From the NCBI GenBank assembly GCA_937141935.1, contig CAKZQS010000029.1, positions 1 through 64,000 on the forward strand: 64,000 nucleotides of DNA. Reading direction: 5' to 3'. The stretch is from an uncultured Ectothiorhodospiraceae bacterium. GTDB lineage: Bacteria > Pseudomonadota > Gammaproteobacteria > Nevskiales > Oceanococcaceae. Of the stretch, positions 1 to 64,000 are shown in pieces. The position numbers were made by a program, and so were the translations under genes. Position 1 is the stretch's first letter; every line of letters begins with the position of its first letter. The notes under the pieces were generated by a model that worked only from the letters and a program-made list of their open reading frames with translations, had not been told where the DNA came from and did no database searches.

Positions 1-1878
1 CAGGCACTTCACCAGCTCAACCAGCTCCTCTGCGTCCGCCGCATCCCTTTGTAGGGCCCAGTGAGCCGCAGAGGAAGTCGCGCGAAGAAACGGGTAGTTC
101 GATGAAAGTTCGGCTTTGAGCTGCTCCAGACTGCGCTCGCTCAAGGCATCTGAAGACAAGGTCAGCAACAGTTCCCGGGCGCTCTGCTCTCTTGCCTCAG
201 CCAGGCTGCGGACTGATTTGACCCGCATTTTCTTGCCGCCACTGTATTCATCAAAGCTGCAAACCCCCTCCACTACCAGCACACTGTCTTTGATCAACTT
301 GTCCCGATGCTCTTCATAGCTATCGCTGAACAGGGCCACCTCAATCCGTGCACTGCGATCATCGAGCTGCACAAAGGCCATGGTGGTGGAGATACTGCGC
401 TCGCCGGTGCCTTCGAGCTGGCGCTTGAAGGTCTCCAGTGGCGGGATGCTCAGCGGGTCACAATGACTGCGCCGAGCCGGCAGGTCACCGCCCAGGTCGC
501 GGCGGCGCTGTTTCAGATACGTGATTTCCTCAGAGTCATCGTCCGGCTTGTAGAACGGGGCCTCGGCAATCTGCTCGTCGGAGATCGGAATCTGAAAGCG
601 GTCGCGGAATTCCTTGAGCGCGGCTTCACCCATTTTTTTCTGCTGGTGGGTGATGTTCTGGCCCTCGCCAGCCTCACCCATGCCGTACCCCTTGACCGTT
701 TTGGCCAGAATCACGGTGGGCCGCCCATCAGCCTGGTTCACCGCCCGGTAATAGGCGGCATAAACCTTGTGCGGATCATGTCCGCCGCGGTTCAGCCGAG
801 CGATGTCTTCATCGGACATGGAAGCCACAAGTTTGGCTGTTTCAGGATACTTGCCGAAGAATTCATCCCGCGTGTAGCGACCACCCTTGGCCTTGTAAGC
901 CTGATATTCGCCATCCACGGTTTCATCCATCAGGCGTCGCAGCATGCCGTCGCCATCACGAGCAAGCAGGGCATCCCAGGCGGCACCCCAGATCACCTTG
1001 ATGACGTTCCAGCCGGCGCCGCGGAACACGCCCTCCAGCTCCTGGATGATCTTCGAATCACCGCGCACCGGCCCATCGAGCCGCTGCAGGTTGCAGTTGA
1101 CGACGAAGATCAGGTTGTCCAGCTTTTCGCGCGCGGCGATGTCGATGGCGCCCAGCGATTCGGGCTCGTCCATCTCGCCATCGCCGCAATAGCACCAGAC
1201 CTTGCGCTGCGCGCGGGTTTCCAGCTCGCGGTTGCCCAGGTACTTCATCAAGCGCGCCTGGTAGATGGCCATGATCGGCCCCAGGCCCATGCTGACGGTG
1301 GCGAACTGCCAGAAATCGGGCATCAGCCAGGGGTGCGGGTAGGAGGACAGCCCCGGGGCATTGGCCTCGGTGCGAAAACGGCGCAGCTGCTCCTCGCTGA
1401 TGCGGCCCTCCAGGTAGGCGCGCGCGTAAACGCCCGGCGCGCAGTGGCCCTGGATGTAGACCAGATCCGGGCCGTCCGCGTGCTCGGGGCCGCGGAAAAA
1501 GTGATTGAAACCCACGTCATAGAGCGTGGCGGCCGAGGCGAAGCTGGCGATATGCCCGCCCAGGCCCGAGTCGTTGCGGTTGGCGTTGACCACGGTGGCC
1601 ATCGCGTTCCAGCGGATCAGCGAGCGGATGCGCCATTCCAGCGCATGGTCGCCCGGCGCCGACTCCTCGGCATGCGCGGGGATGGTGTTGCAGTAGGCGG
1701 TATGCGGCCGGAAGGGAATATAGGCGCCCGAGCGGCGCGACTTCTCGATCAGCGTCTCGAGCAGGTAATGGGCCCGCTCGGGGCCCTCACGGGCGATGAC
1801 GGCCTCGAGGGCCTCCAGCCATTCCCGGGTCTCCTCGGGATCGACATCGGTCGGGGTCTGCGCGTCCGGCTCGGCCAT
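1..1878 (-). CDS. aceE: Chimeric reading frame: AceE N-terminal half joined to DnaE C-terminal end (partial at window edge)
   Basis: From the ATG at 1878, about 500 residues read as the homodimeric pyruvate dehydrogenase E1 component, which decarboxylates pyruvate and passes the acetyl group to the E2 lipoyl domain. The thiamine diphosphate motif GDGEMDEPES lies near residue 235 and VNCNLQRLDGPVRG near 260. At about 372-393 the frame passes ISTTMAFV, an AceE motif, and continues LDDRSARIEVALF, which is the OB-fold region near the C-terminus of DNA polymerase III alpha (DnaE); FDEYSGGKKMRV follows. The rest of AceE (roughly 390 residues) is absent. The frame is open with no stop to position 1, and only a short DnaE tail should lie beyond it. 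Hand counts show GC near 45-60% in many lines below 960 against about 70% above 1320. A working fused enzyme is unlikely; an assembly join or recombination at the short shared sequence is more probable. Confidence 0.85.
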   Translation of the reverse strand, partial: MAEPDAQTPTDVDPEETREWLEALEAVIAREGPERAHYLLETLIEKSRRSGAYIPFRPHTAYCNTIPAHAEESAPGDHALEWRIRSLIRWNAMATVVNANRNDSGLGGHIASFASAATLYDVGFNHFFRGPEHADGPDLVYIQGHCAPGVYARAYLEGRISEEQLRRFRTEANAPGLSSYPHPWLMPDFWQFATVSMGLGPIMAIYQARLMKYLGNRELETRAQRKVWCYCGDGEMDEPESLGAIDIAAREKLDNLIFVVNCNLQRLDGPVRGDSKIIQELEGVFRGAGWNVIKVIWGAAWDALLARDGDGMLRRLMDETVDGEYQAYKAKGGRYTRDEFFGKYPETAKLVASMSDEDIARLNRGGHDPHKVYAAYYRAVNQADGRPTVILAKTVKGYGMGEAGEGQNITHQQKKMGEAALKEFRDRFQIPISDEQIAEAPFYKPDDDSEEITYLKQRRRDLGGDLPARRSHCDPLSIPPLETFKRQLEGTGERSISTTMAFVQLDDRSARIEVALFSDSYEEHRDKLIKDSVLVVEGVCSFDEYSGGKKMRVKSVRSLAEAREQSARELLLTLSSDALSERSLEQLKAELSSNYPFLRATSSAAHWALQRDAADAEELVELVKCL

Positions 1879-1941
1879 GGGAGCTTCCCGGCGAAAGAGA
1901 GCCGCAGTCTATCGGGGCCCCCGCCGCAGACCAAGGTGGCC

Positions 1942-1957
1942 CATGCGCAAGCGCATG
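1942..1957. other. Small hairpin between aceE and mnmE
   Basis: CATGCGC and GCGCATG are perfect 7-bp arms around a 2-base centre, in the 140-base gap after mnmE. There is no T-run on either side, so it is not a convincing intrinsic terminator. Nothing else was recognised in the gap. Confidence 0.3.
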
Positions 1958-2018
1958 CAACCGTGGCGGCGCCGGTGATGGCAACGGGAGGGCGCGGGCA
2001 CGCGCCGGGCGCCGGGCG

Positions 2019-3335
2019 CTACTTGCCGATGCAGAAGGTGGAGAAGATCTGCCCGAGCAAATCCTCGACCTCGACCCGGCCGGTGATCTCGCCCAGCGCC
2101 TGATGCGCCAGGCGCAGCTCCTCGGCGGCCAGTTCCAGCGTGCCGCCGGCCGCCAGCCAGGGCCGTGCAGCCTCCAGGTGTGCCGCCGCCCGCCGCAGCG
2201 CGTCCACATGCCGCTGGCGCGCCGAGATGGCGCTGTCCTGGACGGGCTGGCCGGCAATGGCGGCGGCCAGCAGGTCCAGCCCGCGACCATCGCGGGCGCA
2301 GACATGCAGCACCCCGTCGCGCCAACCCGGCTCGCCGCCGTCCAGATCCAGCTTGTTGCGCACCCGCAGCACGCGGCCGGCCCAGCCCTCGGGCAGCGGC
2401 GGCAGCGGGGCGTCGGCGGCGTCCAGCGCCAGGATGCGGTCGGCCTGCGCCGCGGCGCGTTCGGCGCGGGCGATGCCTTCGCGCTCGATGGGGTCGGCCG
2501 AGCCGGCCCGCAGGCCGGCGCTGTCGGTCACGCGCACCGGCACGCCGTTGAGCACGAGCGGGGCGCTGAGCAGGTCCCGCGTGGTGCCCTGGATGTCGCT
2601 GACGATCGCGACCTCGCGCCGGGCCAGCGCGTTGAGCAGGGTCGACTTGCCGGCGTTGGGGGCGCCGACGATGACCAGATCCAGCCCCTGGGTCAGGCGC
2701 AGGCCCTGATCGGCCTGCGTGCGCAGCGTCGCAAGGTCCTGGCTCAGTGCGGCCAGCGTGCTGGCCCAGCTATCGCGCTCGGCGTCGCCGATGTCCTCCT
2801 CGGGGAAGTCCAGCCAGGCCTCCAGCAGGGCGCGCAGGCCCAGGGTGTCGGTGGCCAGCGCGTCGCAGCGCTGCGAAAAGGCGCCCTGCAGGCTGTGCTG
2901 GGCGGCGCGTGCGGCGGACTCACTGCCGGCGGCGATCAAGTCGGCAATGGCCTCGGCCTGGGCCAGGTCCAGCTTGCCGTTGTCGAAGGCGCGCAGGCTG
3001 AATTCACCGGGCTCGGCCGGGCGGGCGCCCAGATCGCAGCAGCGGGCCTGGATGCGCGCCAGCAGCAAGGGGTTGCCGTGCACCTGCAGCTCGACCACGT
3101 CCTCGCCGGTAAAGCTCGCCGGGCCGGCGAAGGCCAGCAGCAGGCCGCTGTCGAGCACGGCCCCCTGGGCGTCGAGCAGCCGCGCGTAGCGCGCCTGGCG
3201 GTGCGGTGGCGCGGGCTGACCGCTCAGCGACGCGGCGATGGCGTGGCTGGCGGGGCCGGACAGGCGCAGGATGCCCACCGGGCCGGCGGCAGGCCCGGTG
3301 GCCACGGCGACGATGGTGTCGCGGGGCTGCGCCAT
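2019..3335 (-). CDS. mnmE: tRNA modification GTPase MnmE (TrmE)
   Basis: MnmE works with MnmG to build the 5-carboxymethylaminomethyl group on U34 of several tRNAs in the cytoplasm. The protein has 438 residues, close to the usual 450. An N-terminal tetrahydrofolate-binding domain starting AQPRDTIVAVATGPAAG is followed by an inserted G domain with P-loop GAPNAGKS near residue 223, GTTRD, DSAGLR and NKLD. The C-terminus is FCIGK, the conserved motif carrying the reactive cysteine. It starts 4 bases after the yidC stop and is the last gene of the rpmH-rnpA-yidD-yidC-mnmE block. In many relatives mnmG, rsmG and parAB follow; here aceE follows instead. Confidence 0.97.
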   Translation of the reverse strand: MAQPRDTIVAVATGPAAGPVGILRLSGPASHAIAASLSGQPAPPHRQARYARLLDAQGAVLDSGLLLAFAGPASFTGEDVVELQVHGNPLLLARIQARCCDLGARPAEPGEFSLRAFDNGKLDLAQAEAIADLIAAGSESAARAAQHSLQGAFSQRCDALATDTLGLRALLEAWLDFPEEDIGDAERDSWASTLAALSQDLATLRTQADQGLRLTQGLDLVIVGAPNAGKSTLLNALARREVAIVSDIQGTTRDLLSAPLVLNGVPVRVTDSAGLRAGSADPIEREGIARAERAAAQADRILALDAADAPLPPLPEGWAGRVLRVRNKLDLDGGEPGWRDGVLHVCARDGRGLDLLAAAIAGQPVQDSAISARQRHVDALRRAAAHLEAARPWLAAGGTLELAAEELRLAHQALGEITGRVEVEDLLGQIFSTFCIGK

Positions 3336-3339
3336 GCGG

Positions 3340-5043
3340 CTAGCCGCCCTCGGCGGCCTCCATGCGGCGCGTGATGATCCACTGCTGCAGGATGCCGATC
3401 AGGTTCGACACGAACCAGTACAGCACCAGACCCGAGGGGAAGAAGGCGAAGAACACCGTCAGCGCGATGGGCATGATGTTCATGATCTTCTGCTGCATCG
3501 GCTCCATCGTCATCGCCTGACCCGACAGCTTCTGCTGCAGGAACATCGACGCGCCGAAGAGCACCGGCAGCACGAAGAAGGGGTCGGGCGAGGACAGGTC
3601 GTCCAGCCACAGCACGAAGTCGGCGTGGCGCAGCTCGACCGACTCCAGCAGCACCCAGTACAGCGCGATGAACACAGGGAACTGCACCAGCATCGGCCAG
3701 CAGCCGGCCAGCGGGTTGAAGCCCTCCTTCTGGTACAGATCCATCATCGCCTGGTGCAGGCGCTGGCGGTCGTCGGCGTAACGCTCCTTGAGCTGCTGGA
3801 TGCGCGGCGCGAACTTCTTCATCCGCGCCATCGAGCGGTATTGCGCCTCGGAGAGCTTGAAGAACAGGCCCTTGACCAGCAGCGTGACCAGGATGATCGA
3901 CCAGCCCCAGTTGCCGGTCAGGTCGTGGAACTTGTCCATGACCCAGAACAGCGGCTCGGAGATCGGCGTCAGCAGGCCGTAGTCAATCGTCAGTTCCAGG
4001 CCCGGCGACACGGCGCCCAACTCGTTTTGCAGCTTGGGTCCCAGGTACAGCCGCACGGCATGCTCGGCGCGGGCGCCGGCGGCCACGCGCACCGGCTCGG
4101 CGACATATTCGGTCAGAAAGTCGGCGATCTTGCTGGGGCGGGCGTAGAGGTTGTTCTGCTCCTGCGCCGGCGGGATGATCGCGGCCAGGAAGTAATGCTC
4201 CATCATCGCCGTCCAGCCGCCGGGCTGGCTCAGCGTGACCGGCTCGTCGCCCAGATCATCCAGGTCATGCTTGCGGAAGCGGTAGCTGCCATCGTCCAGC
4301 GCGTACATGCCCACGCCGGTAAAGGTCGCCACGAAGGGCACGTCGCCGTTGCCGCCGTCGGCGTTGCGCACATAGCGCCAATAGGGGCTGGCGACCCATT
4401 CGGCCTCGCCCTGGTTGACGAGGGTCTGGCTGACCTCGATCTCGTAGCTGCCGCGGGCGAAGTGATAGGTGCGCTGCACCTCGCGGCCGCTGGCATCACG
4501 CCAGGTGAAGCGCAGCGGCAGCTGCTCGCCGCCATCGGCCAGGCTGACGCGCTTGGGGCCCTGGTACTCCCAGACGCTGGTATGCAGTGGGCTGGCGCCC
4601 TCGGCGCTGACGATGCCGCTTTGCGCCACGAAGAAGCGGCGGCGGCTGTCGTTCAGCAGGGCCAGCGGCGGCGAGTCGTCCTCCGCGCTGCGACGGTGCT
4701 CGCGCAGGCGCACTTCCTTGAGGTCCGCGCCGCGCAGGCTGATGCGGGCCTCGTAGACGTCGGTCTGCACCCAGACGCTGCCGGCGTCCTCCTCGTCGCT
4801 GGCCGCCACGCTGGCGGGGCCGGTGGCCTCGGGCTCGACCGGCTGCGGCACCGCCGGCGGCGCATCGCCGGCCGCCACCGTGGGCGCGGGGCCGGGCGTC
4901 GGCACCTCCGGCGCGGCGTCGAAGGGCGAGGCCGTCGCCGGTGTGGCGGCCTGCGCCGGGAGCGTGGCCTCTTGCCAGGCCTGATAAAGCAGCACGCCCA
5001 CCAGGGCGAGGCCGGCGATCAGGATCAGGCGCAGTTGTTCCAT
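3340..5043 (-). CDS. yidC: Membrane protein insertase YidC
   Basis: YidC inserts and folds inner-membrane proteins, alone or with SecYEG. The 567-residue protein has an N-terminal membrane anchor (LRLILIAGLALVGVLLYQAW), a Pro/Ala-rich linker, a large periplasmic domain (about residues 100-340) and a C-terminal five-helix insertase core beginning NWGWSIILVTLLVKGLFFK. The cytoplasmic hairpin RMKKFAPRIQQLKERY and the segment FNPLAGCWPMLVQFPVFIALY are typical of the Gram-negative form. It begins 3 bases after the yidD stop and ends 4 bases before mnmE, in the standard origin-proximal order. Confidence 0.98.
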   Translation of the reverse strand: MEQLRLILIAGLALVGVLLYQAWQEATLPAQAATPATASPFDAAPEVPTPGPAPTVAAGDAPPAVPQPVEPEATGPASVAASDEEDAGSVWVQTDVYEARISLRGADLKEVRLREHRRSAEDDSPPLALLNDSRRRFFVAQSGIVSAEGASPLHTSVWEYQGPKRVSLADGGEQLPLRFTWRDASGREVQRTYHFARGSYEIEVSQTLVNQGEAEWVASPYWRYVRNADGGNGDVPFVATFTGVGMYALDDGSYRFRKHDLDDLGDEPVTLSQPGGWTAMMEHYFLAAIIPPAQEQNNLYARPSKIADFLTEYVAEPVRVAAGARAEHAVRLYLGPKLQNELGAVSPGLELTIDYGLLTPISEPLFWVMDKFHDLTGNWGWSIILVTLLVKGLFFKLSEAQYRSMARMKKFAPRIQQLKERYADDRQRLHQAMMDLYQKEGFNPLAGCWPMLVQFPVFIALYWVLLESVELRHADFVLWLDDLSSPDPFFVLPVLFGASMFLQQKLSGQAMTMEPMQQKIMNIMPIALTVFFAFFPSGLVLYWFVSNLIGILQQWIITRRMEAAEGG

Positions 5044-5046
5044 CGG

Positions 5047-5328
5047 TCAGTCCAGATTGGATGCGGAGGGCGTGGCCGGGGGCACCGGGTCACAACCGCC
5101 GGGGTGTCCGGGGTGGCAGCGCCGCAGGCGGGCCAGGCTCAGCCGCGCACCCTGCCACAAACCGTGCTCGGCGAGGGCCTGCGAGGCATAGGCCGAGCAG
5201 CTGGGGTAGAAGCGACAACGCGGTCCGAGCAGCGGGCTCACGAGCAGGCGGTACAGCGCGATCAGCCCTTGCAACAAGGCCAGGCACACCGCCGCGGCGG
5301 CGTTCACAGGCGAGTGAGGTGCTGCCAT
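5047..5328 (-). CDS. yidD: Membrane protein insertion efficiency factor YidD
   Basis: YidD is a small membrane-associated helper of YidC. The 93-residue product carries the family signature YRLLVSPLLGPRCRFYPSCS, with the cysteines of FYPSCSAYA, and then ALAEHGLWQG and RRCHPGHPGGCDPVP. Its ATG overlaps the 3' end of rnpA by about 25 bases, so translation is probably coupled. The context between rnpA and yidC is standard. Confidence 0.95.
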   Translation of the reverse strand: MAAPHSPVNAAAAVCLALLQGLIALYRLLVSPLLGPRCRFYPSCSAYASQALAEHGLWQGARLSLARLRRCHPGHPGGCDPVPPATPSASNLD

Positions 5329-5630
5329 GTGCTGTTCAGCGCCCGGTCCAGTTCGCCGCGCAAGGCCTGCGGCCCGGGCCAGGCTTTGCGCCGGCTCAGG
5401 CTGACGACGATGTCGTAGGCGGGCAGTTCGGCCGCATGCCGGCGAAAGCTGTCGCGCACGATGCGCTTGACCTGGTTACGCGCCACGGCGCGCGCCAGCA
5501 CCTTTTTGCTGATCGCCAGTCCCAGGCGCGCGTGGCCCTGGGAGTTGGGCCGCAATACGACCACCAGCGGACCGGGGTAGCGCCGCTGCCCGCCCTTCCA
5601 GACCCGGCCATAATCGGCCGGGGTGCGCAG
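5304..5630 (-). CDS. rnpA: Ribonuclease P protein component, unusual start
   Basis: RnpA is the protein subunit of RNase P, which matures tRNA 5' ends. The frame carries the family core: LRPNSQGHARLGLAISKKV, then the RNR-like motif RNQVKRIVRDSFR. The conserved N-terminal portion FRPWQRLRTPADYGRVW is encoded upstream of the first ordinary start, a GTG at 5564. No in-frame ATG, GTG or TTG exists between 5564 and the stop bounding this frame inside rpmH. The start given is an in-frame CTG at 5630 (108 residues). It is tentative, because the frame stays open beyond it through FRPW and a repeated PAPAGSG heptapeptide into rpmH. A CTG start, a rare start codon or a base error upstream are all possible. 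Confidence 0.85.
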   Translation of the reverse strand: MRTPADYGRVWKGGQRRYPGPLVVVLRPNSQGHARLGLAISKKVLARAVARNQVKRIVRDSFRRHAAELPAYDIVVSLSRRKAWPGPQALRGELDRALNSTWQHLTRL

Positions 5631-5670
5631 CCGCTGCCAGGGCCGAAAGGCCTCGCCAGCGGGAGCCGGG

Positions 5671-5712
5671 CCAGACCCTGCGGGAGCTGGACCAGACCCT
5701 GCGGGAGCCGGG
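5671..5712. repeat. Two 21-bp tandem repeats between rpmH and rnpA
   Basis: Units at 5671-5691 and 5692-5712 differ at two positions. A partial copy ends at 5670, and a diverged copy starts at 5713 over the rpmH stop codon (CTAGACGCTG against CCAGACCCTG). The repeat therefore looks like a duplication of the rpmH 3' end. In the rnpA frame it encodes PAPAGSG units. Confidence 0.8.
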
Positions 5713-5847
5713 CTAGACGCTGAGGCGATGACGACCGCGGGCGCGGCGATTGGCCAGAACGCGACGGCCGCCCTTGGTGGCCATCCGGGCGCGGAAACCG
5801 TGAGTGCGCTTGCGCTTGATCACGCTGGGTTGATAAGTGCGCTTCAT
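5713..5847 (-). CDS. rpmH: 50S ribosomal protein L34
   Basis: This 44-residue basic protein is a structural part of the large ribosomal subunit. The sequence [19 protein letters not shown] and the tail [18 protein letters not shown] match L34 along its full length. It is the first gene of the minus-strand origin block and is divergent from dnaA, the usual arrangement. A TAAAAT -10 element lies about 30 bases upstream. Confidence 0.98.
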
Positions 5848-5876
5848 GACTATGCAGATAGGTTGGAGAACCCCGC

Positions 5877-5903
5877 ATTTTAGCCCAGAAGTTGCTGCGT
5901 CAA
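5877..5903 (-). promoter_or_regulatory. Candidate rpmH promoter
   Basis: On the minus strand TTGACG (5898-5903) and TAAAAT (5877-5882) are separated by 15 bases, about 30 bases upstream of the rpmH ATG. Both hexamers match sigma-70 consensus at 5 of 6 positions; the spacing is slightly short. Confidence 0.55.
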
Positions 5904-5918
5904 CAAGGGATGCAGGAC

Positions 5919-5927
5919 TTATCCACA
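5919..5927 (+). promoter_or_regulatory. DnaA box, rpmH-dnaA intergenic region
   Basis: TTATCCACA is a perfect DnaA box, in the 240-base gap between divergent rpmH and dnaA. It could serve dnaA autoregulation or be part of the origin. Confidence 0.85.
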
Positions 5928-6087
5928 AGCGGCACAATGGGTGCCCGCCGCGCCCCTGCCGGCCGCCCCAACTCACTGCCTGCCGCCGCCGCGGCCCTGT
6001 CAGTCGCGTTGTCCGGGCCCCGCGCCAGTGACGGCGCCCGCGGAGTTTGTAACGCCACACAGCGCCAGGGAGCGGACGATTAGCTTG

Positions 6088-7434
6088 ATGAGTGAAACGG
6101 CTTGGGCACGGGTCATGCGATGGCTGGATGGGCCGCTCGAGGAGTTGGACATCCAGACCTGGTTGCAGCCGGTCCAGGCGGTCGAGGCCGGCGATTGCCT
6201 GCGCCTCTACGCCCCGAATGCCGTCGTGCGCGACACCATCGTGCAGCGCTTCGAGGCCGAGATTCTGGAAGCGGCGCGGCAGTCCAGCCGCGGCCGCCTG
6301 CAACAGATTGCCGTCGAAGTCGGTGATCCGCCGCGCGATGCCGGTAGCGGCCATGGCAAGAACGGCCAGGCCGCGCCCAGCGCCCGGCGCAGCCGCAGTG
6401 ATTTTGGTGGCGGCCGGCAGTCGATCGACGGCCGGCAGACCTTCGAGAACTATGTGCTGGGCAAGTCCAACCAGGTAGCGAAGGCCGCGGCCGAGCAGGT
6501 CGCGCAGCAACCCGGGCAGGCCTACAACCCGCTGCTGATCTGCGGCAACACCGGCCTGGGCAAGACCCACCTGATGCGCAGCGTGGCCTACACCATCCAG
6601 CGCAACCAGCCCGATGCCGCGATCACGCTGATCCCGGCCGAGACCTTCGTGGCCGACCTGGTGTCTTCGCTGCGCCAGAGCCGCCCGGACGAGTTCAAGC
6701 AGTACTACCGGTCGCAGCACGCGCTGCTGATCGACGACATCCAGTTCTTCGCCGACAAGCGGCAGACGCAGGAGGAGTTCTTTTACACCTTCAATGCGCT
6801 GCTCGACGAAGGCCGGCAGATCGTCATGACCTGTGATCGCTACCCGCGCGAGCTGGACGGGCTGGACGAGCGGCTGAAAAACCGCTTCGCCGGCGGCATG
6901 AGCGTGTTCATCGAACCGCCGGAGCTGGAAACGCGCGCGGCGATCCTGCTGACCAAGGCCGAAGAAGAGGGGCTGGCGCTCAGCGAGGATGTCGCCTTTT
7001 TCATCGCCGAGAAGATCCGCTCGAACGTGCGCGAGCTGGAGGGCGCGCTGCGCATGCTGAACGCGCAGCACCGGCTCACCGGCGGCGAGATCTCGGTCGA
7101 CTTCGCCCGTTCGGCCTTGCGCCACATGTTGATGAGCCACGAGCGCATGGTCAGCATCGAGGCGATTCAGCGCCGCGTGGCCGAGTACTACCAGATCCGC
7201 AAGGACGACCTGAGCTCAAAGAAGCGCACCAAGACCCTGACCTTGCCGCGGCATGTGGCGATGTACCTGTGCAAGGAACTGACTTCCCACAGCTACCCCG
7301 AGATCGCCCAGGCCTTCGACAAGCGCGACCACACGACGATCATGCATGGCTGCCGCAAGATCGCCCAGCTGCGCCGTGAGGACAGCGCCATCGATGGCGA
7401 CCTGACGACTCTGGAAAGGGCTCTGAGTCCGTGA
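6088..7434 (+). CDS. dnaA: Chromosomal replication initiator protein DnaA
   Basis: DnaA binds origin boxes and opens the duplex. From the ATG at 6088 the protein has 448 residues. Domain I begins [20 protein letters not shown] and is followed by a short linker. The AAA+ domain starts [13 protein letters not shown], with Walker [10 protein letters not shown] and Walker [10 protein letters not shown], and the C-terminal DNA-binding helix contains [16 protein letters not shown]. The frame is open upstream to 5941, but family alignment supports 6088. DnaA boxes flank the gene on both sides, as expected for autoregulation. Confidence 0.98.
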
Positions 7435-7653
7435 GGTATGCACCCAGTCAAGGCTTGTGGACAACTTGTGAGCGCTGATTTTGTACACAGCGATCCCCCA
7501 GTTATCCACAGGCCATGCGGTACTGTGCCCCATGGGCAGACCCGTGCAAAAAATGCGCCAAGGCCATGAAAACGCAGGACAAAAAGGCTTGTCCACAGCG
7601 TCCACAGGCCTAATAACCGCCATAATAACCAGGAAGAGACCAAGGACCTCATC
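7435..7653. other. Probable replication origin (oriC) between dnaA and dnaN
   Basis: This 219-base gap holds TTATCCACA at 7502-7510 (+), TTGTCCACA at 7589-7597 (+) and at 7456-7464 (minus strand), and near-matches TTGTACACA at 7481-7489 and GCGTCCACA at 7598-7606. AT-rich stretches (7547-7588 and 7611-7635) are unusual for this GC-rich window and could be the unwinding element. The dnaA-dnaN gap is the origin site in many Gammaproteobacteria. The 3' end should also carry the dnaN promoter. Confidence 0.8.
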
Positions 7654-8760
7654 ATGAAATTCAGCTGCGAACGCGATGAACTGCTGGCCCCATTGCAAAC
7701 GGTCAATGCGGTTATTGAGCGGCGACAGACCATGGCCGTGTTGTCCAATGTCCTGGCCAAAGTCGAAGGCGACGAGCTGGTACTGACGGGGACCGACCTC
7801 GAACTGGAAGTGCGTACGACGGTGCCCATCAGCGGCGATACCGATGGCACGGTGACAATCCCGGCCCGCAAGTTCTCGGACATCTGCCGCAGCCTTCCCG
7901 AAGGCGCACGCCTCGACTGCCGTCTTGAGGGTCAAAGGCTCAGCTTGTCCAGCGGTCGCAGCAAGTTCGTGCTGTCCTGCCTGGCGGCCGATGATTTCCC
8001 AACGACCGATGCCGTTGAAGACGCAACCAGCTTGGAGATTCCGGCCTCGGTGCTGCGCAAGGGTCTAGCGCGCACGCACTTCGCGATGGCCGTGGCCGAT
8101 GTGCGCTTTTATCTGAACGGCATGCTTTGGGAGCTCGACGCGCAGGGCCTACGCTGTGTGGCCACCGATGCCCATCGCCTGGCCCGCCACGACATCGCGA
8201 TGGAACTGCCCAACATCGGCGAGAAGCAGCAGCTGATCGTGCCGCGCAAGGCCATCGTGGAACTGATGCGGCTGCTGGGCGAAGCCGGCGAGGACAATGT
8301 GGCCATGCGCTTCAACGCGCGCAGCCTGCAAATCGAAGTGGGACAAACACGCTTCACCACCAAGTTGCTTGAAGGCCGCTACCCCGACTACGAGCGAGTC
8401 ATTCCGGGCCAATGCGAACACTGGATTACCGGGGACACGGCGGCCTTGAAGACGTCGCTGCAGCGCGTGTCGATTCTGTCCAACGAGAAGTATCGCGGTG
8501 TGCGGCTGAAGCTCGCGAATGACACGATGGTCATCCAGAGCCACAACCCGGAACACGAAGAAGCCGAAGAAGAGCTCTCCATCGATTACGTGGGCGAAGA
8601 GCTGGGCATTGGTTTCAATGTCTCCTATCTGCTTGATGCCCTCGGCGCGATCGACAATGAGCACTACAACCTGGGGCTCAGCGGGCCGGACGCCAGTGGC
8701 GTGTTGAAGGTGCCGGGTCAGGACGAGTCCGTTTTTGTCGTCATGCCGATGCGGCTCTAG
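7654..8760 (+). CDS. dnaN: DNA polymerase III beta subunit (sliding clamp)
   Basis: The ring-shaped clamp tethers the replicative polymerase and many repair proteins to DNA. The 368-residue length fits the three-fold clamp (366 in E. coli). The N-terminus MKFSCERDELLAPLQTV, the internal ATDAHRLARHD and the C-terminal PMRL, part of the conserved end, are recognisable. An AAGGA ribosome site lies 8-12 bases upstream. It is followed 15 bases later by recF, as in the usual dnaA-dnaN-recF-gyrB order. Confidence 0.98.
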   Translation: MKFSCERDELLAPLQTVNAVIERRQTMAVLSNVLAKVEGDELVLTGTDLELEVRTTVPISGDTDGTVTIPARKFSDICRSLPEGARLDCRLEGQRLSLSSGRSKFVLSCLAADDFPTTDAVEDATSLEIPASVLRKGLARTHFAMAVADVRFYLNGMLWELDAQGLRCVATDAHRLARHDIAMELPNIGEKQQLIVPRKAIVELMRLLGEAGEDNVAMRFNARSLQIEVGQTRFTTKLLEGRYPDYERVIPGQCEHWITGDTAALKTSLQRVSILSNEKYRGVRLKLANDTMVIQSHNPEHEEAEEELSIDYVGEELGIGFNVSYLLDALGAIDNEHYNLGLSGPDASGVLKVPGQDESVFVVMPMRL

Positions 8761-8775
8761 CGCGGCGGTTGAACC

Positions 8776-9857
8776 TTGGCGGACTTGTGGCTGCGTCAGC
8801 TCAGCCTGCGCGACTTTCGCTGCCTGTCCGCCCTGGAGCTTCCACTGCAACCGGGTTTGAACCTGATCCAGGGCGCGAACGGTTCGGGCAAGACATCGAT
8901 CCTTGAGGCATTGAGCCTGCTGCTGCACAAGCGCAGCTTTCGTACGCGCCGATTGCCGGGTATACGCAGGGATGGCCAGGCGCACGCGCTGGCGGTGGTC
9001 CACATCGAGCGCGCCGCACAGGCACACCGCCTGGCCGTGGAAATCGGCGCGAACAGCACTCGCCTGCGTTGGAACAGCGAGGCGCAGTTTGCGCGTACCG
9101 CGCTGTACCAGTATTTCCCCAGCGTCATCATTGAACCGCTGACCGCGCTGGATCTCTTGCAGGAACCGCAGGCACGGCGGCGCTGGCTGGACCGGTCGGT
9201 GTTTCACGTGGAACACGGCCTGGCGGTGGCGAGCCAGCGTTACCAGCGCGCCTTGTCCCAGCGCAACGCCAGCCTGCAGCGCGGCGGGCAGGTGCTGGCC
9301 ACCTGGACCGAGGCCCTGGTCGAGACCGCCGCAGTCCTGACCGCATTGCGCGAGACACACCTGCCGCAGCTGGAAGCCCTGCTCAAGGACACCATCGACA
9401 ACATCGAGGCCGATGTCCTCCCGCCCATCCGGCTGCGCTGGCGGCCGGGGCATGACCCCAAGCTGGGCCTTGCCGAGCACTTGCGACAAAGCGCCGATAG
9501 CGAGCAGCGCATGGGCTACACCCTGGCCGGCCCACATCGCGCCGACATCAAGATCGAAGCCCAAGGCCTGCAGGCGCGGGAGCGGCTTTCGCGGGGGCAG
9601 CAAAAGTTGCTCGCGCTGTGCCTGCAGCTGGCACAGCTTCGGCTGCTCACCGGTGATGGCGGCGGCGGCTTGCTGTTCTGGGACGACTGGCAAGCCGAGC
9701 TGTCGCAGCGAACCCAGCGCAATGCCCTGGCTTTGGTGCGGCAAAGTGCCAGTCAGGCCCTGCTGACCACGCCGGGTGGCTCCTGGCCCGCCGAGGTGCC
9801 GCCGCCCGCCAGCATGTTCCACGTGGAACATCACCCTGAGGATCAGGCCGCAAACCC

Positions 9858-9861
<4 letters not shown>
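8776..9861 (+). CDS. recF: DNA replication and repair protein RecF
   Basis: RecF binds gapped DNA and helps load RecA. The 361-residue protein has Walker A GANGSGKTS near residue 36, an ABC-type signature LSRGQQKLLALCLQLAQ and a Walker B region LLFWDDWQAELS. It starts at TTG 8776, which gives the expected N-terminus ADLWLRQLSLRDFR; no better start is visible. Two parS-like sites lie within the coding sequence, and both encode FHVEH. The second falls in a C-terminal extension after the conserved domain, suggesting the tail is shaped by the DNA site. Confidence 0.95.
9200..9215. promoter_or_regulatory. parS-like site 1 within recF
   Basis: TGTTTCACGTGGAACA matches the 16-bp chromosomal parS consensus with one asymmetric position (T against C at position 5). 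ParB loads at such sites to segregate the origin region. No parAB genes are in this window. Confidence 0.8.
9815..9830. promoter_or_regulatory. parS-like site 2 within recF 3' end
   Basis: TGTTCCACGTGGAACA is a perfect 16-bp palindrome, identical in form to known gammaproteobacterial parS sites. It is 615 bases from site 1 and about 2.2 kb from the oriC region. Confidence 0.9.
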
Positions 9862-12345
<2,484 letters not shown>

Positions 12346-12373
12346 CGCCGCGCCGCGAGAAAACCTGGCCCCC

Positions 12374-12410
12374 AAAAAAGAAAGCCCCGACGACCGCGAG
12401 GCCGTCGGGG
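12374..12410 (-). terminator. Intrinsic terminator for minus-strand (polA) transcripts
   Basis: CCCCGACG and CGTCGGGG form an 8-bp stem with a 10-base loop. On the minus strand it is followed by CTTTCTTTTTT. It would stop transcripts coming through polA before they enter gyrB. Confidence 0.8.
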
Positions 12411-12559
12411 AGAGGTCACCGGCTTGGGGGTACCGGGTTGCGGCCCGCCCAGGGAGGGAGACGGGCCAGCCACAAGCGCCTTTGCGGCGCTCGCAGACTC
12501 AGACAGGCCTCTGTGCGCAGAGTTCCCCGCTGCGCTTCGCCAACTCCATCAATGGCTTT

Positions 12560-12581
12560 AACCCGCCAGCTGGCGGGTTTT
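12560..12581. terminator. Palindromic terminator between gyrB and polA
   Basis: AACCCGCCAG and CTGGCGGGTT make a perfect 20-bp palindrome with a short T-run on the plus side. It fits a terminator for gyrB read-through, and perhaps for polA. Confidence 0.65.
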
Positions 12582-12625
12582 GTCAGAGTGTCGCCTCAGG
12601 TGTCGGCCCCTCAGGCGTGGGCCCC

Positions 12626-15349
12626 TTAGGCGTGGGCCTCGGCCCAGCTGCGGCCGGCGCCCGCATCGACCACCAGCGGCACCCGTAGCTGCGCCGCGGC
12701 CGTCATCGTCGCGCAGACCTGCTCGCGCACCGCGTCCAGCGCCTCGTCGCGCACCTCGAACACCAGTTCGTCGTGCACCTGCAGCAGCAGGCGCACATCA
12801 TCGCGACCGGCCAGCTGCGCATCGATATCCAGCATGGCCTGCTTGATGATGTCGGCGGCCGTGCCCTGCAGCGGCGCGTTGATCGCCACCCGCTCGGCGC
12901 CCTGGCGGCGCGCCGCGTTGCGCGCCCCGATCTCCGGCAGCAGCAGCCGGCGGCCGCGCAGGGTGCGCACTTCGCCATCCTCCCGCGCCTGGGCGCGGAC
13001 GCGCTCCATATAGTCGCGCACGCCGGCGAAGCGGCCAAAAAAGCGCTTCATGATGTCGCTGGCCTCCTCGCGTGGCACACCCAGGTTGCGCGCGAGCCCA
13101 AAGGCCGAGATGCCGTAAATCAGGCCAAAGTTGACCGCCTTGGCCGCGCGCCGCTGGTCGGCGCTGACCGCGGCCTCGTCCAGGTCCCAGACCTGGGCCG
13201 CGGTAATACAGTGGATGTCTTCCCCGCGCTGGAAGGCTTCGATGAGGATCGGGTCCTCGGAGAAGTGCGCCATCAGCCGCAGCTCGATCTGCGAATAATC
13301 CACCGCCAACAGTTGCCAGCCGGCGTCGGCGACGAAGGCCTCACGGATCCGCCGCCCTTCCGGCCGGCGGATCGGGATGTTTTGCAGGTTGGGGTCGGCG
13401 CAGGACAGCCGCCCCGTGCTGGCCACCGCCTGCTGAAAGCGGCAATGCACGCGCTCGGTGCGCGGGTCGATGGCGGCGTCCAGCGCGCGCAGATAGGTGC
13501 TGCGCAACTTGCTCAGCATGCGCCAGCGCAGGATGGCGCGGGGCAGCTCATGCTCGTCCGCCAGCTCTTCCAGCACGCCTTCGGCCGTGCTTGGCGCGCC
13601 CTTGGGCGTTTTTTGCAGCACCGGCAGGCCAAGCTTCTCGAACAGAATGCGCCCGAGCTGCGCCGGGCTGCCCAGCGTAAAGGCTTCGCCCGCCAGGTCA
13701 TGGCACCGCCGCTCTTCGGCCTCGATCTCGGCGCTGAAGTCGCGGTCCGCGGCGTGCAGCACGTCGCGGTCCACGCGGATGCCGCGCCGTTCCATGCGCG
13801 CCAGCACCGGGGCCAGCGGCAGCTCCAGCCCCGCGTAGATGTCCTGCAGCGCGGCATCGGCGGCCAGCTTCGGGGCCAGTGCCAGGTGCAGCGCCAGCGT
13901 GACCGCGGCGTCTTCGCCGGCGTAGTCGCAGGCGAGCTGCAGGTCCACCTCGCGGAAGTTGATCTGCTTGCGTCCGCGCCCGACCACGTCCTCGTAGTGG
14001 ATCGTGTCATGGCCAAGCCAGCGCTGCGCCAGCGTGTCCATGTCGTGGCGCTCGTGCGCCTCGTAGACATAGGAGGCGAGCTGGGTATCGTCCCAGGGCT
14101 CGGCCAGCGGCATGTCATGGCGCGCCAGGATCAGCGCATCGAACTTGCCGTTCTGCAGCACCCGGCGCTTGGCGCCGTCGGCCAGCCGAGGCGCCAGCGC
14201 GGCGACGACCTCGGCCAGCGGCAGCTGCTGGCCGCTGCTGTGGCCCACCGGCAGGTACCAGGCCTCATCGGCGCTGGCCGCGAAGGACAGACCCACCAGA
14301 TCGGCCTGCAAGGGATCCAGACCCGTGGTTTCGGTGTCGACGGCGTAGGTGTCGGCCGCGTCCAGGACTTTACATAATGCTTGAAGCTGTTCGGCATCCT
14401 GCACCAGCCGGCTCTGGATGCTCAGGCCGCCAGCAGGCGTCTCGTCCGGCCCCGCGCCCGCGCTTGCCGCCGCGCTGGCGCCCGCCGCGGCCTGGCGCCC
14501 CGCGCTGCCGTTGGCGCCCCCGGCCTCCTGCAGCCAGCTGCGAAAGCCCAGCCGCTGGGCGAAGTCCTGCAGGGCCGCGTCGTCGGCTGGGTCGCGATCC
14601 AGCTCGGACCAGCTCTTCGGCAGGCTTACGGCGGCATCCAGGCCGGTCAGCTCGCGCGCCAGCCGGACCTGCTCGAGGTTGTCGCGCAGCGTCTGCCCCG
14701 CCTTGCCTTTGATGGCGTCGGCGGATTCCAGCAACGCCTCCAGCGAGCCGTGTGCCTGCAGCCATTTGGCCGCGGTCTTCGGGCCCACGCCGGCCAGCCC
14801 GGGCACGTTGTCGCTGCTGTCGCCCACCAAGGCCAGCCAATCGGCCACACACTCCGGGGGCACGCCGAACTTGTCCTCCACGGCCGCGCGGTCCACGCAG
14901 CGGTCCTTGAAGACATCCAGCATCAGCACGCGCTCGTCGACCAGCTGCGCCAGATCCTTGTCCGAGCTGACGATCTGCACCGGGTCCTGGGTCTGCGCCG
15001 CGAGCGTGGCGATGACGTCGTCGGCCTCGACGCCCTCGATCTGCAGCACCGGCAGTCCCAGGATGCCGAGCAGCTCGAGGATCGGCGCGAACTGCTCCTT
15101 GAGCTCCGGCGGCACCGGCGGGCGGTGGGCCTTGTACTCGGCCAGCAGCTCGTGGCGGAAGGTCCGCCCCGGCGCGTCGAAGACCACAACGAGGTGCTCC
15201 GGGCCATGCACGCGCAGCAGCTTGCGCAGCATGTTGCCAAAGCCCAGCACGGCCTCGGTGCGCTGGCCATCGGGCGCCGTCAGCGGCGGCAGCGCGTGAA
15301 AGGCGCGGTACAGCCAGCCCGAGCCGTCGATGATGTAGCGCGTGCTCAT
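12626..15349 (-). CDS. polA: DNA polymerase I
   Basis: Pol I fills gaps and removes RNA primers. The 907 residues include all three domains. The N-terminal 5'-3' flap nuclease contains VFDAPGRTFRHE and VEADDVIATLA. The 3'-5' exonuclease has its DxE motif intact in YAVDTETTGLDP. The polymerase domain has TGRLSCADPNLQNIPIR, DYSQIELRLMAHFS, AKAVNFGLIYG and QVHDELVFEV. Its ATG overlaps the lysA stop in an ATGA arrangement, so the two are probably translationally coupled. The linker near residues 285-310 is Ala/Gly-rich. Confidence 0.98.
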   Translation of the reverse strand: MSTRYIIDGSGWLYRAFHALPPLTAPDGQRTEAVLGFGNMLRKLLRVHGPEHLVVVFDAPGRTFRHELLAEYKAHRPPVPPELKEQFAPILELLGILGLPVLQIEGVEADDVIATLAAQTQDPVQIVSSDKDLAQLVDERVLMLDVFKDRCVDRAAVEDKFGVPPECVADWLALVGDSSDNVPGLAGVGPKTAAKWLQAHGSLEALLESADAIKGKAGQTLRDNLEQVRLARELTGLDAAVSLPKSWSELDRDPADDAALQDFAQRLGFRSWLQEAGGANGSAGRQAAAGASAAASAGAGPDETPAGGLSIQSRLVQDAEQLQALCKVLDAADTYAVDTETTGLDPLQADLVGLSFAASADEAWYLPVGHSSGQQLPLAEVVAALAPRLADGAKRRVLQNGKFDALILARHDMPLAEPWDDTQLASYVYEAHERHDMDTLAQRWLGHDTIHYEDVVGRGRKQINFREVDLQLACDYAGEDAAVTLALHLALAPKLAADAALQDIYAGLELPLAPVLARMERRGIRVDRDVLHAADRDFSAEIEAEERRCHDLAGEAFTLGSPAQLGRILFEKLGLPVLQKTPKGAPSTAEGVLEELADEHELPRAILRWRMLSKLRSTYLRALDAAIDPRTERVHCRFQQAVASTGRLSCADPNLQNIPIRRPEGRRIREAFVADAGWQLLAVDYSQIELRLMAHFSEDPILIEAFQRGEDIHCITAAQVWDLDEAAVSADQRRAAKAVNFGLIYGISAFGLARNLGVPREEASDIMKRFFGRFAGVRDYMERVRAQAREDGEVRTLRGRRLLLPEIGARNAARRQGAERVAINAPLQGTAADIIKQAMLDIDAQLAGRDDVRLLLQVHDELVFEVRDEALDAVREQVCATMTAAAQLRVPLVVDAGAGRSWAEAHA

Positions 15350-16593
15350 GCCGGCAGCGGCCGCTCACGCCGCCAGATATCGGCCAGCGGCTCGCGCTCC
15401 CGCGCGAGGTGGACCTGCGCGCCATCCACCAGCAGCTCGGCCACCCGCGGGCGGGTGTTGTAATGCGAGGACATCACCGCCGCGTAGGCCCCCGCCGCGC
15501 GGACGGCCAGCAGGTCGCCCGGCGCGAGCGCCAGCGCGCGGTCCCGCCCCAGCCAGTCGCCGCTTTCGCAGACCGGCCCCACGATGTCCCAGTTCTGGCC
15601 GGCCTCCTCGCGCGGGCGCACCGGCAGGATGTCGTGCCAGGCCTGGTACAGCGTCGGGCGCATCAGCTCGGTCATGGCCGCATCGACGATGGCGAAGTTC
15701 TTCTCGGCCGTGGGCTTGAGATACTCCACCCGTGTCAGCAGCAGGCCGGCATGCCCGGCGATGGCGCGCCCGGGTTCGATCAGGACCTCCAGCTCGCGCC
15801 CGGCCAGGCTGCGGCGCAGCACCTCGCCCCAGGCGGCCGGTGCGGGGGGCTCCTCGTCGCGATAACGAATGCCCAGGCCTCCGCCCAGGTCCAGATGCTG
15901 CAGCGCGAAGCCCTCCGCCGCCAGCGTGTCCCAGAGCGTCAGCAGGCGCTGCAGCGCGTCCGCGTAGGGGCCCAGTTCGGTGAGCTGCGAGCCGATGTGG
16001 CAGTCCATGCCCACCAGCCGCAGCGCCGGCAGTTCGGCGGCGCGGCGATAGGCCGCGAGCGCCTCCTCCATCGCGATGCCGAACTTGTTGTGCTTCAGAC
16101 CGGTGGCGATATAGGGGTGGGTCTTCGCATCGACGTCCGGGTTGATGCGCAGCGACACCGGCGCCTGCACACCCTGCGCCGCGGCCACCTCGGCCACGCG
16201 CTCCAGCTCGGCCAGCGACTCCACATTCAGCGCCAGCACGCGGTGCTCGAGCGCCGCCTCGATCTCCGGCCGGCTCTTGCCGACGCCGCTGAACACGATC
16301 CGGTCGCCGGCCACGTCCAGGGCCTGCAACCGCGCCAGCTCGCCGCCGGAGACGATGTCGAAGCTGGAGCCCAGGCGCGCCAGCACGTCGAGCACGGCGA
16401 GGTTGGAATTGGCCTTGACCGCATAGCAGACGCGATGCGGCAGGCCCGCCAGCGCGTCGTCGAAGGCGCGGTAGTGGCGTTCCAGCGTCGCGCGGCTGTA
16501 AACGAAGCAGGGCGTGCCGTGCTCTTGCGCAATGCGCCGCAGCGGCACGTCTTCGGCGTGCAGCTCGCCGTCGCGGTAGTCGAAATGATCCAT
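15346..16593 (-). CDS. lysA: Diaminopimelate decarboxylase
   Basis: LysA makes L-lysine from meso-diaminopimelate using pyridoxal phosphate. The 415-residue protein begins MDHFDYRDGELHAEDVPL. The likely PLP lysine is K60 in CYAVKANSN, followed by FDIVSGGEL, the HIGSQ motif and the C-terminal-domain substrate motif GPVCESGDWLG. It lies directly after lptM, a typical gammaproteobacterial pairing, and overlaps polA by 4 bases. Confidence 0.97.
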   Translation of the reverse strand: MDHFDYRDGELHAEDVPLRRIAQEHGTPCFVYSRATLERHYRAFDDALAGLPHRVCYAVKANSNLAVLDVLARLGSSFDIVSGGELARLQALDVAGDRIVFSGVGKSRPEIEAALEHRVLALNVESLAELERVAEVAAAQGVQAPVSLRINPDVDAKTHPYIATGLKHNKFGIAMEEALAAYRRAAELPALRLVGMDCHIGSQLTELGPYADALQRLLTLWDTLAAEGFALQHLDLGGGLGIRYRDEEPPAPAAWGEVLRRSLAGRELEVLIEPGRAIAGHAGLLLTRVEYLKPTAEKNFAIVDAAMTELMRPTLYQAWHDILPVRPREEAGQNWDIVGPVCESGDWLGRDRALALAPGDLLAVRAAGAYAAVMSSHYNTRPRVAELLVDGAQVHLAREREPLADIWRRERPLPA

Positions 16594-16624
16594 GGGTCCT
16601 CGGGGGGTCCTCGGGGCGGCGCGC

Positions 16625-16903
16625 CTAGGGCGCGGCGGGGGGCGGGCCGTCGGGGCGCGTCAGGGGCGGGGCCAGCGGGGTGGGCATCGGCGTGGGCGTC
16701 GGCGCCTGCGTGGCTGCCGAGGACGGCGCGGGGGTCGGCCCGGCGCTCGGCAAGGCGCTCGGCCCGGGGCTCGGCGTGCCCGTCGCGGGCGGGCTATCCG
16801 CGGCGCCTTGAATCTGCTCCGGTCCTTGGTCCGAATCGTCGTCGGCGATATACAGCGCGCCGGACTGGCCGCAGGCGGCCAGCAGCAGCGTCAGGCCCAG
16901 CAA
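16625..16903 (-). CDS. lptM: LptM-like (YifL) small lipoprotein with Pro/Thr-rich tail
   Basis: LptM is a small outer-membrane lipoprotein that assists LptD maturation. The lipobox and following residues LLLAACGQSGALYI match the family pattern of a lipidated Cys followed by Gly, Gly and LY. The frame has no suitable ATG: the nearest upstream in-frame ATG, at 17062, lies within tamB. A TTG at 16903 (or CTG at 16906) gives a compact signal peptide with Cys at residue 11. The remaining region is an unusually long Pro/Ser/Thr-rich tail (PTPAPSS, APTPTPMPTP). It is 31 bases upstream of lysA, the expected neighbour. Confidence 0.75.
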   Translation of the reverse strand: MLGLTLLLAACGQSGALYIADDDSDQGPEQIQGAADSPPATGTPSPGPSALPSAGPTPAPSSAATQAPTPTPMPTPLAPPLTRPDGPPPAAP

Positions 16904-16940
16904 CAGCGCGCCCGGCGCATGTAGAGCCGGGCCACGGCGT

Positions 16941-19900
16941 TCAGCGCTCGATGGTGTAGACGAGATCGCCGCCCGACTCGGCGCCGGACTCGGTCTGCAG
17001 CGTCCACTTCTCGGAGATCTCGTAGCGCAGGCGCAGGCTGTAAACGGGTTCGAAGAGGCCAATGCCGTAGCTCACGTACAGGCGGGGGTTGAGATATTTT
17101 CCCAGAACCAGCGCCGCCTGGCTGCTCTGCTCGCCCGGGCGGCTGCCAATGCTGACCTCGTCCAGCCCCAGCTTGCCCTTGAAGCGGTTGGCCAGGAAGT
17201 CGCTGCCCTTCAAGCCCAGCGCCAGCGCCGCGCCCTGCATGGCGGCCTGATCCTCGTCGGAGCGGCCCCGCCCGCTACGGCCCAGCAGCAGCCAGGAGAG
17301 CTGTTCGGTCTGCGCCATGTCGGGATTCGACCACAGCGTGACCTCCGGCCGCGCCGCGGTGCCGCGCGCCTGCACGCCCACGGTGATGTCCTCGCGCGGC
17401 TTGCGCGAGGCGCGCAGGTCGATGCCGGGCTCGCTGATGCGCCCGCCGCTGAAAATGATGCGGCCGCGGTCGATGCGCAGGTCCTGACCATAGGCCTTGT
17501 AGGCGCCGTCGACCAGCACCAGCTCGCCGGTCGCGGTCGGCGGCCGGTCGCCCTCCACGCGCACGCGCAATGCGCCGCTGATCTCCGAGGTCAGCCCGAA
17601 GCCGGTAAAGCCGACGCGATCACCCAGCACCACCCGCACATCGGTTATCACTTCGATGCCGGCCTCGGCCAGCGTCGCCTCGACCTCGCTGCCCTCGAGC
17701 ACCTCATCGCGCGTGGGCGGGATATAGGCGTCGCCGCTGTCCGGCAGCGATTCGGGGTGAATATGCGCCTCGGGCACCTTGACCGTGCCGCCGATCCGCA
17801 GCTGCTGCTCGCGCAGGCGCAGCTGCAACTCGGGGCTGACCAGGACCTGCGCCAGCTCGGAGTCCATCAGCAGCAGGCGCTCGCCCTCGATGCGCACCTC
17901 GCCGGCGCGGCTCTGCGGCTGCAGCGTGCCCTCCCAGCGCACGGACCCCGGTCCGCCCTGCATGCCCCCGCGCAGGCTCAGCTGCTCGAGATCGCCGGCC
18001 AGCTCGAGCTCAATGGCCTCGTAGCGCACGTTGGGCGTGGCCAGCAGCAGGCTGCCTTCGCGCAGCGACAGCGCGGCGCTCAGCGCTGGCTCCGTCAGCG
18101 TGCCTTGGGCCTGGGCCTGCAGGCTGAGCCGCCCCGCGGCCTCGGCAACCTCGGCGCTGAGCAGGCTCAGGATCTCCAGGTCGGACAGCTCCAGCGACAG
18201 CTCGCCGGTCTGAATCGCGCCCTGCGCATCGGCCTCCAGCTGCAGCCCCAGGCCCGCCGCGTCCGCGGCCGGCAGGCGCAGCTGTGCGCGGGTACCCGTG
18301 GGGCCGTGCGCCACCGCGCCGCCGCCCGCCTCCAGCGCGAGCAGCGTCAGCGGCTCGCCATCGCGATCCACCCACACGCGGACCGGGCTGATGTCCAGGT
18401 CGGCCTGGACCCGTGGCGGTTCCGCGCCCAGCGCAAATTCGCCGCGCAGGCTGGCCTCGCCCTCCACGCGCGCCTGCAGCGCCAGCACGGCGGCGATGCG
18501 CTCCAGCGGCAGCGATTGCAGCGCCAGGGCGCCGCGCAGCCCTTGCGGGTCGCTCGCATCCAGGCGCAGGCACAGCTCGGCGGGCGCACTTTGCAGGCAG
18601 TGCTCAGGCACCTGCCAGCCGGCGCCGGCCCGGCGGATCCAGCCGCTGCGACTCAGCGACCAGACCGGGCTGTCCAGCGGCTCCAGCCGCAGCGCGTCCA
18701 GCCGCAGTCGCGGCTGCTGGGGCTGGGCAAGGTTGACCAGCGCCTGGGCTTGCAGCGCCAGGGGCGCGATGCGCGTCTGCAGCTCCAGGCGCAGGGCTTC
18801 GCGCGGCCCCTGGGCCCGCAGGCTCAATTGCGGCAGGTTTTGACCGCCCGCCCGCAACTCGCGCAGCGTCAGCCGCAGGTCGCTGCGACCCTTGGGTGCC
18901 AGCGCCAGCCGACCCTCGATGCGGGCGGATTCGGCCTGCACGCCGGCGGCCTGCAGCCCGCTGACCTCACCCTGCAGTTGCAGGTCCGGCGCCTGGGGGC
19001 GGCCACGCGCGCGAATATCGAGCTGCACCTGCCCCTGGGCCTGCGGCAACAGCGCAGCGAGCGCCGGGATGCGCAGTGTGGCGTCCAGGTCCAGTTCATC
19101 GCCCACGCGGCCCTCGGCGCGCAGCTCGGCCTGACCCAGCCGCGCCAGCAGTTGCGGCAGTTGCAGCCGGCCTTCGGCGTAGGCCAGTTCGGGCACGCGC
19201 AGACGCAGCGCCTCGCCGCGCCACAGGCCGTCGATGGCGACCTCGCGCGCGCGCAGCTGCCATGCGCCGTCGGCGGCCTGCTCCAGCGCGATCTCGGCCT
19301 GTCCCGCCAGGCCCTGGGGGGCCTCGGGGTGCAGCGGCCGGGCATCGAAGTCCTGCATGTCCAGGTTCAGCCGCGCCTGCAGACGCGGGCTCCATTGCAC
19401 GGCGCCAGTCAGGCTCAGCGCGCCGGGCCCTTCCTGCGGCGCTAGGCGCAGCGTTTCGATTTGCAGCGACTGCGGCGCCAGCTGCGCCTGCAGCCGCGCC
19501 TGCAACACCGGCGTGTCGGGGCGGGCAAATTCGCTGATGCGCAGCGCGAGCTGCCCGCGTTGGTGCGCCAGGCGGCCGCGCAGCCGCAGCCACTGCAGCG
19601 CCTCTTCACCCTCCGGCCCCAGCGCAAAATCGTCGATGGCGAACTGCCGCACCACCAGTGCCGGCAGGCCCGGCAGGCGCAGCGGCTCGCTAGGCGGCTC
19701 CTCCTCCGGCTGCGGCGGCGCCGGGCGGGTGCCCACCGTCAGGCCGCTGAGCCGCAGCCGATCCAGCGTGATCCGGCTGCTGAGCAGCTCCAGCGGATCC
19801 CAGACCAGCTCTGCCGTGGCGATCCGCACCCGCGCGCCGGGGCTGTCGATCAGCACATCGCGCGCGCGGATGCCGCCCAGCAGGCTGCCCTCGATCTGCG

Positions 19901-20048
19901 CGATGCGCGTGCCCTCGGGCAGCCGCGGTTCGGCCAGCCGCCACAAGGCGCGCAGGCCGGCCTGCGTGGTCAGCAAGAACAGCAGCAGGCCGGCCAGCAC
20001 CCAGACCGGCGCCGACAGGCCATAACGCAGCGCCCGCCGGCGCTTCAC
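16941..20048 (-). CDS. tamB: Translocation and assembly module subunit TamB
   Basis: TamB is a large inner-membrane-anchored periplasmic protein of the AsmA-like lipid-transfer group. It partners with TamA and has been linked to outer-membrane protein assembly and phospholipid transport. The 1035-residue protein has one N-terminal membrane helix (APVWVLAGLLLFLLTTQAGL) and long beta-rich repeats. The conserved C-terminal DUF490 region contains GELVLVDGAYKAYGQDL, IIFSGG, and near the end LRYEISEKWTLQTESG. Its start overlaps the tamA stop by 4 bases. Confidence 0.95.
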   Translation of the reverse strand: MKRRRALRYGLSAPVWVLAGLLLFLLTTQAGLRALWRLAEPRLPEGTRIAQIEGSLLGGIRARDVLIDSPGARVRIATAELVWDPLELLSSRITLDRLRLSGLTVGTRPAPPQPEEEPPSEPLRLPGLPALVVRQFAIDDFALGPEGEEALQWLRLRGRLAHQRGQLALRISEFARPDTPVLQARLQAQLAPQSLQIETLRLAPQEGPGALSLTGAVQWSPRLQARLNLDMQDFDARPLHPEAPQGLAGQAEIALEQAADGAWQLRAREVAIDGLWRGEALRLRVPELAYAEGRLQLPQLLARLGQAELRAEGRVGDELDLDATLRIPALAALLPQAQGQVQLDIRARGRPQAPDLQLQGEVSGLQAAGVQAESARIEGRLALAPKGRSDLRLTLRELRAGGQNLPQLSLRAQGPREALRLELQTRIAPLALQAQALVNLAQPQQPRLRLDALRLEPLDSPVWSLSRSGWIRRAGAGWQVPEHCLQSAPAELCLRLDASDPQGLRGALALQSLPLERIAAVLALQARVEGEASLRGEFALGAEPPRVQADLDISPVRVWVDRDGEPLTLLALEAGGGAVAHGPTGTRAQLRLPAADAAGLGLQLEADAQGAIQTGELSLELSDLEILSLLSAEVAEAAGRLSLQAQAQGTLTEPALSAALSLREGSLLLATPNVRYEAIELELAGDLEQLSLRGGMQGGPGSVRWEGTLQPQSRAGEVRIEGERLLLMDSELAQVLVSPELQLRLREQQLRIGGTVKVPEAHIHPESLPDSGDAYIPPTRDEVLEGSEVEATLAEAGIEVITDVRVVLGDRVGFTGFGLTSEISGALRVRVEGDRPPTATGELVLVDGAYKAYGQDLRIDRGRIIFSGGRISEPGIDLRASRKPREDITVGVQARGTAARPEVTLWSNPDMAQTEQLSWLLLGRSGRGRSDEDQAAMQGAALALGLKGSDFLANRFKGKLGLDEVSIGSRPGEQSSQAALVLGKYLNPRLYVSYGIGLFEPVYSLRLRYEISEKWTLQTESGAESGGDLVYTIER

Positions 20049-21766
20049 AGCTCGCCCCCGATGCCGATATGCAACTGCAGCCCGTCGTCGCCATTCAGCG
20101 GGTGGGCGAGGTCGACCCGCAGCATGCCCACCGGCGTGGCCCAGCGAAAGCCCAGCCCGGCGGCGCTGACCAGGTCCTCCAGCCAGCCGGCGCTGGCGCT
20201 GCCGGTGTCGTAGAAGGCCGCCAGCCCGTAGTTGCCCCAGATCAGCCGGTCGACCTCGATCGAGGCCGTTTGCAGGTAGCGGCCGCCGACGACCTCGCCG
20301 GCGTCGTTGCGCGGCGCGACCTGGCGGTAGTCATAGCCGCGGATGCTGCCGTCGCCGCCGGCGAAGAAGCGCTGGCTGACGGGCACCTCCTCTTCCTCGG
20401 CCACCCAGTTGGCGCCGGCCTGGCCGCGCAGGATCAGCCGCGAACGCTGCGACAGCGGCATGATCCAGCGCAGCTGCAGCTGGCTCTGCAGCAGCGTGGT
20501 GGTCGACAGCAGCGCATCGTGCGAGCCGTGCACATCGACGAACAGCGTGTAGCCGCGGCGCGGCAGCAGCAGGTCGTCGAGGCCGCGCAGCGTCAGGCTG
20601 ACGCCGGGCAGCACCAGGTCGGTTTTGGTTTCGCCGTCGGCGAAGGCGAAGCGCTCGCCCTCGTAATTGACGTAGAAGTTCCACAGCCGCGGCCCATCGG
20701 CCCGGGTGCGGCCGACGCCGGTGAGCAGCGTGGTGGTTTCGGTGTCGCCGAGTTTTTCCTCGCGGCGCTGCGTACGCAGGCTCCAGCCCTCGGCCGGCTC
20801 GGGCCCGGTGGGGATGACGTAGCGCGCCGACAGGTCGATCTTGACCTCGGACAGCCGGGCCTCGCTCTCGATGCGGTGGCCGCGCCGGTTCAGGTGGCGC
20901 AGATCCAGCGCGCCAAGCACGCGCGGGCCGGTGTCGGTGCCCCAGCCGGCGCCGACCTCCCAGCGCTGCGAGGGCTTGGGCACAGTGTCCAGCAGCACGT
21001 CGATGCGGCCGCTGTCCGGCGCGCGCTCGGTGGAGACGACGATGTCGTCGAAATAGTCCAGGTCGAAGAGGCGCAGGCGCAGGTCGAGCACCGCGCCGGG
21101 GTCGAATACGCTGCCTTCGCGGATGGGGTTAAAGCGCTGCAGGAAGTCCGGATCCAGGATGCTTTGCTCGATGCGCACCTGGCCAAAGCGGTACTGCGGG
21201 CCGGGCTCCACCTTCAGCACCGCGCGCGCCTTGCGCGTGTCCAGGTTGACCCGCAGCTCGGCCTGCGCCAGCTCGACATCCAGATAGCCCGCGCCCTGCG
21301 CCTGCGCCAGCAGGGCCGACTTGAGCTGGCGATACTCGCGGTGATCCAGCGGGCGGCCTTCCAGCGTCGCCGCCTCCCGGCGCAGCCGCTCCAGCCAGGG
21401 CGCGCTGAAGTCCTCCGCCGCCGTAATGTGCGCGGCCTCCCAGACCCAGCGCGGCCCCGGCTCGATGCGGTAGCGCGCCTGCCAGTCCTCGGCGCTGTCC
21501 AGGCGCAGCTGCGCCTCGATGCTGGGCTCGTAATAGCCAAAGGCCTTCAGGGCGCTGCGCAGCTCGGTGCTGGCGCGCGCGTGGCGGCGCCGAATCAGTT
21601 GCGGGCGCGGGTTCTCGGGCAGGTTGGCGATGCCCAGCGCCGCGCGCAGGCTGGCACGCAGTTCGGCCGGCACGCCTTCGACCTGCAGCTGCACCTCGGC
21701 CGCCGCCGCGAGCGGCAGCAGCGCCAGTAGCAGGGCGGTCAGCGCGAGGCGGCCGGGCCGGGGCAT
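20045..21766 (-). CDS. tamA: Translocation and assembly module subunit TamA
   Basis: TamA is an outer-membrane Omp85-family barrel that partners with TamB. The 573-residue product has a signal peptide (residues 1-22, ending AAAAEVQ), three N-terminal POTRA-like regions (about residues 23-260) and a C-terminal 16-strand barrel. The L6-loop-like motif GGDGSIRGYDY is present. The protein ends LHIGIGGEL. The strict tamA-tamB overlap supports the call. Confidence 0.95.
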   Translation of the reverse strand: MPRPGRLALTALLLALLPLAAAAEVQLQVEGVPAELRASLRAALGIANLPENPRPQLIRRRHARASTELRSALKAFGYYEPSIEAQLRLDSAEDWQARYRIEPGPRWVWEAAHITAAEDFSAPWLERLRREAATLEGRPLDHREYRQLKSALLAQAQGAGYLDVELAQAELRVNLDTRKARAVLKVEPGPQYRFGQVRIEQSILDPDFLQRFNPIREGSVFDPGAVLDLRLRLFDLDYFDDIVVSTERAPDSGRIDVLLDTVPKPSQRWEVGAGWGTDTGPRVLGALDLRHLNRRGHRIESEARLSEVKIDLSARYVIPTGPEPAEGWSLRTQRREEKLGDTETTTLLTGVGRTRADGPRLWNFYVNYEGERFAFADGETKTDLVLPGVSLTLRGLDDLLLPRRGYTLFVDVHGSHDALLSTTTLLQSQLQLRWIMPLSQRSRLILRGQAGANWVAEEEEVPVSQRFFAGGDGSIRGYDYRQVAPRNDAGEVVGGRYLQTASIEVDRLIWGNYGLAAFYDTGSASAGWLEDLVSAAGLGFRWATPVGMLRVDLAHPLNGDDGLQLHIGIGGEL

Positions 21767-21842
21767 GAATCAGTCCTTGGGCGTGGTACGGGCGGGGCGA
21801 AAGCAGGCAGACGGGGGGCGGGTGCCGGGGGCACCGGGCAGG

Positions 21843-22745
21843 CTAACGCTCGTCCGCGGCGCGGTCCTGCGCGGTGCGCACGCGCTGCGGCGGCAGCGGT
21901 TCCATGTTTTGGCGGATCTCGCGCAGCACCCAGTGGCCCAGGTCCGTCCAGATCGCCTGCATCTCGCTTTCGCTGGGCATGATGCCGGCCGAGGGCAGCT
22001 CGACCGTCAGCACCGAAATGCCGCGTTGCACGCCGGCGTAATTGCCCAGCGAGCCGGGGTAGGTGCCCAGCAAATTCAGCGAGAGGTGGCCAATGCGGCG
22101 CGGGGCCGCGGCCGGCCCGTCGAAATCGACGATGCCATAGGGGGCGTGCACCGACACGATGACATGCGGCCGGAAGGCCTCGATCTCGGCGGCCAGCCAC
22201 TGGGTCTCGGGCTCGGACAGCGGTTGCTCGCCGGGATAGCGGCGCGGGTTGCGGCCGGTACGCCGCTCCCAATAGATGCGCGAAAAGCGCTCCCACTGCG
22301 GCGTTGGCAGGTTGCGGTTCAGGTCCACGCCGGCGGCGTTGGTGCGCGAGGCGGGGCGGGCGAAGAGCCCATCGGGGTTCATCGACGGCGTCAGCCGCCA
22401 GTGAATGCCCGCGCCGCCGTCGGCATCCAGCCGGCGCAGCCAGTCGAACACGATGCTGATGGCGCTGAGCTCGTCGCCATGGATACCGCCCACGACCAGA
22501 ACCCGCGGCGCGTATTCGGAATCTGCCGGCAGGTCGCGCAGCAGGATGGGCCGGCCCTGGCGGCTCAGCGCGTCGGCACGGTACCAGCCGGGGTGGTCAC
22601 AGGACTGCGCCTTGACGCTGCCGAGGCGCTCGGAATAGCGGAGGCAATCCTGCTGGACGGAGCCCTGCTGGGCCGCGACCGGCAGCGCCGGCAGCAGCAG
22701 GCTCAGCAGGGCCAGGCCCGCCCCCCAGAGGCGACGGCTGCGCAT
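21843..22745 (-). CDS. M14-family zinc carboxypeptidase/amidase, MpaA-like, secreted
   Basis: The 300-residue protein has a signal peptide ending near residue 25 (LLLPALPVAAQQG). The M14 zinc ligands are visible as H and E of GGIHGDE and H of VSVHAPYG. The catalytic Glu is likely in LTVELPS. MpaA-type enzymes cleave the gamma-D-Glu-diaminopimelate bond of murein peptides, so a cell-wall recycling role is possible; the substrate cannot be told from sequence. It lies between dsbA and tamA on the same strand. Confidence 0.85.
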   Translation of the reverse strand: MRSRRLWGAGLALLSLLLPALPVAAQQGSVQQDCLRYSERLGSVKAQSCDHPGWYRADALSRQGRPILLRDLPADSEYAPRVLVVGGIHGDELSAISIVFDWLRRLDADGGAGIHWRLTPSMNPDGLFARPASRTNAAGVDLNRNLPTPQWERFSRIYWERRTGRNPRRYPGEQPLSEPETQWLAAEIEAFRPHVIVSVHAPYGIVDFDGPAAAPRRIGHLSLNLLGTYPGSLGNYAGVQRGISVLTVELPSAGIMPSESEMQAIWTDLGHWVLREIRQNMEPLPPQRVRTAQDRAADER

Positions 22746-22777
22746 ACCCGGCAGGACCCGGCTAGGCAGGACGCGGC

Positions 22778-23404
22778 TCAGTTGGACCGGGATTCCTGGA
22801 CCAGGTGGTTGACGACATTGAGCATGCCGTCAAAGCCGCCGGCCTCGCGCGCGGTCGTCCAGTAGGCGCTGTCCACGGCCATCGCCGGCACCGCGGTGAT
22901 GCCCAGCGAGCGCACCAGGTTTTCGCCCTGGGCCACCTTGCTTTCCACGGCGAAGCTGTTGAAGGTGCCGCGGAATTCCTCGGCATCCACGCCCTGGGCC
23001 ACGAACACCGCCTCGATCTCGTCCTGGCTGGCCAGGCGCTTGCGCTGCTTGTGCAGGGCATCGAACAGCGCGTGGTGCACGCGGTCGAGCACGCCGAGCA
23101 GCTCAGCGGTGTAATAGGCCTTGGCGTGCAGCTTGCCGACCGGGCGACCCAGCGCGGTGGGCACGCGGCGGAAGTTCACATCCTCGGGCTTGCTCGCGAT
23201 CCAGTCCTCGACCTTGGGGTCGAACTGGTAGCAATGCGGGCAGCCGTACCAGAAGACCTCAATCACATCCGGGCGCGCAGGATCGGGATCGGCCGCCGCG
23301 GCGCGCGCCGACTTGTAGTGGCGCTCAAGCTGGTAATCGGCGGTGGACTCGGCCGCGCCACAGGCGCTGGTGACCGCGAACAGGAACAACAGAAGGATGC
23401 GCAT
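22778..23404 (-). CDS. dsbA: Thiol:disulfide interchange protein DsbA
   Basis: DsbA introduces disulfides into exported proteins. The 208-residue product has a signal peptide (MRILLLFLFAVTSACG) and active site CPHC at residues 55-58 within EVFWYGCPHCYQF. The cis-Pro motif is in GITAVPAMAV. A TTG six bases upstream is an alternative start; ATG at 23404 is preferred. It follows the cytochrome c4 gene with a gap of 6 bases, matching the cc4-dsbA order seen in Pseudomonas. Confidence 0.93.
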   Translation of the reverse strand: MRILLLFLFAVTSACGAAESTADYQLERHYKSARAAAADPDPARPDVIEVFWYGCPHCYQFDPKVEDWIASKPEDVNFRRVPTALGRPVGKLHAKAYYTAELLGVLDRVHHALFDALHKQRKRLASQDEIEAVFVAQGVDAEEFRGTFNSFAVESKVAQGENLVRSLGITAVPAMAVDSAYWTTAREAGGFDGMLNVVNHLVQESRSN

Positions 23405-23410
23405 CAGCAA

Positions 23411-24040
23411 TTACTCGTGCAGACCGGACATGTAGGACGCGAGCGCTTCGATTTCCTCGTCGCTGAGTCCCTGGGCCACCTGCGACATCATGCTGGCCTG
23501 CACAGTTCCGCCGCGCTTGCCATCGCGGTATTCGCGCAGCGCCGTGGCCGAGTACTGCGCATGCTGGCCGGCGACGCGCGGGTACAGCGCCGCGGCATTG
23601 CCGACGCCGGCGGGGCCGTGGCAGGCGCTGCAGGCGGGCACGCCTTGCTCGGCCTTGCCGCCGCGCCAGATCGGCTCGGCGATGGCCACGAGGTCGGGGT
23701 TGGCCACACCGGCCTGCGGGGCCTGGCTGGCGTAATAGGCCGCCAGATCCTGCATGTCCTGCTCGGACAGGCCCATGGCCTGGCCATTCATCAGCGCGTT
23801 CTGCCGCGTGCCGTCCTTGTACAGCGCCAGCGCGTAGATCAGGTAGGGCGAGTGCTGGCCGGCGATCTTCGGCCACGCCGGGTTGATGGAGTTGCCATCG
23901 GCGCCGTGGCAGGCCGCGCAGGCGGCCGACTTGGCCTGACCCGCCTCGGGGTCGCCACCGGCGAGGGCCGCAGGGGCATCGGCGGCCAGCGCAGGCGTCA
24001 TCAGCCCGAGCAGCGAGAGGAGCAGCAATGTATGTTTCAT
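23411..24040 (-). CDS. Cytochrome c4 (dihaem, periplasmic)
   Basis: The 209-residue precursor has a signal peptide (about residues 1-20, ending PALAA). Two haem-binding motifs are present: CAACH at 41-45 and CSACH at 137-141. Each is followed by a similar c-type fold with a downstream methionine ligand (NALMNGQAMG, QASMMSQVAQ). Cytochrome c4 carries electrons to terminal oxidases. It is divergent from engB across a 137-base gap. Confidence 0.93.
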   Translation of the reverse strand: MKHTLLLLSLLGLMTPALAADAPAALAGGDPEAGQAKSAACAACHGADGNSINPAWPKIAGQHSPYLIYALALYKDGTRQNALMNGQAMGLSEQDMQDLAAYYASQAPQAGVANPDLVAIAEPIWRGGKAEQGVPACSACHGPAGVGNAAALYPRVAGQHAQYSATALREYRDGKRGGTVQASMMSQVAQGLSDEEIEALASYMSGLHE

Positions 24041-24177
24041 CCGGTCGGCCTCTTAAGGTCGGCAGTCTGGGGATCGCGCGCCTGCACCGCGGCAAGCGGG
24101 GAGCGGGGGCGGGCGATCGCTGCGGCGCGCAGCCGGCGAGCGCGCGGCCACGCGTAACAAGGCGAGCATTCTAGCGG

Positions 24178-24789
24178 ATGACGGACGATCACTACACGGC
24201 GCGCTGGCGCGGCTGCAGCTTTCTGACATCGGTCGGGCGCATCGAGCAGCTGCCGGGTACCGGCCGCGAACTGGCCTTTGCCGGGCGCAGTAACGCCGGC
24301 AAGAGCAGCGTGCTGAACAGCCTGTGCGGGCAGAAGGCCCTGGCGCGCACCAGCGCCACGCCCGGGCGCACCCAGCTGATCAACCTCTTTACCTGGGATG
24401 AGGACGCGCGCCTGGCCGACCTGCCCGGCTATGGCTTCGCCAAGGCGCCGCAAAAGGTGCGCCAGGAATGGGCCTACCTGGTGCAGAGCTATTTCGAGCA
24501 GCACCAGCCGCTGATCGGCGTGGTCGTCATCATGGACGTGCGCCGGCCGCTGACCGTGCTGGACCGGCAGATGGTGGCGTGGGCGCGGGCCGGCGGCTTG
24601 CCGGTGCTGTGCCTGCTGAATAAGGCCGACAAGCTCTCACGCGGCGCCGGGCTCAGCGCGCTGGCCGGCGTGCGCCGCGAGATGGCCGAGCAGGATGCCG
24701 GTATCGAGGCCGCGCTGTACTCGGCCAAGACCGGCGCCAACCTGGACTGGCTGCGCGGGCGCCTGGGCGACTGGTTGCGCGGTTCATGA
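24178..24789 (+). CDS. engB: Ribosome biogenesis GTPase EngB (YihA/YsxC)
   Basis: EngB is a GTPase needed for large-subunit assembly. The 203-residue protein has P-loop GRSNAGKS at 36-43, G2/switch I ATPGRTQLINLF, G3 DLPGYGFA and G4 NKADKL, all intact. It is divergent from cytochrome c4, an arrangement common in this part of gammaproteobacterial genomes. Its stop overlaps the start of the MATE gene by 4 bases. Confidence 0.97.
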   Translation: MTDDHYTARWRGCSFLTSVGRIEQLPGTGRELAFAGRSNAGKSSVLNSLCGQKALARTSATPGRTQLINLFTWDEDARLADLPGYGFAKAPQKVRQEWAYLVQSYFEQHQPLIGVVVIMDVRRPLTVLDRQMVAWARAGGLPVLCLLNKADKLSRGAGLSALAGVRREMAEQDAGIEAALYSAKTGANLDWLRGRLGDWLRGS

Positions 24790-26108
24790 ACCCCGAGCGC
24801 CGCCAGCGCATCTGGGCGCTGGCGCTGCCGATCATCGGCGGCATGGCCTCGCAGAACGTGCTCAACCTGGTGGATACGGCCATGGTCGGCGCGCTGGGCC
24901 CCGCGGCGCTGGCCGCCGTGGGCATGGTCAGCTTCCTGAATTTTCTGGCCGTGGCCGCGCTGACCGCGCTGTCCAGCGCCGTGCAGGCCCTGGCGGCACG
25001 CCGCGTGGGCGCCGGCGAGATGCACATTGCCGCCCGGCCGCTGAACGCGGGGCTGCTGCTGTCGCTGCTGCTGGGCCTGCCGCTGACCGTATTGCTCTGG
25101 CACACGGCCGGGCCGATCCTGGCGGCGGTGCTGTCCGACCCGGTGGCGGTGGCGCAGGGCACGCCCTACTTCGAGGCCCGGGTGCTGGCCATTGCCTTCG
25201 TCGGCGTCAATTTCGCCTTTCGCGGCTACTTTGCCGCCGTCAACCAGACCCGCTTTTACCTGCGCACCTTGCTGATCATGCACAGCCTCAACGTGGTGCT
25301 GAGCTATGTGCTGATCTTCGGCAAATTCGGTCTGCCGGCCCTGGGCACGCTGGGCGCGGGCCTGGGCACGGCGCTGTCGATCATCGTGGGCTCGCTGATC
25401 TACTTCGCCACCGCGCTGCGCCACGCCCGCGGCCAGGGCTTTTTGAGCGCCCGGCCCGGGGGCGAGCAGTTGCGGGCGCTGCTGCGGCTGGGCCTGCCCT
25501 CCTGCGTGCAGCAGCTGCTGTTTGCCGGCGGCTTCGTCGCGCTGTTCTGGATCATCGGCCAGGTGGGCACCGCCGAGCTGGCTGTGGCCAACGTGCTGAT
25601 CAACCTCACGCTGGTGGCCGTGCTGCCGGGCATGGCCTTCGGTATCGCCGCCGCGAGCCTGGTCGGCCAGGCGCTGGGCGCCCAGCAGCCGGCCGAGGCG
25701 CACCGCTGGGCCTGGGACGTGGTGCGCCTGGGCAGCTATGTCTTCGGCGCCCTGGGCGCGGTGATGCTGCTGCTGCCCGAGCCGGTACTCGGCGTGTTCC
25801 TGCGCGAGCCGCACTTGGTCGAGATGGGCCGGCTGCCGCTGCAGCTGATTGGCGCCGGCATGATCGTCGACGGGGCGGGGCTGATCCTGATGCAGGCGCT
25901 GCTGGGCGCCGGCGCGGCGCGCACCGTGATGCTGGTCAGCATCGCCTTCCAGTGGTTGTTCTTCCTGCCGCTGGCCTGGTGGCTGGGCCCGGTGCTCGGC
26001 TACGGGCTGCTGGCGATCTGGATCGCGATGATGACCTACCGCGGCCTGCAGACCGCCGTGCTGGTGGGAATCTGGCAGCGGCGCGGCTGGCAGCGCATCC
26101 AGCTCTAG
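24786..26108 (+). CDS. MATE-family multidrug/Na+-coupled efflux transporter
   Basis: The 440-residue protein is hydrophobic throughout, with about 12 membrane segments. The N-terminus LALPIIGGMASQNVLNLVDTAMVGALGPAALAAVG is split into the usual MATE start (PIIGG...VDTAMVG). It resembles the DinF-like branch. MATE proteins expel cationic drugs or metabolites using a Na+ or H+ gradient; the substrate is unknown. The 4-base overlap suggests cotranslation with engB. Confidence 0.9.
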   Translation: MNPERRQRIWALALPIIGGMASQNVLNLVDTAMVGALGPAALAAVGMVSFLNFLAVAALTALSSAVQALAARRVGAGEMHIAARPLNAGLLLSLLLGLPLTVLLWHTAGPILAAVLSDPVAVAQGTPYFEARVLAIAFVGVNFAFRGYFAAVNQTRFYLRTLLIMHSLNVVLSYVLIFGKFGLPALGTLGAGLGTALSIIVGSLIYFATALRHARGQGFLSARPGGEQLRALLRLGLPSCVQQLLFAGGFVALFWIIGQVGTAELAVANVLINLTLVAVLPGMAFGIAAASLVGQALGAQQPAEAHRWAWDVVRLGSYVFGALGAVMLLLPEPVLGVFLREPHLVEMGRLPLQLIGAGMIVDGAGLILMQALLGAGAARTVMLVSIAFQWLFFLPLAWWLGPVLGYGLLAIWIAMMTYRGLQTAVLVGIWQRRGWQRIQL

Positions 26109-26219
26109 GGCCCCCGCCACCGCCGCGCCGGCGGTCCATGGCCATGGCGCAGTTGCCAAGCGGCGCCGCCGGCGCTTCAATAGCCTCAGGACACAGGCGG
26201 ACATCCGGGGAGGTCCGCA

Positions 26220-27743
26220 ATGCATGAAGGCATGGAGCGGCGCACGCTGTTGCGCCTGATGGCCAGTACGCCGGCCCTGTGTGGCCTGCCGCTGCTGACG
26301 GGCTGTGGTGGCGGCAGCGGCGCGAGCGCGGGCGAGAATCCCGGCGCCGGCGTGGGCGGCGGCGCGCAGGCGGCACTGCCGGGCACCGACGCGCTGACCC
26401 ACCTGTTGCGCCGGACTCGTTTCGCGACCACGGCGGCCGACCTTGCCGCGGCGCAGGAGCTCGGCCCCGAGGGCTACCTGGACAGCCAGTTGCAGGCACC
26501 AGCGCCCACCAATTTCGTGTACCTGCAGGCCGACGCCCGCTATCCGCTGACGGCGTTGCCGCCGCCGCTGAACGTGGTCGGCGCCCTGATCCTGGACCAG
26601 ATGAGCCGGCAGCTCTCCGAGCGCACGCTGTTCCTGGCCGCCTACAGCGACGCGCAGCTCTATGAACTGGTGGTCGACTTCTGGACCAACCACTTCAATA
26701 TCGAAAACGTCACCGGCAACCTGCCGCTGCACAAGCTCTACGACGATCGCAACGTCATCCGCGCGCACGCTTTCGGGCGTTTCCCCGAGCTGCTGCTGGC
26801 CAGCGCGCAAAGCCCGGCGATGCTGGAGTACTTGGACAACGTCAGCAACGTCGCCAGCGGGCCCAACGAGAATTACGCCCGCGAGCTGATGGAGCTGCAC
26901 ACGCTGGGCGTCGATGGCGGCTACACCGAGCAGGATGTCGTGGAGGTGGCCCGCTGCTTTACCGGCTGGGGCATCAACGGCGGCAGCCGCACCTTTCAGT
27001 TCCAGGCCGCGAACCACGACGATGGCGAGAAGGTCGTTCTCGGCGAGGTGATTCCGCCGGGCGGCGGGGTGCGCGATGGCGAGCGGGTCATCGAGATCCT
27101 GGCCGCGCACCCCTCCACGGCGCGCTTTGTCGCCACCAAGCTGGCCCGGCGCTTCGTCGCCGATGCGCCGCCGCCGGCGCTGGTCGACGCGGTCGCCGCC
27201 GAGTATGCGCGTACGCAGGGCGATATCCGGGCCATGCTGCGGGTGCTGCTCAGCGCGCCCGAGTTCTACGCGGCCCGCAACACCAAGGTGCGGCGCCCGC
27301 TGGAATACGTTGCCCAGTTGCTGCGCAGCGCAGGCCCGGCCAGCGCCTATGACGGCGCGGCCATGTTCGAGGCCTTGTCGCGCATGGGGCAGATCCCGCA
27401 TCGCTGGTTCCCGCCGGATGGCTTCCCCGACCGGGCGGACTACTGGCTGAACACCGCGGTGCTGCTCGAGTACTGGAACCTGGCGGCGACCACCGCCGAG
27501 ACCAGCGGCCTGTTTGGCGACGCCACCTTCCCGGTGCAGGACTACGACGCGAGTGGCGTGGAGGAGCTGATCGACGCGATGGCCGCGGCCCTGCTGCAGC
27601 GGCCGCTGCGGCCGGCCGACGCCGACCTGCTCGCGGGTCTGGCGCGGGCGGCGCTGCCGGCCGAGGGCGCGGCGCCCACGCAGGCCCAGGCGAATCTTGT
27701 GGCCGGGCTGCTGCTGGCCTCGCCCTACTTCATGCTGCGCTGA
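26220..27743 (+). CDS. DUF1800 family protein, Tat-type lipoprotein signal
   Basis: The 507-residue protein carries the DUF1800 pattern: HLLRRTRFATTAADL, VDFWTNHFNI, NYARELMELHTLGVDGGYTEQDVVEVARCFTGW (given here as the pieces NYARELMELHTLG and EVARCFTGW), and HPSTARFVATKLARRFV. The N-terminus has a twin-arginine motif ERRTLLR and lipobox LLTGC with Cys29, so export and lipidation are likely. The molecular function of DUF1800 is not established. It is followed by a DUF1501 gene, the standard partner. Confidence 0.9.
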   Translation: MHEGMERRTLLRLMASTPALCGLPLLTGCGGGSGASAGENPGAGVGGGAQAALPGTDALTHLLRRTRFATTAADLAAAQELGPEGYLDSQLQAPAPTNFVYLQADARYPLTALPPPLNVVGALILDQMSRQLSERTLFLAAYSDAQLYELVVDFWTNHFNIENVTGNLPLHKLYDDRNVIRAHAFGRFPELLLASAQSPAMLEYLDNVSNVASGPNENYARELMELHTLGVDGGYTEQDVVEVARCFTGWGINGGSRTFQFQAANHDDGEKVVLGEVIPPGGGVRDGERVIEILAAHPSTARFVATKLARRFVADAPPPALVDAVAAEYARTQGDIRAMLRVLLSAPEFYAARNTKVRRPLEYVAQLLRSAGPASAYDGAAMFEALSRMGQIPHRWFPPDGFPDRADYWLNTAVLLEYWNLAATTAETSGLFGDATFPVQDYDASGVEELIDAMAAALLQRPLRPADADLLAGLARAALPAEGAAPTQAQANLVAGLLLASPYFMLR

Positions 27744-27755
27744 GGGGTGGCCACG

Positions 27756-28937
27756 ATGCGCAAGATGACCTCGGATCAACCCGTGCTGGTCGCCGTGTTC
27801 CTGCGCGGCGCCATCGACGGCCTGAATGTCGTGGTGCCCTATGGCGATGCCGACTACTACGCGCTGCGGCCCACGATCTCGATCGCGCCGCCCGGCGGCT
27901 CGGCAGGCCCTTTGCCGCTGCCCATCCCGATCATTGGCAGCAGCGGCCAGGTGGCCATCGACCTCGACGGCTTTTTTGGCCTGCACCCCAGCCTGGCGCC
28001 GCTGGAGGCGATGTACGCGGCCGGCGAGCTGGCCGCCGTGCAGGCCACCGGCCTGCCGCAGCCCGACCGCTCGCATTTCTCCGCGCAGCTGCGCATGGAA
28101 GTGGCCGGCGGTGCCCGGCGGGCCGCCGGCGGCTGGCTGGGGCGTTACCTGGCGGTGAGCGCGCAGGCCAGCCAGCAAAGCCTGCGCGGAATCTCGATCG
28201 GCGTGGCGCTGGACCAGGCCCTGGCCGGCAGCGACAGCGCCGCGGCCATCGCCAACAGCGCCAATTACGCGCTGCAGACGACGACGCCGGAGGCCTGGCG
28301 GACGGCCCTGCCCAACTTGCACCGGGACGTGGGCTTTGAGTTCCGCGGCGTGCAGCAGCGGGTGTTCGCCGCGCTGGACCTGCTGGCGCAGGCCCGCCCG
28401 GCGGACATCGCCACGGACCCCGCCGCGGTCTACCCCAACGATGCGCTGGGCGAGCGCATGCGCCAGGCGGCGCAGTACATCAAGGCCGGCATGGGCATTG
28501 AGGCCATCACGCTCAACAGCGAGGGCTGGGACCACCATGTCAACGAAAACACCGTGCTGCCGCCGCTGCTGACCTCACTGGGCCAGGCGCTGTCGGCGCT
28601 GCGGGTGGACCTGGGCGCGCACTGGCAGCGCACCGCCGTTGTCGTGATGAGCGAGTTCGGCCGTACGGTGAACGAGAACGCCTCCGGCGGCACCGACCAC
28701 GGCCGCGCCAACATGATGCTGGCGCTGGGCGGCCGCATCGCCGGCGGGCGCGTCTACGGCGAGTGGCCGGGCCTGGCCGCCGCGAACCTGGACCCGACCG
28801 GCGACCTGGCGGTACGGACCGACTATCGCGCCGTGCTGGCCGACCTGCTGAGCGGGCACATGGGGCTGGCCGGCGCCGATATCCGCCACGTCTTCGCCGA
28901 CCTGCCGGGCGGCGACCGACCGGGCCTGGTGCTCTAG
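27756..28937 (+). CDS. DUF1501 family protein without export signal
   Basis: DUF1501 proteins belong to the alkaline-phosphatase/sulfatase-like superfamily and nearly always follow DUF1800. The 393-residue protein begins MRKMTSDQPVLVAVFLRGAIDGLNVVVPYGD and includes GLHPSLAPLEAMYAAGELA, QPDRSHFSAQ, GWDHHVNEN and MSEFGRTVNENASGGTDHGRA (read in two parts: MSEFGRTVNEN and GGTDHGRA). An AGGGG site precedes ATG 27756; a GTG at 27747 is also possible. Unlike many relatives it shows no Tat or Sec signal, so its location is uncertain. Confidence 0.9.
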   Translation: MRKMTSDQPVLVAVFLRGAIDGLNVVVPYGDADYYALRPTISIAPPGGSAGPLPLPIPIIGSSGQVAIDLDGFFGLHPSLAPLEAMYAAGELAAVQATGLPQPDRSHFSAQLRMEVAGGARRAAGGWLGRYLAVSAQASQQSLRGISIGVALDQALAGSDSAAAIANSANYALQTTTPEAWRTALPNLHRDVGFEFRGVQQRVFAALDLLAQARPADIATDPAAVYPNDALGERMRQAAQYIKAGMGIEAITLNSEGWDHHVNENTVLPPLLTSLGQALSALRVDLGAHWQRTAVVVMSEFGRTVNENASGGTDHGRANMMLALGGRIAGGRVYGEWPGLAAANLDPTGDLAVRTDYRAVLADLLSGHMGLAGADIRHVFADLPGGDRPGLVL

Positions 28938-28983
28938 GCGGCGCGAATCCCGCCGGCCGCGGGCTTGCGCGGCCCGGGGCCGC

Positions 28984-29865
28984 TCAGGATTCGGCCGTGG
29001 CCGCCGCGGTCAGGCGCCCGTCGCGGTAGTCGCGCAGCGTCTGCTCGATTTCGGCGTGGGTGTTCATGACGAAGGGGCCGTACTGCGCCACCGGCTCGCC
29101 AATCGGCTCGGCCGCCAGCAGCAAGGCCTTGAGGGGTGCGCCCGGAGCGGCCTCGACCACGACTTCGTCCCCGGCACCGAGCACGGCGGCCGTTTGCGCC
29201 GCGATGTCTTCGTCCTCGATCCGCGCCTGGCCGGCGTAGACATAGAGCAGCGCGTTGCGGCTGTCGGCCAGCGGCAGCGCAAAGTGGGCGCCGGGCGGCA
29301 GCAACAGGTCCAGGTACAGCGGCTGCGTCGGCGTGGCCGGTGCCGGCCCCTGGACCAGCCCGGCGGGCCCGGCGTACTCGCCGGCGATCACGCGCAGCTC
29401 GCCACCGCCGGGCAAGTCCAGCCGGGGGATTTGCGCGGCGGGGATGTCGCGGTAGCGGGCCGGCTGCATCTTGTCGCGCGCCGGCAGGTTGATCCACAAC
29501 TGAAAGCCATGCATCAGCCCGTCGCGCTGCTGCGGCATTTCCGAGTGCACGATGCCGCGGCCCGCCGTCATCCATTGCACGTCGCCGGGGCCGAGGTCGC
29601 CCTGGTTGCCCAGGTGGTCCTCGTGGCGCATGTGGCCGGCGAGCATGTAGGTCACCGTTTCGAAGCCGCGATGCGGGTGCGCGGGGAAGCCGCCGATGTA
29701 GTCGGCGGCCTGCTCCGAGCCGAACTCGTCGAGCATCAGGAAGGGGTCCAGGCGCAGCGCGGGGCTGGCGCCCAGGCTGCGGCGGATGCGCACCCCGGCG
29801 CCGTCCGAGGCCTGCATCGCCGGGATGCGCCGCGTGACCGGGCGCCGCCGGGGCGATGCGCTCAC
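28984..29865 (-). CDS. Pirin family protein (cupin)
   Basis: The 293-residue protein contains the pirin N-domain pattern: DPFLMLDEFG, FPAHPHRGFETVTYMLAG, GDVQWMTAGRGIVHSEMP. The His residues in HPHRGFE and IVHSEMP, with a Glu, are the usual metal ligands. A C-terminal cupin-like domain follows. Some pirins oxidise quercetin and some bind transcription factors. The GTG start at 29865 overlaps the nitroreductase stop (GTGA), so expression is coupled. Confidence 0.93.
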   Translation of the reverse strand: MSASPRRRPVTRRIPAMQASDGAGVRIRRSLGASPALRLDPFLMLDEFGSEQAADYIGGFPAHPHRGFETVTYMLAGHMRHEDHLGNQGDLGPGDVQWMTAGRGIVHSEMPQQRDGLMHGFQLWINLPARDKMQPARYRDIPAAQIPRLDLPGGGELRVIAGEYAGPAGLVQGPAPATPTQPLYLDLLLPPGAHFALPLADSRNALLYVYAGQARIEDEDIAAQTAAVLGAGDEVVVEAAPGAPLKALLLAAEPIGEPVAQYGPFVMNTHAEIEQTLRDYRDGRLTAAATAES

Positions 29866-30452
29866 GCCGACCAGCCCCCGCGCAGCAGCACCTCGTTCAG
29901 CGGCTTGCGGCTGCGCTCCTTGTCGTCGCGCTTGGCGATGTCTTCGGGCAGGGCGTCCGGGCGGCCGGCGTAGCCGATGGCCAGGCCGGTCAGCACCTTC
30001 TGCGACTCTTCCAGGCCGAACAGCGAATGCCCCTTGGGGCCGTCCAGGCCGATCATCTGGTGCACCACCAGCCCGCGGGCGGTGGCCTCGAAGGTCAGCT
30101 GGGCCGCCGCCGCGCCAAGGTCGTGTTCGGCTGCCGCATTGGGCTTGCCGTTGTGCTCGAAGCGGGTTTCGATGACGCCCAGCGCCAGCACCGGGGCGTT
30201 GGCCGTCCAGGCCTGGTTGCCCTCGAGCAGCACCTCGTCATGAATCTGCCGCCAGACCTCATCGCTTTGGCCCTTGACGCCAACGATGTAGCGCCAGGGC
30301 TGCGCGTTGTAGCTGGAGGCGGCCCAGCGCGCCGCGCAGAACAGCGCGTCCAGGTCGCTGCCGGCCACGGCGCGATCGGGGTCAAAGGCATAGGGGCTCC
30401 AGCGCTCCTGCAGCAGCTGGTGGATCGGTTCATCGACGGGGTTGCGGGCCAT
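29862..30452 (-). CDS. Nitroreductase family protein
   Basis: The 196-residue protein is an FMN-dependent NAD(P)H oxidoreductase of the nitroreductase fold. The N-terminus has ERWSPYAFDPD and AARWAASSYNAQPWRYIV, the FMN-binding SSYNxQPW motif, and the C-terminal half has GLVVHQMIGLD. The physiological substrate is unknown. It heads a two-gene operon with pirin and is divergent from a LysR regulator. Confidence 0.92.
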   Translation of the reverse strand: MARNPVDEPIHQLLQERWSPYAFDPDRAVAGSDLDALFCAARWAASSYNAQPWRYIVGVKGQSDEVWRQIHDEVLLEGNQAWTANAPVLALGVIETRFEHNGKPNAAAEHDLGAAAAQLTFEATARGLVVHQMIGLDGPKGHSLFGLEESQKVLTGLAIGYAGRPDALPEDIAKRDDKERSRKPLNEVLLRGGWSA

Positions 30453-30498
30453 GGTTCGTCCTTGGGGGGATGGGGTTTCGACATTACCGATTGGATAG

Positions 30499-30528
30499 CT
30501 GCTAAGAAAAGCGCTATTAATCTGCTAA
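30499..30528. promoter_or_regulatory. Candidate regulatory site between nitroreductase and lysR
   Basis: CTGCTAA occurs twice as a direct repeat (30499-30505 and 30522-30528) in an AT-rich island of an otherwise GC-rich divergent gap. The 23-base period is about two helical turns. It is a plausible LysR binding region, but no classic T-N11-A palindrome was confirmed. Confidence 0.4.
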
Positions 30529-30549
30529 ACCCATCGAGGAATTCGATCA

Positions 30550-31470
30550 ATGGCGCGCGTCCCCCGCATATCCCTGGAGCAATGGCGGGCCCTGCTGGCC
30601 GTGGTGGACGCCGGCGGCTATGCCCAGGCCGCCGAGGCGCTGCACAAGAGCCAGAGCAGCGTGAGCTATGCGATCCACAAGATGGAGAACCTGCTGGGGC
30701 TGAAGGTCTTCGAGGTGCGCGGGCGCAAGGCCGAGTTGACCGATACCGGGCACATGCTGGTGCGGCGCGCGCGGCTGCTGCTGGGCGAGGCCGCCGAGCT
30801 GGAGTCGGCCGCGCGCCGGCTTAGCGATGGCTGGGAGGCCGAGGTGCGCCTGGCCGTGGACCACCTGCTGCCGCTGGATTGCCTGTATGCGGTGCTGGAG
30901 CGCTTCTCCAGCAGCGCGCCGCTGACCCGCATCGACCTGCAGGAGACCGTGCTCAGCGGTGGCGACGAGGCGCTGCTGCGTGGCGAGGTGGATCTGGCCG
31001 TGCTGCCCATGGTGCCGCCCGGTTTTCTGGGCGAGCCCCTGCTGCGCATGGAGTTCGTGGCCGTCGCCCACCCCGAGCACCCCCTGCATCAGCTCCCCGC
31101 CCCGCTGGATTACCACGCCCTGCGCCGCCACCGGCAGCTGGTTGTACGCGACTCGGGCCCGAACCGCGCCCGCGACGCCGGCTGGCTGGGCGCCGAGCAG
31201 CGCTGGACGGTCAGCCACCTGTCCAGTTCGATCCGCGCGGTCTGCCGCGGGCTGGGCTTTGCCTGGTTCCCCGAGCCGCACATTCGCGAGGCGCTGGCCG
31301 CCGGCGAACTCAAGCCGCTGCCCCTGCGCGAGGGCGCGCGTCGGCCGGTCTCGCTGGAGCTGGTCTACCGGGATCGTGACTATGCCGGGCCGGCCACCGA
31401 GCACCTGGCCCAGCTGTTCCGCGACGTGGTTACCCCGCAGGTTATTGCGCCGGATGCGCAAAGCGGCTAA
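30550..31470 (+). CDS. LysR-family transcriptional regulator
   Basis: The 306-residue protein has an N-terminal winged helix (residues about 8-65) with YAQAAEALHKSQSSVSYAIHKMENLLG, given here as YAQAAEALHKSQSSVSYAI, followed by a linker helix and a substrate-binding effector domain. It is divergent from the nitroreductase-pirin operon, so it probably controls that operon and itself, a frequent LysR arrangement. The inducer cannot be predicted. Confidence 0.92.
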   Translation: MARVPRISLEQWRALLAVVDAGGYAQAAEALHKSQSSVSYAIHKMENLLGLKVFEVRGRKAELTDTGHMLVRRARLLLGEAAELESAARRLSDGWEAEVRLAVDHLLPLDCLYAVLERFSSSAPLTRIDLQETVLSGGDEALLRGEVDLAVLPMVPPGFLGEPLLRMEFVAVAHPEHPLHQLPAPLDYHALRRHRQLVVRDSGPNRARDAGWLGAEQRWTVSHLSSSIRAVCRGLGFAWFPEPHIREALAAGELKPLPLREGARRPVSLELVYRDRDYAGPATEHLAQLFRDVVTPQVIAPDAQSG

Positions 31471-31479
31471 ATCTGCGCC

Positions 31480-31842
31480 ATGCCTTTCTTGCACGTGCAT
31501 TCCTATACCGCGCTGCCGGCGCCCGAGCCGGAGACCCTGGCCACGCTGTGGGCGCAGCGCGCCGGGCTGCGCCGCGAGGATGTCTGCGTGACCTGGCGGC
31601 AGCACCCGGATACGGCCATTGGCGGCGGCTGCGACTACGCCCTGCTGGCCGAGGTGCATGCGCCCGATCTGTACCGGCCGGAGCGCGTGGCGCGCTTGCT
31701 GGAGTCGGCGGCCGCGCTGCTGGCCGAGCACACCGGCCTGCCGCCGCGACGGCTGTTTGTGAGTTTCCGGCCGGCCCATAGCGGCGAGGTGCTCGACGGC
31801 GGCCGACTGCTGCACTGGGACCCGGAGACCGACGATGCTTGA
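31480..31842 (+). CDS. Small conserved protein, tautomerase-like
   Basis: The 120-residue protein begins MPFLHVHSYT, with Pro2 as in tautomerase-superfamily enzymes, which use the N-terminal proline as a base. The later FVSFRPAHSGEVLDGG and the overall size are compatible, but the sequence is not a clear member. It starts 9 bases after lysR and overlaps the next gene by 8 bases, so it belongs to a lysR-led operon. Confidence 0.55.
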   Translation: MPFLHVHSYTALPAPEPETLATLWAQRAGLRREDVCVTWRQHPDTAIGGGCDYALLAEVHAPDLYRPERVARLLESAAALLAEHTGLPPRRLFVSFRPAHSGEVLDGGRLLHWDPETDDA

Positions 31843-32227
31843 CCGCCTGCTGACCGCCAACCTGACGCTGCTGCTGGCGCACCAGATCGACGCCGCCTGG
31901 TGGCGGGAATGGGAGATGTTCGCCCTGCCCGGCGGCATTCAGCTCTTCGTGTTCCTGAATATCCTCATCGTGTACCCGCTGCTGCATGGCTACGCCCGTA
32001 TCCGGGCCCGTGGGCCGGGCTGGGTGGGCTGGAGCTATGCGCTGGCGGCACTGGTGGGCTGCGTGCTGCCCATCCACGCCGGCTTCGCGCTGGCGGGCCT
32101 GACGCAGTTCCACCTGCCGCTGTCGATTGCGCTGATCGTTGCCTGTGGCGCCGGCGCGCTGGCCCAGGCGCTGCTGACCCGGCGCCTGGCGGCGGCCGGG
32201 GCGCCGCCGGCCGCCGTCGCGGCTTAG
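31835..32227 (+). CDS. Small membrane protein of unknown function
   Basis: The 130-residue protein has about four hydrophobic segments. It begins MLDRLLTANLTLLLAHQIDAAWWREWEMF (HQIDAAWWREWEMF is distinctive), then PGGIQLFVFLNILIVYPLL, the end ALAALVGCVLPIHAGFALAG and a last helix near residue 100-115. It may be a DUF6713-like protein, but this is recollection rather than proof. It overlaps the previous frame, suggesting coupling. Confidence 0.7.
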   Translation: MLDRLLTANLTLLLAHQIDAAWWREWEMFALPGGIQLFVFLNILIVYPLLHGYARIRARGPGWVGWSYALAALVGCVLPIHAGFALAGLTQFHLPLSIALIVACGAGALAQALLTRRLAAAGAPPAAVAA

Positions 32228-32372
32228 GTCGCCCGCACCCGGTCGGGCGGGCAAAGGCGGATCAGGCCCGACCAGGCTTGGGCCCCGGTGCGCCAATGAC
32301 CTTGGTCCCAGCGGGCGGAGTCGACGACGCGGGCCGGGGCACCCTCAGGGGCCATTCGCATGGATAGCCCCC

Positions 32373-32876
32373 ATGAGCAACGAAGCCCTGTACAGCGACG
32401 AAGCGCGCAAGAAACTGACCGAGATCGTCGACGAGGTGAAGCTGGCGATGTTCGCCACCCGCCTGGGCAGCAAGCCCTTCGGCGTGGTGCCGATGCACAG
32501 CAAGCGCGTCGATGACGACGGCGATATCTGGTTTCTGAGCCCGGCCGACAGCGACCACAACGCCGACATCGAAGCCGATTCGCAGGTGCAGCTGCTCTAC
32601 GCCGGCGGTAGCCACACCCAGGTGCTCAGCGTTTACGGCCAGGCCGAAATCGTGACCGACCGCGAAATGATCCGCCAGCTCTACAGCGGTGGTGACAACG
32701 CCTGGTTCGACGGCGAGGACGACCCGCGCGTGACCGCGATTCGGGTCACGCCCAAAGAGGCCGTGTACTGGGACAACGACGAGAGTTCGCTGGTCACGAT
32801 GTTCAAGCTGGCCCGCGCCGCCGTGACCGGCAAGGACCAGGACATTGGCACCCAGGGCCATATGCGCATGAACTAG
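32373..32876 (+). CDS. Pyridoxamine 5'-phosphate oxidase-family (general stress) protein
   Basis: The 167-residue protein fits the FMN-binding split-barrel fold of the general stress protein 26 group: KLAMFATRLGSKPFGVVPM near the start, GDIWFLSPADSDHNADIEAD, and YGQAEIVTDRE. Such proteins bind flavin or related cofactors; the reaction is not known. It stands as a single plus-strand gene ahead of a SpoIIAA-like gene. A 145-base gap upstream shows no clear gene. Confidence 0.85.
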   Translation: MSNEALYSDEARKKLTEIVDEVKLAMFATRLGSKPFGVVPMHSKRVDDDGDIWFLSPADSDHNADIEADSQVQLLYAGGSHTQVLSVYGQAEIVTDREMIRQLYSGGDNAWFDGEDDPRVTAIRVTPKEAVYWDNDESSLVTMFKLARAAVTGKDQDIGTQGHMRMN

Positions 32877-32937
32877 GGCCCCATCGGCCCCCGTGGGCGG
32901 CGGCCTGGCGGCCCCGCCCCCCGTTTGGAGACCCCGC

Positions 32938-33297
32938 ATGTTGATTGCCCAGGCCCCCAACGCGCGCGGCGTCGTGAAGCTGCGGGTCAGCGGCACGCTG
33001 CGCGCGAATGACTACGAGCGCGAGCTGCCCAAGCTGGACCGCTGGCATGGCGAACACGAGCAGCTGCGCTACTACGTGGAGCTCGACCCCGACTTTGCCG
33101 GCTTCGAGGCCCGTGCGCTGTTCAAGGAGCTGCGCTTTGACTGGCAGCACCGCGGCGACGTGGGCCGCAGCGTGCTGGTTGGCGACGGCCGCGGCCAGGA
33201 CTGGGCGGCCCGCTTCGCCGAGCTGCTGTTCGCCGGCGAGGTGCGCCACTTCCCCCGCGACGAGGCCGAGCAGGCCTGGGAGTGGGTTAACGGCTAG
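32938..33297 (+). CDS. SpoIIAA-like (STAS-related) protein
   Basis: The 119-residue protein resembles the SpoIIAA-like family: GVVKLRVSGTLRANDYERELPKLD (read as VSGTLRANDYERELP), HEQLRYYVELDPDFAGFEARALF, and RHFPRDEAEQAWEWV at the C-terminus. These are small cytosolic proteins of unclear role in non-sporulating bacteria. Its 3' end overlaps the convergent RND gene by 11 bases. ATG 32938 follows a GGAG-type site. Confidence 0.82.
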   Translation: MLIAQAPNARGVVKLRVSGTLRANDYERELPKLDRWHGEHEQLRYYVELDPDFAGFEARALFKELRFDWQHRGDVGRSVLVGDGRGQDWAARFAELLFAGEVRHFPRDEAEQAWEWVNG

Positions 33298-35719
33298 TCG
33301 CAGCCGCGCCCGTGCCCGTGCCTGCGCCTATGCCCGTGTCGGCGTCCGCGCCTGGGTCCGCAGCCGGCGCCGCTCCATCGTCGCTGCCGGCCTCTGCCCG
33401 CCGGCGGCCACGCCGGTCCAGCCGCAGCAGCAGCGGCGGCAGGAACAGCAGGTCGATGGCCAGCGCGATCAGGATGATGCCGGCCGTCAGCGTGCCCATC
33501 TCCGAGTTCAGCGCGAAGACCGACAGCGCCAGCAGGCCGAAGTTGACGCACAGCACCGCCGTGGTGACCACCAGCGCCGCGCCCACGGTCGAGAAGGCGT
33601 AGCGGATCGCCGCCTCCGTCTGCAGGCCCTGCTCGCGCCGCGCCAGCTGGTATTTGCTGAGCACGTGCACGGTGTAATCGACCACGATGCCCATCGTCAG
33701 GCCCGAGACCACCGACAGGCCCATGCCGATGCGGCCCACCAGCAGGCCCCACAGGCCAAAGCCCACCAGCATCGGCAGCGCGTTCAGCAGCAGGCTGATC
33801 AGCGCAAAGCGCAGCGAGCGCAGCGCAAGGCCGATAATGATCGAGATCGCCACCAGGCCCAGCGCCGAGCCGGCCAGCATGCTGATGACGTTGCTGCGGC
33901 CCACGTGCGCAAACATCGCGTCCGAGCTGGCGCCCGGGTGGTAGAACGCCGGCGGCGCGTTCTCGCGCTGCCAGTCGCTGGCGCGGCGTTGCAGCGACAG
34001 CAGCTCCTGCGTGGACGAGGAGCGCAGGCCGGCGGTCAACCGCGTGGCCGACTTGTCCAGGTTGATCTGGTTGGTCAGGTCCAGGCCGAAGGGCAGCGAG
34101 AACTCGTACAACAGCAGGTACTGCGCGGCCAGTTCGCGCTCCTCGGGCAGGCGATGCCAGGCCGGGTCGTCGCCATGCATGTTGCGGTTCAGCCGCCGCA
34201 TGATCTGGGCGAAGCTATTGACGTAGCTGACCTCCGGCTGCTGCTCCAGCCAAGACTCGAAGGCACCCAGCGTGCGCAGGTAGTCGGGGTCGGCAATGCC
34301 GCCGGGCTCGCCGGCCGACAGGCTCCACTCGAGCACGTTGAAGCCGTTCAGGTATTCGCGGGCGCGGTCCGAGTCGGCGCGGATCTCGGTGCTTTCGTCG
34401 AAATATTCCGCCCAGACGTCGTACAGCTGGTTGCGCGGCAAAAAGCTGGTGGCAGCCACGATCAGCGCCAGCACGCCCCAGAAGCAGCTGCGCGGGTGCG
34501 CCAGCACCCAGCCCGCCAGGCGCGCCATCGCGGCGCCCTGCTCGTCGCGGCCGGGCCGCACCGCGCCCGGCAGCAGGCTGATCAGCGCCGGCAGCACCGT
34601 CATCGACAGGGCCCAGGCGGCGATGATGCCCAGCGCCGAGACATTGCCCAGGTCGGCAAAAGGCGGTGCATCGCTGAAGTTCAGCGCCAGAAAGCCGATC
34701 ACCGTGGTGACGCTGGTCAGCATCACCGCCTGCGCATTCAGGCGGATGGTCGTGCGCACGGCCTCGGGCTGCGCCTCGCCGCGGCGGCGGGCCTGGAAAT
34801 AGGTGACCAGCAGGTGCATGCAGTCGGCCACGGCCAGCGTCAGGATGACCGTGGGCGCGTTGACCAGCGGCGGCGTGACATCAAAGCCCAGCCAGCCGGC
34901 CATGCCCATACCGACCACGACCGAGGCCGCGATGACGACGATGGTGGCCGCCGTGGCCCCCAGCGCCGTGGCCACGCGGCCGCTGGCCAGCAGCATGTAG
35001 ACCGCGATGCAGCCCAGCGCGATCAGCAGCGCCAGCGGCACGATGTGGGTCAGGTCATACAGCGAGGCCTCGGTAAAGGCATTGTTGCCGGCCACCTTGC
35101 CGGTGATCAGCACCTCGGCGCCGGGGTAGCGGGCCTCGAAGTCGTCGCGCAGCGCGCGCACCGCTTCCATCGCTTCGGGGATGGCCAGGCGCCGGCCCTG
35201 GTCGGGCAGCTGCATCGACACGTTCAGCGCGGCCAGGTGGCCCGTGGGCGTGATCAGCTTGCCGCGCAGCAGCGGCTCCTGGGTCGAGACCTCGCGCACC
35301 CGGGCGATCTGCTCCGCGCTCAGTTCGGCGCCGCCCTCGACCAGCGGCCGCACGCGCAGGTCGTCGCCGGCGGCCTCGGTGTGCTGGAAATTGCTGATCG
35401 AGTCGACGCGGGTGGCATAGGGGATCTGCCAGGCCGCCGCCGTCAGCTCCTCGAGGATCGCGAGGTTGGGCGCCGTGAACACCGTGGGCCCGCGCGGCAC
35501 CAGCACCAGGAACAGATTGTCGTCGCGGCTGTAGGTGTTGCGGATCTGGTCGAAGGCGGCCAGCTGCGGGTCATCGGCGGGGAAAAAGACCTCGAGGTCG
35601 GCGCTGAGCTGCAGGCGCGGCAGGCCGGCCGCGGCGGCCAGCACCAGCAGGCTGGCCAGCAGCAGTACGGCCCAGCGAAAGCGCAGCACGAAGCGGGCGT
35701 AGGCGTCGATCATGAACAT
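33287..35719 (-). CDS. RND/MMPL-family transporter (two-domain)
   Basis: The 810-residue protein has an N-terminal membrane segment (RWAVLLLASLLVLAAAAG), then an extracytoplasmic domain and two clusters of about five membrane segments each. Short motifs include YSRDDNLFLVLV and GIVVDYTVH, the latter typical of MMPL/patched-like transporters. Such proteins export lipids, sterol-like or hopanoid molecules, or hydrophobic compounds; the substrate is unknown. The tail (about residues 775-810) is rich in Gly, Ala and Asp. A strong TetR-type operator lies just upstream and overlaps the start region. ATG 35713 is an alternative start. Confidence 0.88.
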   Translation of the reverse strand: MFMIDAYARFVLRFRWAVLLLASLLVLAAAAGLPRLQLSADLEVFFPADDPQLAAFDQIRNTYSRDDNLFLVLVPRGPTVFTAPNLAILEELTAAAWQIPYATRVDSISNFQHTEAAGDDLRVRPLVEGGAELSAEQIARVREVSTQEPLLRGKLITPTGHLAALNVSMQLPDQGRRLAIPEAMEAVRALRDDFEARYPGAEVLITGKVAGNNAFTEASLYDLTHIVPLALLIALGCIAVYMLLASGRVATALGATAATIVVIAASVVVGMGMAGWLGFDVTPPLVNAPTVILTLAVADCMHLLVTYFQARRRGEAQPEAVRTTIRLNAQAVMLTSVTTVIGFLALNFSDAPPFADLGNVSALGIIAAWALSMTVLPALISLLPGAVRPGRDEQGAAMARLAGWVLAHPRSCFWGVLALIVAATSFLPRNQLYDVWAEYFDESTEIRADSDRAREYLNGFNVLEWSLSAGEPGGIADPDYLRTLGAFESWLEQQPEVSYVNSFAQIMRRLNRNMHGDDPAWHRLPEERELAAQYLLLYEFSLPFGLDLTNQINLDKSATRLTAGLRSSSTQELLSLQRRASDWQRENAPPAFYHPGASSDAMFAHVGRSNVISMLAGSALGLVAISIIIGLALRSLRFALISLLLNALPMLVGFGLWGLLVGRIGMGLSVVSGLTMGIVVDYTVHVLSKYQLARREQGLQTEAAIRYAFSTVGAALVVTTAVLCVNFGLLALSVFALNSEMGTLTAGIILIALAIDLLFLPPLLLRLDRRGRRRAEAGSDDGAAPAADPGADADTGIGAGTGTGAAATSR

Positions 35720-35737
35720 ACATACTAGTCGGTATGT
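35720..35737. promoter_or_regulatory. TetR-type operator upstream of the RND transporter
   Basis: ACATACTAGTCGGTATGT is an inverted repeat with 6-bp arms and a 6-base centre. The core is CATAC-N6-GTATG, the same architecture as two sites in front of the TetR gene near 42400. A TATGAT -10-like element on the minus strand (35743-35748) would place the transcription start inside the operator, so repression by occlusion is likely. Confidence 0.7.
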
Positions 35738-35789
35738 CGCCCATCATAAGCCTTGTTATGGTCGGCTGTCGCCATCACGGAGCCGGGCT

Positions 35790-36071
35790 ATGCGCGCGAT
35801 CTGGCAGGGCACGGTGCTTGCCGAATCCGAGGACACCGTTGTCGTCGAGGGCAATCACTACTTTCCGGCCGACTCCCTGCAGCGGCAGTATTTCCACGAC
35901 AGCGAGCACAGCTCGGACTGTCGCTGGAAGGGCCGCGCCCGCTATTTCCATGTCGAGGTGGATGGCGAGCGCAATGCCGATGCCGCCTGGTACTACCCCG
36001 AGCCCAAGCCCCGGGCCGAGCACATCCGCGGCCGCGTGGCCTTCTGGAACGGGGTCGAGGTCGAGCGCTAG
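35790..36071 (+). CDS. DUF427 domain protein
   Basis: The 93-residue protein MRAIWQGTVLAESEDTVVVEG...NHYFPADS is a typical DUF427 beta-rich protein, with CRWKGRARYFHVEVDGE and WYYPEPKP. ATG 35790 gives the usual N-terminus; upstream frames are open but lie in the promoter region. Function of the family is not established. It is divergent from the RND transporter and could share the operator. Confidence 0.88.
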   Translation: MRAIWQGTVLAESEDTVVVEGNHYFPADSLQRQYFHDSEHSSDCRWKGRARYFHVEVDGERNADAAWYYPEPKPRAEHIRGRVAFWNGVEVER

Positions 36072-36112
36072 GGCGACATGGGCCTGGGCGCGGGCCCGCG
36101 ACCTGGCTGCGG

Positions 36113-37687
36113 CTAGAAGCTCTGCTCGCGGGTGGCGGTAAAGCGCAGCTCCGGCCAGCGCTCGATGGTCATGTCCAGGTTCACCCGCGAGTTGGCCAGG
36201 TAGACCAGCGCGCCGGAATGGTCGCGGGCCAGCCGCTCGGGGCTCTTGTCGATCAGCTTCTGCAGCTCGCGTTCCGGCCCGTCGATCCAACGCACGGTGT
36301 GGATCGAGGCCCCCTCGAACTTGGAGTTGACGCGGTATTCATCGCGCAGCCGCGCCTGCACCACGTCGAACTGCAGCACGCCGACCGCGCCCAGGATGAC
36401 CTCGTTGCCGACCAGCGGGCGGAAGACCTGCGTGGCGCCCTCCTCGCAGAGCTGGTCCAGGCCCTTGTGCAGCGCCTTGGCCTTCAGCGGATCGGCCAGC
36501 ATCACGCGGCGGAAGAGCTCGGGCGCGAAGTTGGGGATGCCGGTGAAGTGCAGCGCCTCGCCCTCGGAGAAGCTGTCGCCTATCGCAATCGTGCCGTGGT
36601 TGTGCAGGCCGATGATGTCGCCGGGGAAGGCCTGCTGCGCGGCCTCGCGCTCGCTGGCGAGGAAGGTCACCGCGTCGGAGATGCGCACGCCCTTGCCCAG
36701 GCGCACGCTGTGCAGCGTCATGCCCTTGCGGTATTCGCCGGAGCACACGCGCATGAAGGCGATGCGATCACGGTGGTTGGGGTCCATGTTTGCCTGGATC
36801 TTGAACACGAAGCCGCTGAGCTTGTCCTCGGTGGTGGTCACCGGGCGCTCCTGGGTCTCGCGCGGCTGCGGCGGCGGGGCCCACTCGACAAAGCCGTCCA
36901 GCAGCTCGCGGATGCCGAAGTTGCTGATGGCCGCGCCAAAGAACACCGGGGTCAGCTCGCCGGCGCGGTAGGCCTCCAGGTCGAAGGGCGTGCCGGCCTC
37001 TCGGATCAGCTCCACATCGTCCAGCAGCTGCTGGTAGGCATCGCCCAGCTTGGCCTCGTGGCCTTGCAGGCCCTCCAGCGTTTCGATGTCGCTGAGCTTG
37101 TCGCCCTTGCCGCTGTACAGGTAGATGCGGTCTTCCAGCAGGTGGTACACGCCGCGAAAAGCCCGGCCCATGCCGATGGGCCAGGTGATCGGCGTGCAGG
37201 CGATGTTCAGCACCTCCTCCACCTCGTCCAGCAGCTCCATCGGCTCGCGGCCCTCGCGGTCGAGCTTGTTGACGAAGGTGACGATGGGCGTCGTGCGCAG
37301 GCGGCAGACCTCCATCAGCTTGATCGTGCGCGCCTCGACGCCCTTGGCCGCGTCGATGACCATCAGCGCCGAATCGACCGCCGTCAGCGTGCGGTAGGTG
37401 TCCTCGGAAAAGTCCTCGTGGCCGGGCGTGTCCAGCAGGTTGACGATGCGCTCCTTGTAGGGGAACTGCATTACCGAGGTCGTGACCGAGATGCCGCGCT
37501 CCTGCTCCATGGCCATCCAGTCCGAGGTCGCATGCCGAGCCGCCTTGCGGCCCTTGACGGTGCCGGCCAGCTGGATCGCACCCCCGAACAGCAGCAGCTT
37601 CTCGGTCACCGTCGTCTTGCCGGCGTCCGGGTGCGAAATGATGGCGAAGGTGCGCCGTTTGTCGGCCTCGGCGGCGATGCGGGACAT
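36113..37687 (-). CDS. prfC: Peptide chain release factor 3
   Basis: RF3 is a GTPase that recycles class I release factors from the ribosome. From ATG 37687 the protein has 524 residues (529 in E. coli). The GTP-binding domain contains [31 protein letters not shown] and NKLDREGR, and domain II/III motifs follow. A longer open frame begins at 37741 but adds an unconserved stretch. No clear partner gene; ttcA lies upstream on the same strand. Confidence 0.96.
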
Positions 37688-37763
37688 GGGAGTGGGTCGG
37701 GCGAGGGGCCGCGTAGTGTAACGGTCGCTCGCCCCCGGCAATCGCCGATGGGTCGGCGCGTGC

Positions 37764-38717
37764 TTAAACGGGCCGCAGCGGAATCACGCCCGGCGCGGGG
37801 CCGGTGTCCGGCTCCGGCGCATCCAGCCAGGGGTCGGCCTCGCCGGCCTCACCGTCGACACGCAAGCCGGCGAAGTCGAACAGCTCGCGGTCGGCCAGTT
37901 GCGAGGGGGCCACGTGCTGTATGGCGCGGAAGATCTTGTACACGCGGTCGGGCTGGGTGCGGTCCCAGTCCTGAAGCATGCGACGGATGGTGACCCGCTG
38001 CAGGTTGGGCTGGCTGCCGCACAGCGTGCAAGGGATGATCGGAAAGCCCTGCTCTTCGGAATAGGCCTGCGTGTCGGCCTGCCGGCAATAGGCAAGCGGG
38101 CGGATCACGACATTGCGCCCGTCGTTGGACTTGAGCTTGGGCGGCATGGCGGCCATGCGCCCGCCGTGGAACAAGTTCAGGAACAGCGTTTCGACGATGT
38201 CGTCGAGGTGGTGGCCCAGCGCGATCTTGTTGTAGCCGTTCTCGTGCGCGTAGCGGTACAGCGCGCCACGGCGCAGGCGCGAGCACAGCCCGCACTGGGT
38301 CTTGCCCTCCGGCAGCACGCGCTGGACGACACTGTAGGTGTCCTGTTCCAGGATGTGAAAGGGCACGCCGCGCTCGCGCAGGTACTCGGGCAGCACATGC
38401 TCGGGAAAGCCGGGCTGCTTCTGGTCGAGGTTGACCGCGAAGAGCTCGAAATCCACCGGCGCCGCCTCGCGCAGCGCCAGCAGCATGTCGAGCATGGTGT
38501 AGCTGTCCTTGCCGCCGGACAGGCAGACCATCACGCGGTCGCCGCCCTCGATCATCTGGTAGTCGGCAATGGCCTGGCCCACCTGCCGGCGCAGCCGCTT
38601 GGCGCGCTTGTCGGCCTCGAGCTTGGCGCGACGCGGGTCGGCCGCGGGCGCGGCTTTGCCAGCGCTGCCGTTGATGTTGGTATTGACGGGGGAAGTCTGG
38701 GGGGGCGGACTGGACAT
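37764..38717 (-). CDS. ttcA: tRNA 2-thiocytidine(32) synthetase TtcA
   Basis: TtcA is an iron-sulfur enzyme that adds sulfur to C32 of tRNAs. The 317-residue protein has PP-loop SGGKDS at residues 67-72 and the cysteines of [10 protein letters not shown] and CTLCGSQPN that carry the [4Fe-4S] cluster. The N-terminal 40 residues are Pro/Ala/Lys-rich and less conserved. It is preceded by a 571-base non-coding stretch with a G-rich heptamer repeat on its coding strand. Confidence 0.96.
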
Positions 38718-39095
38718 GCGCCTATTGTAGTGGCCTCGCCGCGGAGTCCTCCGAGCGCGCTTGCCCGCGTGGGGAGGGCGCTTAGCGGAGCGGGCCGGCG
38801 GCGTAGCCCCCCGGGCGGATCTTGCGCCGCTGCGCGGTTCCCTCCCAGGTCGGCGCCTTGGTGGGGCCGGCCCGATGGGACGTCCGTGTCCCGCCGGGCC
38901 TCAATCCGCCATCCGGGCGGATTGACCCCAGTCGCCACCGACCTGTCCGGCGCAAGCCCTAACTGCCCGGGCGGCTACGCCGCCGGCCCTCGCGTGCGTA
39001 CGTCGGCAAGCGACCCACTCCAGGCAACGGCGCAAGGCCGCCCGCCGGGCCATGGCGCCGGCCCCAGGGCACCAACGCAGACCTCCGACCATCGC

Positions 39096-39144
39096 CCCCC
39101 AGCCCCCAGCCCCCAGCCCCCCGCCCCCAGCCCCCAGCCCCCAG
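39096..39144. repeat. Heptamer repeat, CCCCCAG x7 (one variant CCCCCCG)
   Basis: Seven consecutive 7-base units run from 39096 to 39144; the fourth is CCCCCCG. On the minus strand, the coding strand of ttcA, this reads (CTGGGGG)7, which can form stacked G-quadruplexes. Confidence 0.9.
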
Positions 39145-39236
39145 CAGCCTCGCCACCCAGCCGCCTCGGCCTGGCGCCGCCGGGCGGGTGAGTCGGCGCG
39201 CTCGACAGCCGGCCCGCGTACGCAGCGATCGCGCAT

Positions 39237-39263
39237 AAAAAAGGCCCGGCAATGCCGGGCCTT
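39237..39263 (-). terminator. Intrinsic terminator of fadE
   Basis: GGCCCGGCA and TGCCGGGCC form a 9-bp stem around a single A. On the minus strand they are followed by a T-run (the plus strand has six A at 39237-39242). It lies 26 bases after the fadE stop. Confidence 0.9.
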
Positions 39264-39288
39264 GGAGTACGAGCTTGGGCGCTGGGCC

Positions 39289-41760
39289 TTATGCGGCTTC
39301 GGCCTTGTTGGAGGCCACCGTGTGGGCTTGCCACACGGGCATCACCTTGGACCAGTCCTTGTTGAAGGCGTCGGTCAGCAGCGCGTCGCGACGCATCGTG
39401 TCGTAGGCGGCAACTTTCTCGACCTCTTCGGCCGTCAGCAGGCCCTTCTCCTGGCAGACCGCCAGCTGTTCCTCGACCGTGAAGGCCATCGGCGCAATGC
39501 CCTTGGCCACGGCCTTGTAGAACTTCAGGTACAGCGGCTCGACCTCGACCAGCGTGTTGAAGGTCAGCTCCATGCGGCCCACGGCGTCGTTGGGCTCGGT
39601 GGAGATGAAGCACTCCTGGGTCAGGCGGTCGCGCAGCGCGCTGGGCTGGAGGATGTGGTTGCCCAGCTTGCCGCTGGCCCGGTCCGACACGGCGGCGTAG
39701 GAGCGGCCGGTGGGGAAGACCATGAAGCGCAGGAAACGGCCAATGACGCGGTTCGGGAAGTTGGCAAAGAACTCCGTGAAGGCCTTGTCGATCTCGTAGA
39801 GCGCGTCATCCAGCACCCAGCGCACATAGGGCAGGTCTTCGGCGACCTCGCCCTCGTCGTGGTAGTACTTCAGCGTGGCCGAGGCCATGTAGAGCTGGCT
39901 GAGCACGTCGCCCAGGCGCGCCGACAGGCGCTCCTTGCGCTTGAGCTCGCCGCCGAGCACGAGCATCGTCACATCCGAGGTGAAGGCCAGCGCCGAACTC
40001 ATGCGCTCGAGCGCCTTGAAGTACTTCGCCGTCGGGCCCTTGACCGGGCTGCTGGCCAGCGCCGAGCCGGTCAGGCCCAGCGTCAGGGCCCGCACGCCGC
40101 GGTTGAGCGAGAAGCCCACGTGGCCCCAGAGCAGCTCGTCGAACTCCTCCAGGTCGTCGTTGCGCGCCGCCTCCATCTCCGGGAAGACGTAGGGGTGGCA
40201 ACGGATCGCGCCCTGGCCAAAGATCATCAGATTGCGCGTGAGGATGTTGGCCCCCTCGACGGTGATCGCAATCGGGATCGCGCGGAAGGCGCTGGACAGG
40301 TAGTTGCGCGGGCCGTCCATCACGCCACGGCCGCCGTGGATGTCCATCGCGTCGGTCAGCACCGTGCGCATCATCTGCGTCATGTGGTACTTGGCGATGG
40401 CCGTCACGACCGAGGGCGAGCAGCTGTCGACGGCCGACGCGGTCAGCCCGCGCACGGCCTCCAGCTTGTAGGTCAGGCCGGCGATCCGGCTCGAAGCCTC
40501 CTGCACGCCCTCGAACTGGCCCACGGAGGTCTTGAACTGGCGACGCACGCGGCCGAAGGCGCCGGTCATGCGGTAGGCCATCTTGCCCGCCGCGGCGGAC
40601 AGCGCCGGCAGCGAGATGCCGCGGCCGGCCGACAGGCACTCGACCAGCATGCGCCAGCCCTTGCCCGCCTTGTCGCGGCCACCGATGATGAAGTCCAGCG
40701 GCACGAAGACGTCCTTGCCGTTGATCGGCCCGTTCATGAAGGGCGTCTCGCAGGGGCGGTGGCGGCGGCCGATTTCCACGCCGGGGTAGTCGCTGGGCAG
40801 CAGCACGCAGGTGATGCCGTACTCGACCTTGTCCGGGTCACCGAGCAGGCCGTCCGGGTCATACAGCTTGACCGCCAGGCCCACGACGTCGGAGATCGGC
40901 GCCAGCGTGATCCAGCGCTTGGAGAAGTTCAGCTTCAGGCCGACGGTCTCCTCGCCGTTGTACTCGCCCTTGGTGACCACGGCGGTATCCGGGATCGCGC
41001 CGGCATCCGAGCCGGCCTCCGGGCCGGTCAGGCCAAAGCAGGGGATCAGCGTGCCGTCGGCCAGCTTGGGCAGAAACTCTTTCTTCTGCGCCTCGGTGCC
41101 GTAGTGCATCAGCAGCTCGCCCGGGCCGAGCGAGTTGGGCACCATCACCGTCACGGCGCCGACAATCGAGCGCGTGGCCAGCTTGGTCACCACGCAGCTC
41201 TGCGCATAGGCGGAGAAGCCCAGGCCGCCCCACTCCTTGCTGATCAGCATCGCGAAGAAGCGGTTCTCGCGCATGTAGGTCCAGACCTCGTCGGGCAGGT
41301 CCTTGTCCTCCATGACCTTCCAGTCGTCCATCATCCGGCACAGTTCTTCGGTCTCGTTATCGAGGAAGGACTGCTCCTCCGGGGTGAGCTGCGTGCGCTT
41401 GAAGCGCATCAGCTTGTCCCAGTCGGGCTTGCCGCGGAACATCTCGCCTTCCCACCAGACATCGCCGGCTTCCAGCGCTTCGCGCTCGGTGCTGGTCATG
41501 TCGGGCAGCACGGCCTTGAAGCCCTTGAAGATGGGCTTGGTGACGAGGCTGCGGCGCAGCGGCGTGATGTTGAACAGCGCGGCGACCGGCAGCAGGATGG
41601 CCAGCGCCACCGTCAGGCCGAAAGATCCCAGCGCGCCGACCAGATTCAGGCCGACAAAGAAGGCCAGGAAGGCGGCGGTCCAGATCCACAGTCGGGCGCC
41701 CACATAGGCCAGCACCCAGAACAGGGCGAGGCCGGCGAGCAGGCTCAGGGTAATGGTCAT
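39289..41760 (-). CDS. fadE: Acyl-CoA dehydrogenase FadE
   Basis: FadE performs the first step of beta-oxidation, desaturating acyl-CoA with FAD. The 823-residue length is typical of the large FadE class (814 in E. coli). The N-terminus holds two or three hydrophobic segments (LFWVLAYVGARLWIWTAAFLAF, read as VLAYVGARLWIWTAAFLAF), suggesting membrane association. The dehydrogenase core has WGGLGFSAYAQS, PCFGLTGPEAGSDA, WITLAPISDV and NDAVGRMELTFN. It is transcribed right after the TetR regulator, 30 bases apart, and ends at a clear terminator. Confidence 0.96.
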   Translation of the reverse strand: MTITLSLLAGLALFWVLAYVGARLWIWTAAFLAFFVGLNLVGALGSFGLTVALAILLPVAALFNITPLRRSLVTKPIFKGFKAVLPDMTSTEREALEAGDVWWEGEMFRGKPDWDKLMRFKRTQLTPEEQSFLDNETEELCRMMDDWKVMEDKDLPDEVWTYMRENRFFAMLISKEWGGLGFSAYAQSCVVTKLATRSIVGAVTVMVPNSLGPGELLMHYGTEAQKKEFLPKLADGTLIPCFGLTGPEAGSDAGAIPDTAVVTKGEYNGEETVGLKLNFSKRWITLAPISDVVGLAVKLYDPDGLLGDPDKVEYGITCVLLPSDYPGVEIGRRHRPCETPFMNGPINGKDVFVPLDFIIGGRDKAGKGWRMLVECLSAGRGISLPALSAAAGKMAYRMTGAFGRVRRQFKTSVGQFEGVQEASSRIAGLTYKLEAVRGLTASAVDSCSPSVVTAIAKYHMTQMMRTVLTDAMDIHGGRGVMDGPRNYLSSAFRAIPIAITVEGANILTRNLMIFGQGAIRCHPYVFPEMEAARNDDLEEFDELLWGHVGFSLNRGVRALTLGLTGSALASSPVKGPTAKYFKALERMSSALAFTSDVTMLVLGGELKRKERLSARLGDVLSQLYMASATLKYYHDEGEVAEDLPYVRWVLDDALYEIDKAFTEFFANFPNRVIGRFLRFMVFPTGRSYAAVSDRASGKLGNHILQPSALRDRLTQECFISTEPNDAVGRMELTFNTLVEVEPLYLKFYKAVAKGIAPMAFTVEEQLAVCQEKGLLTAEEVEKVAAYDTMRRDALLTDAFNKDWSKVMPVWQAHTVASNKAEAA

Positions 41761-41790
41761 CGCAATGACTCCTGTGACTTGGGGGAGAGT

Positions 41791-42384
41791 TCAGCCCGCC
41801 TTGCGCAGCGGCTCCAGGGCCGGCTGCCGGGGGACGAGCGTGTTGATGCACAGGCGCAGGTATTCGTGCATGTCCTGCCCCTGGGGGAGTGCATCGGGGT
41901 TGTCGCGGGCCAGCTGCAGGCTGCCCACAAATGTCGAATAGGCAAAGGCCGCCCAGCGCTTGGCTTCGGCGGGGCTGCGCACCAGCTGCTCATAGCAGGC
42001 GCGAATGAATTCCAGCCGGCGTTCGGTCACGCGGGCCATCACCTCGGCCACCAGCGGGTCGGGGCTGGAGGCGGCCAGCGCCAGCATCAGCCGGCCCGAG
42101 CGCGAGGAGGTGCTGGCGGCGCGGAACACCGCCTGAATGCGCTTGCGCGGGTCGGAAATCTCGTCCGCCATCGCAATGATGTCGTCGGTTTCCTGGGTTT
42201 CCCACAGCGCCAGCGCCGCCTGCAGCAGGGCCTTACGGCTGCGGAAGTGCCAATAGAAGCTGCCCTTGGTCACCTTCAGCTCGCGCGCCAGGGACTCGAT
42301 GGACACGGCCGCGACGCCGCCCTGCGCAATCGCGTCCAGCGCGGCGCGGGCCCAGTCTTCGGCGGTGAGGTTGGCTTGCTTCAT
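41791..42384 (-). CDS. TetR-family regulator upstream of fadE
   Basis: The 197-residue protein has an N-terminal helix-turn-helix with IESLARELKVTKGSFYWHF, typical of TetR. The C-terminal ligand domain is variable. It forms a likely operon with fadE. Two palindromes of the form CATAC-N6-GTATG(T) lie just upstream, suggesting autoregulation. Fatty-acyl-CoA or a related lipid is a plausible ligand from context, but this is inference. ATG 42384 is preferred; the frame is open further to 42423 into the operator. Confidence 0.93.
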   Translation of the reverse strand: MKQANLTAEDWARAALDAIAQGGVAAVSIESLARELKVTKGSFYWHFRSRKALLQAALALWETQETDDIIAMADEISDPRKRIQAVFRAASTSSRSGRLMLALAASSPDPLVAEVMARVTERRLEFIRACYEQLVRSPAEAKRWAAFAYSTFVGSLQLARDNPDALPQGQDMHEYLRLCINTLVPRQPALEPLRKAG

Positions 42385-42388
42385 CGTC

Positions 42389-42404
42389 CATACGCAGGCG
42401 TATT
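42389..42404. promoter_or_regulatory. TetR operator 1 upstream of tetR-fadE
   Basis: CATACGCAGGCGTATT has arms CATAC and GTATT with a 6-base centre; the inner part ATACGC-AG-GCGTAT is a perfect palindrome. It sits 5 bases upstream of the TetR start codon. Confidence 0.75.
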
Positions 42405-42415
42405 GTGCGAGGCAA

Positions 42416-42431
42416 CATACCACCGCGTATG
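42416..42431. promoter_or_regulatory. TetR operator 2 upstream of tetR-fadE
   Basis: CATACCACCGCGTATG matches CATAC-N6-GTATG exactly and is 27 bases from operator 1. The arrangement is typical of dimer sites of a self-regulating TetR protein. Confidence 0.75.
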
Positions 42432-42468
42432 GTGGCCGGTCAAGCGGCTCCGGGGGGCGCGCCGGGCG

Positions 42469-43650
42469 CTAGCAGGCCTGCCCGGCGGCGTGCCCCGAGG
42501 CCCAGGCCCACTGGAAGTTGTAGCCCCCGAGCCAGCCGGTGACATCGAGCACCTCGCCCACGAAATACAGCCCCGGCACGCGGCGCGATTCGAAGGTTTT
42601 CGAGGACACCTGCGCCGTGTCCACGCCCCCCAGCGTCACCTCGGCCGTGCGGTAGCCCTCGGTGCCGCTGGGCTTGAGCGGCCAGGCGCGCAGGCGTTGC
42701 GCCATTGCGGCCAGCGCCTCGTCGCGAAACTGCTGCAGCGGCCGCTCCCAGCCGGCCAGCGCGGCCAGGCGCTGGGCCAGGCGCCGCGGCGGGCGTTCGG
42801 CCAGCAGCGTGCCGGCCTGCACACCCGGCCGCGCGGCCTTGGCGGCACGCAGCCAGTCGCCCAGCTCGGGGTCGGGCAGCAGGTCCAGCGTCAGCGGCGT
42901 GCCGGGCTCCCAATAATTGGAGATCTGCAGGATCGCCGGGCCGGACAGGCCGCGGTGCGTGTACAGCAACCCGGCCTCAAAGCGCTGCTCCGGGGTTTGC
43001 GCCCCGGCCTGCTCGATAGCCACGCCGGCCAGGCCCTCGATGTCGTCCAGCGGCTGCCCACTGAGCGTCAGCGGCACCAGTCCGGCGCGCGTCGGCTGGA
43101 GCGCATGACCAAACTGCTGGGCCAGGGCGTAGCCAAAGCCGCTGGCGCCCATCTTCGGAATCGACAGCCCGCCGCTGGCCACGACCAGCGACTCGCCCTG
43201 CAGCGGGCCCCGGTTCGTGCGCAGCGTATAGCCCCCCTCCGGCCGCAGGCCGACCTCGCTGATCGCGACGTCGGTGTCGATCTGCACGCCCGCCGCGCTG
43301 GCTTCTGCCAGCAGCAGGCCCAGGATGTCCTTCGAGGAGCGGTCGCAGAACAGCTGACCGCGTTCCTTCTCGTGGTAGGGCACGCCGTGGGCCTCGACCA
43401 GCGCGATGAAGTCCGCCGGCGTGTAGCGGGCCAGCGCCGAGCGGCAGAAATGCGGGTTGGCCGAGAGGTAGTGGGCCGGGCTCACCTCGAGGTTGGTGAA
43501 ATTGCAGCGCCCGCCGCCGCTCATCAGGATCTTTTTGCCGACCTTGTTGCTGCCCTCAAGCACGCGCACGCGGCGGCCGCGGCGGCCCGCCGCAATCGCG
43601 CACATCAGGCCGGCGGCGCCGCCGCCGATGATCAGGACCTCGCTGTGCAT
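42469..43650 (-). CDS. HI0933-like flavoprotein (NAD(P)/FAD-dependent oxidoreductase)
   Basis: The 393-residue protein has an N-terminal Rossmann motif VLIIGGGAAGLMCAIAAGRRG, read as IIGGGAAGLMCAIAAGR, followed by the family mark KILMSGGGRCNFTN. The C-terminus contains YFVGEVLDVTGWLGGYNFQWA, shortened here to GEVLDVTGWLGGYNFQWA. These flavoproteins, sometimes called BaiN-like, have no settled reaction in most bacteria. ATG 43650 gives the conserved N-terminus. Confidence 0.9.
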   Translation of the reverse strand: MHSEVLIIGGGAAGLMCAIAAGRRGRRVRVLEGSNKVGKKILMSGGGRCNFTNLEVSPAHYLSANPHFCRSALARYTPADFIALVEAHGVPYHEKERGQLFCDRSSKDILGLLLAEASAAGVQIDTDVAISEVGLRPEGGYTLRTNRGPLQGESLVVASGGLSIPKMGASGFGYALAQQFGHALQPTRAGLVPLTLSGQPLDDIEGLAGVAIEQAGAQTPEQRFEAGLLYTHRGLSGPAILQISNYWEPGTPLTLDLLPDPELGDWLRAAKAARPGVQAGTLLAERPPRRLAQRLAALAGWERPLQQFRDEALAAMAQRLRAWPLKPSGTEGYRTAEVTLGGVDTAQVSSKTFESRRVPGLYFVGEVLDVTGWLGGYNFQWAWASGHAAGQAC

Positions 43651-43752
43651 GGAGCGCTGCTGGCAAAAACAGGGCGCCATACTAGCGGCGTCGCCGCTGG
43701 CCGCCCGCCCGCCAGCCCGGCGTGGTGACCGCTGCGACCGTCGCGCGGCGCC

Positions 43753-44154
43753 TTAGCCGCGGGCCAGCAGGCGGTCCTCCGCGCGCAGCCAGAACAGCGC
43801 CAGGCAGGCCGCCAGCATCGGCCAGGCGGCGAAGAACAGCAGGTTGGGGCCCTCGAAGGGGTTCAGGTATTGCTGGTAGGAAGAGAGGGTCGACACCGCA
43901 TGCAGCAGCAGCACCGCGCCGTAGGTGTAGGTCTTGGCGATGCCGGCGACGAAAGCCAGCAGCAGCGCCAGTTCGGCCAGCGCGATGCCCAACAGCAGCG
44001 TGGGGGTGACCCCGCCGATGAAATAGAACTTCTCGTACACGGCGGCGGCGTGGTCGGGGTTCAGGATCTTGTCGATGGTCCACATCAACATCACCAAAAA
44101 GACCGACAGGCGCAGCAGCAACAGGCTCAAGGGCAGGCGATCGGGGGTGTTCAT
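43753..44154 (-). CDS. DoxX-like small membrane protein
   Basis: The 133-residue protein has about four membrane segments: LLLLRLSVFLVMLMWTIDKI, then TPTLLLGIALAELALLLAFV, YGAVLLLHAVSTLSSY and LLFFAAWPMLAACLALFW. Size and layout match DoxX/MauE-type quinol-linked membrane proteins, but no catalytic residue identifies it. It is divergent from the sigma factor gene across 115 bases, so it may belong to the same redox stress response. Confidence 0.65.
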   Translation of the reverse strand: MNTPDRLPLSLLLLRLSVFLVMLMWTIDKILNPDHAAAVYEKFYFIGGVTPTLLLGIALAELALLLAFVAGIAKTYTYGAVLLLHAVSTLSSYQQYLNPFEGPNLLFFAAWPMLAACLALFWLRAEDRLLARG

Positions 44155-44269
44155 GGGCGATACAGTGCAGGGTGTGTCCGGCGGACGGCCCGGCCGCGGC
44201 CCTGATTGCACGCGCTGCAGGCAATCGTGCGCCGGCTACGCGCGTCTGTGTGGCATAAGCTCGCAGCAG

Positions 44270-44767
44270 ATGCCCATGCCCGCACTCGACGACGACCTGC
44301 TGAACCAGGCCTACCGCTACGCCACGGCGCTGTGCGGCGAGCGGGATTTGGCCATGGATCTGGTGCATGCCAGCTACGTCAAATACCTGGAACGCCCGGC
44401 CAGCACGGCCCGCGACCCGCAGCGCTATTTTTTGCGCGCGGTGCGCAACACCTTCCTGGATCGCAAGCGCCACGAGGCGCGTTGGCAGTACGAGGAGGAG
44501 GAGCAGGCCGACCGCGTCGTGGGGCTGGACACCTGCGCGCTGGAGGCGCTGGTGGTCAACCAGGACCTGCTGGCCCGCCTGTGGGCGCAGCTCAATGCCG
44601 CCGAACGCGAGGTGCTGTACCTGTGGGCGGTGGAGGAATACACCGTTGATGAAATCGCACAACTCACCGAAACCCCGCGCGGCACGCTGCTGTCGCGGCT
44701 GCACCGGTTGAAGAAGCGCGTCGCCGGCCGCACGGATGTGGCGCGCCCGGCAGGAGCCCTGCAATGA
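44270..44767 (+). CDS. ECF-type RNA polymerase sigma factor
   Basis: The 165-residue protein has sigma-70 regions 2 (AYRYATALCGERDLAMDLVH, then YFLRAVRNTFLDRKR) and 4 (NAAEREVLYLWAVEEYTVDEIAQLT, cut here as LWAVEEYTVDEIAQLT, with GTLLSRLHRLKKRV). ATG 44270 is one of two close starts (44276). The stop overlaps the next start by 4 bases (ATGA), the usual coupling with an anti-sigma gene. Confidence 0.9.
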   Translation: MPMPALDDDLLNQAYRYATALCGERDLAMDLVHASYVKYLERPASTARDPQRYFLRAVRNTFLDRKRHEARWQYEEEEQADRVVGLDTCALEALVVNQDLLARLWAQLNAAEREVLYLWAVEEYTVDEIAQLTETPRGTLLSRLHRLKKRVAGRTDVARPAGALQ

Positions 44768-45363
44768 ATGCCCCGGACCCCCGTTCCGCCCCGCTGAAAC
44801 CGGCGCTGCGGAAACTCTTTGAGGACGTCGCGCTGTCGCGCGAAGAACTCGCCGCCCTGCGCCAGCTGGAGCGCCCGGCCAATGCGGGCCGCCGGCGCCT
44901 GCTGCTGGCCGCGGCCTCCACCGCCGGCGTGGCCCTGCTCGGCCACGGTGTCTGGCGCGCCACGCGCGGCGAGCCCGTCGACGCCGTCTTCGAGCGCGTG
45001 GCCGAGGTGCACCTGGCCAGCTTCCCGCTGGCGGTCGAGGCCAGCGATCTGCGCGAGTTGCAGCGCGTCTTTGCCGCCTCCGGCTTCATGCTCCGCGACT
45101 CGGCCCCGCTGGCCAGCCTGGGCGGCCAGCTGCTCGGCGCCCGGCCCTGTCACCTGCTGGAGCGGGCCGCCGCCGAGCTGCGCTTCGTGCTGCCCGATGG
45201 CGGCTGGGCCACCGTGCTGCAGGCCGCCTATGTGGCCGAGGTCTTCGGCCGGCTGCCCGACATCGGTCACAACGCGGAGCCGCTGACCCGCGTGCTGCGC
45301 GGCCTGGAGTGCCGGGTCTGGTGTGACCGCGGCGTGGTTTTTGCCAAGGCGCGTGCCGCGTGA
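44764..45363 (+). CDS. Putative membrane anti-sigma factor
   Basis: The 199-residue protein has an N-terminal cytoplasmic helix-rich part, one predicted membrane segment (RRLLLAAASTAGVALLGHGV) at about 45-63, and a C-terminal domain with LLGARPCHLLERAAAELRF. The position right after the sigma gene and the one-TM layout are those of anti-sigma factors; no zinc-binding HxxxCxxC motif is seen, so it is not a classic ZAS protein. The call rests largely on context. Confidence 0.6.
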   Translation: MNAPDPRSAPLKPALRKLFEDVALSREELAALRQLERPANAGRRRLLLAAASTAGVALLGHGVWRATRGEPVDAVFERVAEVHLASFPLAVEASDLRELQRVFAASGFMLRDSAPLASLGGQLLGARPCHLLERAAAELRFVLPDGGWATVLQAAYVAEVFGRLPDIGHNAEPLTRVLRGLECRVWCDRGVVFAKARAA

Positions 45364-45379
45364 ATTCGGAGCCTGTGCG

Positions 45380-46216
45380 ATGAATCTGCTCAAGTCCATC
45401 TACGTCTCGGCCTACATCACGCTGGCCGTGGTGGCCTGTGTGGTGGCGCTGCGCGGTCTGACCGAGGCCGGCCTCGCCAGTGCCTGGCTGGGCACGCTGA
45501 TTGCGGCCGGCCTGCCGGCGGGCTTTTTCGCCCGCCTGTTCCTGCGGCCCACCGCGCGCACCAGCGCCCAGCTGCCGGGTCTGCTGGGCGGCAGCGCGCT
45601 GGGCCTGGCGCTGGCGCTGCTGCTTGGTGGCGGCCCGGCCGCGGTGTGGGCGCTGTTCGCCGGCCCGCTCGGCTTCGCCATCTATGTCGTCTGGTACTCG
45701 CGCTTTGGCCAGCGCGAGGCCGGCGCGCTGGCGCCGGGCGGCACGCTGCCGACGGTGCCCTTCGAGGATGCCGAGGGGCGGCCGCTCTCCAGCGACGCGC
45801 TGCTGGGCAAGCCGACCGTGTGGATCTTCTACCGCGGCAATTGGTGCCCGCTGTGCATGGCCCAGATTCGCGAGGTGGCCGCGCAGTACCGCGAGATCGC
45901 CGCGCGCGGCGCCCAGGTGGTGCTGATCAGCCCGCAGCCGGCGGCCAACAGCCGCAGCCTGTCGCAGCGCTTTGACGCCCCGATGCACTTTGTCGTCGAC
46001 CGCGACAACCAGGCGGCGCGCCGCCTGGGCGTGCTGGCCGAGAAGGGCTTGCCCGCCGGCATGCAGCTGCTCGGCTATGACAGCGACGTGCCCCTGCCCA
46101 CGGTGTTCATCACCGATGCCCAGGGGCGCATCCTGTACGCGGACCTGACCAGCAACTACCGCATCCGCCCCGAGCCGGCGGAATTCCTGCGCGTGCTGGA
46201 TGCGGGCGCCGCATAG
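45380..46216 (+). CDS. Membrane-anchored peroxiredoxin/thioredoxin-like protein
   Basis: The 278-residue protein starts with about four membrane segments (residues 8-106) and ends with an AhpC/TSA-type redoxin domain. The active-site CPLC (C156, C159) is in FYRGNWCPLCMAQIRE, the usual peroxiredoxin pattern of this group. LPTVFITDAQGRILYADLT near the end supports the fold. It is 17 bases after the anti-sigma gene, and probably a member of the sigma operon. Fusion of a TM bundle to the redoxin domain is uncommon. Confidence 0.8.
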   Translation: MNLLKSIYVSAYITLAVVACVVALRGLTEAGLASAWLGTLIAAGLPAGFFARLFLRPTARTSAQLPGLLGGSALGLALALLLGGGPAAVWALFAGPLGFAIYVVWYSRFGQREAGALAPGGTLPTVPFEDAEGRPLSSDALLGKPTVWIFYRGNWCPLCMAQIREVAAQYREIAARGAQVVLISPQPAANSRSLSQRFDAPMHFVVDRDNQAARRLGVLAEKGLPAGMQLLGYDSDVPLPTVFITDAQGRILYADLTSNYRIRPEPAEFLRVLDAGAA

Positions 46217-46249
46217 CGCAGCGCGAAGTCTGGCCTGGCAGGGCGCGCG

Positions 46250-46618
46250 CTAGAGCGCGTCGTCCGCCTCGACCTCGTCCTCGCTGAGGATGCGGCCGCG
46301 GCCGAACATGCCGCCGTCGCCCTCGGCCGGCGTGGCTTCCCATTCGGTCCAGACCTGCTTGCGCTGGGTGGTCAGCACGCACAGGCGCTGTTCGCTGACC
46401 TGCCCGCCGCGAACCAGGCGCGCCAGCGCCGACAGCGTGTCGTCGAGCGAGCCGGTATCGACGAAATCCCAGACGAAGCGACCCTCCGCCTCGCTCGGAG
46501 GCAGGCCCAGCAGCTCGGCGAGCGGGGCATTGATGCCCAGCACCAATCCCGAGCTGTCGGCCACCACGCGCAGTTCGGTGGTGTCCTGCAAAAAGATGTC
46601 GCGCGCGCGCTTACTCAT
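46250..46618 (-). CDS. Small single PAS-domain protein
   Basis: The 122-residue protein is almost entirely one PAS-like domain: LRVVADSSGLVLGINAPLAELLGLPPSEAEGRFVWDF, given here as VLGINAPLAELLGLPP and GRFVWDFVDTGS. No kinase, HTH or enzymatic part follows, so it may act as a stand-alone sensor or a partner to another protein. It ends 33 bases from the peroxiredoxin stop, convergent to it. Confidence 0.6.
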   Translation of the reverse strand: MSKRARDIFLQDTTELRVVADSSGLVLGINAPLAELLGLPPSEAEGRFVWDFVDTGSLDDTLSALARLVRGGQVSEQRLCVLTTQRKQVWTEWEATPAEGDGGMFGRGRILSEDEVEADDAL

Positions 46619-46754
46619 ACCCCGGGCCTCCCTGCCCGAGCCGGGTCATAATCATTTTGTGTCTGGGCGACTCTGCGGGCCGCCTGCTTCGCATGGCGGG
46701 TCCAATCATACGGCAAACTGCCCGGTAAGCCGCGCCACCCCAAGGAGTACGCCG

Positions 46755-47333
46755 ATGACCGGTTCACGCCCGCCCCGCGTTCCCGCCGGCCTGTTCGCCG
46801 CCTTCGGCCTCGTCTGGCTGATTGCGAGCGCGCCGCCGCTGGCGGCCCAAACGTCGCCGCCGACAGCAGCGCCCACGGCGCCACCCGCCCCCTGTGCGAG
46901 CGCCGAGCATCGCCAGTTCGATTTCTGGCTGGGGCAGTGGCGGGTCGAACGCGCCGATGGCCGCCTGGCCGGGCACAACCGCATCGAGAGCCGGCATGGC
47001 GGCTGCGTACTCACCGAGCACTACAACACGCCCGGCGGCTACAGCGGCGAAAGCCTGAACATCTATGACGCCCGCCGCGGCGTCTGGCACCAGACCTGGA
47101 CCGACAGCGGCGGCCTGCTGCTGCAGCTCGAGGGCGGCCGCGACGGCGAGGACATGCTGCTGCAGGGCACGCTGCTCAGCCCCGAGGGGCCGGTGGCGCA
47201 GCGCATCCGTTGGAGCCCGCTGGCCGACGGCAGCGTGCGCCAGCTCTGGCAGACCCGCGCGGCCGGCGCGCGCGAATGGACAACCATCTTCGATGGCCGC
47301 TATACCCGCGTGGCGCCCGATGCCGCGCCGTGA
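46755..47333 (+). CDS. Secreted DUF1579-like protein
   Basis: The 192-residue product has a signal peptide (residues about 1-31, ending PLAAQTS) and a conserved FDFWLGQWRVERAD, close to the DUF1579 motif, then IYDARRGVWHQTWTDSGG, cut here to RRGVWHQTWTDSGG. The role of the family is unknown. An AAGGAG site is placed 8 bases upstream of ATG 46755. A short gap separates it from the haloalkane dehalogenase. Confidence 0.7.
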   Translation: MTGSRPPRVPAGLFAAFGLVWLIASAPPLAAQTSPPTAAPTAPPAPCASAEHRQFDFWLGQWRVERADGRLAGHNRIESRHGGCVLTEHYNTPGGYSGESLNIYDARRGVWHQTWTDSGGLLLQLEGGRDGEDMLLQGTLLSPEGPVAQRIRWSPLADGSVRQLWQTRAAGAREWTTIFDGRYTRVAPDAAP

Positions 47334-47433
47334 TGCGCCGGCACGCCCGGCCCTGACATCGCCCACCGGGCTGCGCTAGGCTCCTGGCTCCGCTCCAGTT
47401 ATCGCGCCCGCCGAGTCGGGCCCCAGGGGGTCG

Positions 47434-48330
47434 ATGCCCATGAAGGTCCTGCGCACGCCGGACGAGCGTTTTGCCGCGCTGCCGGATTACCCCTTCGCGC
47501 CGCACTATGCCGATGTCGGCGGGCTGCGCATGCACTATGTGGACGAGGGGCCGCGCCATGCGCCGCCGGTGCTGCTGCTGCACGGCGAGCCGACCTGGAG
47601 CTACCTGTACCGGCACATGATCCCGCCGCTCGCCCAGGCCGGCTATCGGGTGCTGGCGCCGGACCTGATCGGCTTTGGCAAGTCCGACAAACCCACCCGC
47701 CAGGGCGATTACAGCTACCAGGCGCATATGGACTGGCTCAGCCAGTGGCTGCTGGACCTGGACCTGCGCGACATCACGCTGTTCTGCCAGGACTGGGGCT
47801 CGCTGCTGGGCCTGCGGCTGGCCGCGGAGCAGTCCGAGCGCTTTGCCCGGATCTGCGTGGCCAATGGCTTTTTGCCCACCGGCGACATGCAGCCGCCGCT
47901 GGCCTTCAGGATCTGGCGCGCCTTCGCCCGCTACTCGCCGCTGTTCCCGATTGGGCGCATCGTCGCCAGCGGCTGCGTGCGCCCGCTGCCGCGCGCGGTG
48001 GTGGCGGCCTATGACGCGCCCTTTCCCGGGCGTGCCTACAAGGCCGGCAGCCGTGTGTTCCCCAAGCTGGTGCCCACCTCGCCGCGGGACCCGGCGGCGC
48101 CGGCGAACACGCGCGCCTGGGAGGCGCTGGGCCGTTGGGACAAGCCCTTTCTGACCGTATTTGGCAAGAACGACCCGGTGCTGGGCCGCGGTGATGCGCC
48201 GCTGCAGGCCCACGTGCCCGGCGCCGCCGGCCAGCCGCATGACCGCATCTGGGGTGGGCACTTCGTCCAGGAGGATCGCGGCGACGAGCTGGCGCGGCGG
48301 CTGCTGGACTGGATGCCGGAGCCGGCCTGA
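47434..48330 (+). CDS. Haloalkane dehalogenase (alpha/beta hydrolase)
   Basis: The 298-residue protein hydrolyses carbon-halogen bonds if the family call is right. [12 protein letters not shown] at 50-61 and the nucleophile D120 followed by W121 in [10 protein letters not shown] match haloalkane dehalogenases of the HLD-I type. A catalytic acid is in FGKNDPVLG and the His in GGHFVQED. Signal peptide is absent, so it is cytoplasmic. A 4-base stop/start contact joins it to the next 82-residue frame. The native substrate is not known. Confidence 0.9.
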
Positions 48331-48578
48331 TGCAGCTGGACACCTGGGCCCCGGTGCGCGGCGGCAGCCTGTTCGGTGGCTGGTGCCGGGTGGAGGCCGA
48401 TGCCGACAGCGACGGCTTTTGCGTCATTGTCCGCGCCCGGCCCGAGGCGCAGGCCGAGCTGTGGATGTCGGACTGGCACCCGGACTTCGAGGCCCTGCAC
48501 ATGGCCATGCGCGATTACGACTGGCAGGTGGACTGGGAGCGGGCACAACCCGATGACAACGAGCCGCCGGCACGCTGA
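48330..48578 (+). CDS. Small protein coupled to haloalkane dehalogenase, unknown
   Basis: This 82-residue frame starts with an ATG sharing one base with the previous stop (TGATG). It reads WAPVRGGSLFGGWCRVEAD, then AELWMSDWHPDFEALH and a Trp/Asp-rich tail. The acidic, Trp-rich sequence is not a known family to me. Coupling and codon use support it being real. Confidence 0.6.
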   Translation: MQLDTWAPVRGGSLFGGWCRVEADADSDGFCVIVRARPEAQAELWMSDWHPDFEALHMAMRDYDWQVDWERAQPDDNEPPAR

Positions 48579-48668
48579 CATTTCATTGACGGGGGGCGAC
48601 CTAGCGTGAAGCGCTCACCACGGGCGCCGCGTGCAAGCGCGCCGGCGCCTGGTTGCCACGGAGAACCT

Positions 48669-49796
48669 ATGGCTGCCGACACCCCGACAGGCGAGCGCGC
48701 CGCGTCCGCCCTGCCGAGTCAGCTCTTTGGCGTCGACCGCACCGTGTTTACGCGGCTGCTGGATGCGGCGCCGGATGCGATGCTCGTCGTTGACCACGAG
48801 GGCCGCATCGTCGTGGCCAACGTACAGGCCGAGGGGCTGTTTGCCGCGACCCGCGCGATGCTCTGCGAGCGTGGCATCGAGGATCTGCTGCCCGAGCGCT
48901 TCCGCCAGGTCCATGCCCACCACCGCCAGCGCTACTTCCGCCAGCCGCGGGTGCGCGCGATGGGCTCGGGCCAGGAGCTTCTGGGCCAGCGGCTGGACGG
49001 CAGCGAGTTCCCGGTGGAGGTGTCGCTGAGCCCGCTGGATACCGATGCGGGGCACTGGGTCGTGGCCGCCATACGCGACATCAGCGCACGCAAGGAGGTC
49101 GAGCACGCGCTGGCGGCGCGCAACGAGGAGCTGGAGCAGTTCAGCTACATCGCCTCGCATGATCTGCAGGCACCGCTGCGCACCATCGCCAGCTTCTCCG
49201 AGCTGTTGCTGGAGGCCTACGGACAGGAGCTGGACGAGGACGGCCGCAGCGCGCTGCGCTTCATCGAGGCCAGCGTGCAGCGCATGAGCGCGCTGGTGCG
49301 CGACCTGCTCGACTACAGCCGCATCGGGCAGCGCTCCGAGCGCCGCCGGGTCGACACGGCCGCCCTGGTCGCCGAGGTCATCGCCGACCTGCGGTCCGCG
49401 GCGGATGCCGCCGGGGCGCGCTTTTGCATTGGCGAGATGCCGCAGCTGACCGGCCATCGCACCGAGCTGCGCCTGCTGTTCCAGAACCTGCTGGCCAACG
49501 CGGTCAAGTTCCACGCCGAGGGCGTGGCGCCTCGCATCGAGCTGCTGGCCGAGCGGGCCGAGGGCGCCTGGGTCTTCACCGTCAGTGACAACGGCATCGG
49601 CATCGCCCCGGAACATCGCTCGAAGATTTTTCAGGCCTTTCAGCGCGTGCACCCCGTGGAGCGTTTCGAGGGCACCGGCATCGGCCTGGCCCACTGCCGC
49701 AAGATCGTTGCCCTGCATGGCGGCCGCATCTGGGTCGAGCCGCGGCCCGGCGGCGGCAGCCGCTTCGGCTTCACCATCCCCGACGCCGCCCTGTAG
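48669..49796 (+). CDS. Cytoplasmic PAS-domain sensor histidine kinase
   Basis: The 375-residue protein has a PAS domain (about 24-140), a HisKA dimerisation region with phospho-acceptor H164 in SYIASHDLQAPLRTI, and a C-terminal HATPase domain with LLANAVKFH, VSDNGIGIAPEH and EGTGIGLAHCRKIV. No membrane segment is seen. A response regulator is not adjacent, so it is an orphan in this window. A GTG at 48606 would add 21 residues; a GGAG site supports ATG 48669. Confidence 0.92.
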   Translation: MAADTPTGERAASALPSQLFGVDRTVFTRLLDAAPDAMLVVDHEGRIVVANVQAEGLFAATRAMLCERGIEDLLPERFRQVHAHHRQRYFRQPRVRAMGSGQELLGQRLDGSEFPVEVSLSPLDTDAGHWVVAAIRDISARKEVEHALAARNEELEQFSYIASHDLQAPLRTIASFSELLLEAYGQELDEDGRSALRFIEASVQRMSALVRDLLDYSRIGQRSERRRVDTAALVAEVIADLRSAADAAGARFCIGEMPQLTGHRTELRLLFQNLLANAVKFHAEGVAPRIELLAERAEGAWVFTVSDNGIGIAPEHRSKIFQAFQRVHPVERFEGTGIGLAHCRKIVALHGGRIWVEPRPGGGSRFGFTIPDAAL

Positions 49797-49854
49797 CGAG
49801 AGCCCCAACGCGGCCCACTAGCGCGGCCCCGTAGCGCGGTCCTGCAGCGCGGGC

Positions 49855-50898
49855 CTAGCCGCTCGCCGGCACGCCGGGCCGCCAGCCGCAGCTCTCCAGC
49901 GCCCGCTGCCATAGCCGTACGTGGCGGCCGGCCACCTGCGCCAGCGCCGTATCCAGCGGGCTGTCGGCGGCCCAGGCCGCCGCGACATAGCGGCGCACGC
50001 CGGCCCCGGCCTCACCCTCCAGCACGGCGGCATTGACGGCCAGCAGGTCGGCCAGCGCCGTGGCGAAGCGCCGCTTGGCGCGGTTGGTTTCGGCCCACAG
50101 CGGCTGCACACCGCCGAGGTAGAACTTCTCGAATACCCGGCGCAGCACCCGCGCGCGCGGGGGCTGGTGCCCCGCCCGGCACAGCGAGTCCACAGCCGGT
50201 GCCAGCAGCGTATTGGCCTGCTCCAGCGCCTGGATCAGCCGCCGCTGGCGGGCCAGCAAGGCGCCGCCGGCCTGCGACACATCCAGCGCCCGCAGCTGCG
50301 GCTCCCAGTCCGCCGGCGGCGGCGGCCGCAGGCCGGGCGCGCTGGCCAGGGCCAGACCCCGCAGGGCTTCCAGCGCCTGCAGGCCGGCATCGATTTCGCG
50401 GCTGCGTGCGCGGCCGGTGCGCAGCAGGCCGCGAAACTCGGCGCTGCCCAGCGTGGCGTGGAACAGATGCCGCCGGCGTTGCTCGGCCTTCGCATCCAGC
50501 AGCGGCAGAATCTCGGCGCGTTGCGCCGCGCTCAAGGCCTCGCCGTCGGCGCAGGCGCGCAGCGCCGCCAGCGTGTCGTGCGCCTGGCGCAGCCGCTGCG
50601 AGCTGGCCTGGACCCGGGCCAGCGTGGTGTTTTCGGCCGCCAGCGCATTGGTCATGCCGCAGCGCATCAGCGCCAGCGTCTGCGCGCTGCTCAGGCGGAT
50701 CGGGGCGGCGGCGGGCGGCAGCGCGCGGGTGCGCGGCCAGCGCGGCAGTTCGACGGCCCGCGCCGCCGGTGCCTCGCTGTCCAGCGTGCGCGCCAGCCGG
50801 GCCAGGTAATCCTCCAGCAGCGCGGCATCGGGCTCGCCGCCGCAGCCGGACAGCAGGCCGAGCAGCGCGAGCAGCAGGCAAAAAAAAGGGCCGCGCAA
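49855..50898 (-). CDS. DUF3080-family lipoprotein
   Basis: The protein begins with a lipoprotein signal, MRGPFFCLLLALLGLLSGC, followed by a helical domain with LLEDYLARLARTL and LMRCGMTNALAAENTTLARV, which matches DUF3080. Function is unknown. The TTG at 50898 has a GGAGG site 7 bases upstream and gives a neat 19-residue signal. An in-frame ATG at 50958 would put 20 extra residues ahead and overlap the FKBP gene. The TTG and its ribosome site lie inside the FKBP terminator hairpin. Confidence 0.75.
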   Translation of the reverse strand: MRGPFFCLLLALLGLLSGCGGEPDAALLEDYLARLARTLDSEAPAARAVELPRWPRTRALPPAAAPIRLSSAQTLALMRCGMTNALAAENTTLARVQASSQRLRQAHDTLAALRACADGEALSAAQRAEILPLLDAKAEQRRRHLFHATLGSAEFRGLLRTGRARSREIDAGLQALEALRGLALASAPGLRPPPPADWEPQLRALDVSQAGGALLARQRRLIQALEQANTLLAPAVDSLCRAGHQPPRARVLRRVFEKFYLGGVQPLWAETNRAKRRFATALADLLAVNAAVLEGEAGAGVRRYVAAAWAADSPLDTALAQVAGRHVRLWQRALESCGWRPGVPASG

Positions 50899-50908
50899 AG
50901 GCGGCCCT
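50880..50908 (-). terminator. Intrinsic terminator after the FKBP gene, overlapping the next gene start
   Basis: AGGGCCGC and GCGGCCCT form a perfect 8-bp stem with a 6-base loop, followed on the minus strand by eight T. It starts 22 bases after the FKBP stop. On the same strand the GGAGG and TTG start of the DUF3080 gene fall in the stem edge and loop. Confidence 0.88.
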
Positions 50909-50929
50909 CCCGATGGTTGCGGCAGCGCC

Positions 50930-51667
50930 TTATTCGGCGTCTTGCGCAGCCTGCTCATTCTCCTCGACCTCGAGCAGCTCGACCTCGAAGATCAGCGTCT
51001 CGTTCGGGCCGATCATCTGGCCGGCGCCACGAGCGCCGTAGGCCAGCTCGGCCGGAATGAACAGCTTGGCCTTGCCGCCGGGCTTCATCAGCTGCAGGCC
51101 TTCGGTCCAGCCGGCGATGACGCCGTTCAGGCGGAACTTGGCGGGCTGGTCACGCTTGTAGGAGCTGTCGAACTCGGTGCCGTCGAGCAGCGTGCCGCGG
51201 TAGTGCACGACCACGGTGTCGGTCGGGTCGGGGCTGTTGCCCTCGCCTTCCTCGACGATCATGTACTGCAGGCCGGATTCGGTTTCCTGCACGCCTTCCT
51301 TGCTCTTGTTCTCGGCCAGGAATGCGGCACCACGCTCGCCGGCTTCGGCGGCCACGGCCTCGCGCTGCTTGTTGCGCTCCTCGGCGGCGGCCTTGTACAC
51401 GCGCGACTTGACCGCGTTCATCTCCTCGGCGTCCAGGCGGGCCTCGGCGTCGTTCAGGGCGTCCTGCAGGCCGGCCATCATGGCGTCGGGGGCGACTTCG
51501 ACGCCGCCCATGTCATTCAGACGCTGGCCGATCTCGTAGCCGGCGGAGTAGGAAAACTTGGAGCCGTCGTCCTCAAGCGTGACCTCGGCCTCGGTGGCAG
51601 CAGGCGGCGCCGGATTACAGGCGGCCAGTGCGAGCGTGGCGGGGAGGAACAGGTGGCGGATCTTCAT
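50930..51667 (-). CDS. FKBP-type peptidyl-prolyl isomerase, lipoprotein (FkpA/Mip-like)
   Basis: The 245-residue product has a lipoprotein signal LALAACNP with Cys17, an N-terminal dimerisation domain (DGSKFSYSAGYEIGQRLND and a long helix about 75-130), and a C-terminal FKBP domain (VVVHYRGTLLDGTEFDSSY, then GVIAGWTEGLQLMKPGG, PAELAYGARG and FEVELLEV). It helps fold extracytoplasmic proteins. Start ATG 51667 gives the lipobox. It is followed by a terminator. Confidence 0.94.
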   Translation of the reverse strand: MKIRHLFLPATLALAACNPAPPAATEAEVTLEDDGSKFSYSAGYEIGQRLNDMGGVEVAPDAMMAGLQDALNDAEARLDAEEMNAVKSRVYKAAAEERNKQREAVAAEAGERGAAFLAENKSKEGVQETESGLQYMIVEEGEGNSPDPTDTVVVHYRGTLLDGTEFDSSYKRDQPAKFRLNGVIAGWTEGLQLMKPGGKAKLFIPAELAYGARGAGQMIGPNETLIFEVELLEVEENEQAAQDAE

Positions 51668-51758
51668 AGGGCGGTAGCCGTCCTTCGTAGAAAAAAACGT
51701 TAATGAGCGCGCCACCTTAGCGAAGCCCCCGGCGCGCTGCAACGGCGCGCCCGCCGGC

Positions 51759-54245
51759 TCAGTCCCGGTCGATGGCGGCGCGCTGCGCCCGCGGGTGGCG
51801 CACCAACTGCACGATGACCTGGCTGATGTCGGGCCCGATCAGCGCCAGGGCGCCGCGGGCCAGCTCGGCGATTTCCGGGCGAATGCGAATCTGCCGGCAT
51901 TCGCCGCCATCGCTCTGCGTGGTGCAGGAGGCCAGGCCGACGCGCTCCAGCGTGTCGAAGAAGCCGGCCAGCAGCGCCTTGTCGAAGAACTCCGGCGCGT
52001 CGCGCCCGGTCAGGATGGCCATGCGCTCGATCATCAGCCGGCTGGTGGCCTCGAATTCGTCGCGATCGACCGGCTCCTCGCCGGGGTGCTCGGCCAGCAG
52101 CAGCGCCGTCAGCGCATAGCGTTCCAGCGCCTCGCGCACGATGTTGGCCAGCCGGATCAGCCGCGCATAGCTGGGCGAATCCACCGGCGGCGGCGCCAGC
52201 GCCTCGCCCTCGCGGCGCTCCAGCAGCCCGCAGTCGATCAACGCGTCGAGCTGGGTCGACAGCGCCTGCTGGACCTGCTCGGCCGGGTAACGCAGGTGCA
52301 GCTCGGCCTGCAGGAAGGGGTAGTAATCGGCGGCCGCGGCCAGCACCTGCTCGGCGCTGCGCTCGCGCGGCGTGCGGAAAAAATTCGCCAGCAGCGAGGG
52401 CACCGCGAACAGGTGCACCACGCTGTTGCGCGTGTAGGTCATCAGCACGCCGCTGCGCCCCTGCGCCAGCAGCAAATCGCCCCAGGCGTGCTCGGCCCGC
52501 TCCAGCGGGGCGATGGGCTCGTACTGCGCGATCAACGCCGGGGCGGGATCATCGACCACGACCAGGTTGGGCGAATAGGGTGCGCGGCGTTGCAGCGCGC
52601 GGAACTGCTCGATCTGCTCGGCCAGGTCCTCATCGCCGATGGCACGCTGCGGCGTGGTCAGCAGCGACAGCGCGCACAGCCCGCCGGCGCCCAGCACGCC
52701 CGCGCCGTTGATGCGCGCCATGACCTTGTGGCTCAGCGCACGCACGCCTTCGGCGAAGTCTTCGCGCTGCTCCTCCTCCTGTTCCAGCCACTGCGGGTAA
52801 TGCGCGCGGATCCAGTCGCCCACCTCGATGGGCTCGCCGAAGGAGACATGCGCCTGGCCATATTTGCGCGACAGGATGCGGCTGGCCTTGGCCAGCTCCC
52901 AGACCGACTCCTTGGCCTTGCCGCGGGTGCCGCGCAGCTCCCCAAAGTAGCTGTTGACCTCCATGACCTTGTCGTAGCCGATAAACACCGGGACGATGGT
53001 CAGCGGCTTGTCCGGGCTGCGCAGCCAGGAGGCGCCCAGCATGGCCAGCATCCCGGTCTTGGGCTGCAGCAGCCGGCCGGTGCGCGAGCGCCCGCCCTCG
53101 GGGTAGAAGGAGATCGGATAACCGCGGCCGACCAGCACATCCAGATAGGCGCGAAACACGGCGGTGTAGAGCTTCTTGCCCTTGAAGCTGCGGCGCAGGA
53201 AGAAGGCCCCGCCGCGGCGCAGGATCGGCCCCATCGGCCAGAAATTCAGGTTGATGCCGGCGGCGATATGCGGCGGCACCAGGCCCTCCTTGTAGAGCAC
53301 ATAGGAGAGCAGCAGGTAATCCATGTGGCTGCGGTGCGCCGCCATGTACAGCACGCCGCCGCGGCTGGCCGCCTCGCGGCAGCGCTGGATGCGGTGCACC
53401 TGCACGCCGTCGTAGACCCGGTTCCACACCCAGCTCAGGATCAGCTCCAGCACCCGCAGCGTGGTGGTCGAGTAATCGGCCGCCAGCTCAGTCACCATGC
53501 CGCGCACCCGCCCATGCACCTCGGGCAGGCTGACGTTGTCCTCGGCGGCGACCTCGGCCATCGTCGCCCGCACCTCGGGGTTGGCCAGAATCGCGCGCAG
53601 CGTCTGGTTCAGCGTCGACAGGCTGGGGCCCAGCGTGGCGTTGCGCGCGCGGCGGAAGTGCACCCGGAAGACCCGCACCAGCTTGCGCGCCACGCGCTCG
53701 TAGTCCGAATCGGTGGCCAGTTCGCGCAGCTTGGCCGGCTGGCCGAAGTTGACGACGATGTTGCGGCCATTGGCCACGATGATCAGGCCCTTGCGGATAT
53801 AGCCCGGCGACTCGGCATCCGAGAACAGCAGCCGGAACAGCGAGGTCTCCGAGCCCGGGTCGCGGCCCCAGAACACGGACACCGGCACCAGTTGCAGGTC
53901 CTGCTCGTCCTGCTCCATGAAGTTGCGGAACAGGCCCATCAGCTTCTCGTCGCGGTCCATCACCGCGGGCAGGTAGAGCACGGCGGCCTCGCCGGGCCCG
54001 GGCAGCTGGTCCTGGCTGCGGATCAGCGGCAGGCCCGCCTCACGCAGCGCCTTCTCCAGGATCCAGATATCCACATAGGAGCGGGTCGGCAGCACGTAGA
54101 CCGTGGGCCGGGCCGGGTCCAGGCCCAGCGCTTCGCGGGTGTTCGACGGCGCGAGGTTGATCCGGGCCCACAGGCTCAAGGGCTTCTTCAGCCAGAAGGT
54201 CAGCAGCCAGATCAGTCGGCGGAACACGCCCCCCCCTCTTGTCAC
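51759..54245 (-). CDS. plsB: Glycerol-3-phosphate 1-O-acyltransferase PlsB
   Basis: PlsB performs the first acylation of glycerol 3-phosphate in phospholipid synthesis at the inner membrane. The 828-residue length is typical (807 in E. coli). The catalytic HxxxxD motif is HRSHMD near residue 303, followed by YPEGGRSRTGR, another family motif. The start codon is a GTG (54245 or 54227). A hydrophobic N-terminus RLIWLLTFWLKK is seen. Confidence 0.96.
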   Translation of the reverse strand: MTRGGGVFRRLIWLLTFWLKKPLSLWARINLAPSNTREALGLDPARPTVYVLPTRSYVDIWILEKALREAGLPLIRSQDQLPGPGEAAVLYLPAVMDRDEKLMGLFRNFMEQDEQDLQLVPVSVFWGRDPGSETSLFRLLFSDAESPGYIRKGLIIVANGRNIVVNFGQPAKLRELATDSDYERVARKLVRVFRVHFRRARNATLGPSLSTLNQTLRAILANPEVRATMAEVAAEDNVSLPEVHGRVRGMVTELAADYSTTTLRVLELILSWVWNRVYDGVQVHRIQRCREAASRGGVLYMAAHRSHMDYLLLSYVLYKEGLVPPHIAAGINLNFWPMGPILRRGGAFFLRRSFKGKKLYTAVFRAYLDVLVGRGYPISFYPEGGRSRTGRLLQPKTGMLAMLGASWLRSPDKPLTIVPVFIGYDKVMEVNSYFGELRGTRGKAKESVWELAKASRILSRKYGQAHVSFGEPIEVGDWIRAHYPQWLEQEEEQREDFAEGVRALSHKVMARINGAGVLGAGGLCALSLLTTPQRAIGDEDLAEQIEQFRALQRRAPYSPNLVVVDDPAPALIAQYEPIAPLERAEHAWGDLLLAQGRSGVLMTYTRNSVVHLFAVPSLLANFFRTPRERSAEQVLAAAADYYPFLQAELHLRYPAEQVQQALSTQLDALIDCGLLERREGEALAPPPVDSPSYARLIRLANIVREALERYALTALLLAEHPGEEPVDRDEFEATSRLMIERMAILTGRDAPEFFDKALLAGFFDTLERVGLASCTTQSDGGECRQIRIRPEIAELARGALALIGPDISQVIVQLVRHPRAQRAAIDRD

Positions 54246-54297
54246 GACAGCATGGGCCTGCCTAGTGTAGCCGCCACCGCCTCGCTACATAACGCCG

Positions 54298-54810
54298 ATG
54301 TCGCAGCCGCTCCCTTCCGAGTCCCCTCGCCCCGCTTCGACAGAGGGTCCCAGCCCGCAGCAGCTGCAGCGACTGCGCGAGCGGATGCGGGCCATGGCGC
54401 ACTGGCTGGACGAGCTGGTGGCGATCCCGGGCACCAGGATGTCGATCGGGCTGGATGCGGTGATCGGCTTCGTGCCCGTCGTGGGTGATTTGCTCGGCTT
54501 CGCGCTGGGCCTGTGGATGGTGGGCGAGGCGCGGGCCGGCGGCGCGCCGCCCAAGCTGCAGGGCCGCATGCTGCGCAACCTGGGGCTGGAGACCCTGGTT
54601 GGCTTCGTGCCGCTGTTGGGCGATTTGTTCGACGTGGCCTTTCGCGCCAACAGCCGCAACCGCGCGCTGGTCGAGGACTGGCTGGACGAGCAGGAGCGCG
54701 TGCTGCAACCGCCGCGGCCGCGGCGCTCGCTGGCCTGGCGGCTGACGGCCACCGTGCTGGTGCTGCTGGTGGCCTGGGCCATCTGGCGCTATGCCAGCGG
54801 CGGCGGCTGA
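54298..54810 (+). CDS. DUF4112 membrane protein
   Basis: The 170-residue protein has the DUF4112 motif GLDAVIGFVPVVGDLLGF, then LVGFVPLLGDLFDVAFRANSRN (shown as GFVPLLGDLFDVAFRANS) and a C-terminal hydrophobic helix (TATVLVLLVAWAIWRY). The family role is unknown; the topology is mainly amphipathic and may be membrane-associated. It is divergent from plsB and followed by a plus-strand terminator. Confidence 0.88.
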   Translation: MSQPLPSESPRPASTEGPSPQQLQRLRERMRAMAHWLDELVAIPGTRMSIGLDAVIGFVPVVGDLLGFALGLWMVGEARAGGAPPKLQGRMLRNLGLETLVGFVPLLGDLFDVAFRANSRNRALVEDWLDEQERVLQPPRPRRSLAWRLTATVLVLLVAWAIWRYASGGG

Positions 54811-54936
54811 GAGGCGCCGTAGGACGCCGCCTACAGTGCGCGTCGTGTTCGCCCCGTTGTTTGTGCACGCCCGCTCACCGAGCATGGTTGCGGGGCCGGC
54901 GCAGAGCATCGCCTCCCGCTTCTTGTCGGCTTCACC

Positions 54937-54972
54937 CCGGTCGCGCCATGGATGGTGCGGCCGGTCTTTTTT
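54937..54972 (+). terminator. Intrinsic terminator for the plus-strand DUF4112 unit
   Basis: CCGGTCGCGCCAT and ATGGTGCGGCCGG pair along 13 bp, with two wobble pairs and a very short loop, and are followed by TCTTTTTT. It lies 126 bases after the DUF4112 stop, and the flavodoxin-like gene ends just beyond it from the other side. Confidence 0.8.
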
Positions 54973-54975
54973 GCC

Positions 54976-55455
54976 CTAGAAAATGCCGCCCGCCAGGCCC
55001 TCGGCCAGCGCGGCCCCCAGTTCGCGGGCCTGCGCCCGGCCCTCGCGCAGTTGCGCCGCCGGCATGTCGGCGCCGCCGCGCCAGATCATCGCTTCGGCCA
55101 CCGGCCGCAGCCGCCAGCCGGCGCAAATGCGGTCCACATCGCGCACCGCGCCGCGGCCATCGTTGCCGCAGCCCACGATCAGCGCATAGGGGCGGCCCTG
55201 CAGCGCGGTTTCCAGCGGGTAAAAGCAGCGCTCGAACATCAGCCGCAGGCCGCCGGAGAGCTGGCCGAAGTTTTCCGGCGCCACGAACAGATAGCCGCTG
55301 GCCCAGGCCAGGTCCTCGACGCGGGTGCGGTGGGCCGGCCGGCGGCGTACGCGGCAGCCGGCCACGCCCCGGGCGCCGGCGTCCGCCGCGCGCGCCAGGG
55401 CGGCATTCAGGCCGGTCACCGAATACCAGCTGATCAGCAGGCGGGCCTCGCTCAT
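54976..55455 (-). CDS. Flavodoxin-like NAD(P)H-dependent oxidoreductase
   Basis: The 159-residue protein has the flavodoxin fold hallmarks: ARLLISWYSVTGLNAALARA with a phosphate-binding-loop-like SVTGLN, FVAPENFGQLSGGLRLMFER (shown as APENFGQLSGGLRLMF), and YALIVGCGNDG. It would bind FMN and transfer electrons; the partner is not clear. Confidence 0.8.
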   Translation of the reverse strand: MSEARLLISWYSVTGLNAALARAADAGARGVAGCRVRRRPAHRTRVEDLAWASGYLFVAPENFGQLSGGLRLMFERCFYPLETALQGRPYALIVGCGNDGRGAVRDVDRICAGWRLRPVAEAMIWRGGADMPAAQLREGRAQARELGAALAEGLAGGIF

Positions 55456-55544
55456 GCGCCGACCCTAAACGCTGCGCGCGGCCGCGGGCAAAGCCGGGTG
55501 GCGGCGGTGTAGAGTCGCAGCCACATTCGCCACGAGCCCACGCG

Positions 55545-55760
55545 ATGCCCCGCGAGGACTGGAAGGGCCTGCTCGGACGGCAGGCGCAGCAACTGCCGGC
55601 GTTCGACACGCTGGATGATCAGGCCGAGAACATGCTGTACCTGGAAGTGCGCGAGACGCTGGCCCGCGAGGAGCGTGCGCTGGCCAAGGCGCTGGACGAC
55701 TCGCTGTCCTTCGTGCCGCGGCTGCTGCGCGGCAGCGTGAAGAAACTGGTCGGCGTATGA
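55545..55760 (+). CDS. Small conserved-looking protein upstream of 55757 gene
   Basis: The 71-residue protein MPREDWKGLLGRQAQQLPAF is followed by a helical segment and ends LRGSVKKLVGV. No family recognised. Its stop overlaps the ATG of the next gene by 4 bases, so the two are translationally coupled. Confidence 0.65.
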   Translation: MPREDWKGLLGRQAQQLPAFDTLDDQAENMLYLEVRETLAREERALAKALDDSLSFVPRLLRGSVKKLVGV

Positions 55761-56635
55761 GCCTGCAACAGCTCGAGCTGCAGGCCGAGCGCGAAAAGCT
55801 CGCGCGCCTGCTGGAAACCCCGCCCGGCGCGCTGCGGCCGCTGGAGCCGCTGGGCGTGCTGGGCCTGCGCCAGGTGCGCAGCGCCGTGGCTGCCCACCTC
55901 TTCGACCGCGACGCCGCGCGTTTTCGCGGCCTGGCCCGCTCCACCAAGCTGCTGCCGGCCCGCGTGGCGGCGCTGATCGCGCAAAAGGCGCTGGGGCCGA
56001 GACTCGCGGCCCACGTGGCCGGGCTGCTGGAGCCGAAGACGGCGGTGGCGCTGGCCCAACAGGTCGAGATCGACTTCCAGGCCGACCTCTGCCTGTTCCT
56101 GGACCCGGCGCATGCCGGCGAGGTGCTGCGGGCGATGCCGGTGGACCTGGTGGTCGAGACCTCGCGCGAGCTGCTGGCGCGGGCCGAGTACATGACGATG
56201 GCGCGCTTCGTCGACGATTTGCGCGACGACCAGATTCAGGCGGTGACGGGCATCCTCGATCCGCGCGCCATGCTGTGGATCGGCTTTTATGTCGAATCCG
56301 GCACCCGGCTGTCGCAGCTGATCGCCCGGCTGGACGACGCGCAGTTGCTGGCCACCTACGAGGCGGCCTCGGCCGAAGAGCTGTGGCCGCAGGGCCTCGC
56401 CATGCTGGCGCGGGCCGATGAGGCCACGGCGCGGCGGGTCTGCCACCTGTTCGCGCAGGCCGAGGCCGAGCTGCTGCCGGATTTGCTGGCCGCGGCGGAG
56501 CAGCAGGACCTGATGGCCGAGGTGGCGCAGATCACGCGTGCGGCCGAGGCCGACGACCTGGAACGGCTGCGTGAGCGCCTGCGCGCGCACGACCCCGCCG
56601 TGCTGAGCCAGCTGGAGGCCGCCCTCGACGACTGA
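55757..56635 (+). CDS. Helical repeat protein of unknown function
   Basis: The 292-residue protein is predicted all-helical, with Leu-rich segments such as LLEPKTAVALAQQVEIDF and DPAHAGEVLRAMPVDLVVE. The latter vaguely recalls the N-terminal MgtE intracellular domain, but there is no membrane or CBS part. It forms a two-gene unit with the 71-residue frame and is convergent with mscS. Function cannot be stated. Confidence 0.65.
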   Translation: MSLQQLELQAEREKLARLLETPPGALRPLEPLGVLGLRQVRSAVAAHLFDRDAARFRGLARSTKLLPARVAALIAQKALGPRLAAHVAGLLEPKTAVALAQQVEIDFQADLCLFLDPAHAGEVLRAMPVDLVVETSRELLARAEYMTMARFVDDLRDDQIQAVTGILDPRAMLWIGFYVESGTRLSQLIARLDDAQLLATYEAASAEELWPQGLAMLARADEATARRVCHLFAQAEAELLPDLLAAAEQQDLMAEVAQITRAAEADDLERLRERLRAHDPAVLSQLEAALDD

Positions 56636-56667
56636 GCGCCGAGGGCCGCCGCCGCCGGCGGTCCTGC

Positions 56668-57495
56668 CTAGGCGGCCTGCGCCGCGTCGCGGTGCAGGTA
56701 GACGTCCATCTGCGGGTAGGGGATGACGATGTCCTCGGCGTCGTAGCGCTTCTTGATCGCCTCCATCAGGTCGCATTTGGTCTGCCACCAGTCGCCGCTC
56801 TTGACCCAGGGCCGCACGGTGATCGTCACCGCGCTGTCGCCCAGCTCGGTCACGCCGATCCACAGCGCCGGCTCGCTGAGCACGCGCTCGTCGCCTTCGC
56901 ACAGCTCGCGGGCGATGCGCTTGGCCGTGTCGATGTCGGCGTCATAGCTGATGCCGATCTTCAGGTCGATGCGCCGCGTGGCCCGGGCCGAGTAGTTGGT
57001 GATGGTGTCGCCCCAGATCTGGTTGTTGGGCACCGTGACCTCCTCGTTGTCCAGGCTGCGCATGATCGTGGCGATCACCCGCACCTCCTCCACCGTGCCG
57101 GACACGCCGCCGGCATTGATGAAGTCGCCCTGCTTGAAGGGCCGGAACACCATCAGCATCACGCCGGCGGCAAAGGACGAGAGCTGGTCTTTCAGCGACA
57201 GGCCGACCGCGACGCCGGCGCCACCGAGCAGGGCCGCCGCGGAGGTGGTGGGAATGCCGAGCTGGCCCAGCGCCGCAATGACCACCACCGCGATCATCAG
57301 CACATAGGCGACGGTGGCCAGAAAGCCGATCAGCGTGGCGTCGATCTTGGAGCGGCCCAGCGCGCCGCGCATGCCCTTGATGATCAGCTTGGCCACCCAG
57401 CGGCCAACCAGGAAGGTCGCCAGTGCCAGCACCAGCTTCAGGCCAAATTCCTGCGCCAGGGCGAGCAGTTCGCCCTGCGACATCAATGCATCCAT
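56668..57495 (-). CDS. Small-conductance mechanosensitive channel (MscS family)
   Basis: The 275-residue protein has three membrane segments in the N-terminal part; the pore-lining TM3 is in AAALLGGAGVAVGLSLKDQL, with the Gly/Ala pattern seen in MscS. The beta-domain VRPFKQGDFINAGG-like segment is FRPFKQGDFINAGGVSGTVEE. It opens on hypo-osmotic stress to protect the cell. GspE-like gene follows upstream on the same strand. Confidence 0.92.
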   Translation of the reverse strand: MDALMSQGELLALAQEFGLKLVLALATFLVGRWVAKLIIKGMRGALGRSKIDATLIGFLATVAYVLMIAVVVIAALGQLGIPTTSAAALLGGAGVAVGLSLKDQLSSFAAGVMLMVFRPFKQGDFINAGGVSGTVEEVRVIATIMRSLDNEEVTVPNNQIWGDTITNYSARATRRIDLKIGISYDADIDTAKRIARELCEGDERVLSEPALWIGVTELGDSAVTITVRPWVKSGDWWQTKCDLMEAIKKRYDAEDIVIPYPQMDVYLHRDAAQAA

Positions 57496-57517
57496 GGAAA
57501 CTCCAGTGTGTGGGGGA

Positions 57518-59263
57518 TCAGTGGAAAAGGAGGTTGTGAAAGACCTCGTCGAGGCTGGTTTCGCCCGCGGCGACGGCCTGGGCGCCGGCGTCGCGCAGCG
57601 ACTTCAGGCCGGCCTTGCGCGCGGCCTCCTCCAGCTCGGAAATCTCGGTGTGGTCGCGGATCTGCTGGCGCATCTTGCTGTCGGCCACCAGCACCTCGTA
57701 CAGGCCCATGCGGCCGCGATAGCCGGTCTCGCGGCATTCCAGGCAGCCCACGGCGGCAAAGGCGCTATCGGGCTGCGGCGCGGCGACGCCCAGCGCCGTC
57801 CAGCGCGCGGCCAGCGTGGCCTCGGGCTCGGGGGTCTTGCAGTTGGGGCAGAGCTTGCGCACCAGCCGCTGCGCCAGCACGCCGAGCAGCGTGGCCCGCA
57901 GCAGGTAGGCCGGCACGTCCAGCTCCAGCAGCCGGACGATGGCGCCGACCGCGGTGTTTGTGTGCAGCGTGGCCAGCACCAGGTGGCCGGTCAGCGCCGC
58001 CTGCAGCGCGGTGGCGGCCGTGTCGCGGTCGCGAATCTCGCCAACCATGATGATGTCCGGGTCCTGGCGCAGCAGGGCGCGCAGGCCCTCGGCGAAGCCC
58101 AGCCCGGCGCTGGCGTTGACCTGGGTCTGGTTGATGCGCGGCTCGATCAGTTCGATCGGGTCTTCGACCGTGCAGATGTTGCGGCGCGGGCTGGACAGCG
58201 CGCGCAGCGTGGAATACAGCGTGGTGGTCTTGCCCGAGCCGGTGGGGCCGGTGACCAGCACCAGGCCATGCGGCGCCTCGCACAGCCGGGTCCAGGCGCT
58301 GAGCTGCTCGGGCTGCATGCCCAGCTCCTGCATGCCCTGCACGACCAGGCCCGGGTCGAAGATGCGCAGCACCAGCTTCTCGCCAAAGGCGGTGGGCAGC
58401 GTGGCCAGCCGCAGCTCGACCTCGCGGCCTTCCGGGCTGACGGTCTTGATCCGGCCATCCTGCGGCCGGCGGCGCTCGACCAGGTTGCAGCCGGCCAATA
58501 TCTTCAGCCGGCTGGTGACGGCCGCAAAGACGTTGTCCGGCAGCTGGTAGATGTCGTGCAGCGCCCCGTCGATGCGCAGGCGGATACGCCCAATGCCGCG
58601 GCGTGGCTCCAGGTGGATGTCGCTGGCGCGGTTCTCAAAGGCGTACTGCAGCAGCCAGTCGACCACGCCGATGACGTGCTGGTCGTCCTCGCTGAGGTTG
58701 TCGCGCCGGCCCAGGCGCATCAGGTTTTCCAGCACCTGCGTGCCGCCGCGGCGCTTGTGCGTCTTCTTGCTGGCGCGGTGCAGGCTGTGGAATTCGAGCA
58801 GGTAGCGGTCGATGTCGGCCGGGTTGGCCAGCACCGTCTGGATCTCGCTCTTCAGCACCGGGGCCAGTTCGGCCTTCCAGCGCATGTCGAAGGGGTCGCC
58901 GCAGGCGATCGTGGCCGTTTCGTGGCCGCGCCGCAGGACCAGGATGCCGGCCTTGCGCGCATAGGCATAGGCCACGGCCTGGGCGGTGGCGGCCGGGTCG
59001 ATCTGCAGCGGGTCGATGCGCTGGTAGCGCGTGTCCGTGCGCTCGGCCAGCCATTCGGTCAGTCGCTCGGCGTCGAGCAGGCCGCCGTCTTCACCCTGGT
59101 CCTCCAGTTCGCACTGCCCCACCGCAATCAGCGGGTGTTCGCGGCTGCCGGCGATGCGCGTGGCCGCGCGCGCCTGCTGCGCCGCGTCGATGCGCCCATC
59201 GGCCTTGAGCGCCGTCAGCAGCCAGTGGCTGTTCAGCTTGTCCGGGGCCGGCAGCTCAGGCAT
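57518..59263 (-). CDS. GspE/PilB-type secretion or pilus assembly ATPase
   Basis: The 581-residue protein has an N-terminal T2SSE-like domain (about 1-150) and a C-terminal ATPase with Walker A GPTGSGKTT, Asp box ICTVEDPIEL, Walker B region DPDIIMVGEIRD and His box HLVLATLHTN. A zinc-binding pair CPNC and CLEC follows, as in GspE. It would power type II secretion or a pilus-like system, but no such genes lie beside it here, so it is an orphan in the window. Confidence 0.88.
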   Translation of the reverse strand: MPELPAPDKLNSHWLLTALKADGRIDAAQQARAATRIAGSREHPLIAVGQCELEDQGEDGGLLDAERLTEWLAERTDTRYQRIDPLQIDPAATAQAVAYAYARKAGILVLRRGHETATIACGDPFDMRWKAELAPVLKSEIQTVLANPADIDRYLLEFHSLHRASKKTHKRRGGTQVLENLMRLGRRDNLSEDDQHVIGVVDWLLQYAFENRASDIHLEPRRGIGRIRLRIDGALHDIYQLPDNVFAAVTSRLKILAGCNLVERRRPQDGRIKTVSPEGREVELRLATLPTAFGEKLVLRIFDPGLVVQGMQELGMQPEQLSAWTRLCEAPHGLVLVTGPTGSGKTTTLYSTLRALSSPRRNICTVEDPIELIEPRINQTQVNASAGLGFAEGLRALLRQDPDIIMVGEIRDRDTAATALQAALTGHLVLATLHTNTAVGAIVRLLELDVPAYLLRATLLGVLAQRLVRKLCPNCKTPEPEATLAARWTALGVAAPQPDSAFAAVGCLECRETGYRGRMGLYEVLVADSKMRQQIRDHTEISELEEAARKAGLKSLRDAGAQAVAAGETSLDEVFHNLLFH

Positions 59264-59316
59264 GCGTGCGGGCTTGGTACCATGGCGTTATTCCATCCAT
59301 CGCCGCCGAGTCTGCC

Positions 59317-59841
59317 ATGCGTCGTCACGTCTTGCGTGCCCTCGTCCCCTGTGTTGCGGTCGGGCTGACTGCCTGCGCCTCCATGTCGAACATGAAATTC
59401 TGGGAACAGGGCTACGAATTCCAGGCGGGCACGTTGCCGGTCGCCGAGCTGCGGCGCGCGCTGGTTTGCGACACGCCGACCGAGGATGCCGACGTCACGC
59501 TGTTTGATGCCGGCGACGCGCTGCGCAGCAGCCCGCTGGGCAGCAGCCTGGAGGCCGGCAGCCTGGATCTGGTGCCCAGCTCGAGCTACCTGGTGGTCGA
59601 GCAGGGGCAGCGGCGCACGGGCGGCTACTCCATTGAAATGCTGCCCGAAGCGACGCTGACCGACGAGGGCGTGCTCAAGCTGACCGGCACCTGGCTGGAG
59701 CCGGGCGCCGACCGCATGACCATTCAGATCCTGACCAGCGTCTGCGTGCTGCTGGAAGTGCCGGCCCAGCCCTATAACCGGGTCGAGGTCTACGACCGCG
59801 AAGGCACGCTGCGCGCCAGCTGGAGCCGGCCGGAGCAATAG
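59317..59841 (+). CDS. PrcB-like lipoprotein
   Basis: The 174-residue product has a lipoprotein signal (VAVGLTAC, Cys20). The C-terminal part SYLVVEQGQRRTGGYSIEM followed by MTIQILTSVCVLLEVP and PYNRVEVYD resembles the PrcB domain, first seen in a protease complex of Treponema. Role here is unknown. The frame upstream of ATG 59317 (59266) is open but adds no signal peptide. Confidence 0.75.
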   Translation: MRRHVLRALVPCVAVGLTACASMSNMKFWEQGYEFQAGTLPVAELRRALVCDTPTEDADVTLFDAGDALRSSPLGSSLEAGSLDLVPSSSYLVVEQGQRRTGGYSIEMLPEATLTDEGVLKLTGTWLEPGADRMTIQILTSVCVLLEVPAQPYNRVEVYDREGTLRASWSRPEQ

Positions 59842-59978
59842 GGCATGCCGGGGGTGACGGGCGGCGACCCAGGGGGCGGCGACGGCCGAGATCGGCATGG
59901 CCCCCATGCGCCCGCTGGCGTCACAAAACCCGCCGGCCGCGGCATGAAACCTTGCGCCCCCAGCCGGGTCCGAGTGCC

Positions 59979-60530
59979 ATGACCGCCTCGACCGTGTTGC
60001 GCCCCCCTGTTTGGCTGGCCCTGCTGTTGGCCAGTCTGGCCTGGGCCGGCGCGGCGCAAGCCGCGCCGCCGGCGCCCGAATTCCCCGAGGCTGGCGCCGA
60101 GCGCTGGCTCAATTCGCCGCCGCTGCGCCTGGCCGACCTGCGCGGCAAGCCGGTGCTGGTGGAGTTCTGGACCTTTGGCTGCCAGAGCTGCCGGCGCACC
60201 ATGCCCTGGGTGCAGGGCCTCGGCCGACGCCTGGATGGGCGCATGCAGATCATCGGCGTGCATACGCCCGAGTTCGCCCACGAACGCCCGCCCGCCGCCG
60301 TGGCGCGCAAGGTGCGCGATTTCGAGATTCGCCACCCGGTGTTTCTGGACAACGACTTCGAGTACTGGAACGCCATGGGCAACCGCTACTGGCCGGCCTT
60401 CTACCTGATCGATGCCGATGGCCGCGTCCGCGGTGCCTGGGCCGGGGAGGTGCATGAAGGCAGCGATCGCGCCACGCAGATCGAGGCGCGGATTCGCGAC
60501 ATCGTGCGCGAGGGCGCGCTGAGCCGCTAA
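59979..60530 (+). CDS. TlpA/thioredoxin-like exported protein
   Basis: The 183-residue product has a signal peptide (MTASTVLRPPVWLALLLAS, ending AAQAAP) and a redoxin domain with active site CQSC at 68-71 in VEFWTFGCQSCRRT, and GNRYWPAFYLIDADG with the cis-Pro. It probably reduces periplasmic disulfides, for example for cytochrome c maturation. The 137-base gap before it has no gene. Confidence 0.88.
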   Translation: MTASTVLRPPVWLALLLASLAWAGAAQAAPPAPEFPEAGAERWLNSPPLRLADLRGKPVLVEFWTFGCQSCRRTMPWVQGLGRRLDGRMQIIGVHTPEFAHERPPAAVARKVRDFEIRHPVFLDNDFEYWNAMGNRYWPAFYLIDADGRVRGAWAGEVHEGSDRATQIEARIRDIVREGALSR

Positions 60531-60620
60531 GCGCCGCGCGCGAGCCTGCTGGCCGCACTAGTTCCGCCAGGACCGAGGGGCTGGCTACACTGGCGCCGAC
60601 TCCACAGCGCCAGCTCGCCC

Positions 60621-61601
60621 ATGCTCTCTGCCCTGCCCGCGCCGTTGCACGGCGCCATCGTTTCGCTGTTCTTCGTCGGCAACCTGCTGTTCTGGGCCGT
60701 GCCGGTCTACGTCGTGATCGTGTTCAAGCTGATCCCGATCCGGCCGCTGCAGGGCCTGTGCACCGACCTGCTGCACTGGCTCTGCCAGCGCTGGCAGGCC
60801 GGCAATACGCTGTTCGCCGAGACCCTCAACGACACCCGCTGGCATCTGCACCAGGAGGTGGCGCTGAACCAGAGTCAGCGCTATGTCGTGGTCAGCAACC
60901 ACCAGACCTGGAACGACATCTACGTGCTGATGCGCGTGCTCGGCCACCAGGTGCCCTTCTTCAAGTTCTTCCTGAAGCAGCAGCTGATCTGGGTGCCGAT
61001 CCTGGGCCCGGTGTGGTGGGCGCTGGATTACCCCTTTATGAAGCGCTACAGCCGGGCGCAGATCCGCGAGAACCCCGAGCTGGCCGGCAAGGACCTGGAA
61101 ACCGCCCGCGCCTCCTGCGCCAAGTACCGGCGCCAGCCGGTGACCGTGCTGAACTTTGTCGAGGGCACCCGCTTCACGCCGGCCAAGCAGGAAGCCCAGT
61201 CCAGCCCCTATACGCACCTGCTGCGGCCGAAGACCGGCGGCCTGGCGCTGGCCGTGGCGGCGCTGGGCGACCTGACCGACAAGCTGATTGACGTCACCAT
61301 CGTCTACCACGGCGGCGCCGTGGGCTTTTGGGACTTCATGTGCGGACGCATGCGCGAGGTCAGCGTCGAGGTCCGCGAGCTGCCGGTGCCGGCCGGCTGG
61401 CGCACGGGCGACTATGCCGGCGACCGCGACTTTCGCGCCGAGGCACAGAGCTGGATGGCCCGGCTGTGGGAGGACAAGGACGCCCGCATCGCCTGGATGC
61501 TGGCCCACCCCGGTGCCACGCCGCCGGCGGACTGCGCCGGGGGGGATGCGCCCATCCGCGAGCCGGCCACCCCCGCGAGCCCGGAGGCCGCCGCCGGCTG
61601 A
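60621..61601 (+). CDS. Membrane-bound acyltransferase (YihG/PlsC-like)
   Basis: The 326-residue protein has an N-terminal membrane helix pair (LFFVGNLLFWAVPVYVVIVF) and the HxxxxD motif NHQTWND (H94, D99), then FVEGTRFT, both typical of lysophosphatidic acid acyltransferase-type enzymes. It may make or remodel phospholipids; YihG-like proteins are a good match. The C-terminus is Pro/Ala-rich. A terminator after it points toward the opposite strand. Confidence 0.85.
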   Translation: MLSALPAPLHGAIVSLFFVGNLLFWAVPVYVVIVFKLIPIRPLQGLCTDLLHWLCQRWQAGNTLFAETLNDTRWHLHQEVALNQSQRYVVVSNHQTWNDIYVLMRVLGHQVPFFKFFLKQQLIWVPILGPVWWALDYPFMKRYSRAQIRENPELAGKDLETARASCAKYRRQPVTVLNFVEGTRFTPAKQEAQSSPYTHLLRPKTGGLALAVAALGDLTDKLIDVTIVYHGGAVGFWDFMCGRMREVSVEVRELPVPAGWRTGDYAGDRDFRAEAQSWMARLWEDKDARIAWMLAHPGATPPADCAGGDAPIREPATPASPEAAAG

Positions 61602-61647
61602 TCGCGCGGGCGGCCGCGCTGCCCGGCCACAGGCGCGGGCAGCGGGC

Positions 61648-61675
61648 AAAAAAAAGCGGCCCCGAAGGGCCGCTT
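61648..61675 (-). terminator. Intrinsic terminator for the PT-linker lipoprotein gene
   Basis: AAGCGGCCC and GGGCCGCTT form a 9-bp stem with loop CGAA. On the minus strand it is followed by eight T (A-run at 61648-61655 on plus). It lies 26 bases after the lipoprotein gene stop. Confidence 0.9.
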
Positions 61676-61700
61676 GAATGCGTGTGAGCGCAGGGGCTGC

Positions 61701-63077
61701 TTAGAGCAGGCCGCCGAGCAGGCCGCCCAGGATGCTGCCATCCGCCGGATCACCCAGCAGGGTGTTCAGGATGGTGGTCAGCGAGGTGGCCAGGTCGTCG
61801 TTCTGCGTGACGGCGGTGCCCAGCACCGTGTCCAGGCCGGCCAGCTGCGCTTGCAGCTCGGACAGCACGGCCAGCGGCGAGTCGCTGGCGGGGCTGCCGC
61901 CGGCGGCCACGACCAGGTTCTCCAGCGGCGTGCCGTTGGCGGCCGACAGGATCGCGCCGAGCAGGGCGTCGACGCCGTTGCCGGTGGCATCACCCGCGAA
62001 GGCGGCCAGGACACCGTCCAGCGGGTTGCCGGAGCCGGCAATCGCCGCCAGCAGGCCTTCCACCGGATCCAGGACCGGGCTCAGCACGCCGTTCAGACCT
62101 TCGTTGAACAGCGGGGTCACCACTTGGCCCAGGCCGCTGCCCAGCGTGGCGGTCAGCGTGTTGATGCCGTCGCCGATCTGCGTGGCCACGGCCGGGTCGA
62201 TATCGGCGACCGGGATCGTGTTCAGCAGAACGCCTTGCAGCAGGTTGTTCAGCGCGGTGCTGGCGGCGGTGGCGGTCGCCGGGCCGTCATAGGCGCCAAA
62301 CGGGGCCAGGGTGGCCGCGACATCGTCGATGGCCGTGTCCAGCGTGCCAACCACACCACCCAGCACCGGGGCGCTGGTGATTTCGGCGGGCAGGCCGTCC
62401 AGGGCGACACCCAGCGCGGTCAGCGCGGGGGCCACAGCCGTCGACAGCGTCGTCAGGTTCGGATCCTCGGAGCCGTCACCGAAGCTGGCGATCAGGCCTT
62501 CCAGCGCCGTGCCAACCGGAGCCAGCGGCGTGCCGGCCAGCGGGTTGCCGGAGGCGGCGGTGGCGTCGGCATCCGGGTCGCAGCTGCCGCGCTCGGCCAT
62601 GGCGACGAGGGTGGCTTGCAGGCTGGCCGCAAAGCGCTCCAGGGCGCCCTGGGCATCGGCCGCGGAACCGTTGAAGGCGTCGAAGGGATCGGCACCGTTG
62701 GCCAGGCCTTCGGCGCCGGCCAGGATGGCATCGGGCACATCGACCAGCTGGTTCAGGCTGGCGGCGGTGCACAGCGTGAAGGTGCTGAAGGGCTCGGGCA
62801 GTTGGCCGGCCAGTTCGTTGGCGATCACACCGTCAACGACCTGCTCCTGGACGGGGTCCAGCGGGCCGTTCACCTTGGTCACGCCGGCGGTCGGCGTCGG
62901 GGTCGGGGTCGGCGTGGGGGTCGCCGTCGGGGTCGGGGTGGGCGTCGGGTTGCTGGTCGGCGCCGGGGTCGGCGTCGGGTTACCCGAGCGGGAATCGTTG
63001 TCTGAGCCACCGCCGCACGCGGTCAGCAGCAGGGTCGTGCTGGCCAGGCCCGCCAGCAGCAATTTTGAGGAAGCCAT
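61701..63077 (-). CDS. Lipoprotein with Pro-Thr linker, unknown function
   Basis: The 458-residue product has a lipoprotein signal with lipobox LLLTAC (Cys21). A linker of repeated PTP units follows (about residues 34-64). The remainder is rich in Gly, Ala, Leu, Asn and Thr, with several similar segments of the type PVLGGVVGTLDTAIDDVAATL (read as GGVVGTLDTAIDDVAATL). No enzyme motif is visible. It resembles cell-surface stalk-type lipoproteins with a spacer; it ends in LLGGLLGGLL. A terminator follows. The PTP coding segment is a short DNA repeat that may vary in length. Confidence 0.75.
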   Translation of the reverse strand: MASSKLLLAGLASTTLLLTACGGGSDNDSRSGNPTPTPAPTSNPTPTPTPTATPTPTPTPTPTAGVTKVNGPLDPVQEQVVDGVIANELAGQLPEPFSTFTLCTAASLNQLVDVPDAILAGAEGLANGADPFDAFNGSAADAQGALERFAASLQATLVAMAERGSCDPDADATAASGNPLAGTPLAPVGTALEGLIASFGDGSEDPNLTTLSTAVAPALTALGVALDGLPAEITSAPVLGGVVGTLDTAIDDVAATLAPFGAYDGPATATAASTALNNLLQGVLLNTIPVADIDPAVATQIGDGINTLTATLGSGLGQVVTPLFNEGLNGVLSPVLDPVEGLLAAIAGSGNPLDGVLAAFAGDATGNGVDALLGAILSAANGTPLENLVVAAGGSPASDSPLAVLSELQAQLAGLDTVLGTAVTQNDDLATSLTTILNTLLGDPADGSILGGLLGGLL

Positions 63078-63177
63078 CCGTTAGTACTCCGAGTTAGGTT
63101 GGGCGTCGCGATCCCGCCGGTGGCGGTACCGTGGCGTCCGTTTTACGGAGCCGGATGTCAAGGAATCGTCATGCGCG

Positions 63178-63211
63178 GACGGGAGTCGGAAAAAAGTTCC
63201 CGACCCCCGTC
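63178..63211 (-). terminator. Stem-loop after the penicillin acylase gene
   Basis: GACGGGAGTCGG and CCGACCCCCGTC pair over 12 bp with one wobble around a 10-base loop, 7 bases after the acylase stop. No T-run follows on the minus strand, so it may stabilise the 3' end or act as a weak terminator. Confidence 0.5.
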
Positions 63212-63217
63212 AAGGCG

Positions 63218-64000
63218 TCAAGGATTTAACGGTGTGAAGCCGATCATGTGGATCCAGGTGCCACGATCCTGATGCGGCATCGTCAGGCTGGGGCCGATCA
63301 GGCCGGTGAGGTTGTTGATGCTGGAACGGGCATGGATCCGGCGCCAGTTTTCCGGGTCGGCGCCGTACTCGGCCTCCAGCGCGGCCACCGCGCGGGTCAG
63401 CACCGCGCGCAGGAACTCGGCCTGGCTGCGACCACCCAGCCAGTCGTGGCGGACGGGGATGCTGGTCAGCTCCGGGTTGAAGATGCGCACGAAGAGCTTG
63501 TCGAAGGTGCCGGCGTCGTAGGGATGGTTGCCGCGCACGTTGTGCCGGCGCACGAAGTCGGCGCCCAGCGAGCCGTCGACGATCTCGGCGCGGGTGGCCT
63601 GGACCAGGGCGTCGAAGGCGGTTTCGCCGGGGCGGTCCGTGGCGGCTTCGTCGTTGAGGTCGATCTCGGGGTTGTAGTGGTCCTGGTCCCAGGCCGCGAT
63701 CAGGTCCAGCACCGCCTGCTCGTTGGCCGACAGCTCCGGGGTGCCCTGCAGGCGCAGGTAGATCGGCACCATGTTGCGGGCGCGCGGGTCACGCAGGCCG
63801 ATCCGGCGGTCGTAATCGATGAGCTTTTCGAAGCTCATGCGGTCGTCATCGCGCAGCAGGTCCTGCCAGTTGGTGATGCGCCCCTCGGAGCCGGCCGGTT
63901 CCTGCGAGGCATCGCCACCCACGCCCTCGCCCCAGCCATGCGCCGGCTTGTTGTTCCAGTTGGCCAGCCAGCCCTGGGCCGGGTTGCGCGACTGCGGCAG
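63218..64000 (-). CDS. Penicillin acylase-family Ntn hydrolase, C-terminal part (partial)
   Basis: About 260 C-terminal residues are present and the gene runs off the window. The fragment opens NPAQGWLANWNNKPAHGWG, characteristic of the beta subunit of penicillin or acylhomoserine-lactone acylases, then WQDLLRDDDRMSFE. The catalytic Ser, which should be at the start of the beta subunit, lies outside the window. Substrates of the family include penicillins and acyl-homoserine lactones; the specificity cannot be assigned. Related proteins are exported and self-processed. Confidence 0.85.
   Translation of the reverse strand: MPQSRNPAQGWLANWNNKPAHGWGEGVGGDASQEPAGSEGRITNWQDLLRDDDRMSFEKLIDYDRRIGLRDPRARNMVPIYLRLQGTPELSANEQAVLDLIAAWDQDHYNPEIDLNDEAATDRPGETAFDALVQATRAEIVDGSLGADFVRRHNVRGNHPYDAGTFDKLFVRIFNPELTSIPVRHDWLGGRSQAEFLRAVLTRAVAALEAEYGADPENWRRIHARSSINNLTGLIGPSLTMPHQDRGTWIHMIGFTPLNP

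Follow-up and report, generated by a model that had tools for sequence, protein, structure and literature searches.

In a de Bruijn graph, sequence common to several species forms what part of one study calls 'chimeric nodes' (PMC8171044), and part of another describes chimeric contigs, or 'chimeric sequence contamination', in metagenome-assembled genomes (PMC10978663). The contig studied here, C29, resembles inter-species chimeric contigs as those parts of the two studies characterize them (PMC8171044; PMC10978663) in that it carries sequence of several species and its switches occur in conserved genes near contig ends. Its second join differs from what is described there: it connects aceE with dnaE, unrelated genes whose likeness extends to no more than about 20 coding bases, and it therefore looks like an in-frame gene fusion.

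The window, which is the whole 64,000-base stretch of DNA analyzed, comprises bases 1-64000 of C29 (119,373 bp) in assembly G000 (3,565,674 bases in 52 contigs, completeness 98.29, contamination 2.14), a genome that appears to be metagenome-derived. The minus-strand reading frame 1878..1(-) is open throughout, encodes 626 amino acids and continues past the window edge at base 1, and the contig physically ends about 365 bases beyond the aceE/dnaE junction. The original prediction had read a switch from AceE to DnaE in this frame, and profile searches confirmed it: the model for AceE, the homodimeric pyruvate dehydrogenase E1 (TIGR00759), matched residues 8-505 and the model for DNA polymerase III alpha (NF004226) matched residues 497-601. 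The AceE match extends over profile positions 2-498 of 885 and its score of 805.5 bits is below the cut-off of 859.9 for the full-length protein; about 387 profile positions are missing, in agreement with the predicted loss of about 390 residues. Residues 8-505 are thus AceE-like, but the match is composed of two different aceE genes. The DnaE match extends over profile positions 1002-1099 of 1146 at 46.4 bits (cut-off 1002). Compared with DnaE, the frame has the OB fold (residues 498-557, Pfam) and the tail alone; no polymerase domain was found in it by the Pfam and NCBIfam profile searches. Judged from these sequence comparisons, the tip of C29 very probably consists of pieces from three different bacteria strung together, as follows.

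1027..1878, minus strand: the 5' part of the aceE native to the host, about 284 codons (GC3 0.86-0.92; 76.8% DNA identity to G002; 89% amino acid identity to G001).
365..1026, minus strand: first foreign piece, an aceE segment from a different genus within the host's family (97.0% DNA identity to G002, likewise to G003).
365..384, minus strand: stretch of at most 20 bases possibly common to the aceE and dnaE parents (bounded by the limit of identity to G002 and the starts of the dnaE alignments).
1..384, minus strand: second foreign piece, a dnaE 3' part (OB fold and C-terminal region), Spongiibacteraceae-like (62-71% amino acid identity); it overlaps the possible shared stretch 365..384 and is cut by the contig end.
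2019-3335, minus strand: mnmE, named from sequence, which precedes aceE in the window.

The two aceE sources were distinguished by comparing the frame, in 30-residue blocks, with the aceE of nine relatives, three other genomes and contig C31. Genome G001 belongs to the host's genus; G002 and G003 belong to another genus of the host's family. The same-genus G001 was nearest or tied in seven of the eight blocks covering residues 31-270, and the 5' part was 89% identical to its product over 275 residues. Over the seven blocks covering residues 301-506, G002 and G003 were 97-100% identical in amino acids and G001 was 67-97% identical. The DNA changed accordingly: window positions 1833-1027 had 187 mismatches to G002 aceE (76.8% identity, and 76.5% in the case of G003), and positions 1026-365 had 20 mismatches in 662. 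GC3, calculated in 150-base blocks, held its high values down to position 979 and was 0.56-0.78 beyond. The join at 1027 begins in a conserved stretch of aceE, as judged from the comparison with G002. A two-part mosaic of AceE and DnaE had been predicted, which was correct as far as it went but missed this second breakpoint at about 1027; there are three sources.

Identity to G002 was uneven along the foreign aceE segment (98.0%, then 91.3% at 878-729, then 98.9%), so the source, on this pattern of identity, would not be G002 itself but a bacterium closely related to it, or several strains mixed. The dip at window 729-878 gives the impression of a contribution from more than one strain. We also considered whether the middle segment came from a second host paralogue of aceE and rejected this, the closest match being the 97.0% match in another genus.

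The join between aceE and dnaE could be narrowed from both sides. The agreement of G002 aceE with the window runs down to base 365, with the first departure at 364, and local DNA alignments to the dnaE of three relatives start at 384; the stretch shared by the two parents is therefore at most about 20 bases (384-365). These bases encode TMAFVQ plus two bases of the codon that follows, the peptide in the window being TMAFVQL. The 11 dnaE relatives, among which the parent is not included, had 14-17 of the 20 bases alike, with longest exact runs of 6-15 bases, and none of the 11 had all 20; their peptide at the join was TMAFV in seven and TMAFL in three. The predicted position of 372-393 was slightly off, the possible shared stretch lying further left, but a join does exist, and the predicted length of about 12 shared bases falls within the exact runs seen in the dnaE relatives. 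A 20-base overlap is what two neighbouring 21-mers share. It is possible that 365-384 is such a k-mer stretch shared by both parents, and a k of 21 for the assembler is a guess. The frame stays open across the join because TMAF, mostly TMAFV, is common to both proteins and the two genes read the matching DNA in a common phase; the open frame is thus no evidence of selection.

A scan of genome contigs for the dnaE tail yielded 11 loci. Ten of these were from Spongiibacter, Neomelitea and Zhongshania, all Spongiibacteraceae, at 62-71% amino acid identity, and the remaining one was from Parahaliea (Halieaceae) at 51%. The exact parent was not found among them, 62-71% being the best that the 11 loci offered. 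Contig C33 carries the host's own dnaE in full, which answers a check proposed in the original prediction. This dnaE was rejected as the source of the tail, which is 26% identical to the host DnaE over 90 residues.

The rest of the host aceE was located by a profile search of the assembly. Its 3' part lies at C31:48836-50518 (profile positions 323-884) and is 78% identical to the G001 product over 560 residues. After it, on the same strand, comes aceF, which was named from sequence and matches the DNA beside aceE in relatives. In G001, G002 and G003, mnmE, aceE and aceF are contiguous and the aceE frame is 900-909 amino acids long. The presence of mnmE-aceE on C29 and of aceE-aceF on C31 therefore shows that the host aceE is split between the two contigs. 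About 70 aceE codons (residues ~285-353) are on neither contig. The separate complete aceE that had been sought was found in part, namely its C-terminal portion 1.8 kb from the end of C31; the profile search did not find an uninterrupted copy in G000. The living cell nevertheless would have one whole aceE, the host's real gene presumably being intact.

Both halves of the host aceE run into foreign sequence near contig ends. On C31, the reading frame of aceE continues into an SppA fragment (TIGR00705, residues 3-107) 1.8 kb from the end. This fragment is 55% identical to the host sppA on C3, and in the 12 genomes searched no sppA exceeded 57% identity to it. A probe for sppA relatives at this join brought up no usable match. 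The fragment is followed by genes at 43-54% GC that, by eye, look like a methyltransferase and a glycosyltransferase. The region G000:C31:50443-52247 (L003 4444-6248), in which the aceE/SppA fusion is followed by a further drop in GC, is a second chimeric contig end.

Among 40 relatives, the aceE match reached residue 505-507 in 37, in frames of 896 to 1255 amino acids (that of G016 with one stop). The match in G007 ends at residue 477 (frame of 547 amino acids) and that in G013 at residue 207 (frame of 220 amino acids), and G021 had no aceE match. The alignments of five relatives (L022, L035, L039, L040 and L043) extend past the junction to residue 536 in frames of 911-1025 amino acids, which we take as alignment overrun. 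DnaE-tail matches, among those listed, were separate from aceE, in frames of 1167-1292 amino acids, and no match outside G000 spanned the join. The same fusion in related genomes, by which a fusion gene would be recognized, was thus found in none of the 40 relatives, and it was also found in none of eight Spongiibacteraceae and Parahaliea genomes, all eight of which have the two genes separate. A real aceE-dnaE fusion, being absent from every relative searched, was rejected.

The opposite end of C29 was also unusual. Its GC is 27-41% for 800 bases on a contig of about 70% GC, and it encodes the first 115 positions of the UvrC profile (low-GC uvrC start at G000:C29:119021-119359, in L177). The low GC of this uvrC start, together with a full uvrC on C14, indicates foreign DNA at the far end, so that foreign DNA is present at both ends of the contig. 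For each of the 52 contigs we compared the terminal 2.5 kb on both sides, which gave 104 ends, of which one reads N and was dropped. The last 500 bases fell below the first percentile of interior GC (0.611, from 619 overlapping interior windows with a mean of 0.698) at 16 of the 103 ends used; had ends and interiors been alike, about one such end would be expected. Among these 16 are the C29 and C31 ends already discussed. The check for RNA genes covered 17 end pieces, the 16 low-GC ends and one more, and placed rRNA or tRNA genes on two of the 16, leaving 14, which is not a count of chimeras, as some of the others stay low over all 2.5 kb and may be native islands. Three end open reading frames, from C22, C35 and C5, had no NCBIfam match.

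Taken together, the aceE/dnaE join is almost certainly an artefact of some kind and not a biological feature. Parts of C29 have their best matches in different organisms (host type, G002/G003 and Spongiibacteraceae-like), which is the pattern of a chimeric contig. The native sequence has been displaced: the 3' part of the host aceE and aceF are on C31, dnaE is complete on C33 and about 70 aceE codons are absent. A complete dnaE elsewhere and the missing part of aceE on another contig are what an artefact predicts, and this supports a chimera. The original prediction had offered either a chimera or a recombination that destroyed aceE; the former is strongly supported and the latter is not. Under recombination, the host would have acquired a segment of a relative's aceE and a foreign dnaE tail, with loss of its own gene. 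The frame is open across both joins, as recombination would have it, and exchange of gene segments between relatives is generally known to occur in nature. We nonetheless consider this origin highly improbable: both joins lie within about 1.03 kb of the contig end, on C31 the other half of the host aceE likewise enters a gene unrelated to it, foreign DNA is also present at the far end of C29, no relative among the 40 has the fusion, and the event would cost a bacterium that bears aceF its pyruvate dehydrogenase E1. That the mosaic as a whole is real in the host, with half a pyruvate dehydrogenase E1, partly a relative's, fused in frame to a foreign DNA polymerase OB-fold tail, is scarcely credible.

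The chimeric end of C29 is very likely a product of the assembler, and we infer that the joins were made with short k-mers. Our confidence stops short of that in an artefact as such because the exact overlap in the dnaE relatives is only 6-15 bases and because the chimera could have formed before assembly, during library PCR or multiple-displacement amplification. Such chimeras are generally known to arise at short shared stretches as well, they would yield the identical sequence, and the short exact overlaps count in their favor. An origin before assembly is still unlikely given that many contig ends look affected and that an assembly graph accounts better for two successive switches, both in conserved genes and both near a contig end. 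If the assembler was responsible, it would have worked on mixed-community reads with short identical stretches in conserved genes. The path would have exited the host aceE at about 1027, inside a conserved stretch, and followed for 0.66 kb the aceE of a relative belonging to a different genus. It would then have switched again within 365-384, where the relative's aceE resembles the dnaE of a third bacterium, and ended at base 1.

The apparent fusion of pyruvate dehydrogenase and DNA polymerase is very probably an assembly error and as such has no bearing on the biology of the organism. Where an open reading frame passes cleanly from one conserved gene into another, unrelated one close to the end of a contig, the cause can be faulty assembly, and such errors can look like genes because a short motif common to two proteins at the join keeps the coding phase. 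Claims of gene fusion or horizontal transfer from such genomes should exclude the last kilobases of each contig or be tested with reads.

Two further contig ends had fragments that bear on the same theme. C12:1-582 (L013) is an E1 fragment at a contig end that matches aceE profile positions 649-852, is 47% identical to the C31 aceE and scores slightly better to TIGR03186, 'AKGDH_not_PDH'. It is either a paralogue or a contaminant, and it was rejected as the paralogue behind the middle segment of the C29 frame; it is an aceE-type fragment from a different part of the protein. At G000:C4:285215-286369 (in L156), a 385-amino acid end frame crosses a GC step from about 0.40 to about 0.7, and its residues 46-212 match the fimbrial protein model TafC below the cut-off of that model; it is possibly another in-frame chimera.
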